Shown: piece after piece, positions 1 through 64,000 of the stretch
Position numbering within the stretch: position 1 is the first letter of the stretch
Layout: every line of letters begins with the position of its first letter
DNA from: Asaia siamensis
GTDB lineage: Bacteria > Pseudomonadota > Alphaproteobacteria > Acetobacterales > Acetobacteraceae
Direction: 5' to 3'
NCBI RefSeq assembly: GCF_014635085.1
Contig: NZ_BMCH01000010.1
Span: 1 to 64,000 of the forward strand
DNA length: 64,000 bases
The notes under the pieces: generated by a model
Seen by the model: the letters and a program-made list of their open reading frames with translations, nothing else
What the model was told of the DNA's origin: nothing
Databases searched by the model: none
Program-made: the position numbers and the translations under genes

Positions 1-102
1 AGATCCTTTTCGCGTTCAGGGACGCAAACTCAGAGAAAGGGAGAAATGTCTGGGAGGGCTGATCGGCGCGGCGTTGAACGAGGCAAGCGCCGCCTCAGGC
101 TG

Positions 103-309
103 TCAGCGGTAGGATTGGGTCGGGAGGCTCTGGAGCCAGTGCTCGATATCGCCGGAGCGCCATCGGACGCGGCCTCCGCCTACCATGATCGGCAGCGGGA
201 TCTGGGAGCGCTTCATCAGGCGATAAATGCTCGATCGGCTGCGGTAGCCCGTCATGCGGAGCACATCATCGATCGTGAGGAGGAAAGCATGGGGGCCGGA
301 TTTATGCAT
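103..309 (-). CDS. AlpA-family excisionase-like regulator
   Basis: This is a 68-residue protein with the AlpA/MerR-like winged-helix pattern: TIDDVLRMTGYRSRSSIYRL (about residues 12-31) is the recognition helix region, followed by a basic GGGRVRWRSGDIEHWL stretch that is typical of phage and island AlpA proteins. Family members activate or repress integrase and excision genes in P4-like elements. It is near an integrase of the same strand, 1.3 kb away. A possible ribosome site (AGGATAG) lies about 6 bases before the ATG. The DNA target is not identifiable here. Confidence 0.8.
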   Translation of the reverse strand: MHKSGPHAFLLTIDDVLRMTGYRSRSSIYRLMKRSQIPLPIMVGGGRVRWRSGDIEHWLQSLPTQSYR

Positions 310-444
310 CGTGGTCTATCCTGTTTCGTTTGGAACGATGCCGACCCTATGAGGTGCAATCCGAGCTGTGTGAATTTAACCTTCCATTACCTCGTCAAAA
401 TAATAGTTAAATTATAAGTATTTGATTTTCAGATATTTTTTTGA

Positions 445-1596
445 TTATTTTATCTCGCGAGAGCCGTTGAACCTGATGATTCCTTCATAAATCCAACCAT
501 AGTTTTTCTCGTTATGCACAAAGCCTTTTACCCACTCGGTCGATTGGGAGTCTGTATTTAGGCCCATTTCATTGATTCGGTTTTCAGCTTTGGCTTGGCT
601 CAGTGCGGCCACACAGTCGGCAATCAGGCGACTTCCGACGGATCCGCCGTTCTCAGTGATCTTGGCGACCTCATGACAGGTTTGGAAGATGATCAGCCAC
701 TTCTCACGGTTTTCACCCGGCCACTTGCGTGACCGTTTTAATTGACGCGTTAAGTGAAGCCCTCGAAGGCTTTCAATCAGATCATTGCATTGCTCAGGAA
801 AGATAGACCGAAATTCCTCAAGCAGCCTGCCTTCTCTCGTAACAATATCGCTGCCTTGAATTAATTCCGCAGCATAGGCGGATGATTCTATCGCCGTATC
901 CGTGTCGCTGTGAGTTCCGTGACCTTCGAGTGCTACGTCCTCAAGAGCAATTTCAGTCGTCTCCTGCATGCCCTTCTGGACGTGTATCGAACCAATGTCT
1001 GGTCTATCTGTGGGATATTGACCACTAGGTATTTTGCGAACACGGATATCCCCAGAAAGCTTATCTCCAAATAGACACCAAAGCTCATGGCGTCGCTCTC
1101 TCACATCTGCTCCCCCGACAAGAAGCATGCGCCAAGGGCTATCCAACGGGTACGAGGGCATCTGCTTTCCGCCGATCGAAGCCTCCCACGAGCCATTTCT
1201 CAAGTCATCGAAAAGGCTCTCGATGACAGGGGGGATATTCCGATGTTCTGATAGTAGGCGCTTAGAAAGTGGAAATAAATATTGCGCAACTCTTCCGAAA
1301 TTAAAGGAAATAAAGACCATGATTAAAAGGAAAAGTATAACAACTACGAAATATGGAGAAGAAATATTTTTGAATCTATTCTCCGTTAAGTGATCAATAT
1401 ATGCAAAAATAGAAAAAGACAGGGCGAATCCTAGAAAAATAGATACGGGAATATATTTAGATTTTAATTTCGTTATTTCTTTTAGTGTTTTTTCTGTGTA
1501 TGTTTTTACAATCTTTTTCCCAGAAACAATGTCTCCCTGACCTACCCGCCTTGCAGCCTCGTTGTAGATATCATCTTCTTGATACTGATTATGCAT
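445..1596 (-). CDS. Hypothetical two-TM membrane protein, element cargo
   Basis: About 383 residues, family not recognised. An N-terminal cytoplasmic stretch of about 45 residues precedes two hydrophobic segments (roughly 47-67 and 81-99), then about 280 soluble residues. I start it at the ATG at 1,596, which overlaps the integrase stop region by 8 bases and suggests translational coupling; ATGs at 1,605 and 1,641 are possible too. Codon usage is A/T-richer than the core genes, especially around the membrane segments, which fits horizontal acquisition. Its position just behind the integrase marks it as cargo, possibly a defence or exclusion protein, but no motif shows a function. Confidence 0.6.
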   Translation of the reverse strand: MHNQYQEDDIYNEAARRVGQGDIVSGKKIVKTYTEKTLKEITKLKSKYIPVSIFLGFALSFSIFAYIDHLTENRFKNISSPYFVVVILFLLIMVFISFNFGRVAQYLFPLSKRLLSEHRNIPPVIESLFDDLRNGSWEASIGGKQMPSYPLDSPWRMLLVGGADVRERRHELWCLFGDKLSGDIRVRKIPSGQYPTDRPDIGSIHVQKGMQETTEIALEDVALEGHGTHSDTDTAIESSAYAAELIQGSDIVTREGRLLEEFRSIFPEQCNDLIESLRGLHLTRQLKRSRKWPGENREKWLIIFQTCHEVAKITENGGSVGSRLIADCVAALSQAKAENRINEMGLNTDSQSTEWVKGFVHNEKNYGWIYEGIIRFNGSREIK

Positions 1597-2755
1597 GATC
1601 AGCATTTTCCGCTGTACCTGAGGCATAATCACCCCAAGCATCCATCATGACACGCCGTTTTTCTAACAAGTTTCCCCGGCGATAAGCGGCCTCAACTTTG
1701 TTTCCGATCGCATGAGCCAAGGCCATTTCGGCGATATCGCCATCAAAGGTGGTTTCTTCTGCAACCCAGTCGCGGAAAGACGATCGAAAGCCATGCGGAA
1801 CGGCTTCGATCTTGGCGTCTCGACAGATTTTAGTCAGCGTCATATCCGACAGGGGCCTCGCCCCTCGTTGCCCTGGAAAGACCAGAGGACTCCGCGCCTC
1901 CCGATAGGTCGCAGCTTTCTGTAGCAGAGCAAGTGCCGGCGGCGAGAGGGGGATGACATGCACCCGGCCGGCCTTCATGCGCTCGGCCGGGATAGTCCAG
2001 AGAGAGTTCTCGGAATCAATCTCATCCCACGTTGCGCCCCGGATCTCGCCAGAGCGCGTTGCCGTGAGGATTGAGAGGGACAGCGCTAAGCGACCGATCG
2101 AATCACCGTCTTGGAGATAAGCCAGAAATTGCGGCACCTCAGCATAGGGCAATGCTGCATGATGAACGGGCTTGGATTTGATTCGCGGGAGAGATTTGTC
2201 CATTGCTGCGAGCGGCAACGGTAAGGTTCGGTAGCCTTTGCCAATAGCCCAATCCACGACGCTGCCAATGCGCTGACGGACCCGGCGCGCTGTTTCGGGC
2301 TTCTCAAGCCAGATTGGTGCAACAACATCGCGCGCATGGTGCCCGTCGAGCTCTGAAATGGAGAGGTCACCAATGATGGGAAAGGCATAGCGCTCCAGCG
2401 TGGACAACCACTGAGCGCGGTGTTTCTGATTTTTCCAGCTCGCCTTGTTCTCGGCGGAGACCAGAGAGACGGCTTCGCGGAATGTAGGAATCCCGGCCTC
2501 TTTTCGGCGCTCTGAGACAGGATCAATTCCGACCTCGACCTGCATCCGTGTTTTAACAGCACGCTCCCGAGCAAGAGCCAAAGGCACCTTCTTGACGCTG
2601 CCTAATCCGATATCCCGTCGCTTGCCGTTCTTCTGAACTCTGCAAACCCAAGATTTGCTGCCTGACGGCGTCACGACGAGATAAAGCCCATCGCCATCTC
2701 CGTAGCGTCCAGGCTCTTTAGTGGCTTTTACAGAGGTCGCTGATAACCGGCCCAT
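1589..2755 (-). CDS. Tyrosine integrase (P4/DUF4102 type)
   Basis: A 388-residue site-specific recombinase that would integrate or excise the left element by strand exchange at a tRNA 3' end. The N-terminus (GDGLYLVVTPSGSKSW, about 21-36) is the DUF4102-type arm-binding domain of P4-like integrases. The catalytic domain shows Arg234 (TATRSGE), Lys261, His321-x-x-Arg324 (PHGFRSS), His348 and nucleophile Tyr358 (EAAYRRG), a full set. It lies beside the partial tRNA-Ser repeat at 2,891, as expected for a tRNA-targeting enzyme. It appears intact. Confidence 0.93.
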   Translation of the reverse strand: MGRLSATSVKATKEPGRYGDGDGLYLVVTPSGSKSWVCRVQKNGKRRDIGLGSVKKVPLALARERAVKTRMQVEVGIDPVSERRKEAGIPTFREAVSLVSAENKASWKNQKHRAQWLSTLERYAFPIIGDLSISELDGHHARDVVAPIWLEKPETARRVRQRIGSVVDWAIGKGYRTLPLPLAAMDKSLPRIKSKPVHHAALPYAEVPQFLAYLQDGDSIGRLALSLSILTATRSGEIRGATWDEIDSENSLWTIPAERMKAGRVHVIPLSPPALALLQKAATYREARSPLVFPGQRGARPLSDMTLTKICRDAKIEAVPHGFRSSFRDWVAEETTFDGDIAEMALAHAIGNKVEAAYRRGNLLEKRRVMMDAWGDYASGTAENADHA

Positions 2756-2759
2756 CTAT

Positions 2760-2790
2760 TCCCACACTCCATACCACGCGCGCTGTGGGA
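2760..2790. promoter_or_regulatory. Inverted repeat upstream of left integrase
   Basis: TCCCACA at 2,760-2,766 pairs with TGTGGGA at 2,784-2,790 across 17 bases. It starts 5 bases upstream of the integrase start codon, on its 5' side, so it could be an operator or a leader hairpin that limits integrase expression. No regulator is assigned; seven-base arms could also occur by chance. Confidence 0.3.
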
Positions 2791-2890
2791 TACGGTGCAT
2801 TTTGATGAGTCGGGATGCAACACCAAATGAGAGGATATCCGCAGAAATCCGCTACTTGTGGTGCGAGTTCAAGCTAGATTGTAAAGGGGG

Positions 2891-2914
2891 GTGGCGGAGA
2901 GAGTGGGATTCGAA
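2891..2914. repeat. att direct repeat, partial tRNA-Ser 3' end
   Basis: These 24 bases are identical to 16,491-16,514 and in the same orientation. They correspond to the encoded CCA, the 3' half of the acceptor stem and part of the T arm of the tRNA-Ser gene on the minus strand. Beyond base 24 the two copies diverge. This is the attachment-site duplication left when an element integrates into a tRNA gene: the right boundary of the left element and the left boundary of the 13.6-kb element. Confidence 0.9.
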
Positions 2915-2934
2915 TCGGTTCCGATTCGTTTTTT
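2911..2934 (+). terminator. Rho-independent terminator-like palindrome at att
   Basis: CGAATCGG (2,911-2,918), two bases, then CCGATTCG (2,921-2,928) form a perfect 8-base inverted repeat followed by six T (2,929-2,934). Its left arm begins inside the att repeat. It would insulate the two elements from plus-strand read-through. The two-base loop means the real RNA stem would be somewhat shorter. Confidence 0.55.
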
Positions 2935-3104
2935 CTCCAGGTCACAAACTCGAAAAACGGCTGAAAACTGCGGCTTTCACAAAACCCTTCAAGTGGGTAT
3001 GGGGTGGGAGTTTGGAGAAAGGTTGTGGGGAAATCAAGAGGTCTTTTTTGATGGTGGGGATTCTATCGAGTTTCCGAAAATCATGACCTCAATGCGCCAC
3101 AACC

Positions 3105-3659
3105 TCAGGACGCTGTAACCCTTTGAATGGTTCTCAGGCCGACCCCATACTCTTTGGCTAAAGCAGTCCCGGTCTCTTCTCCGTAGCGTCTGCGGATAGC
3201 TTCCTGAGCTTGTCTGCTGAGCTTGGGTTTCCTGCCCATTTTGACGCCACTCTCCATGGCTCTCTTCCTGCCAGATTGGGTACGGTCGATGATGAGGGCG
3301 CGTTCGAACTCGGCGAAAGAGGCAAGGAGGTTCATCGTTAGGCTTCCCATCATGTCATCTCTGATGGTGCCAACCCCTTGGATGGTTATCGCGATACCCT
3401 GCTGTCTGATATTCTGGAGGACGGTCAGGATGTCGAGGGTGGATCTTCCGAGTCTGTCGAGCTTCATGACGACCAGTTCGTCACCTGTCTGGAGCTTCTT
3501 CAGCAATTTCGCGAATTGTGGTCTGTCGTCAGATTTCACGGCGCCGGAAATCTTCTCCTTGAAGATGTTGGTCCTTGAGACTCCCAAGGCCATCAAGGCG
3601 TCTTCCTGTTCCTGTAAATCCTGTCCTAAAGTCGATACTCTGCAATAGCCATATTTCAT
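3105..3659 (-). CDS. Serine recombinase (resolvase/invertase), first copy
   Basis: A 184-residue small serine recombinase. The catalytic domain begins YCRVSTLGQD with nucleophile Ser9, carries the KLDRLGRS motif and the FAEFERALI helix, and ends in a helix-turn-helix (about 145-184: AKEYGVGLRTIQRV). Such enzymes resolve cointegrates or invert segments at res sites. A perfect 15-base inverted repeat lies 66-105 bases upstream of its start codon and may be its site. It is a clearly different sequence from the recombinase at 7,075-7,635. The two flank one large ATPase gene, all in the same orientation. Confidence 0.92.
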   Translation of the reverse strand: MKYGYCRVSTLGQDLQEQEDALMALGVSRTNIFKEKISGAVKSDDRPQFAKLLKKLQTGDELVVMKLDRLGRSTLDILTVLQNIRQQGIAITIQGVGTIRDDMMGSLTMNLLASFAEFERALIIDRTQSGRKRAMESGVKMGRKPKLSRQAQEAIRRRYGEETGTALAKEYGVGLRTIQRVTAS

Positions 3660-3724
3660 ACAATTCCCCTTATAGTTTTGGCGGGGATTTATGGCGGTTC
3701 ATTTTCGGCTGTTTTCTGCGGTTT

Positions 3725-3764
3725 TATAATACCGCCATATTTCCCAATCTATGGCGGTATTATA
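3725..3764. repeat. Perfect 15-base inverted repeat, possible res site
   Basis: Arms of 15 bases at 3,725-3,739 and 3,750-3,764 are perfect complements (core TATAATACCGCC and its reverse) with a 10-base spacer. A third half-site-like ATGGCGG lies at 3,691-3,697. It sits between the 3' end of the ATPase gene and the start of the recombinase. The minus-strand RNA would fold here but no T-run follows, so a recombination site or autoregulatory operator fits better than a terminator. Confidence 0.55.
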
Positions 3765-3804
3765 GCACAGTCTTAAGAAGGTATGTTGCTGAGCAAAAGC
3801 ACGA

Positions 3805-6636
3805 TCATTTTGCGTATTTGCGTGATCTCAAGGCGAAAGCGGACATACCACCTTCCATAATTTTTGTGATCTCGTCTCGAACAACTGGTGTTTCGATGGC
3901 GCCATCTATTTCTACTCTAATTTTGGCAGCGCTAGCTGGAGCTCGATCTTCAGGCGCAGTCGCTCTCATGACAATTATCTTGTCGGCGTCACCATTCACA
4001 ACGAGATTTGAATTATGTGTGGCGAAGATTAGTTGGCGGGTGGTCTTTGATGTTCGAATTAAGCGCACAATTTCCATCATTACTCGATTGTCGAGATCAT
4101 CTTCTGGTTGGTCGATGATAAGGGTTCCTGCTTCTTGCCGGAGCAGTAATCTTAATAATGCTGATGCTTGCTGACCTGGAGACGCTTTCTCGAATTGTAT
4201 ACTTTGGCCTTCATTTATGTACGTAAGTGTGATGCTGTCGCGAGGAGTTGCACAAATAACCGAGGTTAGTGTATTTTCATTGATATTAGAGTAGACCTTT
4301 GCTGCTTGTTGGTCTGTTAGTGTGCCTGCCCCATCAGAAAATACACGTTTGACTGCTTCCGCAATTGCGGGAGGGGCTTCGGGCGGACTGCCTGCCATAA
4401 TTTTCAAATGGTATATCTCTAGAAGTTGCATGCACACTGTTTCCCAATTGGGAGCATCTACCTCCGCGTACATAGAAGCGACCCACTCCTTGCAACGTTC
4501 TTCTGGATCACGAAATCTACTGTTTTCCAAAAGTGCGCAGAGCGCTGCAATACAATCGGCTGGGCGTTTATCTCGAGAAGTACGTGCGTTTAACGCGCCG
4601 TCGGACTTCTCAGCAATTTGCATAGCAGAGCTTCTCAAAATCCCCAGGCGTTCGCCGACAAGTCGCATGAGTTCTTGTCTAGAGCTATCGAACTCTTCCT
4701 GAGCGAGGCTCTTATCCCGCACACTGTTAGCTGCCCGGGTTTGATTTTCGAGTGCTATCTTTAATTGTGAGGCTAGCTGCTCGTTTTCAGATATTAGCGC
4801 TTTATGCTGAAATTGGCGTGATTTATATTGCTCGTATTTGACATTGAAAGCAATCTTTTCTGTCGAAAACTGACTTTCGAATGCTTGTCTTACAGACTCA
4901 ATGTTTCGCAGTTCTTGAAGGATGCCATCCGAGAACCCTTTTATTCTGTCCTGTAGCCCCCCGAGAGCCAAGAGCATCTGAGGTAGATTAGAAAACGGTA
5001 AAGTCTCATGTTCAGAGGTTATAAACTGGGGGGGGGTCCACTTGGAGATTCTTTCGATTTCTGCTGCTTGGGTAGAGATCGAGTTTTTGAGATCCGACAG
5101 ATAATTTTGCCCCCGATCAAAACGCCTCGCATCTTCCATAGTGTCAATGTCTTCACGTTTAACGCCTTCTCTTCCGAGTTGGCTGGCGACCGATTCGATA
5201 CGTCTTTGTAGATCGGATACTGTTATATCAGCATTTTCTAGCTCGACTAATGATTGCCAGTAGGATGCTAAGTTAATGATGGCAGCCGAAACTCGGCGCT
5301 TGGAACTGACGAGAGCAGAATCCAAGCGCTGTCTGGTCTCTATAGACTCGGCTGCGGCAATCATCGTGATGTTGTCGGCCGCCGTAGCGGGGTCTACCAT
5401 AGTGGTGGACAACTCTTTTTGATGGAATGTCCGTGCAGGAAAGCGTTTCTGTGCCGAAGTGACAGTATAGTTTTCTGTAATTCCTGAGATTGTGACGGAT
5501 ATTTCTTCAGGCTTATCTCCACGCCTGAGCCAAATCTCTTGCACGCCTGAGCGTTCGATTGTCACGCGCACCCAGCCATTAGCTAGTGTATCGTGGATTA
5601 ATGCAGCTTCGCGCTCACGACGTCGTGGCCCCTTGCTGTCGGAGCTGGTTCGATCATTTTCCGACTTGCCCAATCCAAAAGCAAGATATTCTAGTATGGC
5701 GCTTTTACCTGATCCACGTCCGCCAATGAAGCTATTGAATCCCTCATTAAAAACAATAGTTATTGGATCTGTGCCAGTCAGGGTCGATTTTACTTCAAGT
5801 TCAATTATCCGCTCAGAGGGGGTGTTGGGTCTCGAGTATGAAATGCGCGCCTCGTCGGCAAGAAATGCTTGCCTTAGTGCTTCTATCGAACGTTCGCCCA
5901 ATCGCATCCAGCACTCATAAAGACCGAGCCGATCCCATGAGGCGCGTTTATTATCTCCAGTGACCACAATTGCCCTGCGTTTATCCCCCCAATCTGGTTG
6001 ACGCCCTTGAATCTTGGCGAGAGTTCCTGCCGTTAGATCTTCGAACGGGCATTCGACGTACACAGCGTCGATGGGCAAATCTTTCGCTCGCGCAGCGAAA
6101 CCTTGAGAGTTAAGCGATTTGTGCGCTGATTCATTGCTAAAATGAGGTAGTAAAATTAGATTCGAGGCGACTAATGTATCCTCTGATACACGCTCAAAGA
6201 GCTCGGCGACGGTAAGCCCGCATTCACGTGTCTGCGCTGTTTTTTCACTACTGTCAGCGCTGGCTGTCACTGAGCTCAGTTTAGTCAGAAATCTCTGAAG
6301 TATAGCATGGTCTGTATTCGGATCGAAAAGTGCCAAACATTGCACTGCATCTCGGCACGTCACCTCGATGCCCGGTAATACAAGCAGTCGTCCATCGGCC
6401 TCCGCGGCATCACGAATATACGGGAGGAATGCTATGTCATGATGGTCTGTTACAGCTACAATAGACAGAGAGCGCTCTATAGCGGCCGTCACAAAGCTTT
6501 GTGCCCAATCCCGCCGAGCTTGTTCACTCGCAGGATCTCCTCCTGGCAGTGCGGGTGAACCTGCCCACCCACGATCCCTCGGAGTATGGCATTGGAGATC
6601 GACTCGATGCCAAATGGCGCCAGGATGGGTAGACAT
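3805..6636 (-). CDS. PHP-domain plus SMC-like ATPase (TrlF-type)
   Basis: About 943 residues. The N-terminal 260 residues are a PHP phosphoesterase-like domain: DLQCHT (13-18), TDHHD (63-67), GIEVT (89-93) and a later LLPHFS histidine. An ABC/SMC-type ATPase follows, with Walker A GGRGSGKS (about 305-312), a long helical middle likely to form a coiled coil (about 430-670), SPGQQ signature (about 819), Walker B LIIDQPEDD (about 839) and H-loop FATHNS (about 864). This matches proteins named TrlF-family ATPases, often found on islands and suspected of anti-phage roles. The start at 6,636 is chosen because GGAG lies 7 bases before it; the longer frame to 6,663 lacks this. The first PHP histidine is Gln15. 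Function is inferred, not shown. Confidence 0.8.
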   Translation of the reverse strand: MSTHPGAIWHRVDLQCHTPRDRGWAGSPALPGGDPASEQARRDWAQSFVTAAIERSLSIVAVTDHHDIAFLPYIRDAAEADGRLLVLPGIEVTCRDAVQCLALFDPNTDHAILQRFLTKLSSVTASADSSEKTAQTRECGLTVAELFERVSEDTLVASNLILLPHFSNESAHKSLNSQGFAARAKDLPIDAVYVECPFEDLTAGTLAKIQGRQPDWGDKRRAIVVTGDNKRASWDRLGLYECWMRLGERSIEALRQAFLADEARISYSRPNTPSERIIELEVKSTLTGTDPITIVFNEGFNSFIGGRGSGKSAILEYLAFGLGKSENDRTSSDSKGPRRREREAALIHDTLANGWVRVTIERSGVQEIWLRRGDKPEEISVTISGITENYTVTSAQKRFPARTFHQKELSTTMVDPATAADNITMIAAAESIETRQRLDSALVSSKRRVSAAIINLASYWQSLVELENADITVSDLQRRIESVASQLGREGVKREDIDTMEDARRFDRGQNYLSDLKNSISTQAAEIERISKWTPPQFITSEHETLPFSNLPQMLLALGGLQDRIKGFSDGILQELRNIESVRQAFESQFSTEKIAFNVKYEQYKSRQFQHKALISENEQLASQLKIALENQTRAANSVRDKSLAQEEFDSSRQELMRLVGERLGILRSSAMQIAEKSDGALNARTSRDKRPADCIAALCALLENSRFRDPEERCKEWVASMYAEVDAPNWETVCMQLLEIYHLKIMAGSPPEAPPAIAEAVKRVFSDGAGTLTDQQAAKVYSNINENTLTSVICATPRDSITLTYINEGQSIQFEKASPGQQASALLRLLLRQEAGTLIIDQPEDDLDNRVMMEIVRLIRTSKTTRQLIFATHNSNLVVNGDADKIIVMRATAPEDRAPASAAKIRVEIDGAIETPVVRDEITKIMEGGMSAFALRSRKYAK

Positions 6637-7074
6637 TTTGATGCTCCGCACTTTCTCATGCAATGCGCTGTACTAAAGACTACAGTCTAAGACCGTGGCA
6701 ATGGGTAGATGTTAGAGTCTGCTTGGAAAGTGCGTTTGAGTTTCTATAAATGGTCAAATGAGTCGTTTGGCTTTCGCGTGGAAGCATGAGTTGCAGTTAT
6801 GTTGTGACGGTCAGCTGCACGATGGTTGCGCCGGGAATACTCATCAGGCGACTTCCCAAACAGGCTCCTAGGCGTCCCCTGCAGAAGGAGACCGCCAAGG
6901 TATTTCACCTCAATTGATCGAATTGTTGGAGATGAGAGTTCTGTATCTGAGTTCGAGCTTCAAACTAAGCCCGCCATTTTTCCGTCCCAAAAACACCTGT
7001 TTTGGGAATAGTCCATTTTTGCATGGCTGTGAATCCGGTCATGCACTTATGGGACGGGGTTTGTGATACGGTTT
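6637..7074. other. Gene-free stretch with hairpins
   Basis: No convincing gene lies here; a 61-codon plus-strand frame at 6,826 has no recognisable content. Two inverted repeats stand near its right end, downstream of the second serine recombinase: TCCCAAAA (6,985-6,992) with TTTTGGGA (7,000-7,007), and TGCATG (7,020-7,025) with CATGCA (7,040-7,045). They could be terminators for the recombinase or parts of a recombination site. The rest probably holds the promoter of the PHP/ATPase gene, but no clear -35/-10 pair was picked out. Confidence 0.5.
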
Positions 7075-7635
7075 TCAGGAGTTCATCGCCCTCCATGCGG
7101 TCATCTTGGAGACGTGCAGGAGCTTCGCCACCTCTCGTGCTGACAGCCCCTGCGCCTTGAGGCGTCTGGCCTGAGCGAGGTCTTCCTCGGGCAGGGAAGG
7201 GCGCCTTCCTAGACGTGTTCCTTTCGCCTTTGCAGTCTCCAGTCCAGACAGCACACGCTCACGAATGATGTTGCGCTCGAACTCCGCAAAGCCTGCAAGA
7301 AGCAAGAGGAACAGCTTGCCTCCGGCGCCTGATGTGTCGATGCCGAGGTTGAGGATACGGACCGCCACGCCTCGCTTTTTCAGCACATCGATGAGAGTCA
7401 GCACGTCCAGTGCATTGCGCCCGAGCCTGTCCAGCTTGGCGACAATCAGCGTGTCTCCTGCATGAAGCTTTCGCACCAGTCGCTTGAGCGCCGGTCGTGT
7501 CTTCCATGAGGTCGCTCCCGAGATGGTCTCGGTTACGATGCTGTCTTCGCTCACGCCTTCACGGAGCAGGTCGCTCACCTGATTGTCTGTCTGTTGTCGC
7601 GATGTGCTTACCCTCGCATAGCCATATTTTCCCAT
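7075..7635 (-). CDS. Serine recombinase (resolvase/invertase), second copy
   Basis: A 186-residue small serine recombinase with YARVSTSRQQ (nucleophile Ser10), AKLDRLGRN, a FAEFERNII helix and a C-terminal helix-turn-helix (LSAREVAKLLHVSKMTAWRA, about 164-183). It is the same family as the enzyme at 3,105-3,659 but differs widely in sequence, so this is not a recent duplication. It closes the right side of the PHP/ATPase unit. Whether it acts on the element, on a former transposon or on a plasmid cointegrate cannot be read from the sequence. Confidence 0.92.
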   Translation of the reverse strand: MGKYGYARVSTSRQQTDNQVSDLLREGVSEDSIVTETISGATSWKTRPALKRLVRKLHAGDTLIVAKLDRLGRNALDVLTLIDVLKKRGVAVRILNLGIDTSGAGGKLFLLLLAGFAEFERNIIRERVLSGLETAKAKGTRLGRRPSLPEEDLAQARRLKAQGLSAREVAKLLHVSKMTAWRAMNS

Positions 7636-7779
7636 ATCCCCGTCCTGTCATTGCGGGACAGCTTTTCGGTACGTCTGCACCCGGTTTCGCCATCCTCCCA
7701 TTATCGTAACAGAATCAGGTGTTTACGGGATATCCTGGGGGCAGGTTCAGCACTGCACAGGGTGTGTGACAGCCTCGTT

Positions 7780-7822
7780 CCCTCCGGAATGAGCGTCTGT
7801 TTTTCCCCTGTTTATCGGAGGG
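7780..7822 (+). promoter_or_regulatory. Inverted repeat covering a ribosome binding site
   Basis: CCCTCCG (7,780-7,786) is the exact complement of CGGAGGG (7,816-7,822). The right arm contains GGAGGGG, the likely ribosome binding site of the gene at 7,835. If both are in the transcript, pairing would hide the site and lower translation. The 29-base loop contains a T-rich stretch. Only the complementarity is seen; regulation is inferred. Confidence 0.35.
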
Positions 7823-7834
7823 GATGCACCTGGC

Positions 7835-8467
7835 ATGGATGTCGAGATTTTCGGTCGCAAGGTCTGGATTTACGGAATCCAGGGACGGGTCAGCGGTTTG
7901 CGGTCATGGACAGAGACCCACACCACAACCTCGGGAGGACAGGTCAGGGATTGCGGACCTGGCGGTCTTCAGGTGGATGCACCACGGGTCAATGTCCATA
8001 CCACCCATCACCAGAGCTTCTGGGTCATCGCGCCCTCGGGCCGTGAGTGGCAGGGCAGGGGTAACTATCCCCTGCGAGAGGGGCAGGAAGTGCGTGTTCT
8101 CTGGGCGGGGCTCGATGGTCAAACCACGACGGGTCATGTCGTGATGCATAACCGGACGCTCCAGAAGTTCTGGACCAATCCGGTGGATTTACCTCGTGCG
8201 CTGACCTTCCATGGCATTAAGCGCCTGACCCTGAAATATCTCGCTGTGCTGGCTGTGGTGTTCGGCGTCTCGTTGTACTTTCCCCTCACATATAGCGACG
8301 CTGGTACTGGCGCCTTTTTCAAAGGTCTCTTCGTGTGTCTGGTTCTGGTCGCTATCGGCGCCATGCATCGCATGCGGATGATACGGGACAACCAGAGCGA
8401 AGCGCTCTCCGTCATTCAGAAAGCCGTCGCGAATGACCCCAAGCTTCAAGAGTCGCTCTCGGCCTGA
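7835..8467 (+). CDS. Hypothetical membrane protein, island module
   Basis: 210 residues, family not recognised. The first 130 residues are hydrophilic and beta-rich (IFGRKVWIYGIQGRVSG and following), perhaps a small barrel domain; two hydrophobic segments follow (about 135-152 and 163-178), then a short charged tail (MRMIRDNQSEAL). A strong GGAGGGG lies 11 bases before the ATG, inside a possible hairpin. It is the first of four same-strand genes that all encode membrane or exported products, so a joint envelope task is plausible. Confidence 0.7.
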   Translation: MDVEIFGRKVWIYGIQGRVSGLRSWTETHTTTSGGQVRDCGPGGLQVDAPRVNVHTTHHQSFWVIAPSGREWQGRGNYPLREGQEVRVLWAGLDGQTTTGHVVMHNRTLQKFWTNPVDLPRALTFHGIKRLTLKYLAVLAVVFGVSLYFPLTYSDAGTGAFFKGLFVCLVLVAIGAMHRMRMIRDNQSEALSVIQKAVANDPKLQESLSA

Positions 8468-8538
8468 CGCACAGGGGTAGGCTTTGCCGTTCCGGCGCCT
8501 CGTCTTTTTCTTCCCCACCTCATAAGGACTGACATCTC

Positions 8539-8931
8539 ATGAGACCTTTTGGTTCTCTGCTCTCTTTGCTCATGCTCGCGGGTCTCACGGCCTGTGCCTC
8601 TGCTGGTGATGCTTCCATGAAAAACCTCTCGGCATCGGAGGTCGATAGCGTCATCCATGATGGTGTCACGACTGGTGATGAGGTCCAGCGTCGTTTTGGT
8701 GCGCCCTCCGAAGTTTCTCAGGAGAACGGGGCGACCATCTGGAGCTACGCCTATACGTCTGGCCGGGAGGATAACCTTTCCCTGGCTCAGGAGGCTGTGG
8801 GTCTCGGTTTCATCGGCACACGGACCAATAATGAGAGCAAATTCCTCGATGTCACGCTGAGGAACAACATCGTTCAGTCCCATCGCTTTGCCGTCAAGCA
8901 TATCAGCGGTGGTAGCGGGGTGAGACAATGA
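8539..8931 (+). CDS. BamE/SmpA-like lipoprotein, island module
   Basis: 130 residues with a lipoprotein signal ending in LTAC (lipid-attachment Cys about residue 19). The mature part contains VTTGDEVQRRFGAPSEVSQE and ATIWSYAYTS, the SmpA/OmlA (BamE-like) fold pattern of small outer-membrane lipoproteins. BamE itself is a core barrel-assembly subunit; a copy on a mobile element is more likely an element-specific protein of the same fold. AGGA precedes the ATG. The stop overlaps the next start by 4 bases. Confidence 0.8.
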   Translation: MRPFGSLLSLLMLAGLTACASAGDASMKNLSASEVDSVIHDGVTTGDEVQRRFGAPSEVSQENGATIWSYAYTSGREDNLSLAQEAVGLGFIGTRTNNESKFLDVTLRNNIVQSHRFAVKHISGGSGVRQ

Positions 8932-9278
8932 GCGTTTTCAGATATTCCCGTTTTGCTGTTGCTTCGGTTTTGCTCGGTCTGGCCTCCTGTAGTGGTGGCG
9001 CTCCATCCAAAGAGGAAGTCAAAGACTTTCTTATAGCTCAGCTTGTCGAGCAGGCAGTTTCCTTTCCATCCCTCAGTCCGGAAAAGAAGGCTGAACTGAC
9101 AACCGCGCTCAAGAAGAAGACAGAGATTCAGGGGCTGGAATGCACAGCCACAAAAGGATTCAAGGATGTCTGGGATTGCACGATCAACGTTGTTGCCGGA
9201 AATGACCCGAGCGTCCTACAGTTTCGCTTTCACAGGGACCAGAACGGAAAGTTGGCAGGCCAGCAGAAGGCTGAGTAA
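8928..9278 (+). CDS. Small lipoprotein, island module
   Basis: 116 residues with a signal peptide and LASC lipobox (Cys about residue 22). The mature chain has a helical first half (KEEVKDFLIAQLVEQAV, SPEKKAELTTALKKK) and a beta-type second half with two cysteines (GLECTATKG and VWDCTINV) that may form a disulphide. The family is not recognised. Its ATG overlaps the upstream stop as ATGA, so it is translated with the BamE-like lipoprotein. Confidence 0.75.
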   Translation: MSVFRYSRFAVASVLLGLASCSGGAPSKEEVKDFLIAQLVEQAVSFPSLSPEKKAELTTALKKKTEIQGLECTATKGFKDVWDCTINVVAGNDPSVLQFRFHRDQNGKLAGQQKAE

Positions 9279-9292
9279 ATAGGAGATAGTGC

Positions 9293-9811
9293 ATGAAAAT
9301 AGTGAGTTTTGTGCTGACAGGCGTTCTGCTTCCCGTCGCCCCTTTCCTTTCTAGTGGTAAAGCCAGGGCGGATGATATCCACATGGCTCAGACCCGTTTC
9401 GGGCTGGCAGACGGATCCAGCAATGTTCTCAAAATCAATGGCCGTCTCACGACCCCGGAGATTGACGGCAATAGTGGCATGTTTGTCGAAAAGATTACCG
9501 AGGCCGATAATGCAGATTATCTGCTTGTGACAAGCATAGGAGGATCCGGCTGTCCTGCGTTTTACTCTTTCGTCAAGGTGACAAGAGATTCTGCAACCCC
9601 TACGGCTTATTTTGGTAATTGTAGTGACTTGCCAAAACGCAGTGTGGTGCCGGGAAAGAGCGTTACCTTGGTTTTTCCAGCCTATCGCCCCCTCCGTTCT
9701 ACATCGGGAGGAGTGCCAGCAGAATCCTACGTCTACAGCCTCACGACGAATGTGCTTAAGAAGAATGGCAAGCCCATATCGACAGCCTGCAAGGGAGGAA
9801 AATGCGAGTAG
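9293..9811 (+). CDS. Exported hypothetical protein, island module
   Basis: 172 residues with an N-terminal signal peptide (cleavage likely after about residue 26, ARA-DD). The mature domain has no clear homology I can name; it contains three or four cysteines (GSGCPAF, FGNCSDL, STACKGGKC) and a short repeat-free beta pattern. A GGAG stands 8 bases before the ATG. It ends the four-gene cluster and converges on the relaxase gene with an 8-base gap. Confidence 0.7.
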   Translation: MKIVSFVLTGVLLPVAPFLSSGKARADDIHMAQTRFGLADGSSNVLKINGRLTTPEIDGNSGMFVEKITEADNADYLLVTSIGGSGCPAFYSFVKVTRDSATPTAYFGNCSDLPKRSVVPGKSVTLVFPAYRPLRSTSGGVPAESYVYSLTTNVLKKNGKPISTACKGGKCE

Positions 9812-9819
9812 TCTGCCTC

Positions 9820-11652
9820 TCACAGGGTCAAGGATGACGGTTGGTTCTGTCTGTTCCGGTTTTTCAGGATTGGCCTCGTTTGAGGTGGGTTTCCAAGACC
9901 GGCGTCTGGCATGTGAAGGGTATTTGCTAGACGTTTCATTGCTTCTTCTGGCCTCGTTTTTGCTATCAGAAGTAGCTCGACATCCTCTGTCCGTTTGAGG
10001 TGATCCATCAAACGGGCCATTTCGGCTTTCGATGTGAGGTAGGTTTTCACCTCCGGCAGGTTCATCCAGTCGCGGTGTTTGTGCTCGCGACTGCGGACAA
10101 CCCAGTCCGCCATCCATTTCATCGCATATAAAAAATTGCTGTCATCGCTCATATCCAGCTTGCCGATATCGTGTCGGTGATAGCCGAGAGCGCTCAACGC
10201 CTCATCGAAGACAGCTCTGGCCTTGCGGGCTTCTGCTCTGTGCCATGGCGTCCACAAGGTGACACGGGCTTCTGCATCCAGCCAGTCCTGTCTCAATCCA
10301 GTCAGGCGCTTCTCATGGCCAGCTCTGATATACGCTGTATCACGCGATTTCGGGTCGGGATGAGGTTCGGCTGAGAGATGAGACCAGCGGGACTGGAAGC
10401 TCTCGGCCAGTTCGGTGAGCAGGTCAGCGAAACGCTGCTGGCCATGCAGTCGGTCGCGGAGTTGCTGTTCCTTCTCCGCCTGGGCCTCGTTGAAATCGAT
10501 GACGGCCTGCACCTCTGATTGTGTCATGCCCTTGGTGATGCTGGCGCGTGTCTTGAGGGAAGATGCAGGTATGGCTCCAGTCCCAGCGACACTCCGAGTG
10601 TTAGCGCCGGTTCTCAGGACAGGCCCTGATATTTTTCTCTCTTTTGCTGGTCCAAGAGCAGTGCTGACGGAATCCTCAGAGGAGTTGCGTGGGTCCGGTG
10701 AAGGTGTTCCATCCTCATCAGCAGAGGGGTCAACGGGGGGTTCCCCCTTGCCGGTTGGGTCTCGTGATGTGTCACGAGGGCCAGGGCTGGCTATATCTTC
10801 CTTACTTCCCTGACGTATCGCGCTCTGTTCAGGTGTTTCGTGGCCAAGAACGAAGGCGCTGAACTCTGATTTGCGAACACCCAGCAAGCGGGAGAGTGAG
10901 CCCACGATGACGCCCTGCTCGTCTTTCAGCAGCACCACGTTGGGCTTTTTGTCTCCTGCCATCAGAGACCAGCCTTGTGAGGATATCGCACTCTGGAAGG
11001 CTTGCCAGTCTGTGCTTCCGGCATAGAGGTCACGCAGGACATATTTGATGTCGAAGGGGCTGGCGCCCTGTCTCTGACAGCGTCTGGATTGCGGGTCCGA
11101 GAGGACGGAGTTTGGAAGAGCCCCCTCACAGAGCACCTGTAATCTCTCGCGGTACTCTTCCGGGACTGCGTGATACACGGCCAGGTTGTGGCGTCCCTTG
11201 GTCAGCTCCAGCCCGTGCTTCAGTTCGAACAGACGGGCGACCTTCTCCTGTCTTTCGTAGCGGTGCGACACATCCAAAACCTTGCCTGTCTCCGGGTTCG
11301 TGGTGCGGACCAGAATATGACAGTGGCGGTTATCGGCCTCGGTATCGTGACGTGTCTTGGTGTGGATGACCGCAAGGGCAACATCGGACGCTTTGAATCC
11401 GAACTCCTGCGCCAGCATGGTGATGCAGTCTGCGAACTGCTCGGTCGTCAGTTTCTCGCGGGATGAGAGCTGGAAGTGCTGGACAGCATTGACGCGACCG
11501 AAAGCCGTGGCATCCGCGATGCAGTCCTCGATATCCTGTCGTCTGCCCTTCCATACGTGGATGCGTTCATTGTCGCCGGTCTTCTCGACGAGGTGATGAT
11601 AGATGGCGCCGGAACTGGATGCGGTCTTGATGGGGTTGCTCTTGAGTATCAT
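9820..11652 (-). CDS. Relaxase / mobilization nuclease (MobA/VirD2-like)
   Basis: 610 residues. The first 150 form a relaxase domain: Tyr18 (GAIYHHL) is the probable nicking tyrosine, and NRHCHILVR (His110, His112) with nearby His102 makes the HUH metal site. These enzymes nick oriT and pilot single-stranded DNA through a conjugation channel. The rest is variable, with a Pro/Ser-rich linker (about 280-370) and a charged helical C-terminal region; no primase or helicase motif is seen. It overlaps mobC by 4 bases. The element lacks type IV secretion genes, so mobilization would be in trans. Confidence 0.87.
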   Translation of the reverse strand: MILKSNPIKTASSSGAIYHHLVEKTGDNERIHVWKGRRQDIEDCIADATAFGRVNAVQHFQLSSREKLTTEQFADCITMLAQEFGFKASDVALAVIHTKTRHDTEADNRHCHILVRTTNPETGKVLDVSHRYERQEKVARLFELKHGLELTKGRHNLAVYHAVPEEYRERLQVLCEGALPNSVLSDPQSRRCQRQGASPFDIKYVLRDLYAGSTDWQAFQSAISSQGWSLMAGDKKPNVVLLKDEQGVIVGSLSRLLGVRKSEFSAFVLGHETPEQSAIRQGSKEDIASPGPRDTSRDPTGKGEPPVDPSADEDGTPSPDPRNSSEDSVSTALGPAKERKISGPVLRTGANTRSVAGTGAIPASSLKTRASITKGMTQSEVQAVIDFNEAQAEKEQQLRDRLHGQQRFADLLTELAESFQSRWSHLSAEPHPDPKSRDTAYIRAGHEKRLTGLRQDWLDAEARVTLWTPWHRAEARKARAVFDEALSALGYHRHDIGKLDMSDDSNFLYAMKWMADWVVRSREHKHRDWMNLPEVKTYLTSKAEMARLMDHLKRTEDVELLLIAKTRPEEAMKRLANTLHMPDAGLGNPPQTRPILKNRNRQNQPSSLTL

Positions 11653-11951
11653 CTGACCCTCCCCAGCACGCGATTGATGCGGGCTTTGAGGTCATCAAGC
11701 TCAGGAAGCTTGGAGGCGATCTCCACCTGTTCGCCAGTATTCAGACGTTTTGCAATTTGGTTGAGGTTATTCCCTATGGCAGAGAGTTCCTGACGCAGGG
11801 CCAGAAGCTCCTGTGCAATCGAAATCCCTCCAGCCAGTTCGTCCAGCAGAACCCTGCGACACCAGACAGACAGTCTGCGTGGTCCTGCGATACGTCTTAA
11901 TCTCTCCTGTTCCTCCGGACTGATCCGAATATGCACTGTTTCAGTTTTCAT
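11649..11951 (-). CDS. mobC: Mobilization protein MobC
   Basis: 100 residues with a ribbon-helix-helix start (TVHIRISPEEQERL, about 5-18) and the MobC signature GNNLNQIAKRLN (about 59-70). MobC proteins bind oriT and help the relaxase open and nick DNA. It is translationally coupled to the relaxase (ATGA overlap). The intergenic region upstream (11,952-12,100) is the natural place for oriT. Confidence 0.88.
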   Translation of the reverse strand: MKTETVHIRISPEEQERLRRIAGPRRLSVWCRRVLLDELAGGISIAQELLALRQELSAIGNNLNQIAKRLNTGEQVEIASKLPELDDLKARINRVLGRVR

Positions 11952-12100
11952 GATGCCCCTCGCGCGCGTGAGTCATTGTAGCTTGGGGAGATGCAGGGGA
12001 GAGAAAATCTCCTGGTGGCGTTATTGGGATTTCAGGGGCGGCATGAAGTAACTATATATACAGATTTGAGAAAATGAGATAGTTTGAAATCACCAAAAAT
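11952..12100. other. Probable oriT region
   Basis: oriT usually lies directly upstream of mobC in relaxase/MobC systems. This stretch contains a short hairpin (GGAGA and TCTCC near 12,000-12,012), a longer-range complement between ATGCCCCT (near 11,952) and AGGGGCGGCAT (near 12,033-12,043), and an A/T-rich track (ACTATATATACAG). No known nic-site consensus is recognised, so placement is by context. Confidence 0.4.
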
Positions 12101-12106
12101 AAATAC

Positions 12107-12135
12107 TTGACAAAATACATCATATTGGCTATACG
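12107..12135 (+). promoter_or_regulatory. Sigma-70-type promoter of the small-gene operon
   Basis: A perfect TTGACA (12,107-12,112), a 17-base spacer and TATACG (12,130-12,135) face the gene at 12,174. The surrounding DNA is A/T-rich. This is among the best housekeeping promoter matches in the window and would start RNA about 32 bases before the ATG. Confidence 0.65.
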
Positions 12136-12173
12136 TCTTCTTGCCGCACAAATCGCGGTGAAGCACAGGAAAC

Positions 12174-12764
12174 ATGAAACATTATGGAAAATTAATAAAA
12201 CAGCTCGAACTTACCGAAAAGAATGTAGTCGAGAGAAAGAAAGCCCTTGGAACGACAAGGCATATAGGCAATGCCTCTCTGTCAGTGACAGAAATCGAGC
12301 GCATTGTTTCCCTCATCAGGGCAGACCTGAAGGGACAAAAGTTTGCGACAGCAAAACGTGCGAATGCATATGCTGAAACTCTCAGAAAATCCGCGTATCT
12401 AAGAGATGCGAACCCTGCTCATCTGCTGAGCTTCTTTGTGGATTCACAGATTCCAGCAAGTGAAGTCAGTGCATTTGGCTGGGAGCAGGAAGATAGCAAT
12501 GCCGAGCTTAAGGGCTTCGGAAATGCGCTCTTTGTCGCGCTGGGATTGCTGGTTTTTCGTGATTGGGAGCGTTATCACGGCCATAGCCTGGATTGTGAAA
12601 TCCGGTATGTGCAATGGTTCGCCCGCTTTGCGCCAGATGAGTTCAATGCAGGGGCGTCGATTGCCTTGCATGCCCATTTCGATCTCGGGTTCTCGCTCCT
12701 GGCAGAGATGAAGGGCAAAAAACCTCTCCCTTGGTCTTATGAAGGACAGGGAGGCCAGCCATGA
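12174..12764 (+). CDS. Hypothetical island protein
   Basis: 196 residues, family not recognised. A basic helical first half (KLIKQLELTEKNVVERKK, TEIERIVSLIRADLKG) is followed by an acidic and aromatic second half (VFRDWERYHGHSLDCEIRYV, WFARFAPDEF). No signal or membrane segment. AGGAA lies 4 bases before the ATG, behind a strong promoter. It heads a three-gene set with 4-base overlaps, between mob and rep genes, so a role in DNA maintenance or transfer is possible but unproven. Confidence 0.65.
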   Translation: MKHYGKLIKQLELTEKNVVERKKALGTTRHIGNASLSVTEIERIVSLIRADLKGQKFATAKRANAYAETLRKSAYLRDANPAHLLSFFVDSQIPASEVSAFGWEQEDSNAELKGFGNALFVALGLLVFRDWERYHGHSLDCEIRYVQWFARFAPDEFNAGASIALHAHFDLGFSLLAEMKGKKPLPWSYEGQGGQP

Positions 12765-12988
12765 CCCATCATGAAATTGCTATGGCTCAACTGGATGTGG
12801 CCAGCAGATTTGTCGAGTGGAGGATTTCCGCTCTGGATGCTCCCCTGAAAGCCCTGCAAGAGCAGGGCGATGAGGAAGGAGCCCAGGTACTGGTGGACCG
12901 ACTCTGGATGCTGAAGAATCGCCTTCAGAGTATCGAGGATGTCGTAACGGTTTTGGAGATCATACAGGAAATGGGAGGTATGCCATGA
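12761..12988 (+). CDS. Small hypothetical island protein
   Basis: 75 residues, almost entirely helical (VASRFVEWRISALDAPLKAL, VLVDRLWMLKNRLQS), no cysteines and no signal peptide. Not recognised. The ATG overlaps the upstream stop and its stop overlaps the next ATG (ATGA both times), so three proteins are likely made in fixed proportion and may act together. Confidence 0.6.
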   Translation: MTHHEIAMAQLDVASRFVEWRISALDAPLKALQEQGDEEGAQVLVDRLWMLKNRLQSIEDVVTVLEIIQEMGGMP

Positions 12989-13278
12989 TTAATTCAGACG
13001 CCTTCAATCATCTCCTGAAAATGGCTCGTGGTACCAGCCGTGGCGAAATGATCGCTCGCGATTTCCTGCTCTGGTGGTGGAATGAACAGCTTTTCGGGGT
13101 GTTCGATTTTCATCGTCTGGTTCACCTCGATGGTGAATCATTCAAGGCTGTTATGGATCTTTCGCGGGAGATCTTTTCCTCGCCGACCACCTATCCGTCT
13201 TTAGGCTCCGAGGCTTACGGCGCTTTGCGCGAGCTTGTAGGCTGGGAGCTGGAACGTCGCAATCGCCTGAAGTCCTGA
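12985..13278 (+). CDS. Hypothetical island protein, Trp-rich
   Basis: 97 residues. The segment ARDFLLWWWNEQLFGVFDF (about 23-41) is unusual, with three consecutive tryptophans, and resembles small unknown proteins I associate with plasmids and islands of Proteobacteria, though I cannot name the family with certainty. GGGAGG stands 7 bases before the ATG. Its last 64 bases overlap the convergent rep reading frame, whose C-terminal tail looks non-genuine there. Confidence 0.65.
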   Translation: MINSDAFNHLLKMARGTSRGEMIARDFLLWWWNEQLFGVFDFHRLVHLDGESFKAVMDLSREIFSSPTTYPSLGSEAYGALRELVGWELERRNRLKS

Positions 13279-14705
13279 TAGAATGGCCCTCCTGCACCTC
13301 TCCCCAAAAGGACGGGTGCGGGAAATATTTCCCGCAGGCTGGTCAGGGATATACAGTGCTTTGCCTTCTCATGAGGAGGAGGTTGCCCTCTGGAGCCCGT
13401 ACATTCGCAAGGCAGACCGCAAGCTCGAACACCTTCTTGGTTCTTATATAAACAAGTTGGAACAGGACCAGAGTGAGAGACTGTGTTCTCCTGCTTCGGC
13501 GCCTTTGAAATCATGGAATCCCTGGGTGTGTTTGTCTCCCTGAAATCTTTCACGACCCTGAAATGAAGGGTATGCAGGAACATGGTTTGCAGTCTCTGGA
13601 TATCACTTTCGGCATAATGGAAATCAGGATGGCGAGCTGACAGCCTGTTCAGTCTCTCATCAGCAAACCCACGCAAAAGCAGGAGAACAGCCCCGCCTGA
13701 TGTCTTCTGCTTCATCAGTTGTCTGGCTCTGCTGACACGCCACTCAGAGAGAGCGCTGGTGTCCTTGCCCTCGTACACTCCCCGGTAACGGCGCTTGATG
13801 TCTTTCCTCAGTCCGATGAACGTCAGGCTGGTTTCAGGCTTGCCATGGTCCTTGGTCGTGTAACGCGAGGCTCTGGCGACATCACGGATATCCTTGATGG
13901 CTTCATTGCGTCTGTCGCATTCGTTGGGGAACGCATCGAGTATCTCTTCCTCGGCCCATGTCCTGTGTTCGGGTGAGACATAGAGCTGGATATGATAATG
14001 CGGTGTTTCATCTTCATGCAGTTCCAGCGCTGTCATGCCCAGCAGGAGAATATCCCTGTCCCGGGCTTTGCGTCTGACACGCTTCCAACGCCTGCTGATT
14101 TCAGTCTTGGCCTGTTCGTAGGAGCAGTTGCGGTATTCCCCCGGCAGAGTGAGGGTCAGGAACAATCCGGCGTGGTTGAGGAAGTTGACTGCGAGGTCGT
14201 GGATGCCATCTGCTATGGCAAGATTGACCGCATAGCTCTTGCGAAGATGGAACTGGCGCAAATCATGAGCTGACAGGCTTCGTTCTGGGTGTTCTGCATC
14301 AGGGATGATGATGAAGCTTTTGGCGCTTGCGGTTCTGGCGTTATCGAAGTCCTGCTGAACCTCGTCGTGTTCAGGATGCAGGCCAATGACCCTGCGGAGA
14401 TTGCGCCGTAACCTGTTGGCCTTGCGTGTAAAGACACGCCCGGTGATTCGTCTGAGTTCCTTCAGCTCGGCGTGAGATTGAGAGAGGAGGTCGAAGCCTG
14501 AAACCAGGTCGTCTGGCTGTGTTTCAACCCATGCGATGACCTCACGGGCGACCTGTTCGGCTTCCTCAAAACAGGTAAGAAAGACGCAGTTTTCTGCGGT
14601 TATTCGTGTGATTTGGTCTTTGTAGAACCGATGCAGGGGATACAGCTTGCACCAGATATCTGGCCTGTCAGCTCTGATATAACTCTCTATCTCTTCATAT
14701 TGCAC
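13215..14705 (-). CDS. Rolling-circle-type replication protein Rep
   Basis: 496 residues with the three HUH replication motifs in order: motif 1 FLTLTLP (182-188), motif 2 PHYHIQLYV (His236, His238), motif 3 ASRYTTKDH (Tyr282, Lys285). This pattern fits the phage GpA-type/plasmid rolling-circle initiators that nick and rejoin DNA. A GTG start at 14,705 has AGGA about 4 bases upstream and lies inside a leader ORF. The last 100 residues (from about 395) are Pro/Ser/Arg-rich and overlap two plus-strand frames, so they may be a run-on after loss of the original stop. The excised element could replicate with it. Confidence 0.8.
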   Translation of the reverse strand: MQYEEIESYIRADRPDIWCKLYPLHRFYKDQITRITAENCVFLTCFEEAEQVAREVIAWVETQPDDLVSGFDLLSQSHAELKELRRITGRVFTRKANRLRRNLRRVIGLHPEHDEVQQDFDNARTASAKSFIIIPDAEHPERSLSAHDLRQFHLRKSYAVNLAIADGIHDLAVNFLNHAGLFLTLTLPGEYRNCSYEQAKTEISRRWKRVRRKARDRDILLLGMTALELHEDETPHYHIQLYVSPEHRTWAEEEILDAFPNECDRRNEAIKDIRDVARASRYTTKDHGKPETSLTFIGLRKDIKRRYRGVYEGKDTSALSEWRVSRARQLMKQKTSGGAVLLLLRGFADERLNRLSARHPDFHYAESDIQRLQTMFLHTLHFRVVKDFRETNTPRDSMISKAPKQENTVSHSGPVPTCLYKNQEGVRACGLPCECTGSRGQPPPHEKAKHCISLTSLREIFPAPVLLGRGAGGPFYQDFRRLRRSSSQPTSSRKAP

Positions 14706-14782
14706 ATCATCCTACGCATTCCCCACGCAAAGCCCGGAGATGCGATAAATGATGTATACTGTCTGTCAGCGGTGCAAATCAT
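14687..14782 (-). CDS. Rep leader peptide ORF (31 codons)
   Basis: A short frame starts at ATG 14,782 and stops with TAG at 14,687-14,689, overlapping the rep start by 19 bases. AAGGAG stands 7 bases before its ATG, a better ribosome site than that of rep. The peptide begins MICTADRQYT and ends CNMKR. Leader ORFs of this layout control Rep synthesis in several plasmid families by translational coupling. Its ribosome site lies within a strong hairpin. Read directly from the sequence; expression is inferred. Confidence 0.6.
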   Translation of the reverse strand: MICTADRQYTSFIASPGFAWGMRRMMCNMKR

Positions 14783-14787
14783 AGCGT

Positions 14788-14838
14788 TACTCCTTCGTAC
14801 AGCCGGTCTGGGTTAATTTATGGCTGTAGGAGGGAGTA
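14788..14838 (-). promoter_or_regulatory. Two-part hairpin hiding the leader ribosome site
   Basis: Read on the minus strand, TACTCC, four bases, TACAGCC, a 17-base loop, GGCTGTA, four bases, GGAGTA form a 6 + 7 base-pair stem with a symmetric internal loop. Arms are at 14,833-14,838 with 14,788-14,793, and 14,822-14,828 with 14,798-14,804. The lower stem contains GGAG, the ribosome site of the leader ORF. This would restrict leader, and so Rep, translation; an antisense RNA or protein could modulate it. Confidence 0.55.
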
Positions 14839-14862
14839 TAGCACCCAGATAAGCGTATTTGT

Positions 14863-16452
14863 TTATATGGTGAATATTTCAATCGGGTACCGGATGTTTT
14901 CCACGACCTTGTGGAGATTTTCGGTGTCGATGCCTGAAAGGTAATTCAATGTACCCATGGATTTATGGGAGGCTTCGTGCCCCAGCAGAGCATCAATCCA
15001 CACCTCTCTGATGTCTGCTCTGACATTTCGTAAACGTGTCGAGACTGTATGGCGGAAGCCGTGAAACGTTACGGCTAGAGGAAGGCCAAGACTGGTTTTG
15101 TGTTTCGAAAACTCATTGGCAAATGTTTGGCCACGAGAGCGAACATCTGACCCTCTCAGTTCGGAGAAGAGATATTTCTCACCCTTCTTCATGTAATCCA
15201 TTATGCCGAATCTCATCAGCTCTGAATGAACCGGGACGACCCGTATGCCTGCCGGAGTCTTGGGCTTCCATCCGTCGTCATGAGGGCCAATCACAAAGCA
15301 GAGGATGCCATCTTTCTCGATAATATCCTCGTTGCGGAGGTTGGCGATTTCTCCGAGTCGCATGCCGGTGTAGAGAGCCATCGTCACCATGCCCCGAAAC
15401 GTTCTTTCGCTGATGGCGGTTCGTTCCCATCGCGTTGTTATGAGGGTCGTCAGTTCCTGCTCTGTCCAGGCGCGCCGGATAACCTTCTGGGTTGTATCGA
15501 AGTCCCAACCTTGCCACGGGTTGCGTGAAACAACCTCACGACGAACCAAATCTGCCCATGCCGGAGAGATGCGGGAGAAGTGATTTTTCACGGTTTTGGG
15601 AGCAATGGTTTCCAGCTCTTCGCTTAGAACCCTGTCAATCTCCTCCTGAATGGAGAGACCTTTGCGCCCTCTGCCATGAACGGTGGGGAGGGAGAGAAGC
15701 GCATCCCTGAAATCACCCACGGTGCTTCCGTTGATGTCTCGGACATCCATATCACCAAAGCAGGATATGAAGAGTTGCAGGGTCTTCTTCGCGTTTTTGA
15801 TGGTATGACTGCTGACTTTCTTACCCTCAAGATGTTTGGTCACGACCGTTGAGATGGGAAGCTTGGCTTTGCGAATCCCTTTGGGGCGCGTTTCTGGCTT
15901 TTCCTCGGGTAAGGCGGGAGGCAGAGGCTGTGCGGTTGGTCTGGCAATCTCGGAGATGATACTCTTGAGGTCATCAATCCGCTCTTGAAGCATGTTTTCA
16001 CGAAGGCTCACACGGATAGCGTGAAGGTCCAGTATCTTCGATAGCTCTTCATAGGCAGAGACCATCTTGTCTATCTGGTTTTTGGATCTCGTGTGATCCT
16101 GAAGTCTTTGAAGCAGATGCTCGGCGCGAGCAAGTTCGGCTTCCTTACGCTCTGCGAGAAGTATGGCCTCATAGGCTTCTGCCTGCTCTTTCAGGAGCTG
16201 AGCGACTTCAGCGGGAGTCATAAAGAGGGCTCTCTGGAACAGGATTGATGTCTGCCCATAAAGGTAAGACGCACGTCCTTTGGCTGTAAACCTCTCGGCG
16301 GTATGAAGGCTGAACCAAAGCTCACGCTTGCCCACCACGTCGCGTATTGCGACCGGGACCACCCTGCGAAAATGGTAGTGGCTTTTCACAAGACGAAGCA
16401 AACACGCTTCTCCAGAATGGAGAAGAGTTTTGGAGAAAACCCGCTCTCGCAT
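14863..16452 (-). CDS. Tyrosine integrase of the mobilizable element
   Basis: 529 residues. An N-terminal domain (HYHFRRVVPVAIRDVVGKRE, about 25-44, DUF6538-like) is followed by a long helical region (about 80-170), a core-binding domain (about 200-310) and the catalytic domain with Arg365 (TGMRLGE), Lys398, His464-x-x-Arg467 (FHGFRHT), His492 (LLGHEAS) and Tyr504 (TLNYLSG). It would recombine the att repeats at the tRNA-Ser end. Its start codon is 40 bases from the tRNA CCA end and inside a 14-base palindrome. It is of a different subfamily from the integrase at 1,589. Confidence 0.93.
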   Translation of the reverse strand: MRERVFSKTLLHSGEACLLRLVKSHYHFRRVVPVAIRDVVGKRELWFSLHTAERFTAKGRASYLYGQTSILFQRALFMTPAEVAQLLKEQAEAYEAILLAERKEAELARAEHLLQRLQDHTRSKNQIDKMVSAYEELSKILDLHAIRVSLRENMLQERIDDLKSIISEIARPTAQPLPPALPEEKPETRPKGIRKAKLPISTVVTKHLEGKKVSSHTIKNAKKTLQLFISCFGDMDVRDINGSTVGDFRDALLSLPTVHGRGRKGLSIQEEIDRVLSEELETIAPKTVKNHFSRISPAWADLVRREVVSRNPWQGWDFDTTQKVIRRAWTEQELTTLITTRWERTAISERTFRGMVTMALYTGMRLGEIANLRNEDIIEKDGILCFVIGPHDDGWKPKTPAGIRVVPVHSELMRFGIMDYMKKGEKYLFSELRGSDVRSRGQTFANEFSKHKTSLGLPLAVTFHGFRHTVSTRLRNVRADIREVWIDALLGHEASHKSMGTLNYLSGIDTENLHKVVENIRYPIEIFTI

Positions 16453-16459
16453 ATGCGAG
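16446..16459. promoter_or_regulatory. 14-base palindrome over integrase start codon
   Basis: CTCGCATATGCGAG is a perfect palindrome spanning the integrase ATG (16,450-16,452). A TATAAT lies next to it at 16,463-16,468 on the plus strand. It could be a protein-binding operator or an integrase binding element near the att core. No regulator can be assigned. Confidence 0.35.
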
Positions 16460-16490
16460 TGGTATAATTTTCTTGTTTTTCAAGGGGTTA

Positions 16491-16514
16491 GTGGCGGAGA
16501 GAGTGGGATTCGAA
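16491..16514. repeat. att direct repeat inside the intact tRNA-Ser
   Basis: This copy is identical to 2,891-2,914 over 24 bases. It forms the 3' end of the functional tRNA-Ser gene (CCA, acceptor stem and T arm) plus one flanking base. It marks the chromosomal boundary of the integrated elements. After it the sequence is the ordinary trpF-pyrF region. Confidence 0.9.
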
Positions 16515-16582
16515 CCCACGGTACGCTATTAACGTACACACGCTTTCCAAGCGTGCGCCTTAAGCCGCTCGGCCATCTCTCC
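16492..16582 (-). tRNA. tRNA-Ser (anticodon GGA)
   Basis: A 91-base gene read on the minus strand. It has a seven-pair acceptor stem (GGAGAGA with TCTCTCC), discriminator G and encoded CCA, an anticodon loop CTTGGAAAG giving anticodon GGA (codon UCC/UCU), a long variable arm typical of serine tRNAs, and a T arm with GGTTCGAATCC. Integration of the element rebuilt the 3' end, so the gene remains complete. Confidence 0.95.
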
Positions 16583-16599
16583 AGCGCGGGCGGACCATA

Positions 16600-17244
16600 T
16601 CAGTTTCTGTCTGGCGCGCAAGTGCTTCTGGCATTTTTGATGAAGTTTCGGATCATGGCGGGAGATTTGCATCCCGGCGCCGTTTCCACGCCTGACGAAA
16701 CATCCACAGCAGGGGCGTGGCTGGCGGCGATCGCCTGGGCGATATTGTCCGGGTTCAGGCCACCCGCAAGCATCCAGGGCAAGGGGGCGTGCCAGTTCCG
16801 GAGCAGGGCCCAGTCGAGGCTGATCCCGTTGCCGCCGGGGCGTGATGCATTGCCGGGCGCGCGCGGCTCTATCACATAACCGTCGAGATCCGCGTCTTTC
16901 GGAAGATCATCCCGACTTTCGACAGCACAGGACAGCCATACCGGCAGACCGAAACGGGCTTTGATAGCGCGCGCGCGCTCCGGCGTGTCGTATAGCTGCA
17001 GGATATCGAGTTTGACCGTCGCAAGCGTTTCGGCAATCTGCGCATCACTGGCCTTGACGAAAAGACCGACAATCCTGGGGAGAGCGCCTTCGTGCGAGGC
17101 GATCAGCTCTGCAGCGTCTGTTGGAGTCACAAACCGTGGTGACCGCTCGAAAAACACGAAGCCAATCCAGTCGGCTGTGGCGTCGCAGGCTGCCTTCAGC
17201 CCCGCACCATCAGTCAGCCCACAGATCTTGACCCCAGTCTTCAT
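16600..17244 (-). CDS. trpF: Phosphoribosylanthranilate isomerase
   Basis: 214 residues, a usual length for TrpF. It converts N-(5'-phosphoribosyl)anthranilate to CdRP in tryptophan biosynthesis, in the cytoplasm. Seen motifs: KICGLT (6-11, with catalytic Cys8), GFVFFERSPRFV (about 28-39), VGLFV, LQLYD and PWMLAGGLNPDN (phosphate-binding loop). It overlaps pyrF by 4 bases, forming a lapA-pyrF-trpF minus-strand operon. It ends 18 bases from the tRNA-Ser. Confidence 0.95.
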   Translation of the reverse strand: MKTGVKICGLTDGAGLKAACDATADWIGFVFFERSPRFVTPTDAAELIASHEGALPRIVGLFVKASDAQIAETLATVKLDILQLYDTPERARAIKARFGLPVWLSCAVESRDDLPKDADLDGYVIEPRAPGNASRPGGNGISLDWALLRNWHAPLPWMLAGGLNPDNIAQAIAASHAPAVDVSSGVETAPGCKSPAMIRNFIKNARSTCAPDRN

Positions 17245-17945
17245 GCGGCGGCGAGTTCTGCCTGAATGGCCGCAGCCGCCGTAGCAGGATCGGCCGCCTG
17301 GGTGATCGGACGCCCGACCACAATCCAGTCTGCGCCGGCCTGCGCGGCCTGGCGCGGGGTCATGATGCGCTTCTGATCATTCGCGTCAGACCCTGCGGGG
17401 CGTATGCCCGGCACGACCAGAACAGGCGCTTCACCAAGCGCGTCGCGGAGCGGGGCAATTTCCTCGGCTGAACAGACCAATCCGTCTGCGCCTGCGGTCA
17501 TGGCCAGGCGCCCGAGACGCACAACCTGCTCGCGCGGCGTCGTGGGAACACCGATTTCGCGCAGCCCCGCTTCGTCGATGCTCGTGAGTACCGTCACGGC
17601 AAGAAGGATAGGGCGATGCAGGGGCGGATAGGCAGCGTCAATCGCCTGACGCGCCGCACGGATCATGGCAGAGCCGCCGCTGGCGTGGATGGTCAGCAGG
17701 GAGGCACCGATCGGCGCGAGGCTGGTTAGGCCCTTGGCAACCGTATTGGGAATGTCATGAAGTTTGAGGTCAAGAAACAGCGTGCGCTCGCCCGCTACAC
17801 TGCGCACGGCAGAGAGACCCTGTGCGTAGGTAAATTCCATACCCAGCTTGATGGCATCGACCGTGCCGTCGAGTTTTTCTGCCCAGTCACGTGCCTGGTC
17901 GAGATCCTGTGTGTCGAGGGCGGCGATCAGGCGGGTGCGCTTCAT
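17241..17945 (-). CDS. pyrF: Orotidine 5'-phosphate decarboxylase
   Basis: 234 residues. It decarboxylates OMP to UMP, the last step of pyrimidine synthesis. The active-site signature FLDLKLHDIPNT has Asp59, Lys61 and Asp64; VVPGIRPAGSD (phosphate loop, about 185) and IVVGRPITQA complete the OMPdecase barrel. The Asp/Lys network is intact. It sits between lapA and trpF, the order often seen in related bacteria. Confidence 0.96.
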   Translation of the reverse strand: MKRTRLIAALDTQDLDQARDWAEKLDGTVDAIKLGMEFTYAQGLSAVRSVAGERTLFLDLKLHDIPNTVAKGLTSLAPIGASLLTIHASGGSAMIRAARQAIDAAYPPLHRPILLAVTVLTSIDEAGLREIGVPTTPREQVVRLGRLAMTAGADGLVCSAEEIAPLRDALGEAPVLVVPGIRPAGSDANDQKRIMTPRQAAQAGADWIVVGRPITQAADPATAAAAIQAELAAA

Positions 17946-17987
17946 GGTCTCTCTTACTTGAACGGATGTGGTGATGGAAAAGTAAAA

Positions 17988-18329
17988 TCAGGGAGCAACG
18001 GGCGTCGTGGCTGGGGCTTCATAGGGGGCACGGCTGGGGTCGGTTGCCACGGTCAGGCGGTCGATGCGCTGATGCAGGTCAAGCACCTGGCTTTCGAGCG
18101 CACGCACCTGCTGCTCGGCCTTTCTGGCGCGTGAGCGCTGCTTGATCTCGCCGATGAACATCACGAAGCCGCCCAGAAGGAAGCTGGCAGCGCCGACGCC
18201 AAGAACCAGCATGCCGACCGAAAACTGCCAGCCATAGGAAACCACCCAAAGCGATTGCGGGTCGGGGTTGCTCAAAGCAAAGGTAATGAGAACGACAAGA
18301 AAAACGACGATAACGAGTAAGCGCACCAT
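17988..18329 (-). CDS. lapA: LapA-domain inner-membrane protein
   Basis: 113 residues. Two transmembrane helices (about 3-21 and 38-60) with the intervening NPDPQSLWVVSYGW and following FVMFIGEIKQR stretch match the LapA/YciS (DUF1049) family, followed by a coiled-coil tail (AEQQVRALESQVLDLHQRIDRL, about 91 end). In E. coli, LapA takes part with LapB in control of lipopolysaccharide synthesis through LpxC; no lapB is nearby here. Probably cotranscribed with pyrF-trpF (42-base gap). Confidence 0.8.
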   Translation of the reverse strand: MVRLLVIVVFLVVLITFALSNPDPQSLWVVSYGWQFSVGMLVLGVGAASFLLGGFVMFIGEIKQRSRARKAEQQVRALESQVLDLHQRIDRLTVATDPSRAPYEAPATTPVAP

Positions 18330-18509
18330 CGGAAAGACCTCACTTCAACGGGTTATCGGCGCAAGAATTTCGAGCCGTAGACTGATCGTATCGCCTTACC
18401 CCGGGTTCCGATAAGCGGCAAGGTTTGTTGCTTTTTCTTGACGCTGGGTTCCGAGACGTGATCCGTTCATGGTCATTTCCGCCCCGTGATCAGGGAGGTC
18501 GTGCCCCTC

Positions 18510-18800
18510 ATGTCGCAGCTTCTGATGTTCCGACCGCCTCTGCCCAATGCCGATCGGCTCTGGGCCGTCATTGCCTGGCAGGGGCGTCGCAGCCGTATTG
18601 CCAATGTACATGCCAGCCACGAGGCCGCCGAGGCCGATTGTGCCTGGCGTAGTCGGCAGGTGCATGAATACAGACACTTCCTTGTATCCGAGCAGAAGGC
18701 GCCTTTGCGCTATGAATTGAGGCAGATCGCGCGGGCCGAAATACCCAAAAGCTGGTCTCCTCTGCCTGCGCTGGGTTTTCTGCGTGGGGCCGGTTTCTGA
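18510..18800 (+). CDS. Conserved-looking hypothetical protein
   Basis: 96 residues from the ATG at 18,510, favoured over GTG 18,486 because AGGGAGGT precedes it by about 11 bases. It is a small basic protein (FRPPLPNADRLWAVIAWQGR, HVFLV-type helices) with no signal or membrane segment. Third-position GC fits core genes, so it is likely real. No family is recognised; it lies between lapA (divergent) and secB. Confidence 0.55.
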   Translation: MSQLLMFRPPLPNADRLWAVIAWQGRRSRIANVHASHEAAEADCAWRSRQVHEYRHFLVSEQKAPLRYELRQIARAEIPKSWSPLPALGFLRGAGF

Positions 18801-18900
18801 CGGTTGATGACCGCCCTGTATTAAATGATGAGCGTGATCGTCGTTTTGCCTGCTTTGGCTGGTCTTGTCCGGCAAGTCATGACACAAGCATTGGCGCTGT

Positions 18901-18921
18901 ATGCTTTCGATCCGAAAGCAT
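18901..18921. promoter_or_regulatory. Perfect 9-base inverted repeat before secB
   Basis: ATGCTTTCG, ATC, CGAAAGCAT form a perfect hairpin or operator 34 bases ahead of the secB start. There is no T-run, so it is not a normal terminator. It could be a regulator site or a leader structure in the secB messenger. Confidence 0.4.
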
Positions 18922-18954
18922 CGCTATGAAAAGATATCGAGGGAACGAGATTTC

Positions 18955-19455
18955 ATGTCGGAACAGGAAGACACGGGCAAGGCCGGCCGCTCGGATCGGG
19001 TTGCACTGGAAACATTGCTCGTCTCCGGCACGCAATACCTGAAATCCTCCAGCATTGCTTCTGTCGGGGCTCCGGAGGTGTTCTATAATCTGCCTCCTCG
19101 TCCCCATGTGGGGCTGCGTATCGACGTCAATGCCCGGCAACTAGGCGAGGATCAGCCGAATTTCGAGGTCAGCCTTGTCATCCAGGGCATTGGCTATCGC
19201 ACGCCGCCTATGCCGGAAATGCCCGAGCCTGAAATTCTCTATAAAATCGATCTGACCTATTCGGGTCTCTTCGCTCTGCAGAATGCCCGTCAGGACATGA
19301 TCGAGACGCTGCTGCTCGTCGAGGCACCACGCCAGCTTTTCCCGTCTGCGCGTCATCTTCTTCTGAACCTGATCCGCGAGTCCGGTTTTCCGGTTGCCAA
19401 TATCCAGCCCGTCGATTTCAACGCCCTTATGCAAAGCCGACGGGCAAAGTCCTGA
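18955..19455 (+). CDS. secB: Protein-export chaperone SecB
   Basis: 166 residues from ATG 18,955, chosen since GAGGGA precedes it; the frame open from 18,901 runs through a hairpin. SecB holds precursor proteins unfolded and hands them to SecA. Seen: QYLKSSSIASVGAPEVF (strand with the ligand groove), LRIDVNARQL, FEVSLVIQG, LTYSGLFAL, and LLLVEAPRQLFPSARHLLLN, the conserved PLLFPYAR-type helix. The tetramer surface residues look normal. It precedes a large glycosyltransferase gene by 18 bases. Confidence 0.95.
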   Translation: MSEQEDTGKAGRSDRVALETLLVSGTQYLKSSSIASVGAPEVFYNLPPRPHVGLRIDVNARQLGEDQPNFEVSLVIQGIGYRTPPMPEMPEPEILYKIDLTYSGLFALQNARQDMIETLLLVEAPRQLFPSARHLLLNLIRESGFPVANIQPVDFNALMQSRRAKS

Positions 19456-19473
19456 CGCATCGAGGCCGGTAAG

Positions 19474-22461
19474 ATGACCGTGATATCAGAGACCTTGAGT
19501 GCGCTCGGACCGGGTGAAGAGCGCGAGACCCGTACACCGCTCTGGGCCGTTTTCGACCCTGTCTGGTATCGGGCACGCTACGGCCAGGCCGTGCTCGACA
19601 TGATGGGTGCCCTGCCTGACGATCGCGGTCTTTTTGAATTCTGGCAGCGTGACGGCGCGCGCTATGCGCAGTCGCCGAACCGGTATTTCGACGAAATCTG
19701 GTACCGGCGGGTCAATCATGATGTCGAGACTGGCATCAGGATGGGTGTGTTCGAGTCCGGCTTCCAGCATTACTGCGAGACGGGTCACAGGGGACGCTCC
19801 TGTCACTGGCTTTTTTCGGAAAGCGACTATTTCCATCTCAATCCCGACCTGACGCCCGCCCTGGTGCGGGAAATGGGATACAGCAACGGCTACGATCATT
19901 ATCTGGAAGAAGGGCAGCTTGAGCGACGCGTCAGCATGCCCTTCTTCGTGCCGGACATGCTGCGCGCGGAGTTGTTCCAGCAGCGCCTGCCATTCGACCC
20001 CCAGATGGGGGAATTCACGCGCCTGATCCTTTCGCAGGATCTCAACACGTCGCGTTGCTCCTGGTATTTCGATCCGGTCTGGTATCTGGCGCAGTATGAA
20101 GATGTGGCGGCGAAGATCGAGAGCGGTGAATATGTGTCGCCGCTTCATCATTATCTGTCCAATGAAACGCCAACGCATTTCAGCCCCAATGCCGCTTTCA
20201 ATGAAGGCGAATATCTTGAGCGCTATCCCGATGTGAACGACCAGGTGCGCGCCCGCTCACTCCGTAACGGGTATGACCATTTTGTCCGTTACGGTCTGTT
20301 TGAGGGGCGGAGCCCGGCAGATGGCATTTCCCTGCCATGCACAGTGCTCAACGGATATGTGCCAACATGGCGTAGCATCTGCGACAACGCCTTTATCGAC
20401 CTCGTGAAAAACGGGATGGCGCCTGTTGAGGTGCCATCAGAGAGCGAGCCCGCGCTTCGACAGCTCGCCCATCTTCAGGCATTGCGCGCCGATACCCTCA
20501 TCCCGCTTCTGTCACGCTCGCCGCTCGACTTCCGTTATGTCGGCACACCGGATCTGAGTGTCCTCATTTCGCCTGCGGCCAGCTTTCTCGCGGTGCTGCA
20601 GACTCTGGCGTCGCTGCATGAGGGTAATCGCGGAACGATGCAGGTCGTCCTGCTCGATCGGGGCGCGAGGGACGAAACCGCCGAGATCGGACGTTATGCC
20701 TATGGTGTCGAGCGCGTAACCTTTGCGTCTCACTCCCTGCAGGACGGATGGCAGCGTGCCGTGCCTCAGCTGGCTGCTGCGCGTGTGCTGCTGATCGAGG
20801 CCGGATGCCATCTTTTTTATGGCTCGCTGGATGCAGCATTGGCGCGCCTTGATCAGGACGGTGCAATTGCTGTTGCGCCGCAGGGCCTTGGTCTTGATCT
20901 GCGGGTTGCCGAGGCAGGGCTTTCTGTCGCGCGTGACGGCAGTTGTTCGGCCTATGGTGCCGGCAAGGATGCGTTTGCGCCTGAAGTCGATTTCGTTCGG
21001 CCCTGCGATACGGTCGGAGGGGGGGCGCTGCTCTGCTATACTGACGCGCTGCGCAACCTGCCGTCTCATCGCCCGGAATTGCAGACTCTGCGCCAGCGAG
21101 AGTCCATCTGGGCGGCACTCGGGTTGAGCCTGCGTCAGGCGGCACCGGCAGGGCGTCTCTATTACGACCCGTCTTTTGTCGTGCGCCTGCCTGATCGTGA
21201 AGGAGTCCTGTCTTCGGTCACGGCAAGAGAGGCTCTGGTTCTGCGCAGGTATTTTGCCGAGATTCTGCGCGGCAATCTGCCTCAGGCGCCGCAGAACGCC
21301 GAAATTCTGCATCGCTCGTCGCGTTGGGGCGATCGTATTCTGCTGCTGACCCGTGATGGTGCGCCAGAGAAGATGTCGCAAAGGCTACGGCTGAGGGCAT
21401 TGAGCGAAAGCTTCGTTGACCTTGGTCTTCAGGTCACACTCTTCGTTCTGACGAAAGAGGGGGAGGCCCGGTCGTACCTGAGGCAGGAGATGCCGGAATC
21501 CGTCGAATTCCGCACAGGCTCGGTCGACGCTCTTGGAAGCCTGATCGAGCAGCGTGTCCGCGGGTTCGACCGGATCTGGATCTGTGGTGGCCATACCTTG
21601 AATACGGTCTTTCCGCTTCTGAGCGACAAGGCGGGATTGCTGCCGGAAGAGCGGGTGACGCTTGATCTGCGCGAGGTCGAGGCTTTCGAGCGCGAGAATG
21701 ATCTGCACATTCCCGGCAGGAAGCTTGTTGTCGATGACCCCGCCTTGCAGGAGCAGCTTCTTGCCGAAGAGCTTGCCCATGCCTGGTTCTGCCAGGATAT
21801 CGTGGTCCAGAATGACGGCCAGGCGGCTTTGCTGCGCGAGGCCGGGCTCGTCGGTCTGACCATTCTCGGCGATGAGGTTACCGTACAGCCTGAAGGCAGC
21901 CCGATTGGGCGCGACTTTGGGGACAGGCACGATCTTTTATTCGCGGCCCAGCCTGCTACGGCGCCGGGATATACGCAGAGTTTTCTCAAATGGTTCGTGC
22001 GTGAGGTGTTACTGCGCCTTGAAGGGCGGTTATCAGAGCCCGTAAGGCTCATTGTCGCCAATGGATCACTGCAATCGTTCGATCTGTCGATGATGACCCA
22101 TTATCGGCAGATAGCACCGCTCGTGGCAGGGCAGCTGCCTTTTGCCGAACTGGCCTCGACCTGTCGTGTCCTGATCGCGCCTGATGAAGGCAGCGGTCAG
22201 ATTGCGCTGCAACGCATCGAGGCGGCTTCCTGCGGATTGCCCTGCGTCGCAGAAGGAGGAAATCTGCAGGAGCCTCTGAACGTCGAACGCGATGCCGGAC
22301 GGTTTGCAGATGCGATCGTCAGTCTCTATCAGAGTGAGGAGACGTGGCGTCAGGCGTCCGAGGCGGCAATGAGCCAGGCAGCCCGGATGAGGGCTGTCTA
22401 TCGCCGGACCCTCGCCCGTCTCGTTGGGCAGAGTGTGGTAAAGGAGAGTGCGGGTGACTGA
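19474..22461 (+). CDS. Large repeat-containing glycosyltransferase-like protein
   Basis: 995 residues. Residues about 20-275 contain five repeats of about 45 residues built on FDPVWY-x3-Y-x-DV, HY and EGRSP-type tails (for example at 204-250 and 255-290), a pattern known from surface-glycan glycosyltransferases of alphaproteobacteria. A GT2-like middle (DLSVLISPAASFLAVLQTL, about 355-600) and a GT4-like C-terminal half (RWGDRILLLTRDG to AASCGLPCVAEGGN, about 615-960) follow. No signal or membrane segment. The gene overlaps the next by 8 bases. It probably builds exopolysaccharide or capsule, but donor and acceptor are unknown. Confidence 0.7.
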   Translation: MTVISETLSALGPGEERETRTPLWAVFDPVWYRARYGQAVLDMMGALPDDRGLFEFWQRDGARYAQSPNRYFDEIWYRRVNHDVETGIRMGVFESGFQHYCETGHRGRSCHWLFSESDYFHLNPDLTPALVREMGYSNGYDHYLEEGQLERRVSMPFFVPDMLRAELFQQRLPFDPQMGEFTRLILSQDLNTSRCSWYFDPVWYLAQYEDVAAKIESGEYVSPLHHYLSNETPTHFSPNAAFNEGEYLERYPDVNDQVRARSLRNGYDHFVRYGLFEGRSPADGISLPCTVLNGYVPTWRSICDNAFIDLVKNGMAPVEVPSESEPALRQLAHLQALRADTLIPLLSRSPLDFRYVGTPDLSVLISPAASFLAVLQTLASLHEGNRGTMQVVLLDRGARDETAEIGRYAYGVERVTFASHSLQDGWQRAVPQLAAARVLLIEAGCHLFYGSLDAALARLDQDGAIAVAPQGLGLDLRVAEAGLSVARDGSCSAYGAGKDAFAPEVDFVRPCDTVGGGALLCYTDALRNLPSHRPELQTLRQRESIWAALGLSLRQAAPAGRLYYDPSFVVRLPDREGVLSSVTAREALVLRRYFAEILRGNLPQAPQNAEILHRSSRWGDRILLLTRDGAPEKMSQRLRLRALSESFVDLGLQVTLFVLTKEGEARSYLRQEMPESVEFRTGSVDALGSLIEQRVRGFDRIWICGGHTLNTVFPLLSDKAGLLPEERVTLDLREVEAFERENDLHIPGRKLVVDDPALQEQLLAEELAHAWFCQDIVVQNDGQAALLREAGLVGLTILGDEVTVQPEGSPIGRDFGDRHDLLFAAQPATAPGYTQSFLKWFVREVLLRLEGRLSEPVRLIVANGSLQSFDLSMMTHYRQIAPLVAGQLPFAELASTCRVLIAPDEGSGQIALQRIEAASCGLPCVAEGGNLQEPLNVERDAGRFADAIVSLYQSEETWRQASEAAMSQAARMRAVYRRTLARLVGQSVVKESAGD

Positions 22462-23845
22462 AAGCACGGAAACGGTACTGGCGCGGGTCGATCAGGATCT
22501 CGACAAGAGCCTCGAGCGGCTGTTTGCCTTGCTGCGCATTCCCAGCATTTCGGCTCAGCCCAGACATGCCGGTGACTGCCGCAAGGCAGCGGAATGGGTG
22601 CGTGACGAACTTACGGCGCTCGGTTTTGCAGCAAGTCTGCGCGAAACGCCTGGCCACCCGATGGTCGTCGGGCATGATGAAAGCCCGGCAGAGGGGCTCC
22701 ATGTCCTGTTTTATGGCCATTATGATGTGCAGCCGACCGATCCGCTTTCGCTCTGGAAGAGCGATCCGTTCGAGCCGTCGATCACGACCGAGGCCGATGG
22801 TCGCAGAATTGTCGTGGCGCGCGGCGCCTCTGATGACAAGGGCCAGTTGCTGACCTTCATTGAGGCCTGCCGGGCCTGGAAGGCCGTGCACGGCACGTTG
22901 CCCGTCCGGGTCTCTATCCTGATCGAGGGGGAAGAAGAGAGCGGCGGCGCCAATCTCATGCCTTTCCTCAAGGCCAATGCAACGGAACTCAAGGCCGATG
23001 TGGCCCTGATCTGTGATACAGGCATGCCCGATCGCAAGACGCCCGCCATCACCACGAGCCTGCGCGGCCTTGTTGGGGAAGAGGTCGAGATCGTCTGTGC
23101 AACGCATGATCTGCATTCGGGCATGTTCGGCAATGCAGCACGCAACCCCATCGAGCTGCTTTGCAAGGCGCTGGGTAGCGTACGCGACGATTCCGGCCAT
23201 GTGACCCTGCCTGGGTTCTATGACAATGTCGTTGTGCCATCCGACACGGTGCGGGCGCAGTGGCGCGCGATCTTTCCGGATGACTCCGCAACGCTGGCTC
23301 CTGTCGGGTTGTCGCAGCCTGCGGGCGAGGCCGGGTTTACAGCTATCGAGCAGATCTGGGCGCGCCCGAGCTACGAGATCAACGGTATATCAGGCGGCTA
23401 TGAGGGCGACGGGTTCAAGACTGTTCTTCCCGCCAAAGCCATGGCCAAGGTGTCGTTCCGACTTGTGCCGGGGCAGGATCCCGAGGCCATTCGCGCCGCT
23501 TTTCGTGCCCATATCCGCGCTGTTCTGCCCGCTGATGCCAAGGTGAGCTTCACCGAGCATGGCGCATCGACCGGCTTTGCTGTGCCGGAAGATGGCCCTC
23601 TTCTGCGCACTGCGCTCGATGCGTTGGGTGAGGAATGGGGGGTGCCAGCCGTTTCCATTGGCTGCGGCGGTTCGATTCCGGTCGTGGCCGAGGTGAAGGA
23701 GGCGCTCGATATGGACTCGCTTCTGGTCGGTTTTGCGCAGGATGACGACCGTATTCACTCGCCCAACGAGCAATATGGAGTGGAATCCTTCCATAAGGGC
23801 ATTCGTTCCTGGGTGAGAATTCTGGACGCGTTTTCCCGCCGGTAA
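22454..23845 (+). CDS. M20-family metallopeptidase (dipeptidase-like)
   Basis: 463 residues from GTG 22,454, chosen because AAGGAG is 7 bases upstream; the GTG at 22,448 is too close. Zinc site FYGHYDVQP (His89, Asp91), GASDDKGQ with the bridging Asp, and IEGEEESGG (catalytic Glu pair) are intact. The lid/dimerisation domain is present (GGYEGDGFKTV). The family hydrolyses dipeptides, N-acyl amino acids or succinyl-diaminopimelate; substrate is not predictable. The start overlaps the glycosyltransferase stop by 8 bases. Confidence 0.85.
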   Translation: MTESTETVLARVDQDLDKSLERLFALLRIPSISAQPRHAGDCRKAAEWVRDELTALGFAASLRETPGHPMVVGHDESPAEGLHVLFYGHYDVQPTDPLSLWKSDPFEPSITTEADGRRIVVARGASDDKGQLLTFIEACRAWKAVHGTLPVRVSILIEGEEESGGANLMPFLKANATELKADVALICDTGMPDRKTPAITTSLRGLVGEEVEIVCATHDLHSGMFGNAARNPIELLCKALGSVRDDSGHVTLPGFYDNVVVPSDTVRAQWRAIFPDDSATLAPVGLSQPAGEAGFTAIEQIWARPSYEINGISGGYEGDGFKTVLPAKAMAKVSFRLVPGQDPEAIRAAFRAHIRAVLPADAKVSFTEHGASTGFAVPEDGPLLRTALDALGEEWGVPAVSIGCGGSIPVVAEVKEALDMDSLLVGFAQDDDRIHSPNEQYGVESFHKGIRSWVRILDAFSRR

Positions 23846-23875
23846 GTTCCGGTTTCGACGTGTATGAGGGGCGTC

Positions 23876-24862
23876 ATGCTGCCTGCACTCACCATGGGCG
23901 ATCCCGCCGGGATCGGCCCTGAACTGACGGTCCTGGCCTGGAAAGCCCTGCGAGAGCAGGGTGAGGCCTTTCTTTGGGTCGGTGATCCTGCCCTGCTTGC
24001 GCCGCATGTGCCGGTACAGATCGTGCAGAATGCCCATGAGGCTTCGGCTGTGTTTGCAGAAGCGCTTCCCGTTCTGCCGATCACCCTTCCGGTTCCTGTC
24101 GTGCCAGGTCAGCCGGACGGGGCACTGGCAGGTGCGATTATCGCCTCGATTGAGACAGCCACGAAGCTTGCCCTTTCAGGGGTGGTATCGGCTGTCATTA
24201 CCAACCCCATCAGCAAGATCGTGCTCAAGGAAGCGGGCTTCGGCTTTCCCGGCCATACGGAGTTTCTGGCATCGCTATGCGGTGTGCCGGGCGAGGAAAT
24301 CATGATGCTTGCCTCGCCACGTCTGCGCGTGGTGCCGGTTACGGTGCATGTGAGCCTGCGTGAGGCGCTGAACAGCCTTTCGAGCGAGCGGATCGTACAG
24401 GTAGGACGTGCACTGGCTGTTGCGCTGAAACGCGATTTCGGCATGGAGGCGCCGCGTATCGCCGTGGCCGGTCTCAACCCTCATGCGGGTGAGGGCGGCG
24501 TCATGGGGTTTGAAGAGCGCGACATGATCCAGCCTGCAATCGACGTACTGCGTGATGAGGGGATCGACGCGACCGGCCCTTATCCACCAGACACGCTTTT
24601 TACCGATCTGGCGCGGCCTCTCTATGATGCCGCCCTGTGCATGTATCATGATCAGGCCCTGATTCCATTGAAGACACTGGACATGGCGACCGGGGTGAAT
24701 GTGACGCTCGGCCTGCCGATCATTCGCACATCGCCCGATCACGGCACGGCTTTTTCGATCGCGGGCAAGGGTGTTGCCGATCCGGCCAGCTTGCTCGCGG
24801 CGCTGCGTATGGCGCGCGAATTGGGCGCCCGGCGCGCCATGAACAAGGGAAAGACATCATGA
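23876..24862 (+). CDS. pdxA: 4-hydroxythreonine-4-phosphate dehydrogenase
   Basis: 328 residues from ATG 23,876 (GAGG 6-8 bases upstream; no site before the ATG at 23,864). NAD-dependent oxidation of 4-phosphohydroxy-threonine in the DXP-dependent vitamin B6 pathway. Seen: [12 protein letters not shown] near the start, TNPISK with a metal ligand region, FPGHTEFLA, and [11 protein letters not shown] near the end. The pdxJ start overlaps its stop by 4 bases, giving coupled synthesis of two enzymes that act in sequence. Confidence 0.95.
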
Positions 24863-25590
24863 TCCGACTGGGTGTGAATATCGATCATGTCGCGACCGTG
24901 CGTAACGCGCGTGGTGGCACCCATCCCGACCCGGTAGCAGCAGCCCTTTTGGCGGCACGTCATGGCGCCGATGGCATTACGGCGCATCTGCGTGAAGACA
25001 GACGGCATATTCGCGATGAGGATATGGCGCGGCTGCGCGAAGGGCTTTCAGTGCCCCTGAACTTCGAAATGGCGGCGACGGAGGAGATGGTGACGAAAGC
25101 CTGCGCGCTTCGCCCACATGCCTGCTGTCTGGTGCCTGAGCGCCGAGAGGAAGTGACGACGGAAGGCGGGCTGGATGTGGTCGGTCAGCAGGCCGATCTG
25201 CAGGTAAAAATTGCCCGTCTGAGAGAGGCTGGTATCCGCGTCTCCCTGTTCATCGACCCTGATCCTGCCCAGATCGAGGCGGCTGCGCGTATCGGGGGGC
25301 AGGTTGTCGAGCTACATACAGGGGCCTACGCGCACAACCCGGACGAGACGGAACTCGCGCGTCTCTATGATGGCGCTCAGGCTGCGCAGGCACGTGGGCT
25401 TGAGCTCCATGCCGGCCACGGGCTGACCTACGCCAATGTGGGGCGTGTCGCCGGACTGCCCGGGCTGCGCGAGCTCAATATCGGACATTTCCTGATCGGG
25501 GAGGCGCTGTTTGTGGGCCTGCCCGTGGCAATCTCGCGCATGAAGCAGGAGATTGCTACGGGCGCCCTTTTCAAGGCCTTGGGACGATAA
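24859..25590 (+). CDS. pdxJ: Pyridoxine 5'-phosphate synthase
   Basis: 243 residues. Condenses 1-deoxy-xylulose 5-phosphate with the PdxA product to form PNP. Signature [18 protein letters not shown] at the N-terminus, [29 protein letters not shown] with the catalytic Glu, and [10 protein letters not shown] (active-site His) are all present. Length is normal. Its last 20 bases overlap the convergent lipoprotein gene at 25,571. Confidence 0.96.
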
Positions 25591-26161
25591 CCGGCTTGGT
25601 GTCGTCGGTATAATTGGGCACCGTCTCGGCGGATTGCTTGTTATAGGTGGCAGCGGTGCTCTGATTGGGGGCACGCGGTGAATGGAAGGCGGAAACCGGA
25701 CCAAACGGCCCGCCGCTGACCTTGCGCATGCTGGCCTCGGGCTGGCGGGCGCAGCCACGGGTAATGATCGAGCAGATGCCGTCAGACCCGATTATCTCAT
25801 CGTCATCGCCCGCATAATGCACCTCAGAGACGCGCTCATGATCGAGGCGAATGATGGCTGTGCAGGTCGTGCCAGCACCGCCCAGCGTAACCTGGGTCAT
25901 GTTCAGGATCTGCTGAACCGGAATGATGGTTGAATCACTCGCGGTCGGCAGATTCATTTTCGACGTGTATTGATAGATCTGCGTCGTATCGTTGAGCACC
26001 TTGGTGGAACTCGGAATGCCGGCACAAGCCTGCAGATCGTTCGATGTCATGCCGATCATCGCGATCTGGGCCCGATGGGCTTCACGTGAGTCGAAATAGC
26101 CGCAGCCGGAGAGGCTCAAAAGCGCAATGGCGCCTGAAGCGATACGCAGGGTGGAAGGCAA
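25571..26161 (-). CDS. Lipoprotein of unknown function
   Basis: 196 residues with a lipoprotein signal ending LSGC (Cys about 20). The mature part has [18 protein letters not shown], a BamE/SmpA-like or OmlA-like motif seen in many small envelope lipoproteins, then IYQYTSK, and a low-complexity Ser/Thr/Pro tail. Four cysteines in the mature domain may be disulphide-bonded. A core-like gene by composition. It converges on pdxJ with a 20-base overlap. Confidence 0.75.
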
Positions 26162-26272
26162 AGAAATTCCTCAACGCGAAGAGTGTCACAGATTCGTGAT
26201 TTCGAATTTATGACAAAAACAGCCCGAAACTGAAGAAGTTCTCTGTGCCTTTTCTAAAAGATCGTTTCAATC

Positions 26273-26752
26273 TCAGGAATGTAACCGTAACGCCCTGAGA
26301 CAATCCTCGCGTTGCAGGGCATAGACGATGTCATGTGTCGCCAGCAGGGCGGGCTGAAGCTGGTGCTTCCAGCGGGCTTCGCCTGCGCCGCAGATAGCCC
26401 GGCCCGAATAGGGGCTGTGGGAAACGGGGGAGAGGGCTGCAAGCCCCGCAAGCGTGTCTTTCTGCAGACGCTCCCTCAGCGCCTGCTGCATGGAAGCTTT
26501 TTCATATTTGGGCGTGTAATCGAGCAGCGCACGCAGCGTCGCCGAACTCAGTGCCGGGTCATTGGTCGCAACATCGCTGACGACACGCGACCAGTTATGA
26601 TCCAGCGTCAGTCGCCAAGCGACAGCACGCGGACCATCGCTCGAGATCTGACGCGACAGGGCGGCACTGAAATGCGACGGGGCCGCCCCCGCGAAGGCGA
26701 TTTCCATCGGTGCCACTACGAGAGCAGCAAGGGCCAGCAGAAAGCGAAGCAT
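26273..26752 (-). CDS. Exported hypothetical protein
   Basis: 159 residues from ATG 26,752. The longer frame to 26,899 is rejected because a good signal peptide (MLRFLLALAALVVAPMEIAF) starts at 26,752 behind GGGAG. The mature chain is helical (SRVVSDVATNDPALSS, YEKASMQQALRERLQ) with one C-terminal cysteine pair (ICGAGEARW, LQREDCLRAL). Not recognised. It is divergent from the DUF3126 gene. Confidence 0.65.
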   Translation of the reverse strand: MLRFLLALAALVVAPMEIAFAGAAPSHFSAALSRQISSDGPRAVAWRLTLDHNWSRVVSDVATNDPALSSATLRALLDYTPKYEKASMQQALRERLQKDTLAGLAALSPVSHSPYSGRAICGAGEARWKHQLQPALLATHDIVYALQREDCLRALRLHS

Positions 26753-26914
26753 GATTCTCCCACAGGCAATCTTTCTGAAGCTCGAAGGCTGCGAAGGAAT
26801 CATGGCAGCAGAATGGCCGATTTTTTGCGAAAAGTGCAGGCATCCTAAAGGAGGTTTCGCAGGGAGGCAGGATGCTCTACAGATCGCTCCAGCTTTCAAA
26901 ATCCAGGAGTGATC

Positions 26915-27139
26915 ATGGCCACTATCCCTGCTTCAGAGCTGACCCGTCTGCAAACGACGCTGCGTCGCCTGCTCGGCTCACCCAAGCTGACCGTCAACCC
27001 GCCGGCACGCGCCGGTCACACGGTTGAACTGGCTGTCAATGACGAGGTCATTGGTACGGTTCATCGCGATGATGACGAGGGCGAGGTCTCCTACGCCATC
27101 CACATCACGGTGCTTGAAGAAGATCTTCCCCCGGCCTGA
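26915..27139 (+). CDS. DUF3126-family protein
   Basis: 74 residues from ATG 26,915 (AGGAG 7 bases upstream). The segments LQTTLRRLLGSPKLTVNPPA, VELAVNDEVIGTVHRDDDEG and EVSYAIHITVLEEDL match DUF3126, a short conserved alphaproteobacterial family of unknown function. Small, cytoplasmic, no cofactor motif. It supports an alphaproteobacterial origin for the window. Confidence 0.85.
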   Translation: MATIPASELTRLQTTLRRLLGSPKLTVNPPARAGHTVELAVNDEVIGTVHRDDDEGEVSYAIHITVLEEDLPPA

Positions 27140-27353
27140 TGACCGTTGCTGAAGGGGCGCTTTCTGTACCAGCCGTTGCAGGCCGATGCAGCAGATGCCC
27201 GTTTCGGCCTGTCTGAACTGCGAGCTTTCCCCGTCACCCCACGCCTGGATGGGGCTGGCAGGGAACAGCCTGAGGCGCCGTCATGGCAATCGTGACTTCC
27301 GGCGCTGTAAAAAGCGCCGGATTGCGGTCGGCGTGAACAGGGAGAACGCCTTA

Positions 27354-28502
27354 ATGAGCAAGGCCCCAGACGCGAAAACCGGCACAAAGGCTGTTTCTGC
27401 CAGAAAATCGTCAGGCAGAGCGGCCCCGGCGAAGGCCCCGACCCGACCTGCAACAGCAGAAGATCGCAAAACCGTTGCGGTAATCATCCCGTTCTATAAT
27501 GGCGCCCGCTACGTAGAGCGCGCCATACGCAGCGTTCTGGCCCAGACAGTGAAGGCCGACGAGTTTCTTATCGTCGATGACGGGTCTTCTGAAGAAGAAT
27601 CTTCCCGCTTGCAGGCCATTGCTGCGCGCTATGATGTGAGCGTGCATCATAAGGAAAACGGCGGACAAGGGAGCGCCCGTAATCTTGGCGTGTCTCTGAC
27701 GCAAGCAGCCTTTATCTGTTTTCTCGATCAGGATGACTTCTTTCTCAAGAACCATATCGAGCTGCTTCTGGGGCATATTCCCAAGAACGACCCGCATTTC
27801 GGCTGGGCTTATGGCGACTTGATGGAGGCGGACGGAGACGGCTATATCATCGCCACCTCGATTGTTACCCGACACAGCAAACACCCGAAATACTCGATCG
27901 AGGATCTGATCGAGCGCGATATGCATATCCTGCCTTCAGCGTCGATCATTGGCCGCGAGGCGTTTGAAGCGGTCGGAGGGTTCGATCAGCAATTCATGGG
28001 TTATGAGGATGACGATCTCTTCCTCAGGCTGTTTCGTGCCGGCTTCACGAGTTACTTTTTTCCGCAGGCCGTTACGGTCTGGTGCATCAACAAGAACAGC
28101 ACGTCCTACAGCATTCGCATGAGTCGCAGCCGGATGTTGTACATCCACAAATTATGCAGACTTTTTGCCTCAGATCCCGAGCGGCGTGCGATCTATGTGC
28201 GCGACCTTCTTTTTCCCCGGTTCAGCAATCTGATTGCGGGAGAGGCCTTCAAGTCGATCTATTTTGCGCGTTACGAGCATGAGATCAGAATGGCGCAGCA
28301 TCGCGATGAACTGATCGGCATGTTTGATGAGTTCGTGGGCGTCATGTTCAGCCATACGCGTCTGCGCATTGAGGATCGTGTACGTTTGCGCCTGCTCCAG
28401 CTTTGCCTGCACTCGAAGTCACGCAATGTGCTGGTACTGCCTTACACTATTGCCAGAGTGATGCACCGGTTTGGTCTGGGGTCCACGCGCCGCAAGCTCT
28501 GA
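27354..28502 (+). CDS. Family 2 glycosyltransferase
   Basis: 382 residues from ATG 27,354, chosen because GGGAG lies 9 bases before it. A Lys/Ala/Pro-rich N-terminal tail (1-40) precedes the GT-A fold: VIIPFYNGARYVERAI, VDDGSSEEES, CFLDQDDFFLKNH (DXD-type metal site) and GYEDDDLFLRLF (catalytic ED motif). The acceptor is unknown; a cell-surface glycan role is likely. No membrane anchor. The 214-base space upstream shows nothing else. Confidence 0.85.
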   Translation: MSKAPDAKTGTKAVSARKSSGRAAPAKAPTRPATAEDRKTVAVIIPFYNGARYVERAIRSVLAQTVKADEFLIVDDGSSEEESSRLQAIAARYDVSVHHKENGGQGSARNLGVSLTQAAFICFLDQDDFFLKNHIELLLGHIPKNDPHFGWAYGDLMEADGDGYIIATSIVTRHSKHPKYSIEDLIERDMHILPSASIIGREAFEAVGGFDQQFMGYEDDDLFLRLFRAGFTSYFFPQAVTVWCINKNSTSYSIRMSRSRMLYIHKLCRLFASDPERRAIYVRDLLFPRFSNLIAGEAFKSIYFARYEHEIRMAQHRDELIGMFDEFVGVMFSHTRLRIEDRVRLRLLQLCLHSKSRNVLVLPYTIARVMHRFGLGSTRRKL

Positions 28503-28530
28503 GGAGGCAGCGCATTTGACCGCAGGGAAA

Positions 28531-29106
28531 TCAGATGGCTTTCGGAATATCGAAGCCGGTGATTTTCCAGCGCCATTGTTCGAACTTCATGTGCACGATC
28601 GTCGGTCTCTGGCCGGGCGCGGTCACCAGACCGGCTTCAAAGCGCAAGGGCGAGACAAAATGGGCCGATAGGCGGGCGTAAAGCTGTCTCAGACTAGAAA
28701 CAGGAGCCGCTCGGGGGGTGTCGACCATCTGCGACGCCATGGTCATCAGCAATTCCGGTGTCAGCCGCGTATCAATGGCGTGAGAGACGGCATTGCTGGC
28801 AAAGGACGAGCCGAAATCCGGGAGGTCGTCTGCTGCTGGCGGCGGCCCGATCAAAGCGTCAATCGCTTCGGCCTTTAGATTGGTGCTTAGCGCGCTCCAG
28901 TCGATATGCTGTGAGAGAGTGATTGTGTCGTGGCTGCGCAGCGCCGAGGAGAGAGACCAGAGCGCGAGATAGGGGGAGAGAGCGTAGATGCAGGCCAGCG
29001 CGACAAAAAGGGCCCCCATGATATGGGGCATACGCTTGAATGAGGGCCACGTCAGGCGCTCCGAGAACGCTGCAACTTCGTAGGGGACTCCGGCGGGGTC
29101 TCTCAT
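28531..29106 (-). CDS. DUF2939-type membrane-anchored protein
   Basis: 191 residues. One hydrophobic segment (about 28-48, IMGALFVALACIYALSPYLAL) is followed by LWSLSSALRSHDTITLSQHIDWSALSTNLKAE, the DUF2939 signature. The rest is probably periplasmic. DUF2939 proteins are of unknown function. The start may lie downstream of the first Met (an internal ATG at residue 26 is possible). Confidence 0.8.
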   Translation of the reverse strand: MRDPAGVPYEVAAFSERLTWPSFKRMPHIMGALFVALACIYALSPYLALWSLSSALRSHDTITLSQHIDWSALSTNLKAEAIDALIGPPPAADDLPDFGSSFASNAVSHAIDTRLTPELLMTMASQMVDTPRAAPVSSLRQLYARLSAHFVSPLRFEAGLVTAPGQRPTIVHMKFEQWRWKITGFDIPKAI

Positions 29107-29316
29107 GGCGTTTCTCTTAATACTGGCAAAAGGGACATGAACGCACGACCACCGTGCGTCTTAATCGATCAAGCCGGCAACAAGCGTCGTTCCGGATGGC
29201 AGAAGCCTCTGTTTTCTTCGACGAACGGTACTATGTTATGGGAGTGGACAGGCTTTTGTCATCTAAATCCCGAGAGCCAACGAAGTTTTCTCTGAGAGTC
29301 GGATTTCCTTTGCATC

Positions 29317-30093
29317 ATGTCGCCCGATTTGCCTGATCTGACCTTCACCGATGATGCCCTGAGCCGTTATTCGCGGCATATTCTGCTGCCGGAAATAGGG
29401 GCGCTGGGGCAGGCACGTCTTCGCGACTCGTCTGTTCTGATCATTGGGGCTGGTGGGCTCGGCAGCCCGGTCGGGCTTTATCTCGCCGCTGCGGGTGTCG
29501 GGCGGATCGGTATTGTTGATGACGATCATGTCGAGCTGAGCAATCTGCAGCGTCAGATCCTGTTTGAAACCGGCGATGTCGGTCAGGGCAAGGCCGATCG
29601 CGCCGTCTCGCGTCTTTCTGCGCTCAACCCGGAAATCGAGATTGTACCCCACCCTGAGCGGGTGACTGAAGAGAACCTGCCGGATCTCGTCAGGGCCTAT
29701 GACCTTGTCTGTGACGGCAGTGATAATTTCCCGACACGCTATGCTGTGGCCGATTGCTGCTGGGCATTGGGAAAGACACTCGTCTCCGGGGCTGTGCAGC
29801 GTTTCGACGGAACACTTTCGACCTTTGTGCCCGGTCGGGGTCGCCCCTGCTATCGCTGTTTGATGCCGGATGCAGAACAGAGTGAGGCTTTGAGCTGCGG
29901 CCAGGCAGGAATCTTCGGTGCCGTCACCGGGGTTATCGGCTCGCTGATGGCGATTGAGGCGCTGAAGGAGCTGCTTTCCCTCGGGCAGGGGCTGAGTGGC
30001 CGTGTCTTGGTCTGGAGCGCACTCAATGCGTCGTTTCGGAGCTTCGATCTGCCGCCGGACCCTGAATGCGCCTGTTGCGGAGGGGAGCGCTGA
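29317..30093 (+). CDS. moeB: MoeB/ThiF-type adenylyltransferase
   Basis: 258 residues. Activates the C-terminal Gly-Gly of a sulphur carrier (MoaD or ThiS) with ATP. Seen: SRHILLPEIG start, IGAGGLGSPV (nucleotide loop), DDDHVELSNLQRQ, DNFPTRY, and two Cys pairs CYRC (about 182-185) and CACC (about 252-255) for zinc. No C-terminal rhodanese domain, so a separate sulphur donor would be needed. MoeB versus ThiF cannot be told from sequence alone. GTG/ATG start with a 210-base upstream gap. Confidence 0.85.
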   Translation: MSPDLPDLTFTDDALSRYSRHILLPEIGALGQARLRDSSVLIIGAGGLGSPVGLYLAAAGVGRIGIVDDDHVELSNLQRQILFETGDVGQGKADRAVSRLSALNPEIEIVPHPERVTEENLPDLVRAYDLVCDGSDNFPTRYAVADCCWALGKTLVSGAVQRFDGTLSTFVPGRGRPCYRCLMPDAEQSEALSCGQAGIFGAVTGVIGSLMAIEALKELLSLGQGLSGRVLVWSALNASFRSFDLPPDPECACCGGER

Positions 30094-30095
30094 CG

Positions 30096-30470
30096 ATGCG
30101 CGTGATGGGAATCATTCTGGCCGATCGCTCTTTCGAACGGGCTCATCACGCGTTTGTGCTCGCTGCGGGAGCGCTGGCTCTCGGGCGCGATGTCGTCCTG
30201 TTTGCCGGGGGCTTGAGCGTCGAGGCGCTGCGCCAGGACTGGTCTGCACTGGAGGGTGTGGCGCTCGATACACGGTTCCAGGAGAGGGGGATCGCAGGGT
30301 TCGAAACCCTGCGATCCGCCGTTTTCGAGCTTGGCGGCGAGGTTCTGGCCTGCGAGGCCGGGATGAAGGCTGCCGGTCTGACTGTTGAGGATCTCTGTGC
30401 CGGGACGCGTATCTGTGGTGTGACAAGCTTTCTGGAGCGCACAGCTGACGCTCAGATTTTGAGCCTGTAG
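30096..30470 (+). CDS. DsrE-like protein
   Basis: 124 residues from ATG 30,096 (GGAGGGGAG 9-11 bases before). The pattern MGIILADRSFERAHHAFVLAAGALALG and DVVLFAGGLS, then LCAGTRICGVTSF, fits the DsrE/DsrF-like fold. Cys residues at the C-terminal half might carry sulphur. It follows the MoeB-like gene by 2 bases, so a joint sulphur-handling task is a reasonable guess, not shown. Confidence 0.65.
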   Translation: MRVMGIILADRSFERAHHAFVLAAGALALGRDVVLFAGGLSVEALRQDWSALEGVALDTRFQERGIAGFETLRSAVFELGGEVLACEAGMKAAGLTVEDLCAGTRICGVTSFLERTADAQILSL

Positions 30471-30519
30471 CGCGGTCGCCCTCTTGCCCGAAGCGCCACA
30501 ACTTGGCACCCATGCACCC

Positions 30520-31467
30520 ATGAAGACATTCCGCATCGTCTACGGCATCGGGCTGACGATTCTGCTGCCGTTCGGCGCGCTGGCAGAAGCGGCGCCACAG
30601 ACGACAAAATACCCTGCACATCACCATAAACATGCAACCTCTTCTGCCGCTTCGGCCAAGGCTGCGGCGGCTGAGACAGGCGCCCATCACAAGAAGGCGG
30701 CCGGCAGGAAGCATAAATCTGCCCATGCCAGCGAAGGGACACGCGTCGCGAAGTCTCACGCCACTGGCAAGCATCATGCCCGTGCCGCTGTCGCAGCAGC
30801 AGGTGTTGCGGCTGGTGCGGCTGCGGTTGCAGCGCAGCCTGTGCCGCCTTCTGCCGATGATGCCGCCGCAGCGGCTGCCGCACCCGACGCGCCCCCGCAG
30901 GACAAGGGGACCAATACAGGCCTGCCGCTGCCCCGCTTTGCCGCGATGCGTGCAGACAAGGTCTTTATGCGCAAGGGGCCGGGACAGCGCTATCCGATCG
31001 AGTGGGTCTATCACCGCCGCGGGCTGCCTGTTGAGGTGGAGCGCGAGTTCGACGTCTGGCGTCTGATTGAAGACTCGGATGGCATGAAAGGCTGGGTGCA
31101 TCAGGCAACGCTGGTCGGCCAGCGTACCTTCGTCATTCCCGGTCAGCCGCCTGAGGGTCATGCTGCGGCTGTGGGCGAGGCCTCGGCCAAATCGGGCGAT
31201 GTGATCGGCAAGGCCGATGCGCGTGTGCTGGGCTATGTGCCTGGCGAAAGCGAGGCGCGCCAGCGTCAGGGCGATACGCTGCTTTACAGCCAGTCTGATG
31301 AAAACAGTGCCATCGTCGCCGTCCTGCAGCCGGGAACCGTGGGGACGCTCAAGCTGTGCCCTCAGGGTTCGACATGGTGCAAGGTGGTGGTCAAGGGGTA
31401 TACGGGATGGCTTCCCAGACGTGTGTTCTGGGGGCTGTTGCCAGGAGAGACGCTTCAGCCTAGCTGA
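30520..31467 (+). CDS. Exported SH3-domain protein
   Basis: 315 residues from ATG 30,520; the N-terminus (MKTFRIVYGIGLTILLPFG) is a signal peptide. A His/Ala/Lys-rich low-complexity stretch (about 25-125) precedes two bacterial SH3 (SH3_4/DUF1058-like) domains: FAAMRADKVFMRKGPGQRYP (about 135) and DTLLYSQSDENSAIVAVLQPG (about 245). Such proteins bind peptidoglycan in the periplasm. No catalytic domain. Ends 42 bases before the pyruvate kinase start. Confidence 0.8.
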   Translation: MKTFRIVYGIGLTILLPFGALAEAAPQTTKYPAHHHKHATSSAASAKAAAAETGAHHKKAAGRKHKSAHASEGTRVAKSHATGKHHARAAVAAAGVAAGAAAVAAQPVPPSADDAAAAAAAPDAPPQDKGTNTGLPLPRFAAMRADKVFMRKGPGQRYPIEWVYHRRGLPVEVEREFDVWRLIEDSDGMKGWVHQATLVGQRTFVIPGQPPEGHAAAVGEASAKSGDVIGKADARVLGYVPGESEARQRQGDTLLYSQSDENSAIVAVLQPGTVGTLKLCPQGSTWCKVVVKGYTGWLPRRVFWGLLPGETLQPS

Positions 31468-31509
31468 GGCTATGATATGCAACGTGCAGCAATTGGATCG
31501 GAGATCAGT

Positions 31510-32982
31510 ATGACATCCTCACCTCAGGCAGCTTCGGCTCAGGGCACGGGAGTGAAGAAAGAGGCCGAACAGCGCCGCACGAAGATCGTTGCGACCCTCG
31601 GCCCGGCCTCCTCCACGCATGAGATGATCCGCACACTGGCTCTGGCCGGCGCTGACGTGTTCCGTCTGAACTTCTCGCATGGTTCGCATGAAGACCATGC
31701 CAAGCGTCATGCCACCATTCGCGACGTCGAGGCCGAGCTTGGTCGCCCGCTCGCCATTCTGGCTGACATGCAGGGTCCGAAGCTGCGCGTTGGCACGTTT
31801 GCCGATGGCAAAGTGGAGCTGATTGAAGGCGCCCGTTTCCGCCTTGATCTGGACCGCACGCCCGGCGACGCCCGCCGCGCCTGTCTGCCGCATCCCGAAA
31901 TCATGCGTGCTGCCGAGCCCGGCAGCCGCCTGCTGCTTGATGATGGCAAGATGCGTCTGCGTGTCGTGTCCTGCGACGAGACGCATATGGAAACCGAAGT
32001 CGAGGTCGGTGGCTGGCTGTCCGAGCGCAAGGGCGTGAACGTGCCTGACGTCGTGCTGCCCATTCCGGCCCTGACCGAGAAGGACCACAAGGATTTTGCC
32101 TTCGCTCTCGATCTCGGTGTCGAGTACGTGGCGCTTTCCTTCGTGCAGCGTCCTGAAGACGTGCAGGAAGCCAAGGACATCGCCAAGGGCCGCGCCTGGA
32201 TCATGACCAAGCTCGAGAAGCCGCAGGCCATGGAGCGTCTGAGCGACATCATCGCGCTGTCTGACGCTGTGATGGTGGCTCGTGGCGATCTGGGTGTCGA
32301 GCTTCCGGCTGAGGAAGTGCCGATCGAGCAGAAGCGTGCGATCCGCGAAGCCCGCTTCCAGGGCAAGCCGGTGATCGTTGCCACGCAGATGCTGGAAAGC
32401 ATGATCACCTCGCCGACACCGACGCGTGCAGAAGTGTCTGACGTCTCCAATGCCGTGTTTGATGGTACGGACGCTGTGATGCTCTCTGCCGAGAGCGCAG
32501 CAGGCAAGTACCCGCGCGAAGCTGTGGAAGTCATGGCTCGCGTGACGCGTCGCGTCGAGAACGATCTCGAATGGCGCATGCAGGAAGAGGCCCTTCGTCC
32601 TGATAGCGATGGCACGACCGGTGGCGCCATTGCAGAAGCTGCATGGCATGTTGCGCAGTCCGTCTCGGCAGCGGTCATCGTGGTCTATACGCAGAGCGGC
32701 CGTGGTGCGCTGCAGATTGCCCGTGAGCGTGCCGATTGCCCGGTTCTGGCCCTGACGCCGGATGATGAAACCGCGCGTCGCCTGAACATGGTCTGGGGCG
32801 TCCGCGCCATGTCGGTCGGTCAGGAAACGCCGGTCTATGGTGTTGAAGGCGTGGTCGATCAGGCTGTCGGTCTGGCCGTGTCGGAAGGCTATGCCGAAAA
32901 GGGCGACAAGCTGGTTCTGCTCGTTGGTCTGCCTTTCGGCCAGCAGGGTTCGACCAACACCCTGCGCGTCGTCACCATCTGA
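31510..32982 (+). CDS. pyk: Pyruvate kinase
   Basis: 490 residues from ATG 31,510 (GGAG upstream). Phosphoenolpyruvate plus ADP to pyruvate plus ATP. Seen: RRTKIVATLGPASS, FRLNFSHGSHEDH, LADMQGPKLRVG, IMTKLEKPQAM (active-site Lys, about residue 229), MVARGDLGVELP, ATQMLESMITSPTPTRAEVSDV and the C-terminal allosteric domain. An N-terminal extension of about 18 polar residues is odd but harmless. Acetic acid bacteria commonly keep pyk while lacking phosphofructokinase. Three hairpins follow. Confidence 0.96.
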   Translation: MTSSPQAASAQGTGVKKEAEQRRTKIVATLGPASSTHEMIRTLALAGADVFRLNFSHGSHEDHAKRHATIRDVEAELGRPLAILADMQGPKLRVGTFADGKVELIEGARFRLDLDRTPGDARRACLPHPEIMRAAEPGSRLLLDDGKMRLRVVSCDETHMETEVEVGGWLSERKGVNVPDVVLPIPALTEKDHKDFAFALDLGVEYVALSFVQRPEDVQEAKDIAKGRAWIMTKLEKPQAMERLSDIIALSDAVMVARGDLGVELPAEEVPIEQKRAIREARFQGKPVIVATQMLESMITSPTPTRAEVSDVSNAVFDGTDAVMLSAESAAGKYPREAVEVMARVTRRVENDLEWRMQEEALRPDSDGTTGGAIAEAAWHVAQSVSAAVIVVYTQSGRGALQIARERADCPVLALTPDDETARRLNMVWGVRAMSVGQETPVYGVEGVVDQAVGLAVSEGYAEKGDKLVLLVGLPFGQQGSTNTLRVVTI

Positions 32983-32992
32983 ACGTGTTTCC

Positions 32993-33079
32993 GGCGGGGT
33001 ACAGCCCCGCCAGTGAGCCCTCGGTAGAGGGTTTCCAAAGGGCGACGGCCCTTTGGCGGGGAATGGGGCAACGCCCCAT
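32993..33079. terminator. Three consecutive GC-rich hairpins after pyk
   Basis: Three perfect inverted repeats stand in a row between convergent pyk and tyrC-like genes: GGCGGGG with CCCCGCC (32,993-33,011), CCAAAGGGC with GCCCTTTGG (33,035-33,056), ATGGGGC with GCCCCAT (33,063-33,079). No T-run follows either strand, so they may be bidirectional rho-dependent stops or a repeated extragenic palindrome. A similar pair lies at 38,463-38,505. Confidence 0.55.
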
Positions 33080-33149
33080 GGCTGGGGCGGAGTAACTCTC
33101 CGCCTCTCGCAAAGGCGCGAACCCCTCCCTCTTCAGCCTTGCTGAGAAA

Positions 33150-34037
33150 TCAGGCCTGCCGGTTTTCGATCAGGCTGCGACGGATGCGCCGGCCACGCGA
33201 GATCGTCTCGACAATGGTTTTCTCGTCGCCCTTGCGTATGGCCTCTGCCATGGCGGCGGCATCCTGACTGAAACGATCAAGTACGCTCAGCAGGGCATCG
33301 CTGTTGTTCAGGAAGATGTCGCGCCACATGGTCGGGTCAGAAGCCGCAATGCGGGTGAAATCCCGAAAACCCGAGGCGGCGAAATCAAGCACTTCGGCGC
33401 GCATGTCTTCCGCAAGCGTATCGGCGGTACCGCAGATGGTGAAGGCAATCAGATGCGGCAGATGGCTTACCATGGCGCAGATCGTGTCGTGATGATCTGT
33501 ATCCATGATGCGAATGCGCGCCCCCATGGCGCGCCAGAAATCCGCGATGCGGTCTATGGCCTCCTGGGGGGCATCCCCTGACGGGGTGAGCAGGCACCAG
33601 CGATCTTCGAAAAGCGTCGCAAAGCCGGCATCTGGGCCTGAATGCTCCGTGCCCGCCATGGGGTGGGCCGGTACATAGGCGATATCATCGCGCAGATGAG
33701 GGGTGAGAGCCTCGACAACGCTGCGGCGCGTCGAGCCCACATCGGTCAGAATGGCGCCCGGCTTCATATGAGGTAGGATGCCGGCAGCCACAGAAGCAAT
33801 AGCCCCTACGGGAACGCAAAGCATGACGCAGTCGGCGTTTTCGACCGCTTTTTGCATATCGTCGGTAACGATATCGCCCAGATCGAGCTCGCGTATCCGT
33901 TCGAGAACAGCGGGGTCGCGGTCAGCCACGACGAGCCTGTCGACCAGACCGAGGTGGGCGCGCAGGCGCCGCAGGACGGAAGAGCCGATCAACCCCGGCC
34001 CTATGACGCAGAGCGTACCGAAAAGAGGCATCGTCAT
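33150..34037 (-). CDS. tyrC: Prephenate/arogenate dehydrogenase (TyrA family)
   Basis: 295 residues. NAD(P)-binding Rossmann signature CVIGPGLIGSSVLRRL (10-25), ADRDP, TDVGSTRRSV, and catalytic AHPMAGTEHSG (His about 136). Makes arogenate or hydroxyphenylpyruvate to tyrosine. No ACT domain, so tyrosine inhibition may differ. The start overlaps the upstream hpnL-type gene by 4 bases; TyrC versus TyrA specificity is not decided by sequence. Confidence 0.9.
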   Translation of the reverse strand: MTMPLFGTLCVIGPGLIGSSVLRRLRAHLGLVDRLVVADRDPAVLERIRELDLGDIVTDDMQKAVENADCVMLCVPVGAIASVAAGILPHMKPGAILTDVGSTRRSVVEALTPHLRDDIAYVPAHPMAGTEHSGPDAGFATLFEDRWCLLTPSGDAPQEAIDRIADFWRAMGARIRIMDTDHHDTICAMVSHLPHLIAFTICGTADTLAEDMRAEVLDFAASGFRDFTRIAASDPTMWRDIFLNNSDALLSVLDRFSQDAAAMAEAIRKGDEKTIVETISRGRRIRRSLIENRQA

Positions 34038-35092
34038 GATGCTTCGCTCCCGGTGGCGTTGTCGCTGTAATCGAGGGTTTCGCTGGCCTTGGCTTCATGC
34101 TTGCTGGCACGCAGACGGCGCATTTCGGAAATCTGCCAAAGCGCCATGACAGGAATACCGATCGCGATATCCCGCCCGCGGCGCAGAAGGGAGAGGCCAA
34201 GAGAGATTTCGGCTTCGATACCGAAGAAATAGCCGAGAGCGACATAAGCCGCCTCCTGCACGCCGAGCGCGGCAGGCACGAGGAACGAGGCCGACATGAT
34301 GCCGCACACGACACCTTCGATGGCGACTGCGCCGATATAGCCAATATGGGCGCCGAGCAGTTCCAGCGACAGCCAGGTAACGCCAGCGCCACCAAGCCAG
34401 CACAACAGATGCATCATGGCGCCGCTTGCGATGCGAGCCGGGCGGGCCCAGAGCAGGTCGAGCTGCCCCTGAAAACTGTCCATATTGTCGATCAGCGTCG
34501 TGCGCCAGCCTTCGGCAATATGACGCCCAAGGAAGCGTGCGGCATGATGAATGGCCACGCCGCCGCGCTGCTGGGTCCAGATGAAGCCTGCAATGCCGAG
34601 GGCCAGCAGGGCCATCCCTCCCAGAACGGGCCAGGTGAATTTATTGGCGCCGGTATGGGAGAAAAGGCATGCCAGAGCGATGACGACAAAGACGATCTGG
34701 CCCAGCACCTCGGTCGTGATGTCGACAATATTGGTCGCAACGGCAGCAGGCCATTGCAACGGGCCGAGCTTGCGGCTGAGGGTGGGCATGCTGCAGGTGG
34801 CGCGAATGCCGATCACCATGCCGCCGAGCTGGGAAAAGGGCAGGCAGTTTCCTGCGGCGTCACGCACAGCGCGTGAGGCGATGGTTCTGAAAAGTCCGAC
34901 TTCTGGACAGGCGAGATACCAGGACGTTCCGAGCCCGACATCGACCAGCGCCTGACCGGCAACCATGGCCAAAAATCCGCCGACTCCGATACGCTGCATG
35001 GCGGTGAAAACATGACCGATGCCGAGCCAGGCCATGATCCCTGTCAGCAGAGCGAGGCCGAGCAGGGAGAGGATGAAGGTCAGGGTTTTCAA
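34034..35092 (-). CDS. hpnL: HpnL-type integral membrane protein
   Basis: 352 residues, seven or eight hydrophobic segments (for example 5-22, 37-58, 116-142, 148-172, 222-245, 251-280). Segments GLGTSWYLACPEVGLFR, FSQLGGMVIGIRA and VPAALGVQEAAYVALGYFFG match the HpnL branch of the lysylphosphatidylglycerol-synthetase transmembrane fold. HpnL is associated with hopanoid loci. Here it stands divergent to hpnA and coupled to a TyrA-like gene. The role in hopanoid export or tailoring is unproven. Confidence 0.8.
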   Translation of the reverse strand: MKTLTFILSLLGLALLTGIMAWLGIGHVFTAMQRIGVGGFLAMVAGQALVDVGLGTSWYLACPEVGLFRTIASRAVRDAAGNCLPFSQLGGMVIGIRATCSMPTLSRKLGPLQWPAAVATNIVDITTEVLGQIVFVVIALACLFSHTGANKFTWPVLGGMALLALGIAGFIWTQQRGGVAIHHAARFLGRHIAEGWRTTLIDNMDSFQGQLDLLWARPARIASGAMMHLLCWLGGAGVTWLSLELLGAHIGYIGAVAIEGVVCGIMSASFLVPAALGVQEAAYVALGYFFGIEAEISLGLSLLRRGRDIAIGIPVMALWQISEMRRLRASKHEAKASETLDYSDNATGSEAS

Positions 35093-35347
35093 GGCCAGTC
35101 TTGTCCGAACGACGCAGGGTTGCGAGGGCCCTCATATGGCCAGGGAAAAGGGCAGATGAGGTTTCTGCGGCATTTTCTAGAATATGTCGCGCTGTCGAGT
35201 GTTCGCGGCTGTCTACACCAGACAGTCTGCTTTCGCTACTCCAAGGCGGAACATGACGAAAAAGCCATCACCCGCAGGTTGCTTGTCCTTCCGTGAACGG
35301 TATGGTGCGATATCAATTTGCAATAAACGTGAGCATCAAGGCCTATC
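35093..35347. promoter_or_regulatory. Divergent promoter region of hopanoid genes
   Basis: 255 bases between hpnL (minus) and hpnA (plus) must carry both promoters. An A/T-richer stretch (TATCAATTTGCAATAAACG) lies 20-40 bases before the hpnA ATG at 35,348. No clear sigma-70 pair or operator repeat was resolved. AAGG precedes hpnA. Confidence 0.45.
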
Positions 35348-36349
35348 ATGAGCGAATACACGCTGATTACCGGGGCAACCGGTTTTGTTGGCTCGGCAGT
35401 CGCGCGTATTCTCAAGCAACGGGGTCACAGGATCAGGCTGCTGGTGCGCGCAGGGGCTGATCTGTCAAATCTCGAAGGACTGGACGCCGATCTGGTGATC
35501 GGTGATCTCACCGCGCCTGAGAGTTTCGGTCCGGCTCTCGCCGGGTGTCGCTATCTTTTTCATGTGGCCGCCGATTATCGCCTCTGGGTGCCGGACCCCG
35601 CTGTCATGATGAGGGCCAATGTCGAGGGCACGCGTCGGTTGATGATGGCTGCGCTCGATGCTGGTGTGGAGCGTATTGTCTATTGCTCGTCTGTTGCCGC
35701 CCTCGGCCTGACCAAGGATGCGACACCGGCGAATGAACTTACCCCTGTCACCGAACACGACGTGATCGGGGTCTATAAACTTTCGAAATACCGGGCCGAG
35801 CAGGAAGTGCTCAAGCTGGTGCGCGAGCGTGGCCTGCCTGCGGTGATCGTCAATCCGTCCACACCGGTAGGCCCGCGTGATATCAAGCCTACCCCGACAG
35901 GTCAGATGATTGTCGATGTCGCCTCTGGCAACATGCCTGCCTATGTCGATAGCGGGCTCAACATCGTGCATGTCGATGACGTGGCCGAGGGTCATGCCCT
36001 GGCACTGGAAAAAGGCGTGATTGGCGAGAAATACATTCTCGGTGGCGAAAACTACATGCTTGGCGATTTCTTCTCGCTGATCAGCGAGGTTGCCTGCGTC
36101 AAGCCGCCGCGTATCCGTCTCAGGCAGTCCTGGCTGCAGCCTGTTGCCATCGTTTCGGAATGGCTGGCGCGCGGTTTTGGCATCGAGCCGCGCGTGACGC
36201 GCGAGACACTCGCCATGTCGAAGAAAAAGATGTTCTTCACCTCTCTCAAGGCCCAGGAGCAACTCGGTTATGCGCCGCGTCCGGCGCGCGAGGCTGTGGC
36301 AGACGCGATAACCTGGTTTCGCGAACATGGGCGGATCTCTACGAAATGA
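35348..36349 (+). CDS. hpnA: Hopanoid-associated sugar epimerase HpnA
   Basis: 333 residues, an extended short-chain dehydrogenase: TLITGATGFVGSAVARIL (5-22), HVAADYRLWVPDP, CSSVAALGLTKD, catalytic YKLSKYRAE (Tyr-x3-Lys), NPSTPVGPRDIKPTP. This pattern is specific to HpnA. It is linked to hopanoid side-chain synthesis though its substrate is unsettled. The start of hpnB overlaps its stop by 4 bases. Confidence 0.94.
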   Translation: MSEYTLITGATGFVGSAVARILKQRGHRIRLLVRAGADLSNLEGLDADLVIGDLTAPESFGPALAGCRYLFHVAADYRLWVPDPAVMMRANVEGTRRLMMAALDAGVERIVYCSSVAALGLTKDATPANELTPVTEHDVIGVYKLSKYRAEQEVLKLVRERGLPAVIVNPSTPVGPRDIKPTPTGQMIVDVASGNMPAYVDSGLNIVHVDDVAEGHALALEKGVIGEKYILGGENYMLGDFFSLISEVACVKPPRIRLRQSWLQPVAIVSEWLARGFGIEPRVTRETLAMSKKKMFFTSLKAQEQLGYAPRPAREAVADAITWFREHGRISTK

Positions 36350-37500
36350 TCAGAAATCTGATGGCCGTCTCTGCGCTGGCGGCTTGGGGCAAGCTGCTTT
36401 TTGCCCATGGCCGTTTCTGGCGTACAGGCACCAGGCTGACCCCGGTTAATACGGTATCGGCCAGTGTGTGGCCGGATGTCGCTGTCGTCGTGCCCGCCAG
36501 AGATGAAGCCGAGTCGATTCAGCCATGTCTCGCGACGCTGCTGCAGCAGGATTACAAGGGCAGGCTGAGTGTCATTGTGGTCGATGATGGCAGCACGGAT
36601 GGTACGGGCGATCTGGCCCGTCAGGTGCCCGACCCGCATGGTCGCCTGACCGTTGTGACCGGGCGCGAGCGACCGGAAGGCTGGAGCGGCAAGCTCTGGG
36701 CGGTGCATCAGGGTGAGATGGTCGCGCGCGAAAAGGTGGATGCAGACGGATTCATTCTGCTGACCGACGCCGATATCCTGCACTCGGCCCTGCATCTCGA
36801 AACGCTGGTCGAAAAGGCGCAGCGCGACGGGCTCGATATGGTCTCGGAAATGGTGGTGCTGAACTGTGAAAGCGCCGCCGAACGCCTTCTGGTGCCTGCT
36901 TTCGTCTATTTCTTCGCGATGCTCTATCCGTTCGAGAAGGTCAATGATCCGGCTTCCGAAGTGGCTGGTGCAGCAGGCGGTACGATTCTGGTGCGTCGTG
37001 CGATGCTCGAACGTATCGGCGGCGTCGAGACAGTACGCGGGGCGTTGATCGATGACTGCTCTCTGGCGTCTGACATCAAGCGGGCTGGGGGCAAGCTCTA
37101 TCTTGGCCATAGCACGCTCGCCTGGTCGATCCGCCCCTATCGCGGTGCGGGCGATATCTGGCGCATGATCGCGCGCACGGCCTATGTGCAGCTGCGTTAT
37201 TCGCCGGTCATCCTGCTCTGCACGATAATCGGCATGGGGCTGGTCTGGTTGGCACCTGTCTATTTTGCGCTGTTCGGTCGCGGGCGGGTGCGCGTCATGG
37301 GGGGCGCCTCGCTGTTTCTGGCTATCGTCTCCTTTTTGCCAACACTCTCACGGTTCAAGCTTTCGCCCTTGCGTGCGCTTGCCCTGCCGGTTGTGGCGGC
37401 GTTCTATATGGCGGCAACCATCGGGTCTGCGGTCGATCATCATCGCGGACGCGGCGTTCAGTGGAAAAGCCGCTTTTACACCGAGGAGACCCACGCCTGA
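36346..37500 (+). CDS. hpnB: Hopene-associated glycosyltransferase HpnB
   Basis: 384 residues from ATG 36,346 (ATGA overlap with hpnA; the frame extends upstream but would overlap hpnA). GT2 fold: VAVVVPARDEAESIQPCL, VDDGSTDGTGDLA, PEGWSGKLWAV, TDADILHS (DXD) and IDDCSLASDIKRAG. The C-terminal portion has two or three transmembrane helices (about 290-360). It probably glycosylates hopanoid head groups. hpnC follows by a one-base overlap. Confidence 0.92.
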   Translation: MIRNLMAVSALAAWGKLLFAHGRFWRTGTRLTPVNTVSASVWPDVAVVVPARDEAESIQPCLATLLQQDYKGRLSVIVVDDGSTDGTGDLARQVPDPHGRLTVVTGRERPEGWSGKLWAVHQGEMVAREKVDADGFILLTDADILHSALHLETLVEKAQRDGLDMVSEMVVLNCESAAERLLVPAFVYFFAMLYPFEKVNDPASEVAGAAGGTILVRRAMLERIGGVETVRGALIDDCSLASDIKRAGGKLYLGHSTLAWSIRPYRGAGDIWRMIARTAYVQLRYSPVILLCTIIGMGLVWLAPVYFALFGRGRVRVMGGASLFLAIVSFLPTLSRFKLSPLRALALPVVAAFYMAATIGSAVDHHRGRGVQWKSRFYTEETHA

Positions 37501-38375
37501 TGAACGCCATCAGCAAGACCATCGACCCGGTCTGGGGCGAGTCTGACGTCACCTCGCCCAAGGGCGCAGGCGACGAGAATTTCCCGGTCGGGTCTCTTCT
37601 GTTCGCGAGAGCGAACCGGGCGCATGTCACGGCCTATTACAATTTTGCCCGTGTCATCGACGATATGGTCGACAACGCCACGCTTTCTGCCGACGCCAAG
37701 ATTGCAAGGCTGAAAGGCATGGAGGAGGTCATTCGCGGCGAGCGCGAGGCGCCCCATCGTGCCGATGCGCAGACAGCCGCGATCCTGCGCCGCCATTTGC
37801 TTCAGACTGGCGTGCCGCTCGAGACTGCGACCGATCTGATTACAGCGTTCGTCCAGGATGCGGTGAAGAACCGTTATGGCAACTGGGACGAGTTGCTGGG
37901 CTATTGCCGCTTTTCGGCCAATCCGGTCGGCCGTTTCCTGCTGTTACTGCATGGCGAAAAAGTCGAGACGCTTCCGCTTTCCGACGCGCTTTGCAGTGCG
38001 TTGCAAGTGCTCAACCACCTGCAGGATGTGACGGGCGATCTGAAGACTCTCAACCGTTCCTATCTGCCGCAGGATATGCTCGATGCTGAGGGCGCCAAGG
38101 TAGAAGACGTGCTTCTGGCGCGCAGCAAGCCCGGGCTACGGCGCGTGTTCGATCATCTGCTCGACGAGGTCGATCATCTGAACCGTGAGGCTTCTGCCCT
38201 GCCGGGTCTGGTGCGCGATCGGCGTATGCGTGCCTATTGTGCGGTCGTGGTGGCGCTTTCGCAGCGTCTTGCCACAAGGCTGCGTCGTGAAGATCCTGTG
38301 GCGGGCCGGGTCAAGCTCGGTCGTGCTGACGGAGTGCTTGCTTTTGCCAAAGGCGCACGGGCACTCATTGGTTGA
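37500..38375 (+). CDS. hpnC: Squalene synthase HpnC (hydroxysqualene synthase)
   Basis: 291 residues from ATG 37,500 (TGATG junction with hpnB). Prenyl-synthase motifs: ARVIDDMVDN (first Asp-rich), LNHLQDVTGDLKTLNRSYLP (second), and GSLLFARANRAHV. HpnC converts presqualene diphosphate, made by HpnD, to hydroxysqualene. It ends before a terminator, so hpnD is transcribed separately. Confidence 0.92.
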   Translation: MNAISKTIDPVWGESDVTSPKGAGDENFPVGSLLFARANRAHVTAYYNFARVIDDMVDNATLSADAKIARLKGMEEVIRGEREAPHRADAQTAAILRRHLLQTGVPLETATDLITAFVQDAVKNRYGNWDELLGYCRFSANPVGRFLLLLHGEKVETLPLSDALCSALQVLNHLQDVTGDLKTLNRSYLPQDMLDAEGAKVEDVLLARSKPGLRRVFDHLLDEVDHLNREASALPGLVRDRRMRAYCAVVVALSQRLATRLRREDPVAGRVKLGRADGVLAFAKGARALIG

Positions 38376-38380
38376 AAAAA

Positions 38381-38424
38381 GGACCGATCCAGCCTCGCGA
38401 AAGGTGGTCGGTCCGTTTCTTCTT
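38381..38424 (+). terminator. Terminator after hpnC
   Basis: GGACCGA (38,381-38,387), a 20-base loop and TCGGTCC (38,408-38,414) form a 7-base stem followed by GTTTCTTCTT; six A precede it, so it works in both directions. It separates hpnABC from the minus-strand aminotransferase. Confidence 0.65.
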
Positions 38425-38462
38425 CCTCAAGGCCATGCTGGGCGTTGAGGGGAAAAACCGCG

Positions 38463-38505
38463 AAGGGAGCTGCCTCCCTTTGCGAATGCGGGGCCAGCGC
38501 CCCGC
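38463..38505. repeat. Two GC-rich hairpins
   Basis: AAGGGAG with CTCCCTT (38,463-38,480) and GCGGGGC with GCCCCGC (38,488-38,505), each with a 4-base loop. They resemble the hairpins at 32,993-33,079 in size and composition (AAGGG/GGGGC stems) and both groups lie between convergent genes, which suggests a repeated extragenic element. Confidence 0.45.
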
Positions 38506-38512
38506 CTGATGT

Positions 38513-39694
38513 TCAGGCCACAATCTGGTCGAGGGCGGCGCAGAAGCCTTCCATTTCCTTTATCGAGCCAACGCTCACGCGCGACATGGTCGGCCAGATA
38601 TCCCAGTTGCGGCCGATTTCGACCTTTTTGGCGGCGAAGGCCGTCTTCATCTGGGCCGCAGGCTTTTTCCAGTCCACGAGGAACATATTGGCCTGACTGC
38701 CGGGCACGATGCGGATATTGCGCTTGGCAAGGTGATCGAAGGTCATGCTGCGTGCGGCGATCATCTCGTCGCGTCGTGCCTTGATGGCATCGGCCTGGGT
38801 CAGGCTGACAGCACCCGCGGCGAGCGCCACGATGTTGAGCATGGAGATCATGTTCGGGCCGTCATAGCGCATCATGCGCTTGTGCAGGTCCGGCCGGGCG
38901 AAGGAGAGGCCGAGACGCAGGCCAGCCATGGCGAACATCTTCGAGAACGTGCGCAGAACGATGACGTCCTTACCCTGCTTGACCAGCGAGATCGCGCTGG
39001 GTGCGCCCGAGAAGTGGATATAGGCTTCGTCAACGATGATGACCGAGCCGGCAGGCTTGTTGTCGGCCAGCCAGGCGATATCTTCCAGCGGTGTGACGGT
39101 GCCGGTCGGGTTGTTCGGGCTGCAGATGTAATAGGCGCCTGCATTCGGGTCGGCCTTGAGCATGGCGCGCACGTCGGTAGCATAGCCGTTATGGGCCGAG
39201 AGCGGCACGCGCGTCAGCTTGATCTTCATCCAGTCGGCCGTGCGCCAGGCGGCTTCATAGGTCGGGTTGGCCGTTACCAGACCGCGTTCGGGCGAACAAA
39301 AGGTCACGACCGAACGGCAGAGCGGGTCGCTGGAGCCGGGCCAGGGCAGGATGTGCTCTTCGGAAATGCCCTCGACTGACGAGGCGGTACGCAGCAGGGT
39401 CGAGCGCAGGTGGTCGGGCTCGTAGCGGTTGCCATAGGGCACCTGAGCCTGGCCTGCCGTGACGGCAGACGGGAAAGGGCCGGTCCAGCATTCGTTGCTG
39501 CCGATACGGATCATGTCGGGATGGCCCACAAACGGGTCATCACCGGGTGCCTTGATGGCGGCAAAAGCCGAGGAGCTGAACTGGGTCAGGGCGGCGCTCA
39601 TGCCGAGCAGGCTCGTCAGGCGGCCAAAATGGCGGCGTGAATATCCACGTTCCAGAAGATCTTCTTTGGCTTCCTGGGTGAGTGGCGCGGTCAT
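38513..39694 (-). CDS. Tat-exported PLP aminotransferase (HisC-like)
   Basis: 393 residues. The N-terminus has a twin-arginine motif SRRHFGRL (19-26) and a hydrophobic stretch ending AFA (about 45). The enzyme body is a class I/II aminotransferase related to histidinol-phosphate aminotransferase: CSPNNPTGT (191-199), VDEAYIHFSG (Asp222), and TFSKMFAMAGLRLG with PLP Lys252. A Tat signal fits export of a protein already holding its cofactor. Substrate and location are inferred. It splits the hpn gene cluster and is read against it. Confidence 0.85.
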   Translation of the reverse strand: MTAPLTQEAKEDLLERGYSRRHFGRLTSLLGMSAALTQFSSSAFAAIKAPGDDPFVGHPDMIRIGSNECWTGPFPSAVTAGQAQVPYGNRYEPDHLRSTLLRTASSVEGISEEHILPWPGSSDPLCRSVVTFCSPERGLVTANPTYEAAWRTADWMKIKLTRVPLSAHNGYATDVRAMLKADPNAGAYYICSPNNPTGTVTPLEDIAWLADNKPAGSVIIVDEAYIHFSGAPSAISLVKQGKDVIVLRTFSKMFAMAGLRLGLSFARPDLHKRMMRYDGPNMISMLNIVALAAGAVSLTQADAIKARRDEMIAARSMTFDHLAKRNIRIVPGSQANMFLVDWKKPAAQMKTAFAAKKVEIGRNWDIWPTMSRVSVGSIKEMEGFCAALDQIVA

Positions 39695-39735
39695 GAGCTT
39701 ATCTCCGATGGGTCAGATGACAGCAAGGAGACGGT

Positions 39736-39779
39736 CATTCGTTTCGAATGTCAAATCATTTTCCACACGAAATTTCGTG
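39736..39779. promoter_or_regulatory. Two palindromes upstream of the aminotransferase
   Basis: CATTCG, TTT, CGAATG (39,736-39,750) and the perfect 14-base palindrome CACGAAATTTCGTG (39,766-39,779) lie between the aminotransferase start (39,694) and the cupin stop (39,787). Both contain a TTCG/CGAA core, as would two sites for one dimeric regulator. They may also end the cupin messenger. Confidence 0.45.
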
Positions 39780-39786
39780 CTTTTTA

Positions 39787-40242
39787 TCAGTATTCTTTCT
39801 TTTCACCCTTGAGCGGGATTGAAGTTGGAAGATTATTGCCGCCAGCATAGGTCAGAAGCAAGACTGTTGCCGTATCGCCTGAAACGCCACGATGGGCGTC
39901 ATCCATGCTCTCGGCAAAGGCCTCGCCCTGATGGAAGGTGTGACTCGCCCCGCTGACCTTGTCTTCAATCGTTAGCTGGCCTTCCAGCACATAGCCGACA
40001 TTGGGAATGGGATGCGTGTGCCAGGGCAGGGCCGTATGGGGCGGGATGGTCAGTTTGATCATCATGAGTGTGGGCTGACCTGAGGGATAATGCGTATAGG
40101 CCTTGCCGTTCCATGAATGGTCGGCCTTGAGCAGGTGATCGGCATGGGCGGTGGCCGTCTGCTGCGCATGAGCCTGGCCAGTGAGACCTGCACCCAGCCC
40201 CAGGGCGAGCGTGCCAAGAGCGAGAGAGTGTGAGAATCGCAT
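39787..40242 (-). CDS. Exported cupin-domain protein
   Basis: 151 residues with a signal peptide (cleavage about AHA-QQ, residue 26). The cupin motif LPWHTHPIPNVGYVLEGQ (about 73-90) has the two histidines and a later glutamate position, and HQGEAFAESM. Metal binding is likely. Function unknown; the gene is upstream of the Tat aminotransferase on the same strand with a 92-base gap, so a joint periplasmic reaction is possible. Confidence 0.8.
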   Translation of the reverse strand: MRFSHSLALGTLALGLGAGLTGQAHAQQTATAHADHLLKADHSWNGKAYTHYPSGQPTLMMIKLTIPPHTALPWHTHPIPNVGYVLEGQLTIEDKVSGASHTFHQGEAFAESMDDAHRGVSGDTATVLLLTYAGGNNLPTSIPLKGEKKEY

Positions 40243-40379
40243 GATGTGTTTTCCTTGTTGCGGAGGGGCCCCCTCAGGGGAGCGAACAGGGTCAAAACGC
40301 CCGTGGCGCGGGCCGGATTTTGCTGTTTGATTTTTTGCAGGTAAAAGGCGCAGCTCTTGGATGATACAGGGATGAAGCG

Positions 40380-41249
40380 GTGAGCGGGTTTCGACAGGAA
40401 GCGGTGCTGGGCTGTGCCTCGGCCGATCTTGAGCATGTTCATGCCATTGTAACCCGCGCTGGCACGTCGTTCGCCAAAGGAATGAAGATTCTCCCGCCGG
40501 AAAAACGCTACGGTATGTTTGCCGTCTATGCGTTCTGCCGCGAGGTGGATGACATTGCCGACGGGGATGTTCAGGTTCCGGATCGTCTCGAGGCGCTCAA
40601 GGACTGGCACAAGCGGATCGACCGCCTTTACGAGGGTGAGACCCAGGACGGGCTCGATCGGGTGCTGGTTGCCACCATCGTCCGTTTTGGTCTGCGCAAG
40701 GAAGATTTTGCCGCCGTGATCGACGGCATGGCGATGGATGCGGCAGGCCCGATTGTGGCCCCCGACGAAGCGACGCTCGACCTCTATTGCGACCGCGTGG
40801 CCTCGGCGGTGGGGCGACTTTCGGTACGCGTCTTCGGCGATTCCTCTCCTGAGGCCGATCGGGTGGCGCATCACCTCGGGCGTGCGCTGCAGCTTACCAA
40901 TATCCTGCGTGATGTGCAGGAGGATGCTGACAGGGGGCGTCTCTACCTGCCGCGCGAATTGCTGGTGCGGTACGATGTGCCGCTCGACCCGCAGGAGGCG
41001 CTTTATGCGCTGGGGCTCGACCCGATGGCCCGTATCCTAGCAAAGCGCGCAGCCGATCATTTTCGTGAAGCACGTCGTGCCATGAAACGCTGCGACTCCG
41101 TGGCCATGCGTCCGGCGCGTATCATGGCGGCGTCGTATCATCCGATCCTGACGGCGCTGCTGCGTCGCGGCTGGCGTCACCCGGACGTGCCGGTGAAGAT
41201 CAGCAAGGCCGCCCGCATCCTGCGTTCCCTTCTCGCCTATTATCGCTGA
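40380..41249 (+). CDS. hpnD: Presqualene diphosphate synthase HpnD
   Basis: 289 residues from GTG 40,380 (AGGGA 8 bases upstream). Joins two farnesyl diphosphates into presqualene diphosphate. Motifs: AFCREVDDIADGD (first Asp-rich, about 52-64) and LTNILRDVQEDADRGRLYLP (second, about 172-191). Head of the second hpn block: hpnE follows 3 bases later. The 137 bases upstream, shared with the cupin start, must hold its promoter. Confidence 0.94.
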   Translation: MSGFRQEAVLGCASADLEHVHAIVTRAGTSFAKGMKILPPEKRYGMFAVYAFCREVDDIADGDVQVPDRLEALKDWHKRIDRLYEGETQDGLDRVLVATIVRFGLRKEDFAAVIDGMAMDAAGPIVAPDEATLDLYCDRVASAVGRLSVRVFGDSSPEADRVAHHLGRALQLTNILRDVQEDADRGRLYLPRELLVRYDVPLDPQEALYALGLDPMARILAKRAADHFREARRAMKRCDSVAMRPARIMAASYHPILTALLRRGWRHPDVPVKISKAARILRSLLAYYR

Positions 41250-41252
41250 TCC

Positions 41253-42539
41253 ATGACCCATGTTCATATCATAGGCGGCGGTCTGGCCGGTCTTTCCGCT
41301 GCGGTCGATGTCATAGGGCGGGCGCGTGTCTCGGTTTATGAAGCAGGCCCTGCCTGTGGCGGGCGGGCGCGTTCCTATTACGACAAGGCGCTCGATGCGC
41401 GTATCGATAACGGCAACCATCTGCTGCTCTCGGCCAACAAGGCGAGCTTTCGCTATCTTGGCCTGATCGGTGCCGAAAAGACCCTGATAGGTCCGGGGGC
41501 GCCGCTATTCCCGTGGTTCGATCTTTCGACCAACACGGGCTGGACGCTTCAGCTGTCGAAAGGGCGCGTACCGTTCTGGGCGTTTTCCAGACGCCGCCGT
41601 GTGCCGGGTATGAAACTCGGAGAGCTGGCGATGCTGGGGCGCCTGTTGAAGGCGGGGCCGGATCAGACGGTCAGTGCGTTTCTGGGCGAGGGCATGCTGA
41701 CCCGCAGATTGCTGGAGCCGTTTGCGATTTCGGCGCTCAATACGCCACTCGAGACGGCAAGTGCTGCGCTTCTGGCAGCCATCATGCGAGAGACCCTGGC
41801 TCTTGGCGGCACGGCCTGCTGCCCCTGGTATCCAGCTGAAGGCCTGTCGGAGAGCTTTGTCGATCCGGCGATTGCCCATCTCACGCGGCTTCAGGGCGAA
41901 GTGCATTGCGGCACCCGTATTGCCGGGCTCGATGTGCAGGATGGACGTGTTGTCGGACTGAAAAGCGGCAGCGAGACCATTGCGATCGGGCCGGAAGACA
42001 AGGTGGTGTTTGCAGCCCCTTCGCCTGTGGCGCGCACGCTGCTCGAACCGCATTTGCCCGATTTCACGGCGCCGGATGCCTATGAGAGCATCATCAATGT
42101 TCATTACCGCCTGCCGGGGCCTGTCACGGCGCGTGGCATGCTGGCCAAGGTCGGGTTCGTAGGGCTTGTCGGGGGTGTTGCGGAGTGGATCTATCTCAAA
42201 GGAGAGATTCTTTCCGTGACTGTAAGCGCGGCAAATCGTTATGCTGCGCGGGATAATGACGAGCTGATTGCGACAATCTGGTCGGAAATCCGCCAGGCTG
42301 TCGGGCCGGTTCTTGTCGAGACCTTGCCTGAGGCTGTGCCGCCTGTGCGTCTGGTGTGTGAAAAGCGGGCGACTTTTGCCGCCACGCCAGCGCAGGATCG
42401 GCTGCGGCCTCAGGCAAAAACGGGGCTGGCCAATCTGGCACTTGCCGGAGACTGGACCCAGACGGGTTTTCCCTCGACCATTGAGGGAGCAATACGCTCG
42501 GGCTCGGAGGCCATCAGGGCTCTGGGTCTGTCACATTGA
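41253..42539 (+). CDS. hpnE: Squalene-associated FAD desaturase HpnE
   Basis: 428 residues. FAD-binding VHIIGGGLAGLSAAVDV (3-19) and VYEAGPACGGRARSYYD, then NGNHLLLSAN, with C-terminal GDWTQTGFPSTIEGAIRSG. HpnE reduces hydroxysqualene to squalene in the HpnCDE route. Placed between hpnD and shc as usual. ATG start with a 3-base gap from hpnD. Confidence 0.94.
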   Translation: MTHVHIIGGGLAGLSAAVDVIGRARVSVYEAGPACGGRARSYYDKALDARIDNGNHLLLSANKASFRYLGLIGAEKTLIGPGAPLFPWFDLSTNTGWTLQLSKGRVPFWAFSRRRRVPGMKLGELAMLGRLLKAGPDQTVSAFLGEGMLTRRLLEPFAISALNTPLETASAALLAAIMRETLALGGTACCPWYPAEGLSESFVDPAIAHLTRLQGEVHCGTRIAGLDVQDGRVVGLKSGSETIAIGPEDKVVFAAPSPVARTLLEPHLPDFTAPDAYESIINVHYRLPGPVTARGMLAKVGFVGLVGGVAEWIYLKGEILSVTVSAANRYAARDNDELIATIWSEIRQAVGPVLVETLPEAVPPVRLVCEKRATFAATPAQDRLRPQAKTGLANLALAGDWTQTGFPSTIEGAIRSGSEAIRALGLSH

Positions 42540-42576
42540 TATCGAGACTGTATTTTAGAAAGGACAAGGGCGGGCA

Positions 42577-44559
42577 ATGTTGATCTATTCCGACGTTCTG
42601 GAGCGCCATGAGACCGGAATTCCGGCCGAGGCGGATATTGGCCAGGTGCGTCAGGCTATCGATTCCGCCCATGCCGCGCTTGCCAACAGGCAGAATGACG
42701 ATGGCCACTGGGTGTTCGAGCTCGAAGCCGACGCCACCATTCCGGCCGAATATGTCCTGCTTGAGCACTACCTAGACCGGATTGATGAGGAAAAGCAGGC
42801 GCGTATCGGCGTCTATCTGCGTCGTATCCAGGGCGCGCATGGCGGCTGGCCGCTTTACCATGATGGCGGTTTCGATCTTTCCGCTTCGGTAAAGGCGTAT
42901 TTCGCGCTCAAGGCGATCGGTGATGATATCGACGCGCCGCATATGAAGCGCGCACGTGAAGCCATTCTTGATCGTGGCGGTGCGGCACGGACAAATGTCT
43001 TTACGCGCATCCAGATGGCCCTGTTCGGCGAGGTGCCCTGGCGTGCCACGCCGGTCATGCCGGTCGAACTGATGCTCGTGCCCAAGGCAGCCGTGTTCTC
43101 CATGTGGAACATGTCCTACTGGTCGCGCTGTGTGGTGGCACCGATGCTGGTGCTGCGTACCCTCGAGCCACGTGCCATCAATCCGCGCAACATCCATATC
43201 CAGGAATTGTTCGTCACCCCGCCGGAAGAGGTGAAGGACTGGATTCGCGGGCCTTATCGCTCTGTCTGGGGGCGGGTGTTCAAGCAGGTCGATACGATGC
43301 TTCGGCCGATCGAGCATCGTTTCCCACCAGCCTTGCGCAAGAAGGCCATCAAGGCGGCAATCGACTTTATCGAGCCGCGTCTGGGCGAAGGCGGGCTCGG
43401 TGCCATTTATCCGGCCATGGCCAATGTCGTGATGATGTATCGCGAACTCGGCGTGCCCGATAACGACCCCCGCGTCGAACTGGCCTGGAAGGGTATTCAG
43501 GAACTGCTCGTCGAGAAGGAAGACGAGACCTATTGCCAGCCATGCGTCTCGCCTGTGTGGGATACGGGGCTTTCGGGTATCGCCATGGCGGAGGCCGCCT
43601 CCGGCCCGGATGCCACACGTCCGAAAGAGACGCGCGAGCGCCTGCAACGCAGCATGGAATGGCTGCGCCAGCGCCAGATCCTGAACGTCAAGGGCGACTG
43701 GGCCATCAACTGCCCCGATGTGCGGCCAGGTGGCTGGGCTTTCCAGTATGAAAACGACTATTACCCCGACGTGGATGACACGGCGGTGGTCGGCATGCTG
43801 CTCAATCGTGAAGATCCGGAGGGCAATCGCGAGGCAATCGCCCGCGCCCGCGAATGGATCGTCGGGATGCAGAGCACCAATGGCGGTTGGGGCGCCTTCG
43901 ATATCGACAATGATCTCGATGCGCTGAATCATATTCCTTTCGCCGATCATGGGGCGCTGCTCGATCCGCCGACGGCGGATGTCTCGGCGCGCTGCGTCTC
44001 TTTCCTGTGCGAACTGGGCTTCCCTGAAGACCGTCCCGTCATCGAACGGGGTCTTGACTATCTTCGTCGCGAGCAGGAGGCAGAGGGCTGCTGGTTCGGG
44101 CGCTGGGGCACGAATTACATCTATGGCACCTGGTCGGCGCTTTGTGCCTTCAATATTGCAGGTGTACCGCACGACGATCCGGCTGTGCTGCGGGCAGTGG
44201 CCTGGTTGGAAAGCACGCAGCGTGAAGATGGCGGCTGGGGCGAGGATTGTGCCTCTTATGAAGGGGCAACGCCTGGCGAATACGATATGAGCCTGCCGAC
44301 CCAGACGGCCTGGGCGGTTCTGGGTCTGATGGCTGTCGGGCATCGCGAGAGCAAGGCGGTCAAGCGTGGCATTTCCTATCTCGTCTCGCAGCAGGACGAG
44401 AAAGGCGAATGGCAGGAGAAGCCTTACAACGCCGTTGGTTTCCCGAAGGTCTTCTATCTGCGCTATCACGGTTACAAGCAGTTCTTCCCGCTCATGGCGT
44501 TGTCGCGCTTCCGCAATCTGGGACTGAGCAATTCTGGCCGGGTCGAGCACGGTTTCTGA
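42577..44559 (+). CDS. shc: Squalene-hopene cyclase
   Basis: 660 residues. Cyclises squalene to hopene in the membrane face. Catalytic DVDDTA at 398-403 (acid Asp400), CQPC region and the repeated QW motifs (QSTNGGWGAFD, QREDGGWGED, QQDEKGEWQ) of the terpenoid toroid are all in place. Length matches Alicyclobacillus-type cyclases (631) plus a short N-terminal extension. Expected to act on HpnE product. Confidence 0.97.
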   Translation: MLIYSDVLERHETGIPAEADIGQVRQAIDSAHAALANRQNDDGHWVFELEADATIPAEYVLLEHYLDRIDEEKQARIGVYLRRIQGAHGGWPLYHDGGFDLSASVKAYFALKAIGDDIDAPHMKRAREAILDRGGAARTNVFTRIQMALFGEVPWRATPVMPVELMLVPKAAVFSMWNMSYWSRCVVAPMLVLRTLEPRAINPRNIHIQELFVTPPEEVKDWIRGPYRSVWGRVFKQVDTMLRPIEHRFPPALRKKAIKAAIDFIEPRLGEGGLGAIYPAMANVVMMYRELGVPDNDPRVELAWKGIQELLVEKEDETYCQPCVSPVWDTGLSGIAMAEAASGPDATRPKETRERLQRSMEWLRQRQILNVKGDWAINCPDVRPGGWAFQYENDYYPDVDDTAVVGMLLNREDPEGNREAIARAREWIVGMQSTNGGWGAFDIDNDLDALNHIPFADHGALLDPPTADVSARCVSFLCELGFPEDRPVIERGLDYLRREQEAEGCWFGRWGTNYIYGTWSALCAFNIAGVPHDDPAVLRAVAWLESTQREDGGWGEDCASYEGATPGEYDMSLPTQTAWAVLGLMAVGHRESKAVKRGISYLVSQQDEKGEWQEKPYNAVGFPKVFYLRYHGYKQFFPLMALSRFRNLGLSNSGRVEHGF

Positions 44560-44560
44560 T

Positions 44561-45190
44561 ATGCTTGGCGTTCTCGTCGGGCTGAAGGCCGAGGCGCGCC
44601 TGATACGGGCGCGTCGCCCCGATGCGATGGTGGCTATCAGCGGCGCCAGTGCTGCCGGGGCGCAAGCAGCCATTGCGCGTCTGCTGGAAGCCGGGGCAAC
44701 CCGTCTTCTGTCTTTCGGCTGCGCCGCCGGGCTGGCGCCCGATCTGATGCCGGGTGCCCTCGTAATTCCACAATGGGTGCTGGTGAACGGCTCGCGCATC
44801 AAGACCGATGCGGTGCTCTCGCGTGAATTCGGCGTGGGGGAGCCGGGTGTCCTGCATGGCGGCATTCTGCATAGCGACGGGCTTGTCGCGACAGCTGCCG
44901 ACAAGGCTGCCCTTCATGCCCAGACCGGCTGTCTGGCCGTCGATATGGAAAGCGGGTTTGTGGCCAATACTGGTCTGCCCTTTGCAGTCCTGCGTGTTGT
45001 CTGTGACGATTCAAAGCGCGATCTGCCCCCCGCAGCGCGCGATGTCCTAGCAGAGGGGCGGATCTCGCCCTTCAAGCTGATACGCAGCCTCGTGCGTCAG
45101 CCGGGTCAGATAGGCGATCTGATGGCGCTTGGCCGTGACGCCAAGACAGCACGCGACGAGATGGCCCGGTTTCTGGGTCGTTCAGCCTGA
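44561..45190 (+). CDS. hpnG: Hopanoid-associated nucleosidase/phosphorylase HpnG
   Basis: 209 residues, MTA/SAH nucleosidase-like fold: LVGLKAEARLI, SFGCAAGLAPDLMPG, and AVDMESGFVAN (catalytic-type Glu). HpnG removes adenine from adenosylhopane to give ribosylhopane. It starts 1 base after the shc stop. hpnH, which makes adenosylhopane, is not in the window, so it must be elsewhere. Confidence 0.9.
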   Translation: MLGVLVGLKAEARLIRARRPDAMVAISGASAAGAQAAIARLLEAGATRLLSFGCAAGLAPDLMPGALVIPQWVLVNGSRIKTDAVLSREFGVGEPGVLHGGILHSDGLVATAADKAALHAQTGCLAVDMESGFVANTGLPFAVLRVVCDDSKRDLPPAARDVLAEGRISPFKLIRSLVRQPGQIGDLMALGRDAKTARDEMARFLGRSA

Positions 45191-45645
45191 ACCATATTTA
45201 CCGGTAAGCACGTACTGAGGAAGCGGTCGGATCTGCTCGATGGCGTCTGAATCGGCTGTTTCGACGCATGGCATTCATTACCATTTGTCCAGGACAAGGG
45301 GTGGCATGTTACGCAAAGTGAAATTTTCGGAAAACTTCGTAATGAAGGTGTGATACCGGGGAAGTTTTGCATCACGCTCCCGGTATCACAGTTATTATGG
45401 ACGATAATACTGTGTTTAAAAATAGGCAGAGACTGCCTGTTAAAAAATATAATATGTTTTTCCTTCTTTGATTTACTCGCAATCCCGACCGGTCAGGCTG
45501 CCTGAACATGGCAACGCAGGGGCGAAGCCCGACCGTGCGGCATGTGTCTGAAGCGCGGACCGCCTTCGCCTGTCTTCCGGTCATTCTGACGGCTACGCCA
45601 ATACGGGGCTATAGCCGTCAGAGGCCCTGTGGGTGTCAGGCTGGC
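45191..45645. other. Gene-free stretch with three hairpins
   Basis: 455 bases between hpnG and the convergent amidohydrolase, with an A/T-rich core (45,390-45,475). A perfect 12-base inverted repeat TGTGATACCGGG (45,349-45,360) with CCCGGTATCACA (45,379-45,390) is followed by CACAGTTATTAT with ATAATACTGTG and by AGGCAG, AGA, CTGCCT (near 45,424). The last, read on the minus strand, is followed by a T-rich run and may end the amidohydrolase messenger. No protein gene is supported (a 70-codon minus frame lacks any signature). Confidence 0.55.
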
Positions 45646-46839
45646 TCAGCGTGAAGGGGCGAGATATTTCTCTACCAGCCCGACGAAAAGCGCCGCACCG
45701 GGGATGATGTTGGCGTCATTGAAGTCGAAGCCGCCATTATGCAGCGGCGTGCCATTGCACCCTTCCGTACCATTGCCGACAAACCAGTAGCAGCCATTGG
45801 GATGAGCCTGCAGCATGAAGGCGAAATCCTCGCTGCCCATGAAGGCAGGGCTGTCATGGCAATGATCGGCGCCGACGATTTCGGCGGCGGTCTCGCGGGC
45901 GAAATCGATCGCCTTGTTGTCATTGACCAGAACCGGGCTGCCATTCTCATGCTCGATCGTGGCCTGGCATTCGAAGGTGAGCGCCGTATTCGTGGCGATG
46001 TCGCTGATCCGGCTCAATACGAGTTTGCGCACCTCATCGGTCATGGTGCGGACGGTCAGAAGTAGTTCGCCCTCAGCCGGAATGACATTGGCCGCGCGCC
46101 CGACATTGAGGGCGCCGATTGTCACGACAGCCGGGGCGAAAGGGTCGACATTACGCGAGACGATGCTCTGCAGCGCCATGACGAGCTGGGCACAGGCCAG
46201 AACCGGGTCCCTGGCTTTCTGGGGCATGGCACCATGGCCGCCCTTGCCTTTGATTGTGATCTTGACCGTGTCAGAGGACGCCATGGCGGCGTCCTTGTGG
46301 AAATAGAAATTGCCGCTCGGGAAGCCGGGCATGTTGTGCTGCGCAAAAATGAGATCGCAGGGATATTTGTCGAACAGGCCGTCATCGATCATGCGGCTAC
46401 CGCCACAGAGCAGTTCTTCTGCAGGCTGGAAAATGAGGTGGAGTGTCCCGTCGAAAGGGCGTTTTTCGGCAAGATATTTCGCTGCGCAGAGCAGCATCGT
46501 GGTGTGTCCGTCATGGCCACACATATGCGAAACGCCTTCCTGGGCGCTTTTCCAGGGGAGGCCGGTCGTTTCCACAATTGGCAGCGCGTCCATTTCGGCG
46601 CGCAGGCCGATGATTTTCTTGCTGCTGCCTTTGCTCAGCGTGGCGACAAGCCCCGTGCCGCCGATGCCGCGCTCGATGGTGTAGCCCCATTCTGTCAGCT
46701 TCGACGCAACGATATCGCTGGTGCGTTTTTCAGTGAAGCCGAGTTCGGGATGCGTATGCAGATCGTGGCGAAGCGCGATGAACTCGTCCTTGAGCGGGGC
46801 GAGTTCGTTCAGAAGGGATGACACGGGTGCAAGCCTCAT
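45646..46839 (-). CDS. M20D amidohydrolase (HipO-like)
   Basis: 397 residues. M20D signature: LRHDLHTHPELGFTE (22-36), HMCGHDGHTTML (metal Cys/His), FQPAEELLCGG (catalytic Glu), and SPAFMGSEDFAFML near the end. Cleaves N-acyl amino acids or amides; the exact substrate is not visible. No signal peptide, so cytoplasmic. Neighbouring purine permease may be unrelated. Confidence 0.88.
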   Translation of the reverse strand: MRLAPVSSLLNELAPLKDEFIALRHDLHTHPELGFTEKRTSDIVASKLTEWGYTIERGIGGTGLVATLSKGSSKKIIGLRAEMDALPIVETTGLPWKSAQEGVSHMCGHDGHTTMLLCAAKYLAEKRPFDGTLHLIFQPAEELLCGGSRMIDDGLFDKYPCDLIFAQHNMPGFPSGNFYFHKDAAMASSDTVKITIKGKGGHGAMPQKARDPVLACAQLVMALQSIVSRNVDPFAPAVVTIGALNVGRAANVIPAEGELLLTVRTMTDEVRKLVLSRISDIATNTALTFECQATIEHENGSPVLVNDNKAIDFARETAAEIVGADHCHDSPAFMGSEDFAFMLQAHPNGCYWFVGNGTEGCNGTPLHNGGFDFNDANIIPGAALFVGLVEKYLAPSR

Positions 46840-46959
46840 TGCTGTTGATGAAGGGCTCCAGGCCGGGAGCCCTTACTTGCCTGTGTCAACGACCCTGCGT
46901 CGCTGTCGTTACCGCGACCGCTCTTCACAACATGACGAGCAGGTTCTCGCAGGGGAGGG

Positions 46960-48318
46960 TCAGCCCTGCCCGAGCCCGGTCTGGCTGATCAGGAAAAGAT
47001 AGAACAGGAACACGGCGTCCAGCCCCAGCACCATCGGCGTGAGCCGGACGAACTGGCGCGTGACCAGCAGCATCAGCGAATAGAAGAGCAGACCGAGCGC
47101 GAGGCTGATCATGAAATTACCGGTTAGCACGGCGATCAGCAGCATGAATGCCGGGGTGAGAAGCGCCTCCTGCGAGCCATTGGCGGCCTGACCCAGAGCC
47201 GAGAGCATGGAAAGTCCGACGAGAATGAGCACGGGCGCCGTGGCTTCCGGGGGGATCATCACGATAAGCGGCCATAGAACGGAAGATGCGGCAAAGAGCA
47301 GGGCGACAATGAGCGCCGTAAGCCCCGTCCTACCCCCGGCTTCCACGCCGACAAGGCTTTCGACATAGGCCGAGACGGTGCTGGTGCCGAGCGCCGAGCC
47401 GATGATGCTGGCCGAGCCATCGGCAGCGAAGGCAGCGCGACCGAGAAGGGTGGTGCCGTCAGGCTTTGTGAGCCGTGCCCGGTTGGCGACACTGTACATC
47501 GTGCCGGTGGCGTCAAAGAAATCGCTGATCAGGAAATAGAGCGTGATCGGCAGCAGCAATTCGAGATGTGAGAAGAAATCGCCGAAATTGAACGGAAACA
47601 GCAGATGGGTCGGGTAGTGCGGCCATTCCACGACATGCTGCGGCAGGCTTGCCACGGCATGGCCGTCCTTGTGGACGAAGAGGCTGACCAGTGTGACGGC
47701 CAGAATGGCAATCAGCATCCCTGCCGGAACGCGCAGGACAATGAAAACTCCGGCAAGAAACAGACCGAACAGGGTGAGCAGGGCAGAAGGATCGCTCAGG
47801 CTGCCGAAATGGAAACCATCAGGCGCAGCCACGGCCAGATTGCCCGTCACCATGCCGAGGCGGGCGATGAAAATGCCGATGGCAATCTGAATGCCCAGCA
47901 CAATGGGCTCGGGAAAGGCCTGGATGATCTTGTGCCGCAATTTCGTGACAGAAAGGGCGGTAAACGCGATGCCGCCGATCAGAACGATGGTGAAGGCCGT
48001 ACGCACATCGACATGCATCTGATTGACGACGATCTGGGCAAAGATCGCATTGCTGCTCATGGCCGGAGCCAGGGCAATAGGCATGTTGGCAAACAGCGCC
48101 ATGAGCAACGTGCCACAGACAGCCGCTGCAATGGTCGTCATGATCATGTCATGCGACGCAAGCCCCGCCTTGCTCATGATGGCCGGGTTGACCGCCATGA
48201 TGTAGGCCATCGCGCCGAAAGTCGTGAGACCTGCCAGAATTTCACGCTGAACGGTCGAGCCTCTCTGTCCGATCTTGAAACGGCGATCCAGCCAGGAGGA
48301 AAGAGGAGAAGAGGTCAC
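46960..48318 (-). CDS. NCS2-type purine permease (AzgA-like)
   Basis: 452 residues, about 12 hydrophobic segments. TFGAMAYIMAVNPAIMS (about 33-49), LAPAMSSNAIFAQ and LLPITLYFLISDFFDATGT are typical of the AzgA/PbuG branch of the nucleobase:cation symporters for adenine, guanine or hypoxanthine. TSTVSAYVES is the conserved C-terminal motif. No riboswitch-like fold noted in the 96-base upstream region. Confidence 0.9.
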   Translation of the reverse strand: MTSSPLSSWLDRRFKIGQRGSTVQREILAGLTTFGAMAYIMAVNPAIMSKAGLASHDMIMTTIAAAVCGTLLMALFANMPIALAPAMSSNAIFAQIVVNQMHVDVRTAFTIVLIGGIAFTALSVTKLRHKIIQAFPEPIVLGIQIAIGIFIARLGMVTGNLAVAAPDGFHFGSLSDPSALLTLFGLFLAGVFIVLRVPAGMLIAILAVTLVSLFVHKDGHAVASLPQHVVEWPHYPTHLLFPFNFGDFFSHLELLLPITLYFLISDFFDATGTMYSVANRARLTKPDGTTLLGRAAFAADGSASIIGSALGTSTVSAYVESLVGVEAGGRTGLTALIVALLFAASSVLWPLIVMIPPEATAPVLILVGLSMLSALGQAANGSQEALLTPAFMLLIAVLTGNFMISLALGLLFYSLMLLVTRQFVRLTPMVLGLDAVFLFYLFLISQTGLGQG

Positions 48319-48414
48319 GTTTGGCGGGCTCCGGGCAGGAAAGAGACGTGGCGTCGTTCTAGGTGGGGAGGGCCCGTGCCGACAAGGGTCTTGAGCCCCT
48401 GATCGCCGACTGAC

Positions 48415-49656
48415 TCACTGTATGGCGCGATACGTGTCGCGCAGGCCACCCTGAAGCGGGGTGAGCGAGCCATCATTGTTTTCGGGCAGCAGACCGAGCA
48501 GCATCATGAGCAGCGGGTAGACATCGACGTTATCGATGGCTGGCAGGGTCTTGTGCGGCGAAAAGGCGGGGCCGGACGCGATGAATGTGGCCATCATGTC
48601 AGGGGCGGCCATGTCATAGCCGTGCCCTCCGGCAGAAACATGCTCGTGCGGCTCGCGCGTGAGGGTCCAGCCGGTTTCAGCGAGGCAGAGCCATGCCGGA
48701 ACGCGCGGGTTACTGCCGTAATGCAGCCTTTCGGGAATATGTGCTTTTGGCCAGCAGGTGACGTGGTCATGAGGGATGGAGAGCGCATGGGCGAGTTCGC
48801 GCTCATGACCCGGCACGGGGTTGATTCCGGCATAGGGACCTGACGTCACGATCTCCATGGCATGGGCCGGGGCCAGACTGGTCAGGGGAATGACTCGTTG
48901 AGGGCTGAGGGCTGCCATGCCGTGATCGGAAACGATCAGGATATTGGCAGCCACATGGCGCTGGGCGAGGCCTCTGATCAGACCGGCCAGTGCTGTATCG
49001 ACCTGCTTTGCCGCTGCGCGGGTTTCAGGCGCGAAGGGGCCGTATTTATGGCCTGCATGGTCCACCCCGTCGAAATAGAGCAGCGAGAGTGCAGGGCGCT
49101 TGTCGACCGGACGGTCGAACCAGGACAGCACGGTATCAACCCGCTGGGTCGGGGTGCGTGAGGCATCGAAATGATACCAGATATCAGGGCGCGTATTCAG
49201 GATGGGCACGTCCGAGCCGGGCCAGAACATCACGGCAGTCATGAGCCCATGAACCTGGGCTGTGACCCAGGCCGGTGTGCCATTATCCCACCAGCGCGGG
49301 TCGTCGAGCCCCGTCTTCTTGCCGACACTGAAGATTTCGCCCGGAATATCAGGATCGATCATGGTGTTGCCGATGACACCATGATGGTCGGGGCGCAATC
49401 CGGTGACCAGCGTATAGTGATTGGGAAAGGTGATGGACGGAAAGGATGGGCGCATCGGGGCGAAAACCCCCTGATCGGCCAGCGCATCGAGTGTAGGGGT
49501 GTCGCCCTGACGCAACGTGTCGGGCCTGAAGCCATCTATCGACACCATGATGACGGGGGGCAGGCCTGAAGCTGTTTCAGCTTTCGGGGCCACAGGGCCG
49601 GTTTCACAACCGGTCAGACACAGGGACAGGATCAGGATAAAAGGGAAGCGCGCCAT
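48415..49656 (-). CDS. NPP-type phosphodiesterase lipoprotein
   Basis: 413 residues, lipoprotein signal ending CLTGC (Cys about 18). Alkaline-phosphatase superfamily, nucleotide pyrophosphatase branch: IMVSIDGFRPDTL with metal Asp, SITFPNHYTLVTG with nucleophile Thr, YFDGVDHAGHKYGP, VSDHGM and GGHGYD metal sites. Cleaves phosphodiester or pyrophosphate bonds of nucleotides or similar, in the periplasm. Substrate unknown. Confidence 0.88.
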   Translation of the reverse strand: MARFPFILILSLCLTGCETGPVAPKAETASGLPPVIMVSIDGFRPDTLRQGDTPTLDALADQGVFAPMRPSFPSITFPNHYTLVTGLRPDHHGVIGNTMIDPDIPGEIFSVGKKTGLDDPRWWDNGTPAWVTAQVHGLMTAVMFWPGSDVPILNTRPDIWYHFDASRTPTQRVDTVLSWFDRPVDKRPALSLLYFDGVDHAGHKYGPFAPETRAAAKQVDTALAGLIRGLAQRHVAANILIVSDHGMAALSPQRVIPLTSLAPAHAMEIVTSGPYAGINPVPGHERELAHALSIPHDHVTCWPKAHIPERLHYGSNPRVPAWLCLAETGWTLTREPHEHVSAGGHGYDMAAPDMMATFIASGPAFSPHKTLPAIDNVDVYPLLMMLLGLLPENNDGSLTPLQGGLRDTYRAIQ

Positions 49657-49717
49657 CCTTTCAGACTGGCAGGATGGCGCTTGCGGATCAATCGTCTTGA
49701 TGGGGCCTGATTGCCGG

Positions 49718-51829
49718 TCAGTTCTGCTTTTTCAGACGCTCCTGCCAGACCGAATGGACCTGCTTGCGGCTGAGGGGTTTCTGCGACACGGCCTTGCCGT
49801 GCGGCGTGGGCTGGACACTGGCTGCGCCACTACCCGTTGTGGCACCCGGCTTGACACCAGCAGCAGGTGCCGTGTTGGCCTGGGTCAGGGCATCTTCACA
49901 GGCGCTGCCCTGACCGACACCGAACTGGATGGTCGGTAGCAGCACAGCTGGCGGGAAGGCAACAGCGAGCCCGGCTGTCGCGGCGGCACGGCCAATAATT
50001 TCCGCACCCGGCATGATGGTAGGGCTCTTGAGGGGGCCGGTGATGTTCACACGACCTGGCAGTGAGAGCACGTTGAACGACGTCGAGCGTGTGGTGACGT
50101 GATAGTCGAGCGTCTCGTTTTTCAGATTGACCGTACCACCGCCAAGAGTGCGGGTATTGTTGGTCATGAGCAGAAGCGAATTGGTGCTCAGAATACCCTG
50201 ACGCAAAGGCATGTCAGCAATGAAGCACTTCAGGTCGGAGCGGGTGGGAATGCCCAGCGCCGAGAGGATGGCACTGCCGATCTTGAGACCCATGAGGTCG
50301 GGCAGCAGCGCCGAGACATCGCCGCCATGATCGACGACCAGTGTCACGCCGCCATTGCCGTTACCCAGCAGGGTCGCGATGGAGTTGCCCGTTGCCGCCA
50401 GAGTGATATGGCCACCCAGTGTGCCCTGACCCTTGAAGGTGGCGGTGGCTTTCATCAGGCGCTGGATCGACAGGCGTGAGACATCGACCTTGAAATGCGT
50501 GTCGAACTGGCCGTTCTTTGCGGGGTCGAGTGCGCCGGACAGGCCAAGCGTGCCGTCGCCAACCGCAAAATTCAACTTGTTGATGGTAATGGCGCCATCC
50601 TGGACCGCAATATCCGCGAGAATGTTGTCGAGCGGCATGTCCTTGTTCTCGATGCGGTCGCCCTTATAGACGAGATGCGCATTGACGGCGTTCAGCTTGG
50701 GGACGTTGATCGGCTTGTCAGGCAGGATACGGTTGCTTGTCGCAGCCTGCTTGCTCTCTTCGTGACCTGGCTTCGCACCGATGAAGCCACCGAGATCCTT
50801 CAGATCGACATGATGCGAATACAGATTGGCGTCGACCGTGATCGGCTTGGTCTGAGGATCGACAGCGATTGTCCCGCCGATATCCGATGACCCCATCTTG
50901 CCCGAGAAATTGCTGAAGCGGATATGGGCGCTGGTATAATCGAGATTACCCGAAACGCTGTAGGAGGGCGTCTGGGGAATGGGGATGCCGGTCAGACCGT
51001 AAAGCAGGGACATGTCCGGCCCAGCAAAATGCAGGACGAGTTTCGTGCCCTTGAAATGCAGCGGGTCATCAACCGAGCCACGCAGCGTGACATAGGTGGG
51101 ACCGTTTTCAAGGCGGGCATCGATCGGATACGGGCGTGTTGAATTGGTAAGCGTCAACAGGGAGCCGCCGACGATATGCCCGGTGATCGGGGCCTGTGCG
51201 TAACGCCCCTTGAGGTCGATAACGATGCTGCCATCCTGATCACCCTTCGGCGGGGTCGTATGCAGCAGCACATGCATGTCGGTCTTGAGCTTGGCTATCG
51301 CGATGCGGATGTCGCCATTGGTGATGACTACATCGCCGATTTTCGGCAGGGTGCTGGGCTGGGTATTGCCCTGCGGTGCCGGCTCGGGCTTAGCATTGGG
51401 ATCGGTGAAGCTGTAATTATTTTTGCCGTTGGCGAGGGCTACGATATCGCCTTTTGGTGTATCGAGCGCAATCAGCGGAATTTCCAGCCCTTTATGGGTG
51501 ATATAGCGCCAGACATTGACCGAGACAGTCGCTTTTTTCGCACTCGCGAAAAGCTCTTTCTCTGAGTCGAAGCCTTCGGGCTGATGAATCTGGAGATCAT
51601 CGACCGATACGGTTGTTGTCAGACCCAGACGGACATGAAGATGGGCGATCGTCACGGGGCGATGCAGCGCGGCACTGGCCCGTCGATTGACCAGAGGCAC
51701 GAACCAGTCCCAGTTCCAGAGCAGGATCAGAAGCACCAGAAGAATAGCCATGCCGCCTGCCGTGGCGGTCAGCACACGGCGCACGGGACGTTTGGGCGGC
51801 GCTTTCGGTGAGGTTCCGTTTTGTGCCAC
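49718..51829 (-). CDS. AsmA-family envelope protein
   Basis: 703 residues. One N-terminal transmembrane helix (about 20-42, GGMAILLVLLILLWNWDWF) then a long periplasmic region: RPVTIAHLHVRLG, IALDTPKGDIVALANG, and the C-terminal AsmA domain (TLGLSGALDPA, FKVDVSRLSIQRLM, NVTGPLKSPTI). The AsmA-like group is related to bridge proteins that move lipids between membranes. Carries a Pro/Ala/Lys-rich tail. A lipid-transport role is inferred from family. Confidence 0.82.
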   Translation of the reverse strand: MAQNGTSPKAPPKRPVRRVLTATAGGMAILLVLLILLWNWDWFVPLVNRRASAALHRPVTIAHLHVRLGLTTTVSVDDLQIHQPEGFDSEKELFASAKKATVSVNVWRYITHKGLEIPLIALDTPKGDIVALANGKNNYSFTDPNAKPEPAPQGNTQPSTLPKIGDVVITNGDIRIAIAKLKTDMHVLLHTTPPKGDQDGSIVIDLKGRYAQAPITGHIVGGSLLTLTNSTRPYPIDARLENGPTYVTLRGSVDDPLHFKGTKLVLHFAGPDMSLLYGLTGIPIPQTPSYSVSGNLDYTSAHIRFSNFSGKMGSSDIGGTIAVDPQTKPITVDANLYSHHVDLKDLGGFIGAKPGHEESKQAATSNRILPDKPINVPKLNAVNAHLVYKGDRIENKDMPLDNILADIAVQDGAITINKLNFAVGDGTLGLSGALDPAKNGQFDTHFKVDVSRLSIQRLMKATATFKGQGTLGGHITLAATGNSIATLLGNGNGGVTLVVDHGGDVSALLPDLMGLKIGSAILSALGIPTRSDLKCFIADMPLRQGILSTNSLLLMTNNTRTLGGGTVNLKNETLDYHVTTRSTSFNVLSLPGRVNITGPLKSPTIMPGAEIIGRAAATAGLAVAFPPAVLLPTIQFGVGQGSACEDALTQANTAPAAGVKPGATTGSGAASVQPTPHGKAVSQKPLSRKQVHSVWQERLKKQN

Positions 51830-51971
51830 GAGCGCTGCCTTTCTGCTGGGATCTGTCTGGTAGGGAGGTTAGCCGGACGCACCCTGTCCTGCCTCTGGCA
51901 GGAGCAAGGGTGCTGGTGCCTCCTCGGCTGTCATTCTTCCTTGAATACGAGAATGTAAGGGAGGAGTTCCG

Positions 51972-53477
51972 TCAGGCCGCGGCGAGCCAGAGGGGCACGA
52001 GCCCGGCATAGCGGATTTCAAGCATGCTTCTTGCGTCTGGCGTGAGGTGGGCGATGGCGCAGGCAAGAGCATCGGCGTGCGGCGTGCGCATCAGGTCCAG
52101 ACCAGTCACAAAGTCCCGCAAGCTGTTGCCTCGGCTACGCAGGGCGAAATAGGGGCGCAACCTCTCGGTCAGGGCACGATCAGGCTGCACGAACTGGAGC
52201 ACGAGGGGCATTGGCGCCGCCGCATTCAGGCCGAGAACGCCATCGAGATCCGGGCCGAGTCCGGAGCTGCCCTGAAGGGCAAGAAGGCGGCAGGACGTTC
52301 GTGCAGGATCAGCGGAGACATCATCATCTACCTGCACGGGCAGCCAACGTGTCAGCAGGGCGCCTGTCGCGATGAGTGGCGCCTCGCCCTGGGGCAGCAT
52401 CAGAAACCCCTTTGAAGGGGTTTCGGGCTCGGCTTGCTGATCGATAACCAGCCAGACAGGCAGTGTTCCTTCCGGCGAAGCGTTGGACGATATGAAGACG
52501 AGGTTGTTCTTGTCCGTGTCGTAAGCGAGCCGTTCACCGGCACTGTTTTCGATCTGCGCGTAATTGAAGCGTGGCGCCGTCGCGATGCTCTCACGCTTTC
52601 GGATGGTGAAAACAGTTTCGGGCAGGAAGCTCGGGCTGAAGGCCTCGATATCCTGTCTTACACGCCAGAAAAATGCGTCCAGTCCGGCGCGGGCGATGCG
52701 CGCTGCATGATCGCGCGTCGCAGGCAGAAAACGGCTGGGCGCGAGATCTTCCTCATCGTTGCGGTTGAAGTGCGACCAGAGATCGGGCGGTGTCACACCG
52801 GCAGGAAGTCGGGCAATGCGACGCGTGTAATGCGTCATGTTGCGCGCGACATAGTGCAGAATGCGGGCGCCATCCCAGGTCGGTGCTGCGGCCGGGTCAT
52901 AAGGCGCGCCGGAGGCGGTGACATGACGGCTCTCATCGAGGGCATAGTGGCAGCCATCGAGTGCGTGGTTCTGAACCGCCTCCGGTCGCACAAACCGCTT
53001 GCCGAGCGCATGATCGGCAAAATCCAGAGGCGCGCGACGCGTATAGGCGGCAACAGGTGCATGGGCTGTGCGGGCTATATGATTGTTGGAACCGAAGATC
53101 GACCAGTGCAGCATTATGGCGTCGGCATCTGCAAAGCGATCGAGATAGGCGCCGATCGTGTCTTCCCTTTCAGGATAGACATATTCATCGCTCTCGAGGC
53201 AGATCACCCAGTCAAAGCGCGAACGGCAGGAGGCAATGGCCTGACTGAACGCAGCAGAGCGGCGTTCAGCATAGTCGATACCGCTCCCCGCTGGCGCACG
53301 CTGGGCCTCGATCGGATAGAGGCCAGCCGCGCTCTGGACGATCTCCCATGTGCCGTCAGTCGACTGATCGTCGATGACGATCAGCGCATCGAAGCCCAGA
53401 GCCAGGTGATAGGCCATCCACCAGCCGATATCGTCAGCATCATTCTGGACGAAAAGGACGGCTGCGGTAGAGGCCAT
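51972..53477 (-). CDS. Family 2-type glycosyltransferase with long C-terminal domain
   Basis: 501 residues. N-terminal GT domain: VLFVQNDADDIGWWMAYHLALGF (about 7-29), VIDDQSTDGTWE, WVICLESDEYVYP (metal DXD-type), DCHYALDESRHV. This is the Glyco_tranf_2_4/DUF23-like branch. The last 200 residues are not recognised and contain a low-similarity beta-type domain. No membrane segment. Probably surface polysaccharide synthesis; acceptor unknown. Confidence 0.75.
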   Translation of the reverse strand: MASTAAVLFVQNDADDIGWWMAYHLALGFDALIVIDDQSTDGTWEIVQSAAGLYPIEAQRAPAGSGIDYAERRSAAFSQAIASCRSRFDWVICLESDEYVYPEREDTIGAYLDRFADADAIMLHWSIFGSNNHIARTAHAPVAAYTRRAPLDFADHALGKRFVRPEAVQNHALDGCHYALDESRHVTASGAPYDPAAAPTWDGARILHYVARNMTHYTRRIARLPAGVTPPDLWSHFNRNDEEDLAPSRFLPATRDHAARIARAGLDAFFWRVRQDIEAFSPSFLPETVFTIRKRESIATAPRFNYAQIENSAGERLAYDTDKNNLVFISSNASPEGTLPVWLVIDQQAEPETPSKGFLMLPQGEAPLIATGALLTRWLPVQVDDDVSADPARTSCRLLALQGSSGLGPDLDGVLGLNAAAPMPLVLQFVQPDRALTERLRPYFALRSRGNSLRDFVTGLDLMRTPHADALACAIAHLTPDARSMLEIRYAGLVPLWLAAA

Positions 53478-53537
53478 ATCGGGAGGGTCCTTCTTGTTTT
53501 TGCTTTTTGCCCTGTCGGGTGGAGACGAGGCGTCAGG

Positions 53538-55340
53538 TCAGTCCATCTTCAGCGCGGCGAGGAAGGCACTCTGCGGAATTTCGACCTTGCCGAACTGGCG
53601 CATACGCTTTTTGCCTTCCTTCTGTTTTTCCAGAAGCTTGCGCTTGCGCGAGATGTCACCGCCATAGCATTTGGCCGTCACGTCTTTCGAGAGGGCACCC
53701 AGCGTCTCACGCGCAATGATGCGTGAGCCGATAGAGGCCTGGATCGCGATCTTGAAGAGCTGGCGGGGAATCAGATCCTTGAGCTTGCCGCAAATGGCGC
53801 GCCCGCGTGTTTCGGCAACCGTGCGATGCGCGACGAAGGCCAGTGCATCGACTGGTTCCTGGTTGACGAGGATCGAGATGCGCACGAGGTCGCTCTCTTC
53901 ATAGCCATCGATCTGATAGTCGAAGCTGGCATAGCCGCGTGTCAGTGACTTGAGGCGGTCGTAGAAATCGAACACCACTTCGTTGAGTGGCAGGCGATAG
54001 ACGGCCATGGCGCGGTTGCCGACATAGGTCAGATCCATCTGGATGCCGCGTCGCTCGCTGCAGAGCGTCAGCACGCTGCCCAGATATTCGTCCTGAACCA
54101 GAATGGTCGCCTTGATCCACGGCTCTTCGATCTTCTCGATCTTGCCGGGGTCGGGCATGTCGGCAGGGTTATGCAGATCTTCCTGCGTGCCGTTGGTCAG
54201 GTGCATCTTGTAAACGACGGACGGCGCGGTTGCGATCAGGTCGAGATTGAACTCGCGCGACAGACGCTCCTGGATGATTTCCAGATGCAGCAGGCCAAGG
54301 AAGCCGCAGCGGAAACCGAAGCCGAGAGCCGCCGAGGTCTCGGCCTCAAAGTGGAACGAGGCGTCGTTGAGACGCAGCTTGGCGAGAGAATCACGCAGCT
54401 TCTCGAAATCATCGGCATCGATGGGGAAGAGGCCGCACCACACCACAGGGATAGAGGGCTTGAACCCGGCCAGCGGCTTTTCGGCAGGCAGGCGATCCAG
54501 GGTCACGGTGTCACCCACGGCCACATCGGCCACGGTCTTGATGGCGGCGTTGATATAGCCCATCTCGCCCGGTCCGAGCGAATCGACCGCCGTCATCTTG
54601 GGCAGGAACACGCCAACCTGATCGACATGATAGGTGGAGCCGGCCTGCATCATGCGGATCTTGTCGCCGCGCTTGAGCGTGCCTTCCATGATACGGACCA
54701 GAATGATGACGCCGAGATACGGGTCGTACCAGCTATCGACCAGCAGGGCCTGAAGCGGCTTGGTGGCATCGCCCTTTGGCGGGGGCAGACGCGTGACGAG
54801 CGCTTCGAGAACGCCTTCGATGTTCAGGCCCGTCTTTGCCGAAACTTCGACGGCATCATCGGCGGGAATGCCGACGACTTCCTCGATCTGGGCACGCACG
54901 CGCTCGACATCGGCGGCAGGCAGATCGACCTTGTTAAGAACTGGGACGATCTCGTGATTGGCGTCGATGGCCTGATAGACATTGGCCAGCGTCTGGGCTT
55001 CTACACCCTGAGACGCATCGACCACCAGAATGGAGCCTTCGCAGGCGGCAAGGCTGCGGCTCACCTCATAGGCAAAGTCGACATGGCCTGGCGTGTCCAT
55101 GAGGTTCAGGATGTAGGTCTTGCCGTCTTTGGCAGGATAGGTCAGGCGCACGGTCTGCGCCTTGATGGTGATGCCGCGCTCCTGCTCCAGCTCCATATTG
55201 TCCAGAACCTGCTCTTTCATCTCACGAGCCGTGAGCGCACCGCAGGCCTGGATCAACCGGTCAGCCAGCGTGGACTTTCCATGGTCGATATGCGCGATGA
55301 TCGAGAAATTGCGGATCTGGGAGAGGGGCGTGCCGGTCAT
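53538..55340 (-). CDS. lepA: Elongation factor 4 (LepA)
   Basis: 600 residues from ATG 55,340, matching the usual LepA start ([20 protein letters not shown]). GTPase: [10 protein letters not shown] (P-loop), [14 protein letters not shown]; then LepA-specific domain with [13 protein letters not shown], and C-terminal [19 protein letters not shown]. Ribosome back-translocation factor. Upstream frame to 55,376 is rejected: it would add 12 residues and no ribosome site is seen for either. Confidence 0.95.
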
Positions 55341-55374
55341 GGCGCGATACATAAGCGATTGCGCCGTTCTTGTC

Positions 55375-55412
55375 ATTGGGGAGAAACCGGCACGATGCGA
55401 TTTCTCCCCGAT
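55375..55412. terminator. Hairpin upstream of lepA
   Basis: GGGGAGAAA (55,378-55,386) and TTTCTCCCC (55,401-55,409) pair over 14 bases; with the flanking CAT/ATG and one wobble the RNA stem reaches 13 pairs. It stands between the OmpA-domain gene (55,440) and lepA (55,340), both minus. With no T-run it may be an attenuator, RNA processing site or rho-dependent stop. Confidence 0.5.
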
Positions 55413-55439
55413 GTTTCAAAGGCGCTTCGGGGCGCCTGA

Positions 55440-56447
55440 TCAGCGATCCGTCAGGCGAAATTCGATACGCCGGTTGCGGGCGAAAGCCGCTGCCGTATTG
55501 CCCTGGTCGAGGGGCTGGTAATCGGAGAATCCTGTTGCGGCGAGATGATGCGGATCGACGCCTTCCTTGACCAGCACCTTCACCACTGTGATGGCACGCG
55601 CGCTCGACAGCTCCCAGTTGCTCGGGAATGCGGTATGGATAGGCTGCTTGTCGGCATGGCCGTCGATACGCAGGATCCAGGGAATATCTTTCGGGATCTG
55701 GCTCGAAACCTGCTTGAAGGTATGGGCCAGGGCCGCAATTTCCTTCTCGCCTTCCGGTGTCAGCTCGGCGCTTCCCTGAGGGAAGAGAATGGAGCTCTGG
55801 AAAACGAATCGGTCACCGACGATTTCGACGCCCTTCTGGTTTTTCAGGATATCCTGAAGCCGGCCGAAGAACTCTGAACGATACCGCTTGAGCTGGTTCA
55901 CCTTGTCGGCGAGGGCCACGTTGAGCTTGTTGCCCAGATCGGTGATCTGCTGGTCGCGTGCAGTCACATCCTTTTTCGCGATATCCAGGGCCTGACCAAT
56001 GGCGAGAAGCTGCTGGTTGAGCTGCTCAAGCTGTGATTTGAGCTGGGCGATGGTCGCCTGATCGGATTGCGTGGCCTGACCGGCGGCGGCCAGTGCCTGC
56101 TCCTTTTCGGCGATTGTGCCATTCAGCGTGGCGAGCTGCTGGGTCAGGACGTCAGCCTGGCGTTTGGCGCTGTCGCGATCGGTCGTGAGGCTGGCCACCA
56201 TGGCGTTGAGCTGGGTGTTCTTGTCCTCGCTCATCGACAGCGTGTGCTGAAGCGCCGCCAGCTGCTGGCGCAGCTCATCCAGCGAGTGGGTGCGCTTGCT
56301 GAGCGCCACGGACAGGAATTGCTGGCCGAGAACGAAGACCAGCAACACGAAGGTCACCACCATCAGTAGGGTGGAGAGCGCATCCACATAACCGGGCCAG
56401 GCATTGAGTTCCCCACCATGGGAACTGCGTCGGGAGCGTCGTGCCAT
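55440..56447 (-). CDS. MotB/OmpA-like envelope protein
   Basis: 335 residues. One transmembrane helix near 21-43 (DALSTLLMVVTFVLLVFVLGQ), a Gln/Leu coiled coil (about 55-190), then an OmpA/MotB peptidoglycan-binding domain (about 205-330: SSILFPQGSAELTPEGEKEI, GHADKQPIH, NRRIEFRLTD). It follows the MotA-like gene by 15 bases. Together they resemble a proton-channel stator pair, but not a flagellar one by context. Confidence 0.82.
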   Translation of the reverse strand: MARRSRRSSHGGELNAWPGYVDALSTLLMVVTFVLLVFVLGQQFLSVALSKRTHSLDELRQQLAALQHTLSMSEDKNTQLNAMVASLTTDRDSAKRQADVLTQQLATLNGTIAEKEQALAAAGQATQSDQATIAQLKSQLEQLNQQLLAIGQALDIAKKDVTARDQQITDLGNKLNVALADKVNQLKRYRSEFFGRLQDILKNQKGVEIVGDRFVFQSSILFPQGSAELTPEGEKEIAALAHTFKQVSSQIPKDIPWILRIDGHADKQPIHTAFPSNWELSSARAITVVKVLVKEGVDPHHLAATGFSDYQPLDQGNTAAAFARNRRIEFRLTDR

Positions 56448-56462
56448 GAAAGCCGCCTCGCC

Positions 56463-57635
56463 TTACTGTGCTGCCGGAGGAACGGCCGTGCCGCCATTGG
56501 GGCTCGTTGCCGCAATGGTGCGCGCCAGAACGCGCAGGTCGTTGCGGATTTCGCCAGCCATCTGGGCGCGGCCGCTATGCAGTTCGTCGATCAGGCGCAC
56601 GATATGCCCCTCGATACGACCGAACTGCTCGCGGCTGTCTTTCGCGTCGTTGAAGGCCGCTGTGCCTGGTGTGGCAGCCTCACCGACATGTTTGAGGAAC
56701 GGGCCGAGCAGGGCCTGACCTTCAGCCACACGATTCATCATTTTCTGGTTGGACTGAAGCAGATCGGTCATGGCCTTGAGGCGCTCCTGCAACCCGTCCA
56801 TGACCTGAAGCTGCTGCATGCGGCTTTCCTCGCTGCGCGAGACGACATTCTGCAGCGTTTCGAGATTTTCAGCCGTCTGCTCAAGCAATGCCTGTACGTA
56901 GGCCGGGACAGAGGCATCGCCCCCTTCGATCAGCGCGCCACCCTGCTTGGTGATGCCGACCAGCCATTCCTCGACCTCGTTGAAAAAGCGGTTCTGGGCC
57001 TGACCGGCATTGAGGTCGAGAAATCCGAGGATCAGTGCCCCGGCGAGGCCAAACATCGACCCTGAGAAGGCGGTGGACATGCCCTTGAGCGGTTCGGCCA
57101 GGCCCGTCTTCAACTGGCCGAACATGGCATCGAGATTGCCGTCACCGACACTCATGCCGCCGATCACACCCGCAATGGAACTGACCGTCAGCAACAGGCC
57201 GTAGAATGTGCCAAGCAGACCGAGATAGATCAGCAGGCTGGTCATGTATCGTGAAATGTCACGCGATTCGTCCAGACGCCCTGAAAGGCTGTCGAGCGTG
57301 GCCTGAGCCGATTGATGCGACAGGCTCAGGCGCCCCGTCGTGGTGCGTGCGGCCAGATTGCGCGCCAGGGCACCGAGCAGGCGCGGCGGGGCGGGCTGGG
57401 CCAGACCTGCACGATTGACGCGCAGCTGATCGACCCATTTCACCTCTGGCAAGAGCCGAAGGACCGTGCGCAGATTCCACAGAATGCCGATGATCAACAC
57501 ACCCAGAATCAGGCCGTCCAGCGCCGGATTGGCGAAGAAGGCGGCATAGAGTGTCTTGCTCAGCAGGGCAGCAACAGCAGCAACAAGGATCAGGAAGATC
57601 CCCATGCGCAACAGATAAAGAGTGGGGCGGGTCAT
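56463..57635 (-). CDS. MotA/TolQ/ExbB-like channel protein
   Basis: 390 residues with four hydrophobic segments (about 6-30, 38-62, 130-160, 180-205); TSLLIYLGLLGTFYGLLLTV and GMSTAFSGSMFGLAGALILG match MotA/TolQ channel helices. A long C-terminal helical portion (about 230-370) follows. It starts 4 bases into the overlap with an OmpA-like periplasmic gene. The trio is found in many alphaproteobacteria; function not established. Confidence 0.82.
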   Translation of the reverse strand: MTRPTLYLLRMGIFLILVAAVAALLSKTLYAAFFANPALDGLILGVLIIGILWNLRTVLRLLPEVKWVDQLRVNRAGLAQPAPPRLLGALARNLAARTTTGRLSLSHQSAQATLDSLSGRLDESRDISRYMTSLLIYLGLLGTFYGLLLTVSSIAGVIGGMSVGDGNLDAMFGQLKTGLAEPLKGMSTAFSGSMFGLAGALILGFLDLNAGQAQNRFFNEVEEWLVGITKQGGALIEGGDASVPAYVQALLEQTAENLETLQNVVSRSEESRMQQLQVMDGLQERLKAMTDLLQSNQKMMNRVAEGQALLGPFLKHVGEAATPGTAAFNDAKDSREQFGRIEGHIVRLIDELHSGRAQMAGEIRNDLRVLARTIAATSPNGGTAVPPAAQ

Positions 57636-58444
57636 GGCGTGGCGGTCCTCGGGGCGGTTCCGAACTGGGCTTCTGAAATCGGAGCAGCGACGCTGCCTTC
57701 GGCGACGATGTCGAGACGGTCAGGTGGGTTGGAGCCTGCGGGGGCGAGCCCGGTGGCACGCGGGTAGATGCGCGTTGTGGCCACACCTTCACGAATCAGG
57801 AGCGAGCGCACGGCCAGAGCACGAGCCAGGGCAATGCGCCTTGGTGTCGACAGGTCTTCCGTTGAGCCGCTGGCAGAGGCCCAGAGCGTAACGCGAAGCG
57901 TCGGCCGTCCAGCCAGCTTTCTGGCTTCTGCCTTTACCGCGTCGATCATGGGCTGGGTCATGCCGCTGCTATTGGCGGCAAAGAGCACACGCAGACCGTT
58001 CGGGCGTGCCTCGGTCTGACCTTTTGCCTCCGGGTCGGGCTTGATGTCCTCAGGCGGAACCGGCGGGTGAGTCGGCACTTTCACGCCGGGCGGCGGAATG
58101 ACCACGGGATGGGGCGGCTCGGCGGGTACGTCGGGGGGCGCGCCGACGCGTTGGGCGGCGGGAAGGCGTGGTGCCGGAGCGGGAGAGGCACCGGGGGCGG
58201 ATGCAGCCGGGGCCTTTTTCTCTGCTGGCTTCTTTGGCGCGGCTTCATGCGATTTGGCATGAGGCGCCTTTTCGGCGTGGGTCGTGCCAGCGGGCGCTTT
58301 TTTGGCGGATTGGGATTTGGCAGGCGCCGCAGCGGGCAGCGCGTCGTCGTTGGAGGTGACCTGTGCCGCTGCGGGCAGGGAGGTCAGCAGGACGGCCGGG
58401 AGACCGGCCGAGCACAGGAGGGAAAGAAGGATCGGCCGTTTCAT
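57632..58444 (-). CDS. Exported OmpA-like protein with Pro/Ala linker
   Basis: 270 residues. Signal peptide (about 1-27, ASLPAAA-QV) then a Lys/Ala/Pro-rich linker (about 35-150), and a C-terminal domain (LRVLFAANSSGMTQPMIDAV, LRVTLWASASGSTEDLSTP, RIALARALAVRSLLIREGV) that has the OmpA-like loop pattern without all peptidoglycan residues. Overlaps the MotA-like gene by 4 bases, so it likely forms a complex with the two downstream proteins. Confidence 0.72.
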   Translation of the reverse strand: MKRPILLSLLCSAGLPAVLLTSLPAAAQVTSNDDALPAAAPAKSQSAKKAPAGTTHAEKAPHAKSHEAAPKKPAEKKAPAASAPGASPAPAPRLPAAQRVGAPPDVPAEPPHPVVIPPPGVKVPTHPPVPPEDIKPDPEAKGQTEARPNGLRVLFAANSSGMTQPMIDAVKAEARKLAGRPTLRVTLWASASGSTEDLSTPRRIALARALAVRSLLIREGVATTRIYPRATGLAPAGSNPPDRLDIVAEGSVAAPISEAQFGTAPRTATP

Positions 58445-58549
58445 GACCGGGCGATCCTAATCGCGCTGCCCCCGCTCGGGCAATGGGGAATGAAGCCCCA
58501 ACGCTCCGGGTTCCCTTCGCTTGCGAAAAATTATGGGCAATTGATTTTC

Positions 58550-58578
58550 GGCAGGCACCCGATGACAGGGCGCCTGCC
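58550..58578. terminator. Terminator-like hairpin after suhB-type gene
   Basis: GGCAGGC (58,550-58,556) and GCCTGCC (58,572-58,578) form a 7-base stem with a 15-base loop. It is 19 bases past the stop of the inositol-monophosphatase-family gene; on the minus strand GAAAATC follows, a weak T-poor tail. Confidence 0.4.
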
Positions 58579-58596
58579 TCCATGGGCCCTTTGGCT

Positions 58597-59427
58597 TCAG
58601 GCCTTGCGGGTCAGAGCGTCGAGAACGATCTTGCGGATCGGTCCATGCAGATTGCCGTTACCGGCGACAAGCGTGACGTCATTGTCCAGATCGGTGATTT
58701 CCAGCCCTTCCGGGTCGGTCACATAGCCACCGGCCTCGCGCACGATAAGAAGACCGGCCGCGCAATCCCACGGCTTGAGGCCGATTTCCCAGAAGGCTTC
58801 GTAGCGACCAGCGGCAACCCAGGCGAGGTCAAGGGCTGCGGCACCAAAGCGACGGAAGCCAGCCACATGGGGCATGAGGGCTGCGAGCGTACGACCGAAA
58901 GGCAGGCGACGATCGGCGGGAGTCTTGGCAAAGGGGATGCCAGTGGCAATCAGGGATTCTGAAAGCTCGCGACGGGCCGACACGCGGATGCGACGTTCAT
59001 TGAGGAAGGCGCCGATGCCCTTCTCGGCCCAGAACATCTCGTTGGCGGCAGGGTTATAGACCATGGCAGCCGCGATTTCGGTCGATCCGTCAGGGTGACG
59101 ACGCTGCAGGGCAATGGAGATGGCCCATTGCGGAATGCCGTGAAGGAAGTTCGAGGTGCCGTCGAGCGGGTCGACGATCCAGCGCCAGGTCCAGTTATCG
59201 CCACCGGAATTGCCGCTTTCTTCCATCAGGAAGGCATAACCCGGGCGTGCGCGGGCAAGTTCATCACGGATTGTCTGTTCGGCACGCAGATCGGCCTGGG
59301 AGACGAAATCGCCCGGTCCCTTGATGCTGACCTGAAGCTGCTCGACTTCAGCGAAGTCGCGCAGGAGGCGCTTGGCTGCCTTTTGCGCAGCATTCTGCAT
59401 GACGGTCATATGCGGCGAGAGACGCAT
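58597..59427 (-). CDS. suhB: Inositol-monophosphatase-family protein (SuhB-like)
   Basis: 276 residues. Metal/phosphate motifs: GDFVSQADLRAEQ (about 39-51), EESGN, WIVDPLDGTSNFLHGIPQW (about 83-101) and WDCAAGLLIVREAGG. In E. coli SuhB also helps ribosome RNA antitermination; which role applies is unknown. Start could be ATG at residue 7. Neighbours the efp gene, 119 bases away. Confidence 0.88.
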   Translation of the reverse strand: MRLSPHMTVMQNAAQKAAKRLLRDFAEVEQLQVSIKGPGDFVSQADLRAEQTIRDELARARPGYAFLMEESGNSGGDNWTWRWIVDPLDGTSNFLHGIPQWAISIALQRRHPDGSTEIAAAMVYNPAANEMFWAEKGIGAFLNERRIRVSARRELSESLIATGIPFAKTPADRRLPFGRTLAALMPHVAGFRRFGAAALDLAWVAAGRYEAFWEIGLKPWDCAAGLLIVREAGGYVTDPEGLEITDLDNDVTLVAGNGNLHGPIRKIVLDALTRKA

Positions 59428-59546
59428 GGCGTTAATCCTGATGAGAGATTTTGAAAGAGCAGGGGTAGTCGGTCGAAACAGAACCGGGTTGCCTCGGTGC
59501 CGTGAGGGAAAGCCGAGGTAAACCTCATGCTCTCCCGGTGCAATGA

Positions 59547-60110
59547 TTACTTGGCGCGCTCGACATAGGAGGCGTCATCGGTGCGGACCACAACGCGCTC
59601 ACCGGCTTCGATGAAGGGCGGCACCATGGTCTTCACGCCATTGGACAGCATGGCGGGCTTGTAGGACGAGCTGGCCGTCTGGCCCTTGACCACCGGATCG
59701 GCCTCGGTGATTTCGAGCGTGACATGCGGCGGCAGGGAGACGCCAACCGGGTCGCCTTCGACCAGCTTCACGTTCAGTTCCATGTTGTCCTGCAGGAAGG
59801 GCAGCTGGTCGCCGAAGATATCCTTGTGCAGCATGACCTGCTCGAAGGTTTCCGGGTCCATCAGGACGATATTGTCGCCATCCGTATAGGAATAGCTGTA
59901 GTCCTTGTCTTCCGTCATCAGGCGCTCGACGGTGTCAGCCGTACGCCAGCGTTCGTTGGTCTTGTTGCCCGTGTTGAGGTCGCGCATTTCAACCTGAATG
60001 AACGCACCGCCCTTGCCCGGCGTGATGATCTGCTGCTTGAGAACCGTCCAGCGACGACCGTCATGCTCAATAACCTGTCCGGCGCGAATCAGGTTTGCCT
60101 GCTGCTTCAT
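59547..60110 (-). CDS. efp: Elongation factor P
   Basis: 187 residues. Relieves ribosome stalling at proline runs. The loop ITPGKGGAF holds Lys33, the residue beta-lysylated by EpmA/EpmB, both present 1-2 kb away. OB domains: AFIQVEMRDLNTGNKTNERW, SLPPHVTLEITEADP. Full length. The lysine-type loop and its partners are consistent. Confidence 0.96.
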   Translation of the reverse strand: MKQQANLIRAGQVIEHDGRRWTVLKQQIITPGKGGAFIQVEMRDLNTGNKTNERWRTADTVERLMTEDKDYSYSYTDGDNIVLMDPETFEQVMLHKDIFGDQLPFLQDNMELNVKLVEGDPVGVSLPPHVTLEITEADPVVKGQTASSSYKPAMLSNGVKTMVPPFIEAGERVVVRTDDASYVERAK

Positions 60111-60358
60111 GGAAGAAAGATCCCGGGAATCGTGATGTGAATACGACGGGTCTGTGCCGCCGTGAAAGGCGGGTTTCTAACGAAGCGGGCGCGCAAGAGC
60201 AAGCGAGATGGAATCGTGACACCCGTTGAGGCACCGGGTTAGGCCAGCAAGGCTGCCGTCCCTGACGGGGGTAGCGGCTCATTTGCCCTGCGCTTGTGTG
60301 ACGACAGAAGGACGCGCGATCCGATTGTTTGTTTTTTGCTGAGGAGATACGACGCGGC

Positions 60359-61210
60359 ATGATCCTGCGCGTTCTTCCGGCTGTCTGTCTGCTTCTGTTC
60401 TGCCGTCCTGGTTTTGCGGCAGAGTGCTCCGGGCTCTTTCTTGATGGGGTGGCGCCCGCTCTGTCGGCTCCGGCGCCGATGCAGCGTGACACGTTCCTGT
60501 GCAATACCGATTTTGCCGTCATGGCGTCGGGTGTGACGCATGAGCCCGTCTGGGCTGCCGAGCATCTGACACGCGACGCGATACGCTCGGCGCAACATGA
60601 GTTGCGCCAGGGGGTCTTTCATGAGGAGACAAGACAGAACGAAGCGGATCGGGCCCGGCTGGATGATTACCGCCGCTCGGGTTTCGATCGCGGGCATATG
60701 GCGCCGAGCGGTGATGCGCCAAGCCGTGCCTCGCAGCAGGAAAGCTTTTCTCTTGCCAATATGGTGCCGCAGTCTCCCGACCTGAATCGCGGGCTATGGG
60801 CGGGGATCGAGAAACAGGTGCGTGCCCTCGTTCTGTCAGAAGGCGAGGCCTATGTGGTGACGGGGCCAGCCTATCACCTCGCCTCGCCAGCCGTGATTGG
60901 CGATAACGCGCTCCCTGTGCCGAGTTCTGTCTGGAAGGCAGTCTATCTGCCGGGGCGCAGGGCGCTTTCGGTCTATGTCTGCAAGAATACGGTCACACCG
61001 AGTTGCACCCAGGTGCCCGTTGCCTCGCTGACACGGGTGACAGGTGTCGATCCTTTCCCCACGCTGCCGCAGGCGATGCGTGAGACCATTACCAGACTGC
61101 CTGATCCGCAGGCTGAGCCCTATCATGTCTCTCCCAAGCTGCGTCGTTTGACCATGCAGGTCATGAAACGTTTCCTGCGTGGGATGATGAGCGGCGATTC
61201 ACCCCTCTGA
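60359..61210 (+). CDS. Secreted DNA/RNA non-specific endonuclease
   Basis: 283 residues from ATG 60,359, with a signal peptide ending FAA (about 21). Catalytic DRGHMAPSGD (110-119, His113), and SLANMVPQSPDLNRGLW (about 131-147) with metal Asn. This is the NucA/EndoG-type nuclease fold. Would act outside or in the periplasm. It converges on epmB (12-base overlap) in an otherwise translation-linked cluster. Confidence 0.85.
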   Translation: MILRVLPAVCLLLFCRPGFAAECSGLFLDGVAPALSAPAPMQRDTFLCNTDFAVMASGVTHEPVWAAEHLTRDAIRSAQHELRQGVFHEETRQNEADRARLDDYRRSGFDRGHMAPSGDAPSRASQQESFSLANMVPQSPDLNRGLWAGIEKQVRALVLSEGEAYVVTGPAYHLASPAVIGDNALPVPSSVWKAVYLPGRRALSVYVCKNTVTPSCTQVPVASLTRVTGVDPFPTLPQAMRETITRLPDPQAEPYHVSPKLRRLTMQVMKRFLRGMMSGDSPL

Positions 61211-62269
61211 CAGAGAGGATTCCTGTTGAGGCTCATCAAGACGATGGGCGGAGCCATAGGGGTCTCGTACCTCGCCCGGATGCGTATCGGGGCGGTAGTA
61301 ATCAGGACCCAGCGGCACCTTGCCCGCGCCACCGGGGATATCGAGCACATAGGTCGGCCATGCCAGACCCGTCACTCTGCCGCGCAGTTTTGCCAGAAGG
61401 GCGCGCCCTTCATCGATGGGCACGTGGAAATGCGCGGTGCCCGGGGCAGGGTCGAGCTGATGCAGATAATAGGGCTTGATCCGTGACGTGACGAAAGCAC
61501 GCAGCAGGGCTTCGAGCGCTTCCTCTGTGTCGTTGACGCCGCGCAGCAGGACAGACTGGCTTAGAACGGGAATGGCCCGGCTCTGGATCTGTCGCACGGC
61601 CTGACGCGCCTTGGGCGTCAGCTCGCTGGCGTGATTGGCGTGAAGCACCACCCACATGGCGCGGTCTGTCTCGAGTGCATCAAGAAGGGCCGGTGTGATG
61701 CGCGCCGGATCGGCGACCGGTACCCGACTATGAATACGTATCGTCTGGATATGCGCCATGGCCGAAAGCGCGCTGACGATATGCTTGAGCCGCCTTGGGC
61801 TCAGCATGAGCGGGTCGCCGCCGGTCAGAATGATTTCGCTGACAGAAGGGTGATCGGCAATCCATGCGAGCGCTGTAGCCAGGGCGTCGTCCGAGAGCAG
61901 GCCGCCATCTGGACCAACATGCTCGCGCCTGAAGCAGAAACGGCAATAAAGCGGGCAGACCAGAAGCGGCTTGAGCAGCGCCCGGTCCTGATAGCGATGC
62001 ACGATGCCCGGAACGGGTGAAAGCGCATCATCCCCGATGGGGTCCTGCATTTCCCATGGCGCTGTTTTGAGTTCGGCAGGGCTCGGGACCACCTGACGTC
62101 CGATCGGGTCGTCTGGATGGGAGATGAGAGAAAGGAACTCGGCGGGAATGGCTGTGGAAAATGCCTTTGCCACCTCTTCGAGCGCCTCGCGCTGCTCGGG
62201 GGGGACGAGCCCATGCGCAACGAGTTGCGCGACGCTGCGCAGGGTGGGGGGATTGACCTTTTCTGCCAT
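61199..62269 (-). CDS. epmB: EF-P lysine 2,3-aminomutase EpmB
   Basis: 356 residues from ATG 62,269. Radical-SAM enzyme converting (S)-alpha-lysine to (R)-beta-lysine for EF-P. Cys triad CPLYCRFC (105, 109, 112), ILTGGDPLML, HANHASELT, and PLP Lys317 (GGAGKVPL). The longer frame to 62,335 would overlap epmA and is less likely. Divergent from epmA. The E. coli enzyme has 342 residues. Confidence 0.9.
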   Translation of the reverse strand: MAEKVNPPTLRSVAQLVAHGLVPPEQREALEEVAKAFSTAIPAEFLSLISHPDDPIGRQVVPSPAELKTAPWEMQDPIGDDALSPVPGIVHRYQDRALLKPLLVCPLYCRFCFRREHVGPDGGLLSDDALATALAWIADHPSVSEIILTGGDPLMLSPRRLKHIVSALSAMAHIQTIRIHSRVPVADPARITPALLDALETDRAMWVVLHANHASELTPKARQAVRQIQSRAIPVLSQSVLLRGVNDTEEALEALLRAFVTSRIKPYYLHQLDPAPGTAHFHVPIDEGRALLAKLRGRVTGLAWPTYVLDIPGGAGKVPLGPDYYRPDTHPGEVRDPYGSAHRLDEPQQESSLSEG

Positions 62270-62321
62270 GAGGCGGCTGTACTGCAATCCCCTCAGTTTT
62301 CGCAACCGGAGAGCGTATTTC

Positions 62322-63305
62322 ATGGTCCGACGCACGGCTATTTCCGACAGGGTGCCTTTGCTGCAACGTCGTGCGCTGCTGCAAAGGAGCGTCAGAGCGT
62401 TTTTCGACTCACGGGGTTATCTTGAGGTCGAGACGCCTTATGCTGTTCCGACACCCGGCGAAGAGGTGCATCTGCGCTGCTTCCGCACCGAGCTCGAGCG
62501 GCCCGATGGCACATGCGAGACGCGGTTTCTGCATACGAGCCCGGAATTTGCCATGAAGCGCATCGTGGCGGCGTCTGGTCTGCCGGTCTATCAGCTTGCC
62601 CGCGTCTGGCGGAATGGCGAGCAGAGCGCTTTACATGCCCCTGAATTCACCATGCTCGAATGGTATCGACCGGGCGCCGGGCTGGCGTCTCTTATGGATG
62701 AGACAGAAGCACTTGTGCGCGCGCTTCTGCCGCCGAGCCTGACTTATGGCGAGACAACGCTCGATTTTGCAGCACCTTTCGAGCGTCTGACCATGGCAGA
62801 GGCTTTTACCCGCTATGTCGGCGTGGATCTTCTGGCGATAGGCGGCGATGCCGAACGTCTGGCGCGAGAAGCCGGAACCGCCTTGCGCCCCGGAGAGGAA
62901 TGGGAGGATCTGTTCTTTCGTCTTCTGCTGGAGCGGGTCGAACCCGAGATTGGCCGGGCGCGACCGACATTTCTTACGCATTGGCCCGCAGCGCAGGCAG
63001 CCCTGTCGCGGCGTGATCCGGAAGACCCGAGGGTGGCGCTGCGCTTCGAACTTTATGCGGCCGGGATAGAACTCGCCAATGCATTCGAGGAGCTGACAGA
63101 CCCGCAGGAGCAGCGCGTGCGCTTCGAGGCAGATCGGGCGAGGCGTCTAGCGCTTGCGCCCGACCAGAACTGGCCGCTCGATGAGGCCTTTCTGGCCGAT
63201 CTGCAGTCGCTGCCGCCCTGCAGCGGGATAGCCTTGGGCTTTGACCGGCTCGTCATGCTGGCAGTCGGCGCACCACGACTCTGTGACATTATGTGGTTTT
63301 CTTAA
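62322..63305 (+). CDS. epmA: EF-P lysyltransferase EpmA (PoxA/GenX)
   Basis: 327 residues from ATG 62,322, the length of E. coli EpmA; the upstream 66-codon extension is rejected. Class II LysRS-like core without anticodon domain: VETPYAVPTPGEEVHL, FLHTSPEFAMKR, motif 2 RVWRNGEQSALHAPEFTMLEWYR-type (split here), and motif 3 GIALGFDRLVMLAVG. Attaches beta-lysine to EF-P Lys33. Divergent from epmB. Confidence 0.93.
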   Translation: MVRRTAISDRVPLLQRRALLQRSVRAFFDSRGYLEVETPYAVPTPGEEVHLRCFRTELERPDGTCETRFLHTSPEFAMKRIVAASGLPVYQLARVWRNGEQSALHAPEFTMLEWYRPGAGLASLMDETEALVRALLPPSLTYGETTLDFAAPFERLTMAEAFTRYVGVDLLAIGGDAERLAREAGTALRPGEEWEDLFFRLLLERVEPEIGRARPTFLTHWPAAQAALSRRDPEDPRVALRFELYAAGIELANAFEELTDPQEQRVRFEADRARRLALAPDQNWPLDEAFLADLQSLPPCSGIALGFDRLVMLAVGAPRLCDIMWFS

Positions 63306-63418
63306 ACCTTCGGATAGCCATGAACCTTTTCTGGGGGCAAAGTCGTTTCTATTGCCTAGAGTGGCGCCAGCTTCGAACTGATCCGGCAGGCGGCTTCAGC
63401 TTCGGAAAGGGTAACAGG

Positions 63419-63832
63419 ATGATGAAGAAGACGATTTTCCTCTCATGTGCCGCTTTGCTGACCCTGTCAGCGTGCGACGTACCGACGGTCCAGCAGCGTA
63501 AGGTGCTGGATTCGATGATCGGCAAGACGGACGTGGATGTGCTGCGCACCTTCGGTGTGCCGACCCGCACCTATCAGGCCAGCGGTCATGACTTCCTGGC
63601 GTATATCGACAACGAGACCAATTACTCCCCCGGCACAGGTGGCTGGGGCTGGGGCTGGGGTGGCGGTCCGTGGGGTGGCTATGGCGGTTACGGCGGCTGG
63701 GGTGGCTATGGCGGCTGGGGTGGCGGCTTCGGCGGTTTCCCTCCCAGCTATTACAACACGACCTGCCAGACGACGTTTGAGCTGAACAACAGCCGCGTCG
63801 TTGGCTGGACCATGCGCGGAGACGGGTGCTGA
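63419..63832 (+). CDS. Gly/Trp/Tyr-rich lipoprotein
   Basis: 137 residues from ATG 63,419 with lipobox LSAC (Cys about 19). A BamE/SmpA-like segment (VLDSMIGKTDVDVLRTFGVP) precedes a Gly/Trp/Tyr repeat region (about 70-110, GGYGGWGG units) and a cysteine-containing tail. AACAGG precedes the ATG. Envelope protein of unknown function. Confidence 0.75.
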   Translation: MMKKTIFLSCAALLTLSACDVPTVQQRKVLDSMIGKTDVDVLRTFGVPTRTYQASGHDFLAYIDNETNYSPGTGGWGWGWGGGPWGGYGGYGGWGGYGGWGGGFGGFPPSYYNTTCQTTFELNNSRVVGWTMRGDGC

Positions 63833-63837
63833 GCCTT

Positions 63838-64000
63838 ATGACACTGGTTGCAAGAAGAAAAAGAAGAACGACAGTTCTCAGTTGTTTCTGTGCGGCTCTC
63901 GCGCTTGCGGGATGTGAGAGCCGGGCGCGTCAGGATCCGTTTCCCCGTCCGAGTTCGCTGGCAGCGGTGCAGATGCCTGCCGTCAGCAGCGCGCACATGT
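63838..64000 (+). CDS. Lipoprotein gene, truncated by window end
   Basis: An open frame starts at ATG 63,838, 5 bases after the previous stop, and runs through the window end (54 codons seen). The N-terminus is basic (ARRKRRTTVL) with a hydrophobic stretch and lipobox LAGC (Cys about 26), then a Pro/Ser-rich segment. No domain can be named from this part. Confidence 0.65.
   Translation, partial: MTLVARRKRRTTVLSCFCAALALAGCESRARQDPFPRPSSLAAVQMPAVSSAHM

Follow-up and report, generated by a model that had tools for sequence, protein, structure and literature searches.

In ColIb-P9 (IncI) and in IncB and IncL/M plasmids, rep is preceded by a leader open reading frame (ORF), and a hairpin lies over the rep start; in the pseudoknot of the ColIb-P9 type, the loop of the leader stem-loop contacts bases upstream of the rep Shine-Dalgarno (SD) sequence, and an antisense RNA acts on that loop. 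In R1 (IncFII), translation of repA is coupled to the leader ORF tap, and the antisense RNA CopA blocks leader translation (PMC5717011, passages on R1). On the island SGI1, the last codons of the S004 leader ORF reach into repA, whose SD and start are masked by a stem-loop, and translation of the leader in cis is required for repA (PMC7826253, passages on S004 and repA); the word "antisense" does not occur in the text of that paper. Translation of the rolling-circle RepB of pMV158 is inhibited by the small antisense RNAII, and the passages on pMV158 describe neither a coupling leader nor a hairpin resembling the one called SL2 below (PMC4485353 and PMC5717011). A literature search that covered titles, the openings of abstracts, and few subscription papers returned no description of the region analyzed here, which is weak evidence of absence. 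From the sequence analysis that follows, we consider it fairly probable that this region directs leader-coupled, probably antisense-controlled expression of rep on a mobilizable island that is integrated at tRNA-Ser and carries an HUH-type Rep. Leader-coupled control of rep taken alone is likely and is rated above this combined statement; the antisense RNA taken alone is rated below it.

The island and its Rep family

The window, i.e., the whole 64,000-nt stretch analyzed, is part of a 67.9-kb contig of an Acetobacteraceae genome. On its minus strand, a tRNA-Ser gene is followed by a tyrosine integrase gene (14863..16452; Pfam Phage_integrase), a 157-nt gap, rep, mobC, and a relaxase gene. The rep gene (13215..14705, minus strand, GTG start) lies directly downstream of the integrase gene in the same direction and encodes an HUH-type replication initiator (Pfam REP_ORF2-G2P, 34 bits against a cut-off of 27.8). 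The only Pfam families that Rep matches are of the HUH type, no family in an NCBIfam profile search matches it, and its H-Y-H and Y..K positions are invariant across the seven Reps compared. The relaxase and MobC/NikA-like mobilization genes (9820..11951, minus strand) were also assigned with Pfam. An exact-word scan of the window located a 24-bp near attachment repeat inside the tRNA-Ser gene (16491..16514) and a far copy, identical to the tRNA-Ser 3' end, at 2891..2914; together they delimit an element of about 13.6 kb. With a tyrosine integrase, attachment repeats, a relaxase, and MobC, this is an integrative mobilizable element, and none of the longer ORFs between the repeats resembles a conjugation apparatus when judged by eye. 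Also inside the element are two resolvase-like proteins (3105-3659 and 7075-7635, both minus strand) and a protein of 952 residues in which a GGRGSGKS stretch is ATPase-like (3805-6663, minus strand), all three recognized by eye.

In the Rep search, matches came from 20 of 397 genomes in the family, 28 of 395 in the order, 4 of 9 in the window's genus, and 10 of 26, 1 of 1, and 8 of 49 in three genera, these sets being overlapping; relatives of rep that carry names come from three Asaia genomes and one Neokomagataea metagenome-assembled genome. A search of the phages collection gave no match, and that of the plasmids collection gave a single one (28% identity over 41% of the query). We examined 28 distinct places with a rep start, of which 16 belong to the window type and 12 to a more distant one, the latter including the rep fragments L057 and L058. 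The sixteenth window-type locus, L017, whose match covers 61 residues, stands outside every count out of 15 given below, and the 15 scored loci are related to one another and do not represent 15 independent cases. Of the 14 other scored loci, 13 encode a Rep that is 61-94% identical to that of the window (in L026 over only 128 residues), and L050 encodes one that is 49% identical; in the 5 of 12 distant loci with a reported identity, the figure is 28-34%. Matches that do not cover the rep start were excluded (L016, L019-L024, L029-L031, L056, L059, L073-L078, and other partial or weak matches), and several entries are the same places under two handles (L006, L007, L009, and L014 are L001-L004; L015 is L054; L018 is L055 and part of L085; L060-L072 and L079-L084 repeat earlier entries). 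Also excluded was L004/L014 of Asaia prunellae, where the end of the integrase gene joins rep codon 187 directly, with rep codons 1-186 and the control region gone.

An integrase gene directly precedes rep in all 12 larger regions fetched around relatives, and a tRNA gene stands immediately before that integrase gene in nine of them. Ten of these regions have mobC and mobA after rep, the two exceptions being L042, which is cut by a contig end, and L041, where the genes are located elsewhere. The integrases preceding rep are 27-96% identical to that of the window, which indicates that leader and rep travel together and not with the integrase. A protein of 196 residues that matches no Pfam or NCBIfam family is encoded against rep in the window (12174-12764, plus strand); its relatives (65-88% identical) sit between rep and mobC in 5 of the 12 larger regions. 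At L036 (G389:C1:2286000-2304000), two elements lie back to back with diverging integrases whose starts are 135 bp apart, one followed by a window-type rep (L008) and the other by a distant-type rep (L028). Another distant-type rep, L085, lies on a 49-kb Acetobacter ascendens plasmid (NZ_CP015165.1, 18283-18975), where it is annotated as a hypothetical protein and is directly followed by a transposase gene.

Layout of the control region

The layout of the region, its conservation, and the paired changes are seen directly in the sequences; folds and SD accessibilities are computed. The first-pass annotation had described a 31-codon ORF with an AAGGAG ribosome site that overlaps the rep start by 19 bases, and this was borne out. 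The leader ORF (MICTADRQYTSFIASPGFAWGMRRMMCNMKR; 14687..14782, minus strand) runs from an ATG at 14782 to a TAG ending at 14687 and shares 19 nt (14705-14687) with rep, whose GTG occupies 14705-14703; its SD, AAGGAG, lies at 14790..14795 (minus strand). The open frame itself is unremarkable: among 20,000 mononucleotide shuffles of it, 27% retain a frame that is open as far as the rep start. We judge the leader to be above chance because it recurs across loci. An SD, a leader ORF, and the SL1 hairpin described below are present in 15/15 scored loci and in L017, so that the short ORF and the stem, whose conservation in related rep loci the annotation had named as a check, are both kept. Leader ORF, hairpin, and promoter occur in all 16 loci that keep a window-type rep start, with differing stem sequences. 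The leaders of the scored loci have 23-31 codons and end at +19 relative to the rep GTG in 12 loci, at +11 in two, and at -1 in one (+11 in L017). At L010 (1376-1516) and L017, the predicted RNA start is the A of an ATG opening a 46-codon frame, which lies alongside the SD-led leader of 28 codons and ends at +19 from the rep GTG; leaderless translation may occur there.

Folding and accessibility calculations place a hairpin, SL2 (14703..14756, minus strand), over the rep SD (14713-14710) and GTG. The annotation had recognized a translation-coupled layout on a mobilizable element with a rolling-circle-type Rep, all of which stands; it did not contain SL2, the hairpin predicted to hide the start of rep. 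The rep SD is unpaired at 0-0.28 in 13/15 loci and is mostly exposed in L010 and L050 (0.53-0.77). When the leader arm is blocked as a ribosome would block it, the rep SD rises to 0.44-0.74 unpaired in the 13 loci; the value is almost unaltered in L010 and drops in L050, and the rep GTG is still mostly paired (0.03-0.53 unpaired). As modeled, SL2 would account for release of the rep SD in 13/15 loci and would not alone free the start codon. Ribosomes translating the leader would open SL2, end at the rep start, and expose the rep SD, giving Rep by coupling; without leader translation, SL2 would hold rep shut.

The leader SD lies in the 3' arm of a second hairpin, SL1 (14788..14838, minus strand), which was defined by folding, symmetric pairing, and accessibility. 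Its arms (14838-14822 and 14804-14788) pair at 15 of 17 symmetric positions around a 17-nt loop, and its 5' foot (14838-14828) lies inside the promoter. The hairpin of 6 + 7 base pairs given by the annotation holds to within two pairs, the MFE fold having blocks of 6, 2, and 7 pairs. The 226-nt region as a whole folds with a z-score of -3.85 (0/200 shuffles as low). A role of SL1 as terminator of the integrase gene was rejected: no T run follows it, and the terminator scan lists no minus-strand terminator there.

The candidate promoter of the leader-rep RNA is an extended -10 box (TGCTATACT; 14835..14843, minus strand) inside the 5' foot of SL1. The motif TGnTAYAMT stands 131-136 nt before rep in 15/15 loci and in L017, and TGnTATAMT occupies a like place in 12/12 distant loci; a consensus scan found no -35 box for it. 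The first purine 7-9 nt beyond the box lies at or adjoining the base of the upper SL1 stem, and in the window we infer a predicted RNA start at A14827. An RNA from the predicted start is without the SL1 5' foot, and its leader SD is therefore mostly free, whereas an RNA reading through from upstream hides the leader SD: the computed unpaired values across the 15 loci are 0.45-0.81 and 0.03-0.33, respectively. Full-length RNA is more structured than its shuffles (z, -1.97 to -5.05), and RNA from the predicted start is much less so (z, -0.05 to -2.63). The annotation's placing of the leader ribosome site in a hairpin is thus upheld, with full occlusion predicted only for read-through RNA. Transcripts entering from the integrase gene would contain the whole of SL1, keep the leader SD hidden, and give little Rep; rep RNA made from the extended -10 box would begin at the lower end of the upper SL1 stem and have its leader SD mostly free. 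PMC8450116 gave no passage on read-through. The kept 5' foot of SL1 may be a lock on read-through RNA or part of an antisense RNA, which as predicted would cross the promoter and contain both SL1 arms.

Candidate antisense RNA and alternative readings

On the opposite strand, a -10-like box, TATACT (14755..14760, plus strand), could start an antisense RNA running rightward through the leader start and SL1. The motif TATAMT is conserved at -47 to -50 from rep in 15/15 close loci and in L017, with neither TGn nor a -35 box found in the close group. A terminator at the expected place (about -149) was found in 5/15 close loci (L010, L011, L025, L032, and L034); in the window, the sole candidate for an antisense terminator falls within the integrase gene (-212). 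In the distant group, 12/12 loci have on the opposite strand both a TGn[TG]AT[AT]AT box, located -41 to -52 from rep, and, just past the sense promoter, a hairpin plus T run; the antisense RNAs predicted from these measure 82-101 nt. By eye, many of these loci contain a CTCC-like sequence as a possible partner of the rep SD, and they have no leader ORF common to all 12. The antisense form of SL1 is computed to be more stable than the sense form in 14/15 loci, with a margin of ≤0.3 kcal/mol in two, and over the whole predicted antisense interval the lower z-score belongs to the antisense strand in 10/15 and to the sense strand in 5/15. An Rfam covariance-model search of the window found no known antisense RNA family, and that of eight related loci gave five weak matches, none to a plasmid antisense family. 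Three Rfam matches about 1.5 kb upstream of rep, to Plastid-psbl-rps4, fall below the curated score (50-52 bits; gathering, 68) and possibly mark a tRNA-like attachment region (L057:38-89, L050:4259-4313 on the minus strand, and L054:42-95). For the antisense RNA over the loop that the annotation had proposed searching for, the conserved opposite-strand box and the promoter and terminator of the 12 distant loci speak in favor, and the terminator count of 5/15 in the close loci speaks against.

The region is best explained as the 5' control region of rep, common to a family of mobilizable elements that acetic acid bacteria carry integrated at tRNA genes. Started inside the leader, the antisense RNA would probably pair with the leader start and SL1 and so shut the leader, and hence rep, in proportion to copy number. 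By such a leader switch the region may exert copy control, and it may thereby act in replication of the excised circle.

A further contact may join the two hairpins. The SL1 loop contains CCCA (14809..14812, minus strand), a possible partner of UGGG upstream of the rep SD (14722..14725, minus strand), and a loop CCCN is complementary to N'GGG in 15/15 loci, the fourth pair being A-U in 6 and G-C in 9. These were counted by motif because the alignment shifts the loop and GGG columns by one, and the contact was noticed after the fact, is short, and spans few independent lineages. The G run faces UUUC in L050, which means that pairing with CUCC is not the sole reason for its being kept. A candidate 7-bp duplex between the SL1 loop and the window's UCUGGGU, immediately before the -10 box, was rejected, as it is broken in L006 and L007 (by eye) and UCUGGGU also lies upstream of the predicted RNA start. 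We put forward only tentatively, and with more doubt than belief, that these parts form an IncI-like switch on an HUH rolling-circle replicon: the leader would open SL2, the freed GGG would pair with the CCC loop of SL1 and turn rep on, an antisense RNA would compete for the loop, and the lower SL1 arm would silence integrase read-through. A sister group within this Rep family would have a simpler antisense/anti-SD switch in the corresponding position, and the control mechanism would then have changed within one Rep family.

It is unlikely, though the best placed of the alternatives, that the leader is coupled to rep without any antisense RNA and that SL1 serves as a read-through lock only, its 5' foot in the promoter barring Rep expression from integrase-side RNA. 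The integrase gene directly upstream in 12/12 larger regions would fit such a lock, as would a leader SD that is hidden in read-through RNA and not in the region's own RNA, the greater structure of the full-length RNA, and an antisense terminator that is clear in only 5/15. Against it, the opposite-strand TATAMT of 15/15 close loci stands where 12/12 distant loci have an antisense promoter, antisense SL1 is the more stable form in nearly all loci, and L050 keeps SL1 despite a terminator-like hairpin before its promoter (seen by eye; a script demanding perfect stems left it unscored).

Because the MAFFT alignment A1 misaligns the upper SL1 of two leader types, the upper stem was compared by symmetric pairing anchored at the -10 box and the SD. 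By this measure, each of the 15 loci has 14-18 pairs among its first 20 symmetric positions. A C-G pair of other type B loci is U-A in L025, an A-U position is G-C in L010, and where L011, L013, and L032 have a mismatch, L012 has G-C, whereas L025 and L034 have U-A. Alignment A1 covers 14 loci and 18 named pairs of lower SL1 and SL2, in which 95.2% of cells are standard pairs, compared with 45.6-59.4% when partners are slid by 1-3 columns and 89.9% in shuffles. Cells changed on both sides number 18, compared with 8.5 in shuffles (0/500 as high), a count that relatedness of the loci inflates; pairs with a two-sided change (4; reached by 401/500 shuffles) and further pair types (12; reached by 496/500) are not above shuffles. 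The 5' foot is a pyrimidine tract facing the purine SD, and permuted tracts pair equally well in 2.7-48% of trials for nine arms; in a swap table, a locus's own SL1 partner is often not the best.

That SL1 is instead a DNA site, either a Rep nicking or binding site (origin) or a repressor operator, would suit an inverted repeat overlapping a promoter, and rolling-circle origins often carry hairpins. We think this very improbable: a Rep site should follow Rep, yet the Reps of the window and L009 are 94% identical over 394 residues, and their SL1 stems are unrelated with pairing kept.

The leader peptides fall into unrelated-looking types, and synonymous differences are lower in the leader than in rep (0.07-0.11 versus 0.19-0.43; in type B, 0.11 versus 0.43, with a leader pN/pS of ~0.6). 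What is kept would thus be translation up to the rep start and a nucleotide stretch, not a peptide. That the leader is a sensing peptide on whose sequence ribosomes stall, and not merely a coupler, is scarcely credible, even with leader ORFs in 15/15 loci and a C-terminal RMMC.M motif common to 12/15, given that this motif lies across the rep start, which dictates it, that L010, L050, and L011 use other frames and lack it, that no resemblance is apparent among the N-terminal parts of types A, B, L010, and L050, and that the few synonymous changes of type B point to nucleotide-level constraint.

Comparison with described replicons

The leader-coupled and probably antisense-controlled arrangement favored here shares two features with R1 and with IncI, IncB, and IncL/M plasmids: a short leader ORF, served by an SD of its own, extends into the rep start in 15/15 loci and L017, and a hairpin hiding the rep ribosome site is predicted in 13/15, being weak in L010 and L050. 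The initiator family is not shared, Rep here being HUH-type only. The passages on R1 describe an unrelated initiator, a theta plasmid, a separate CopB repressor, and two promoters, and this region has, unlike R1, an HUH Rep, an integrated element, and a promoter inside the hairpin. Compared with ColIb-P9, the possible contact here is putative, of 4 or 5 bp, and made by other bases, and the Rep is unrelated. pMV158 has a rolling-circle Rep as here and differs, in the passages that describe it, by a CopG repressor gene upstream of repB; no copG-like gene of that kind lies directly upstream of rep in this region, where the integrase gene is upstream and only the 31-codon leader lies between.

If the proposed control is correct, it would offer a testable switch for the timing of Rep in rolling-circle mobilizable islands of acetic acid bacteria, and leader-coupled antisense control would not be tied to one replicon type. 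The window and L009, with nearly the same Rep and different SL1 stems, provide material on how RNA-based incompatibility groups change, and a promoter inside a hairpin suggests a simple means to tell own from read-through RNA.

By function, the nearest published case is S004-repA of SGI1, to judge from the passages on it: there as here, a mobilizable island has a leader overlap and a stem-loop over the rep start. It differs in that RepA is IncN2-like, compared with the HUH-type Rep here, and in that its promoter is driven by the activators AcaCD and FlhDC (PMC7826253). The region would thus work like SGI1, R1, and pMV158, but we do not file it as a member of any of them because its Rep is HUH-type; what is notable is that an HUH Rep, a chromosomal island, a hairpin containing the promoter, and two layouts of control in a single Rep family come together.
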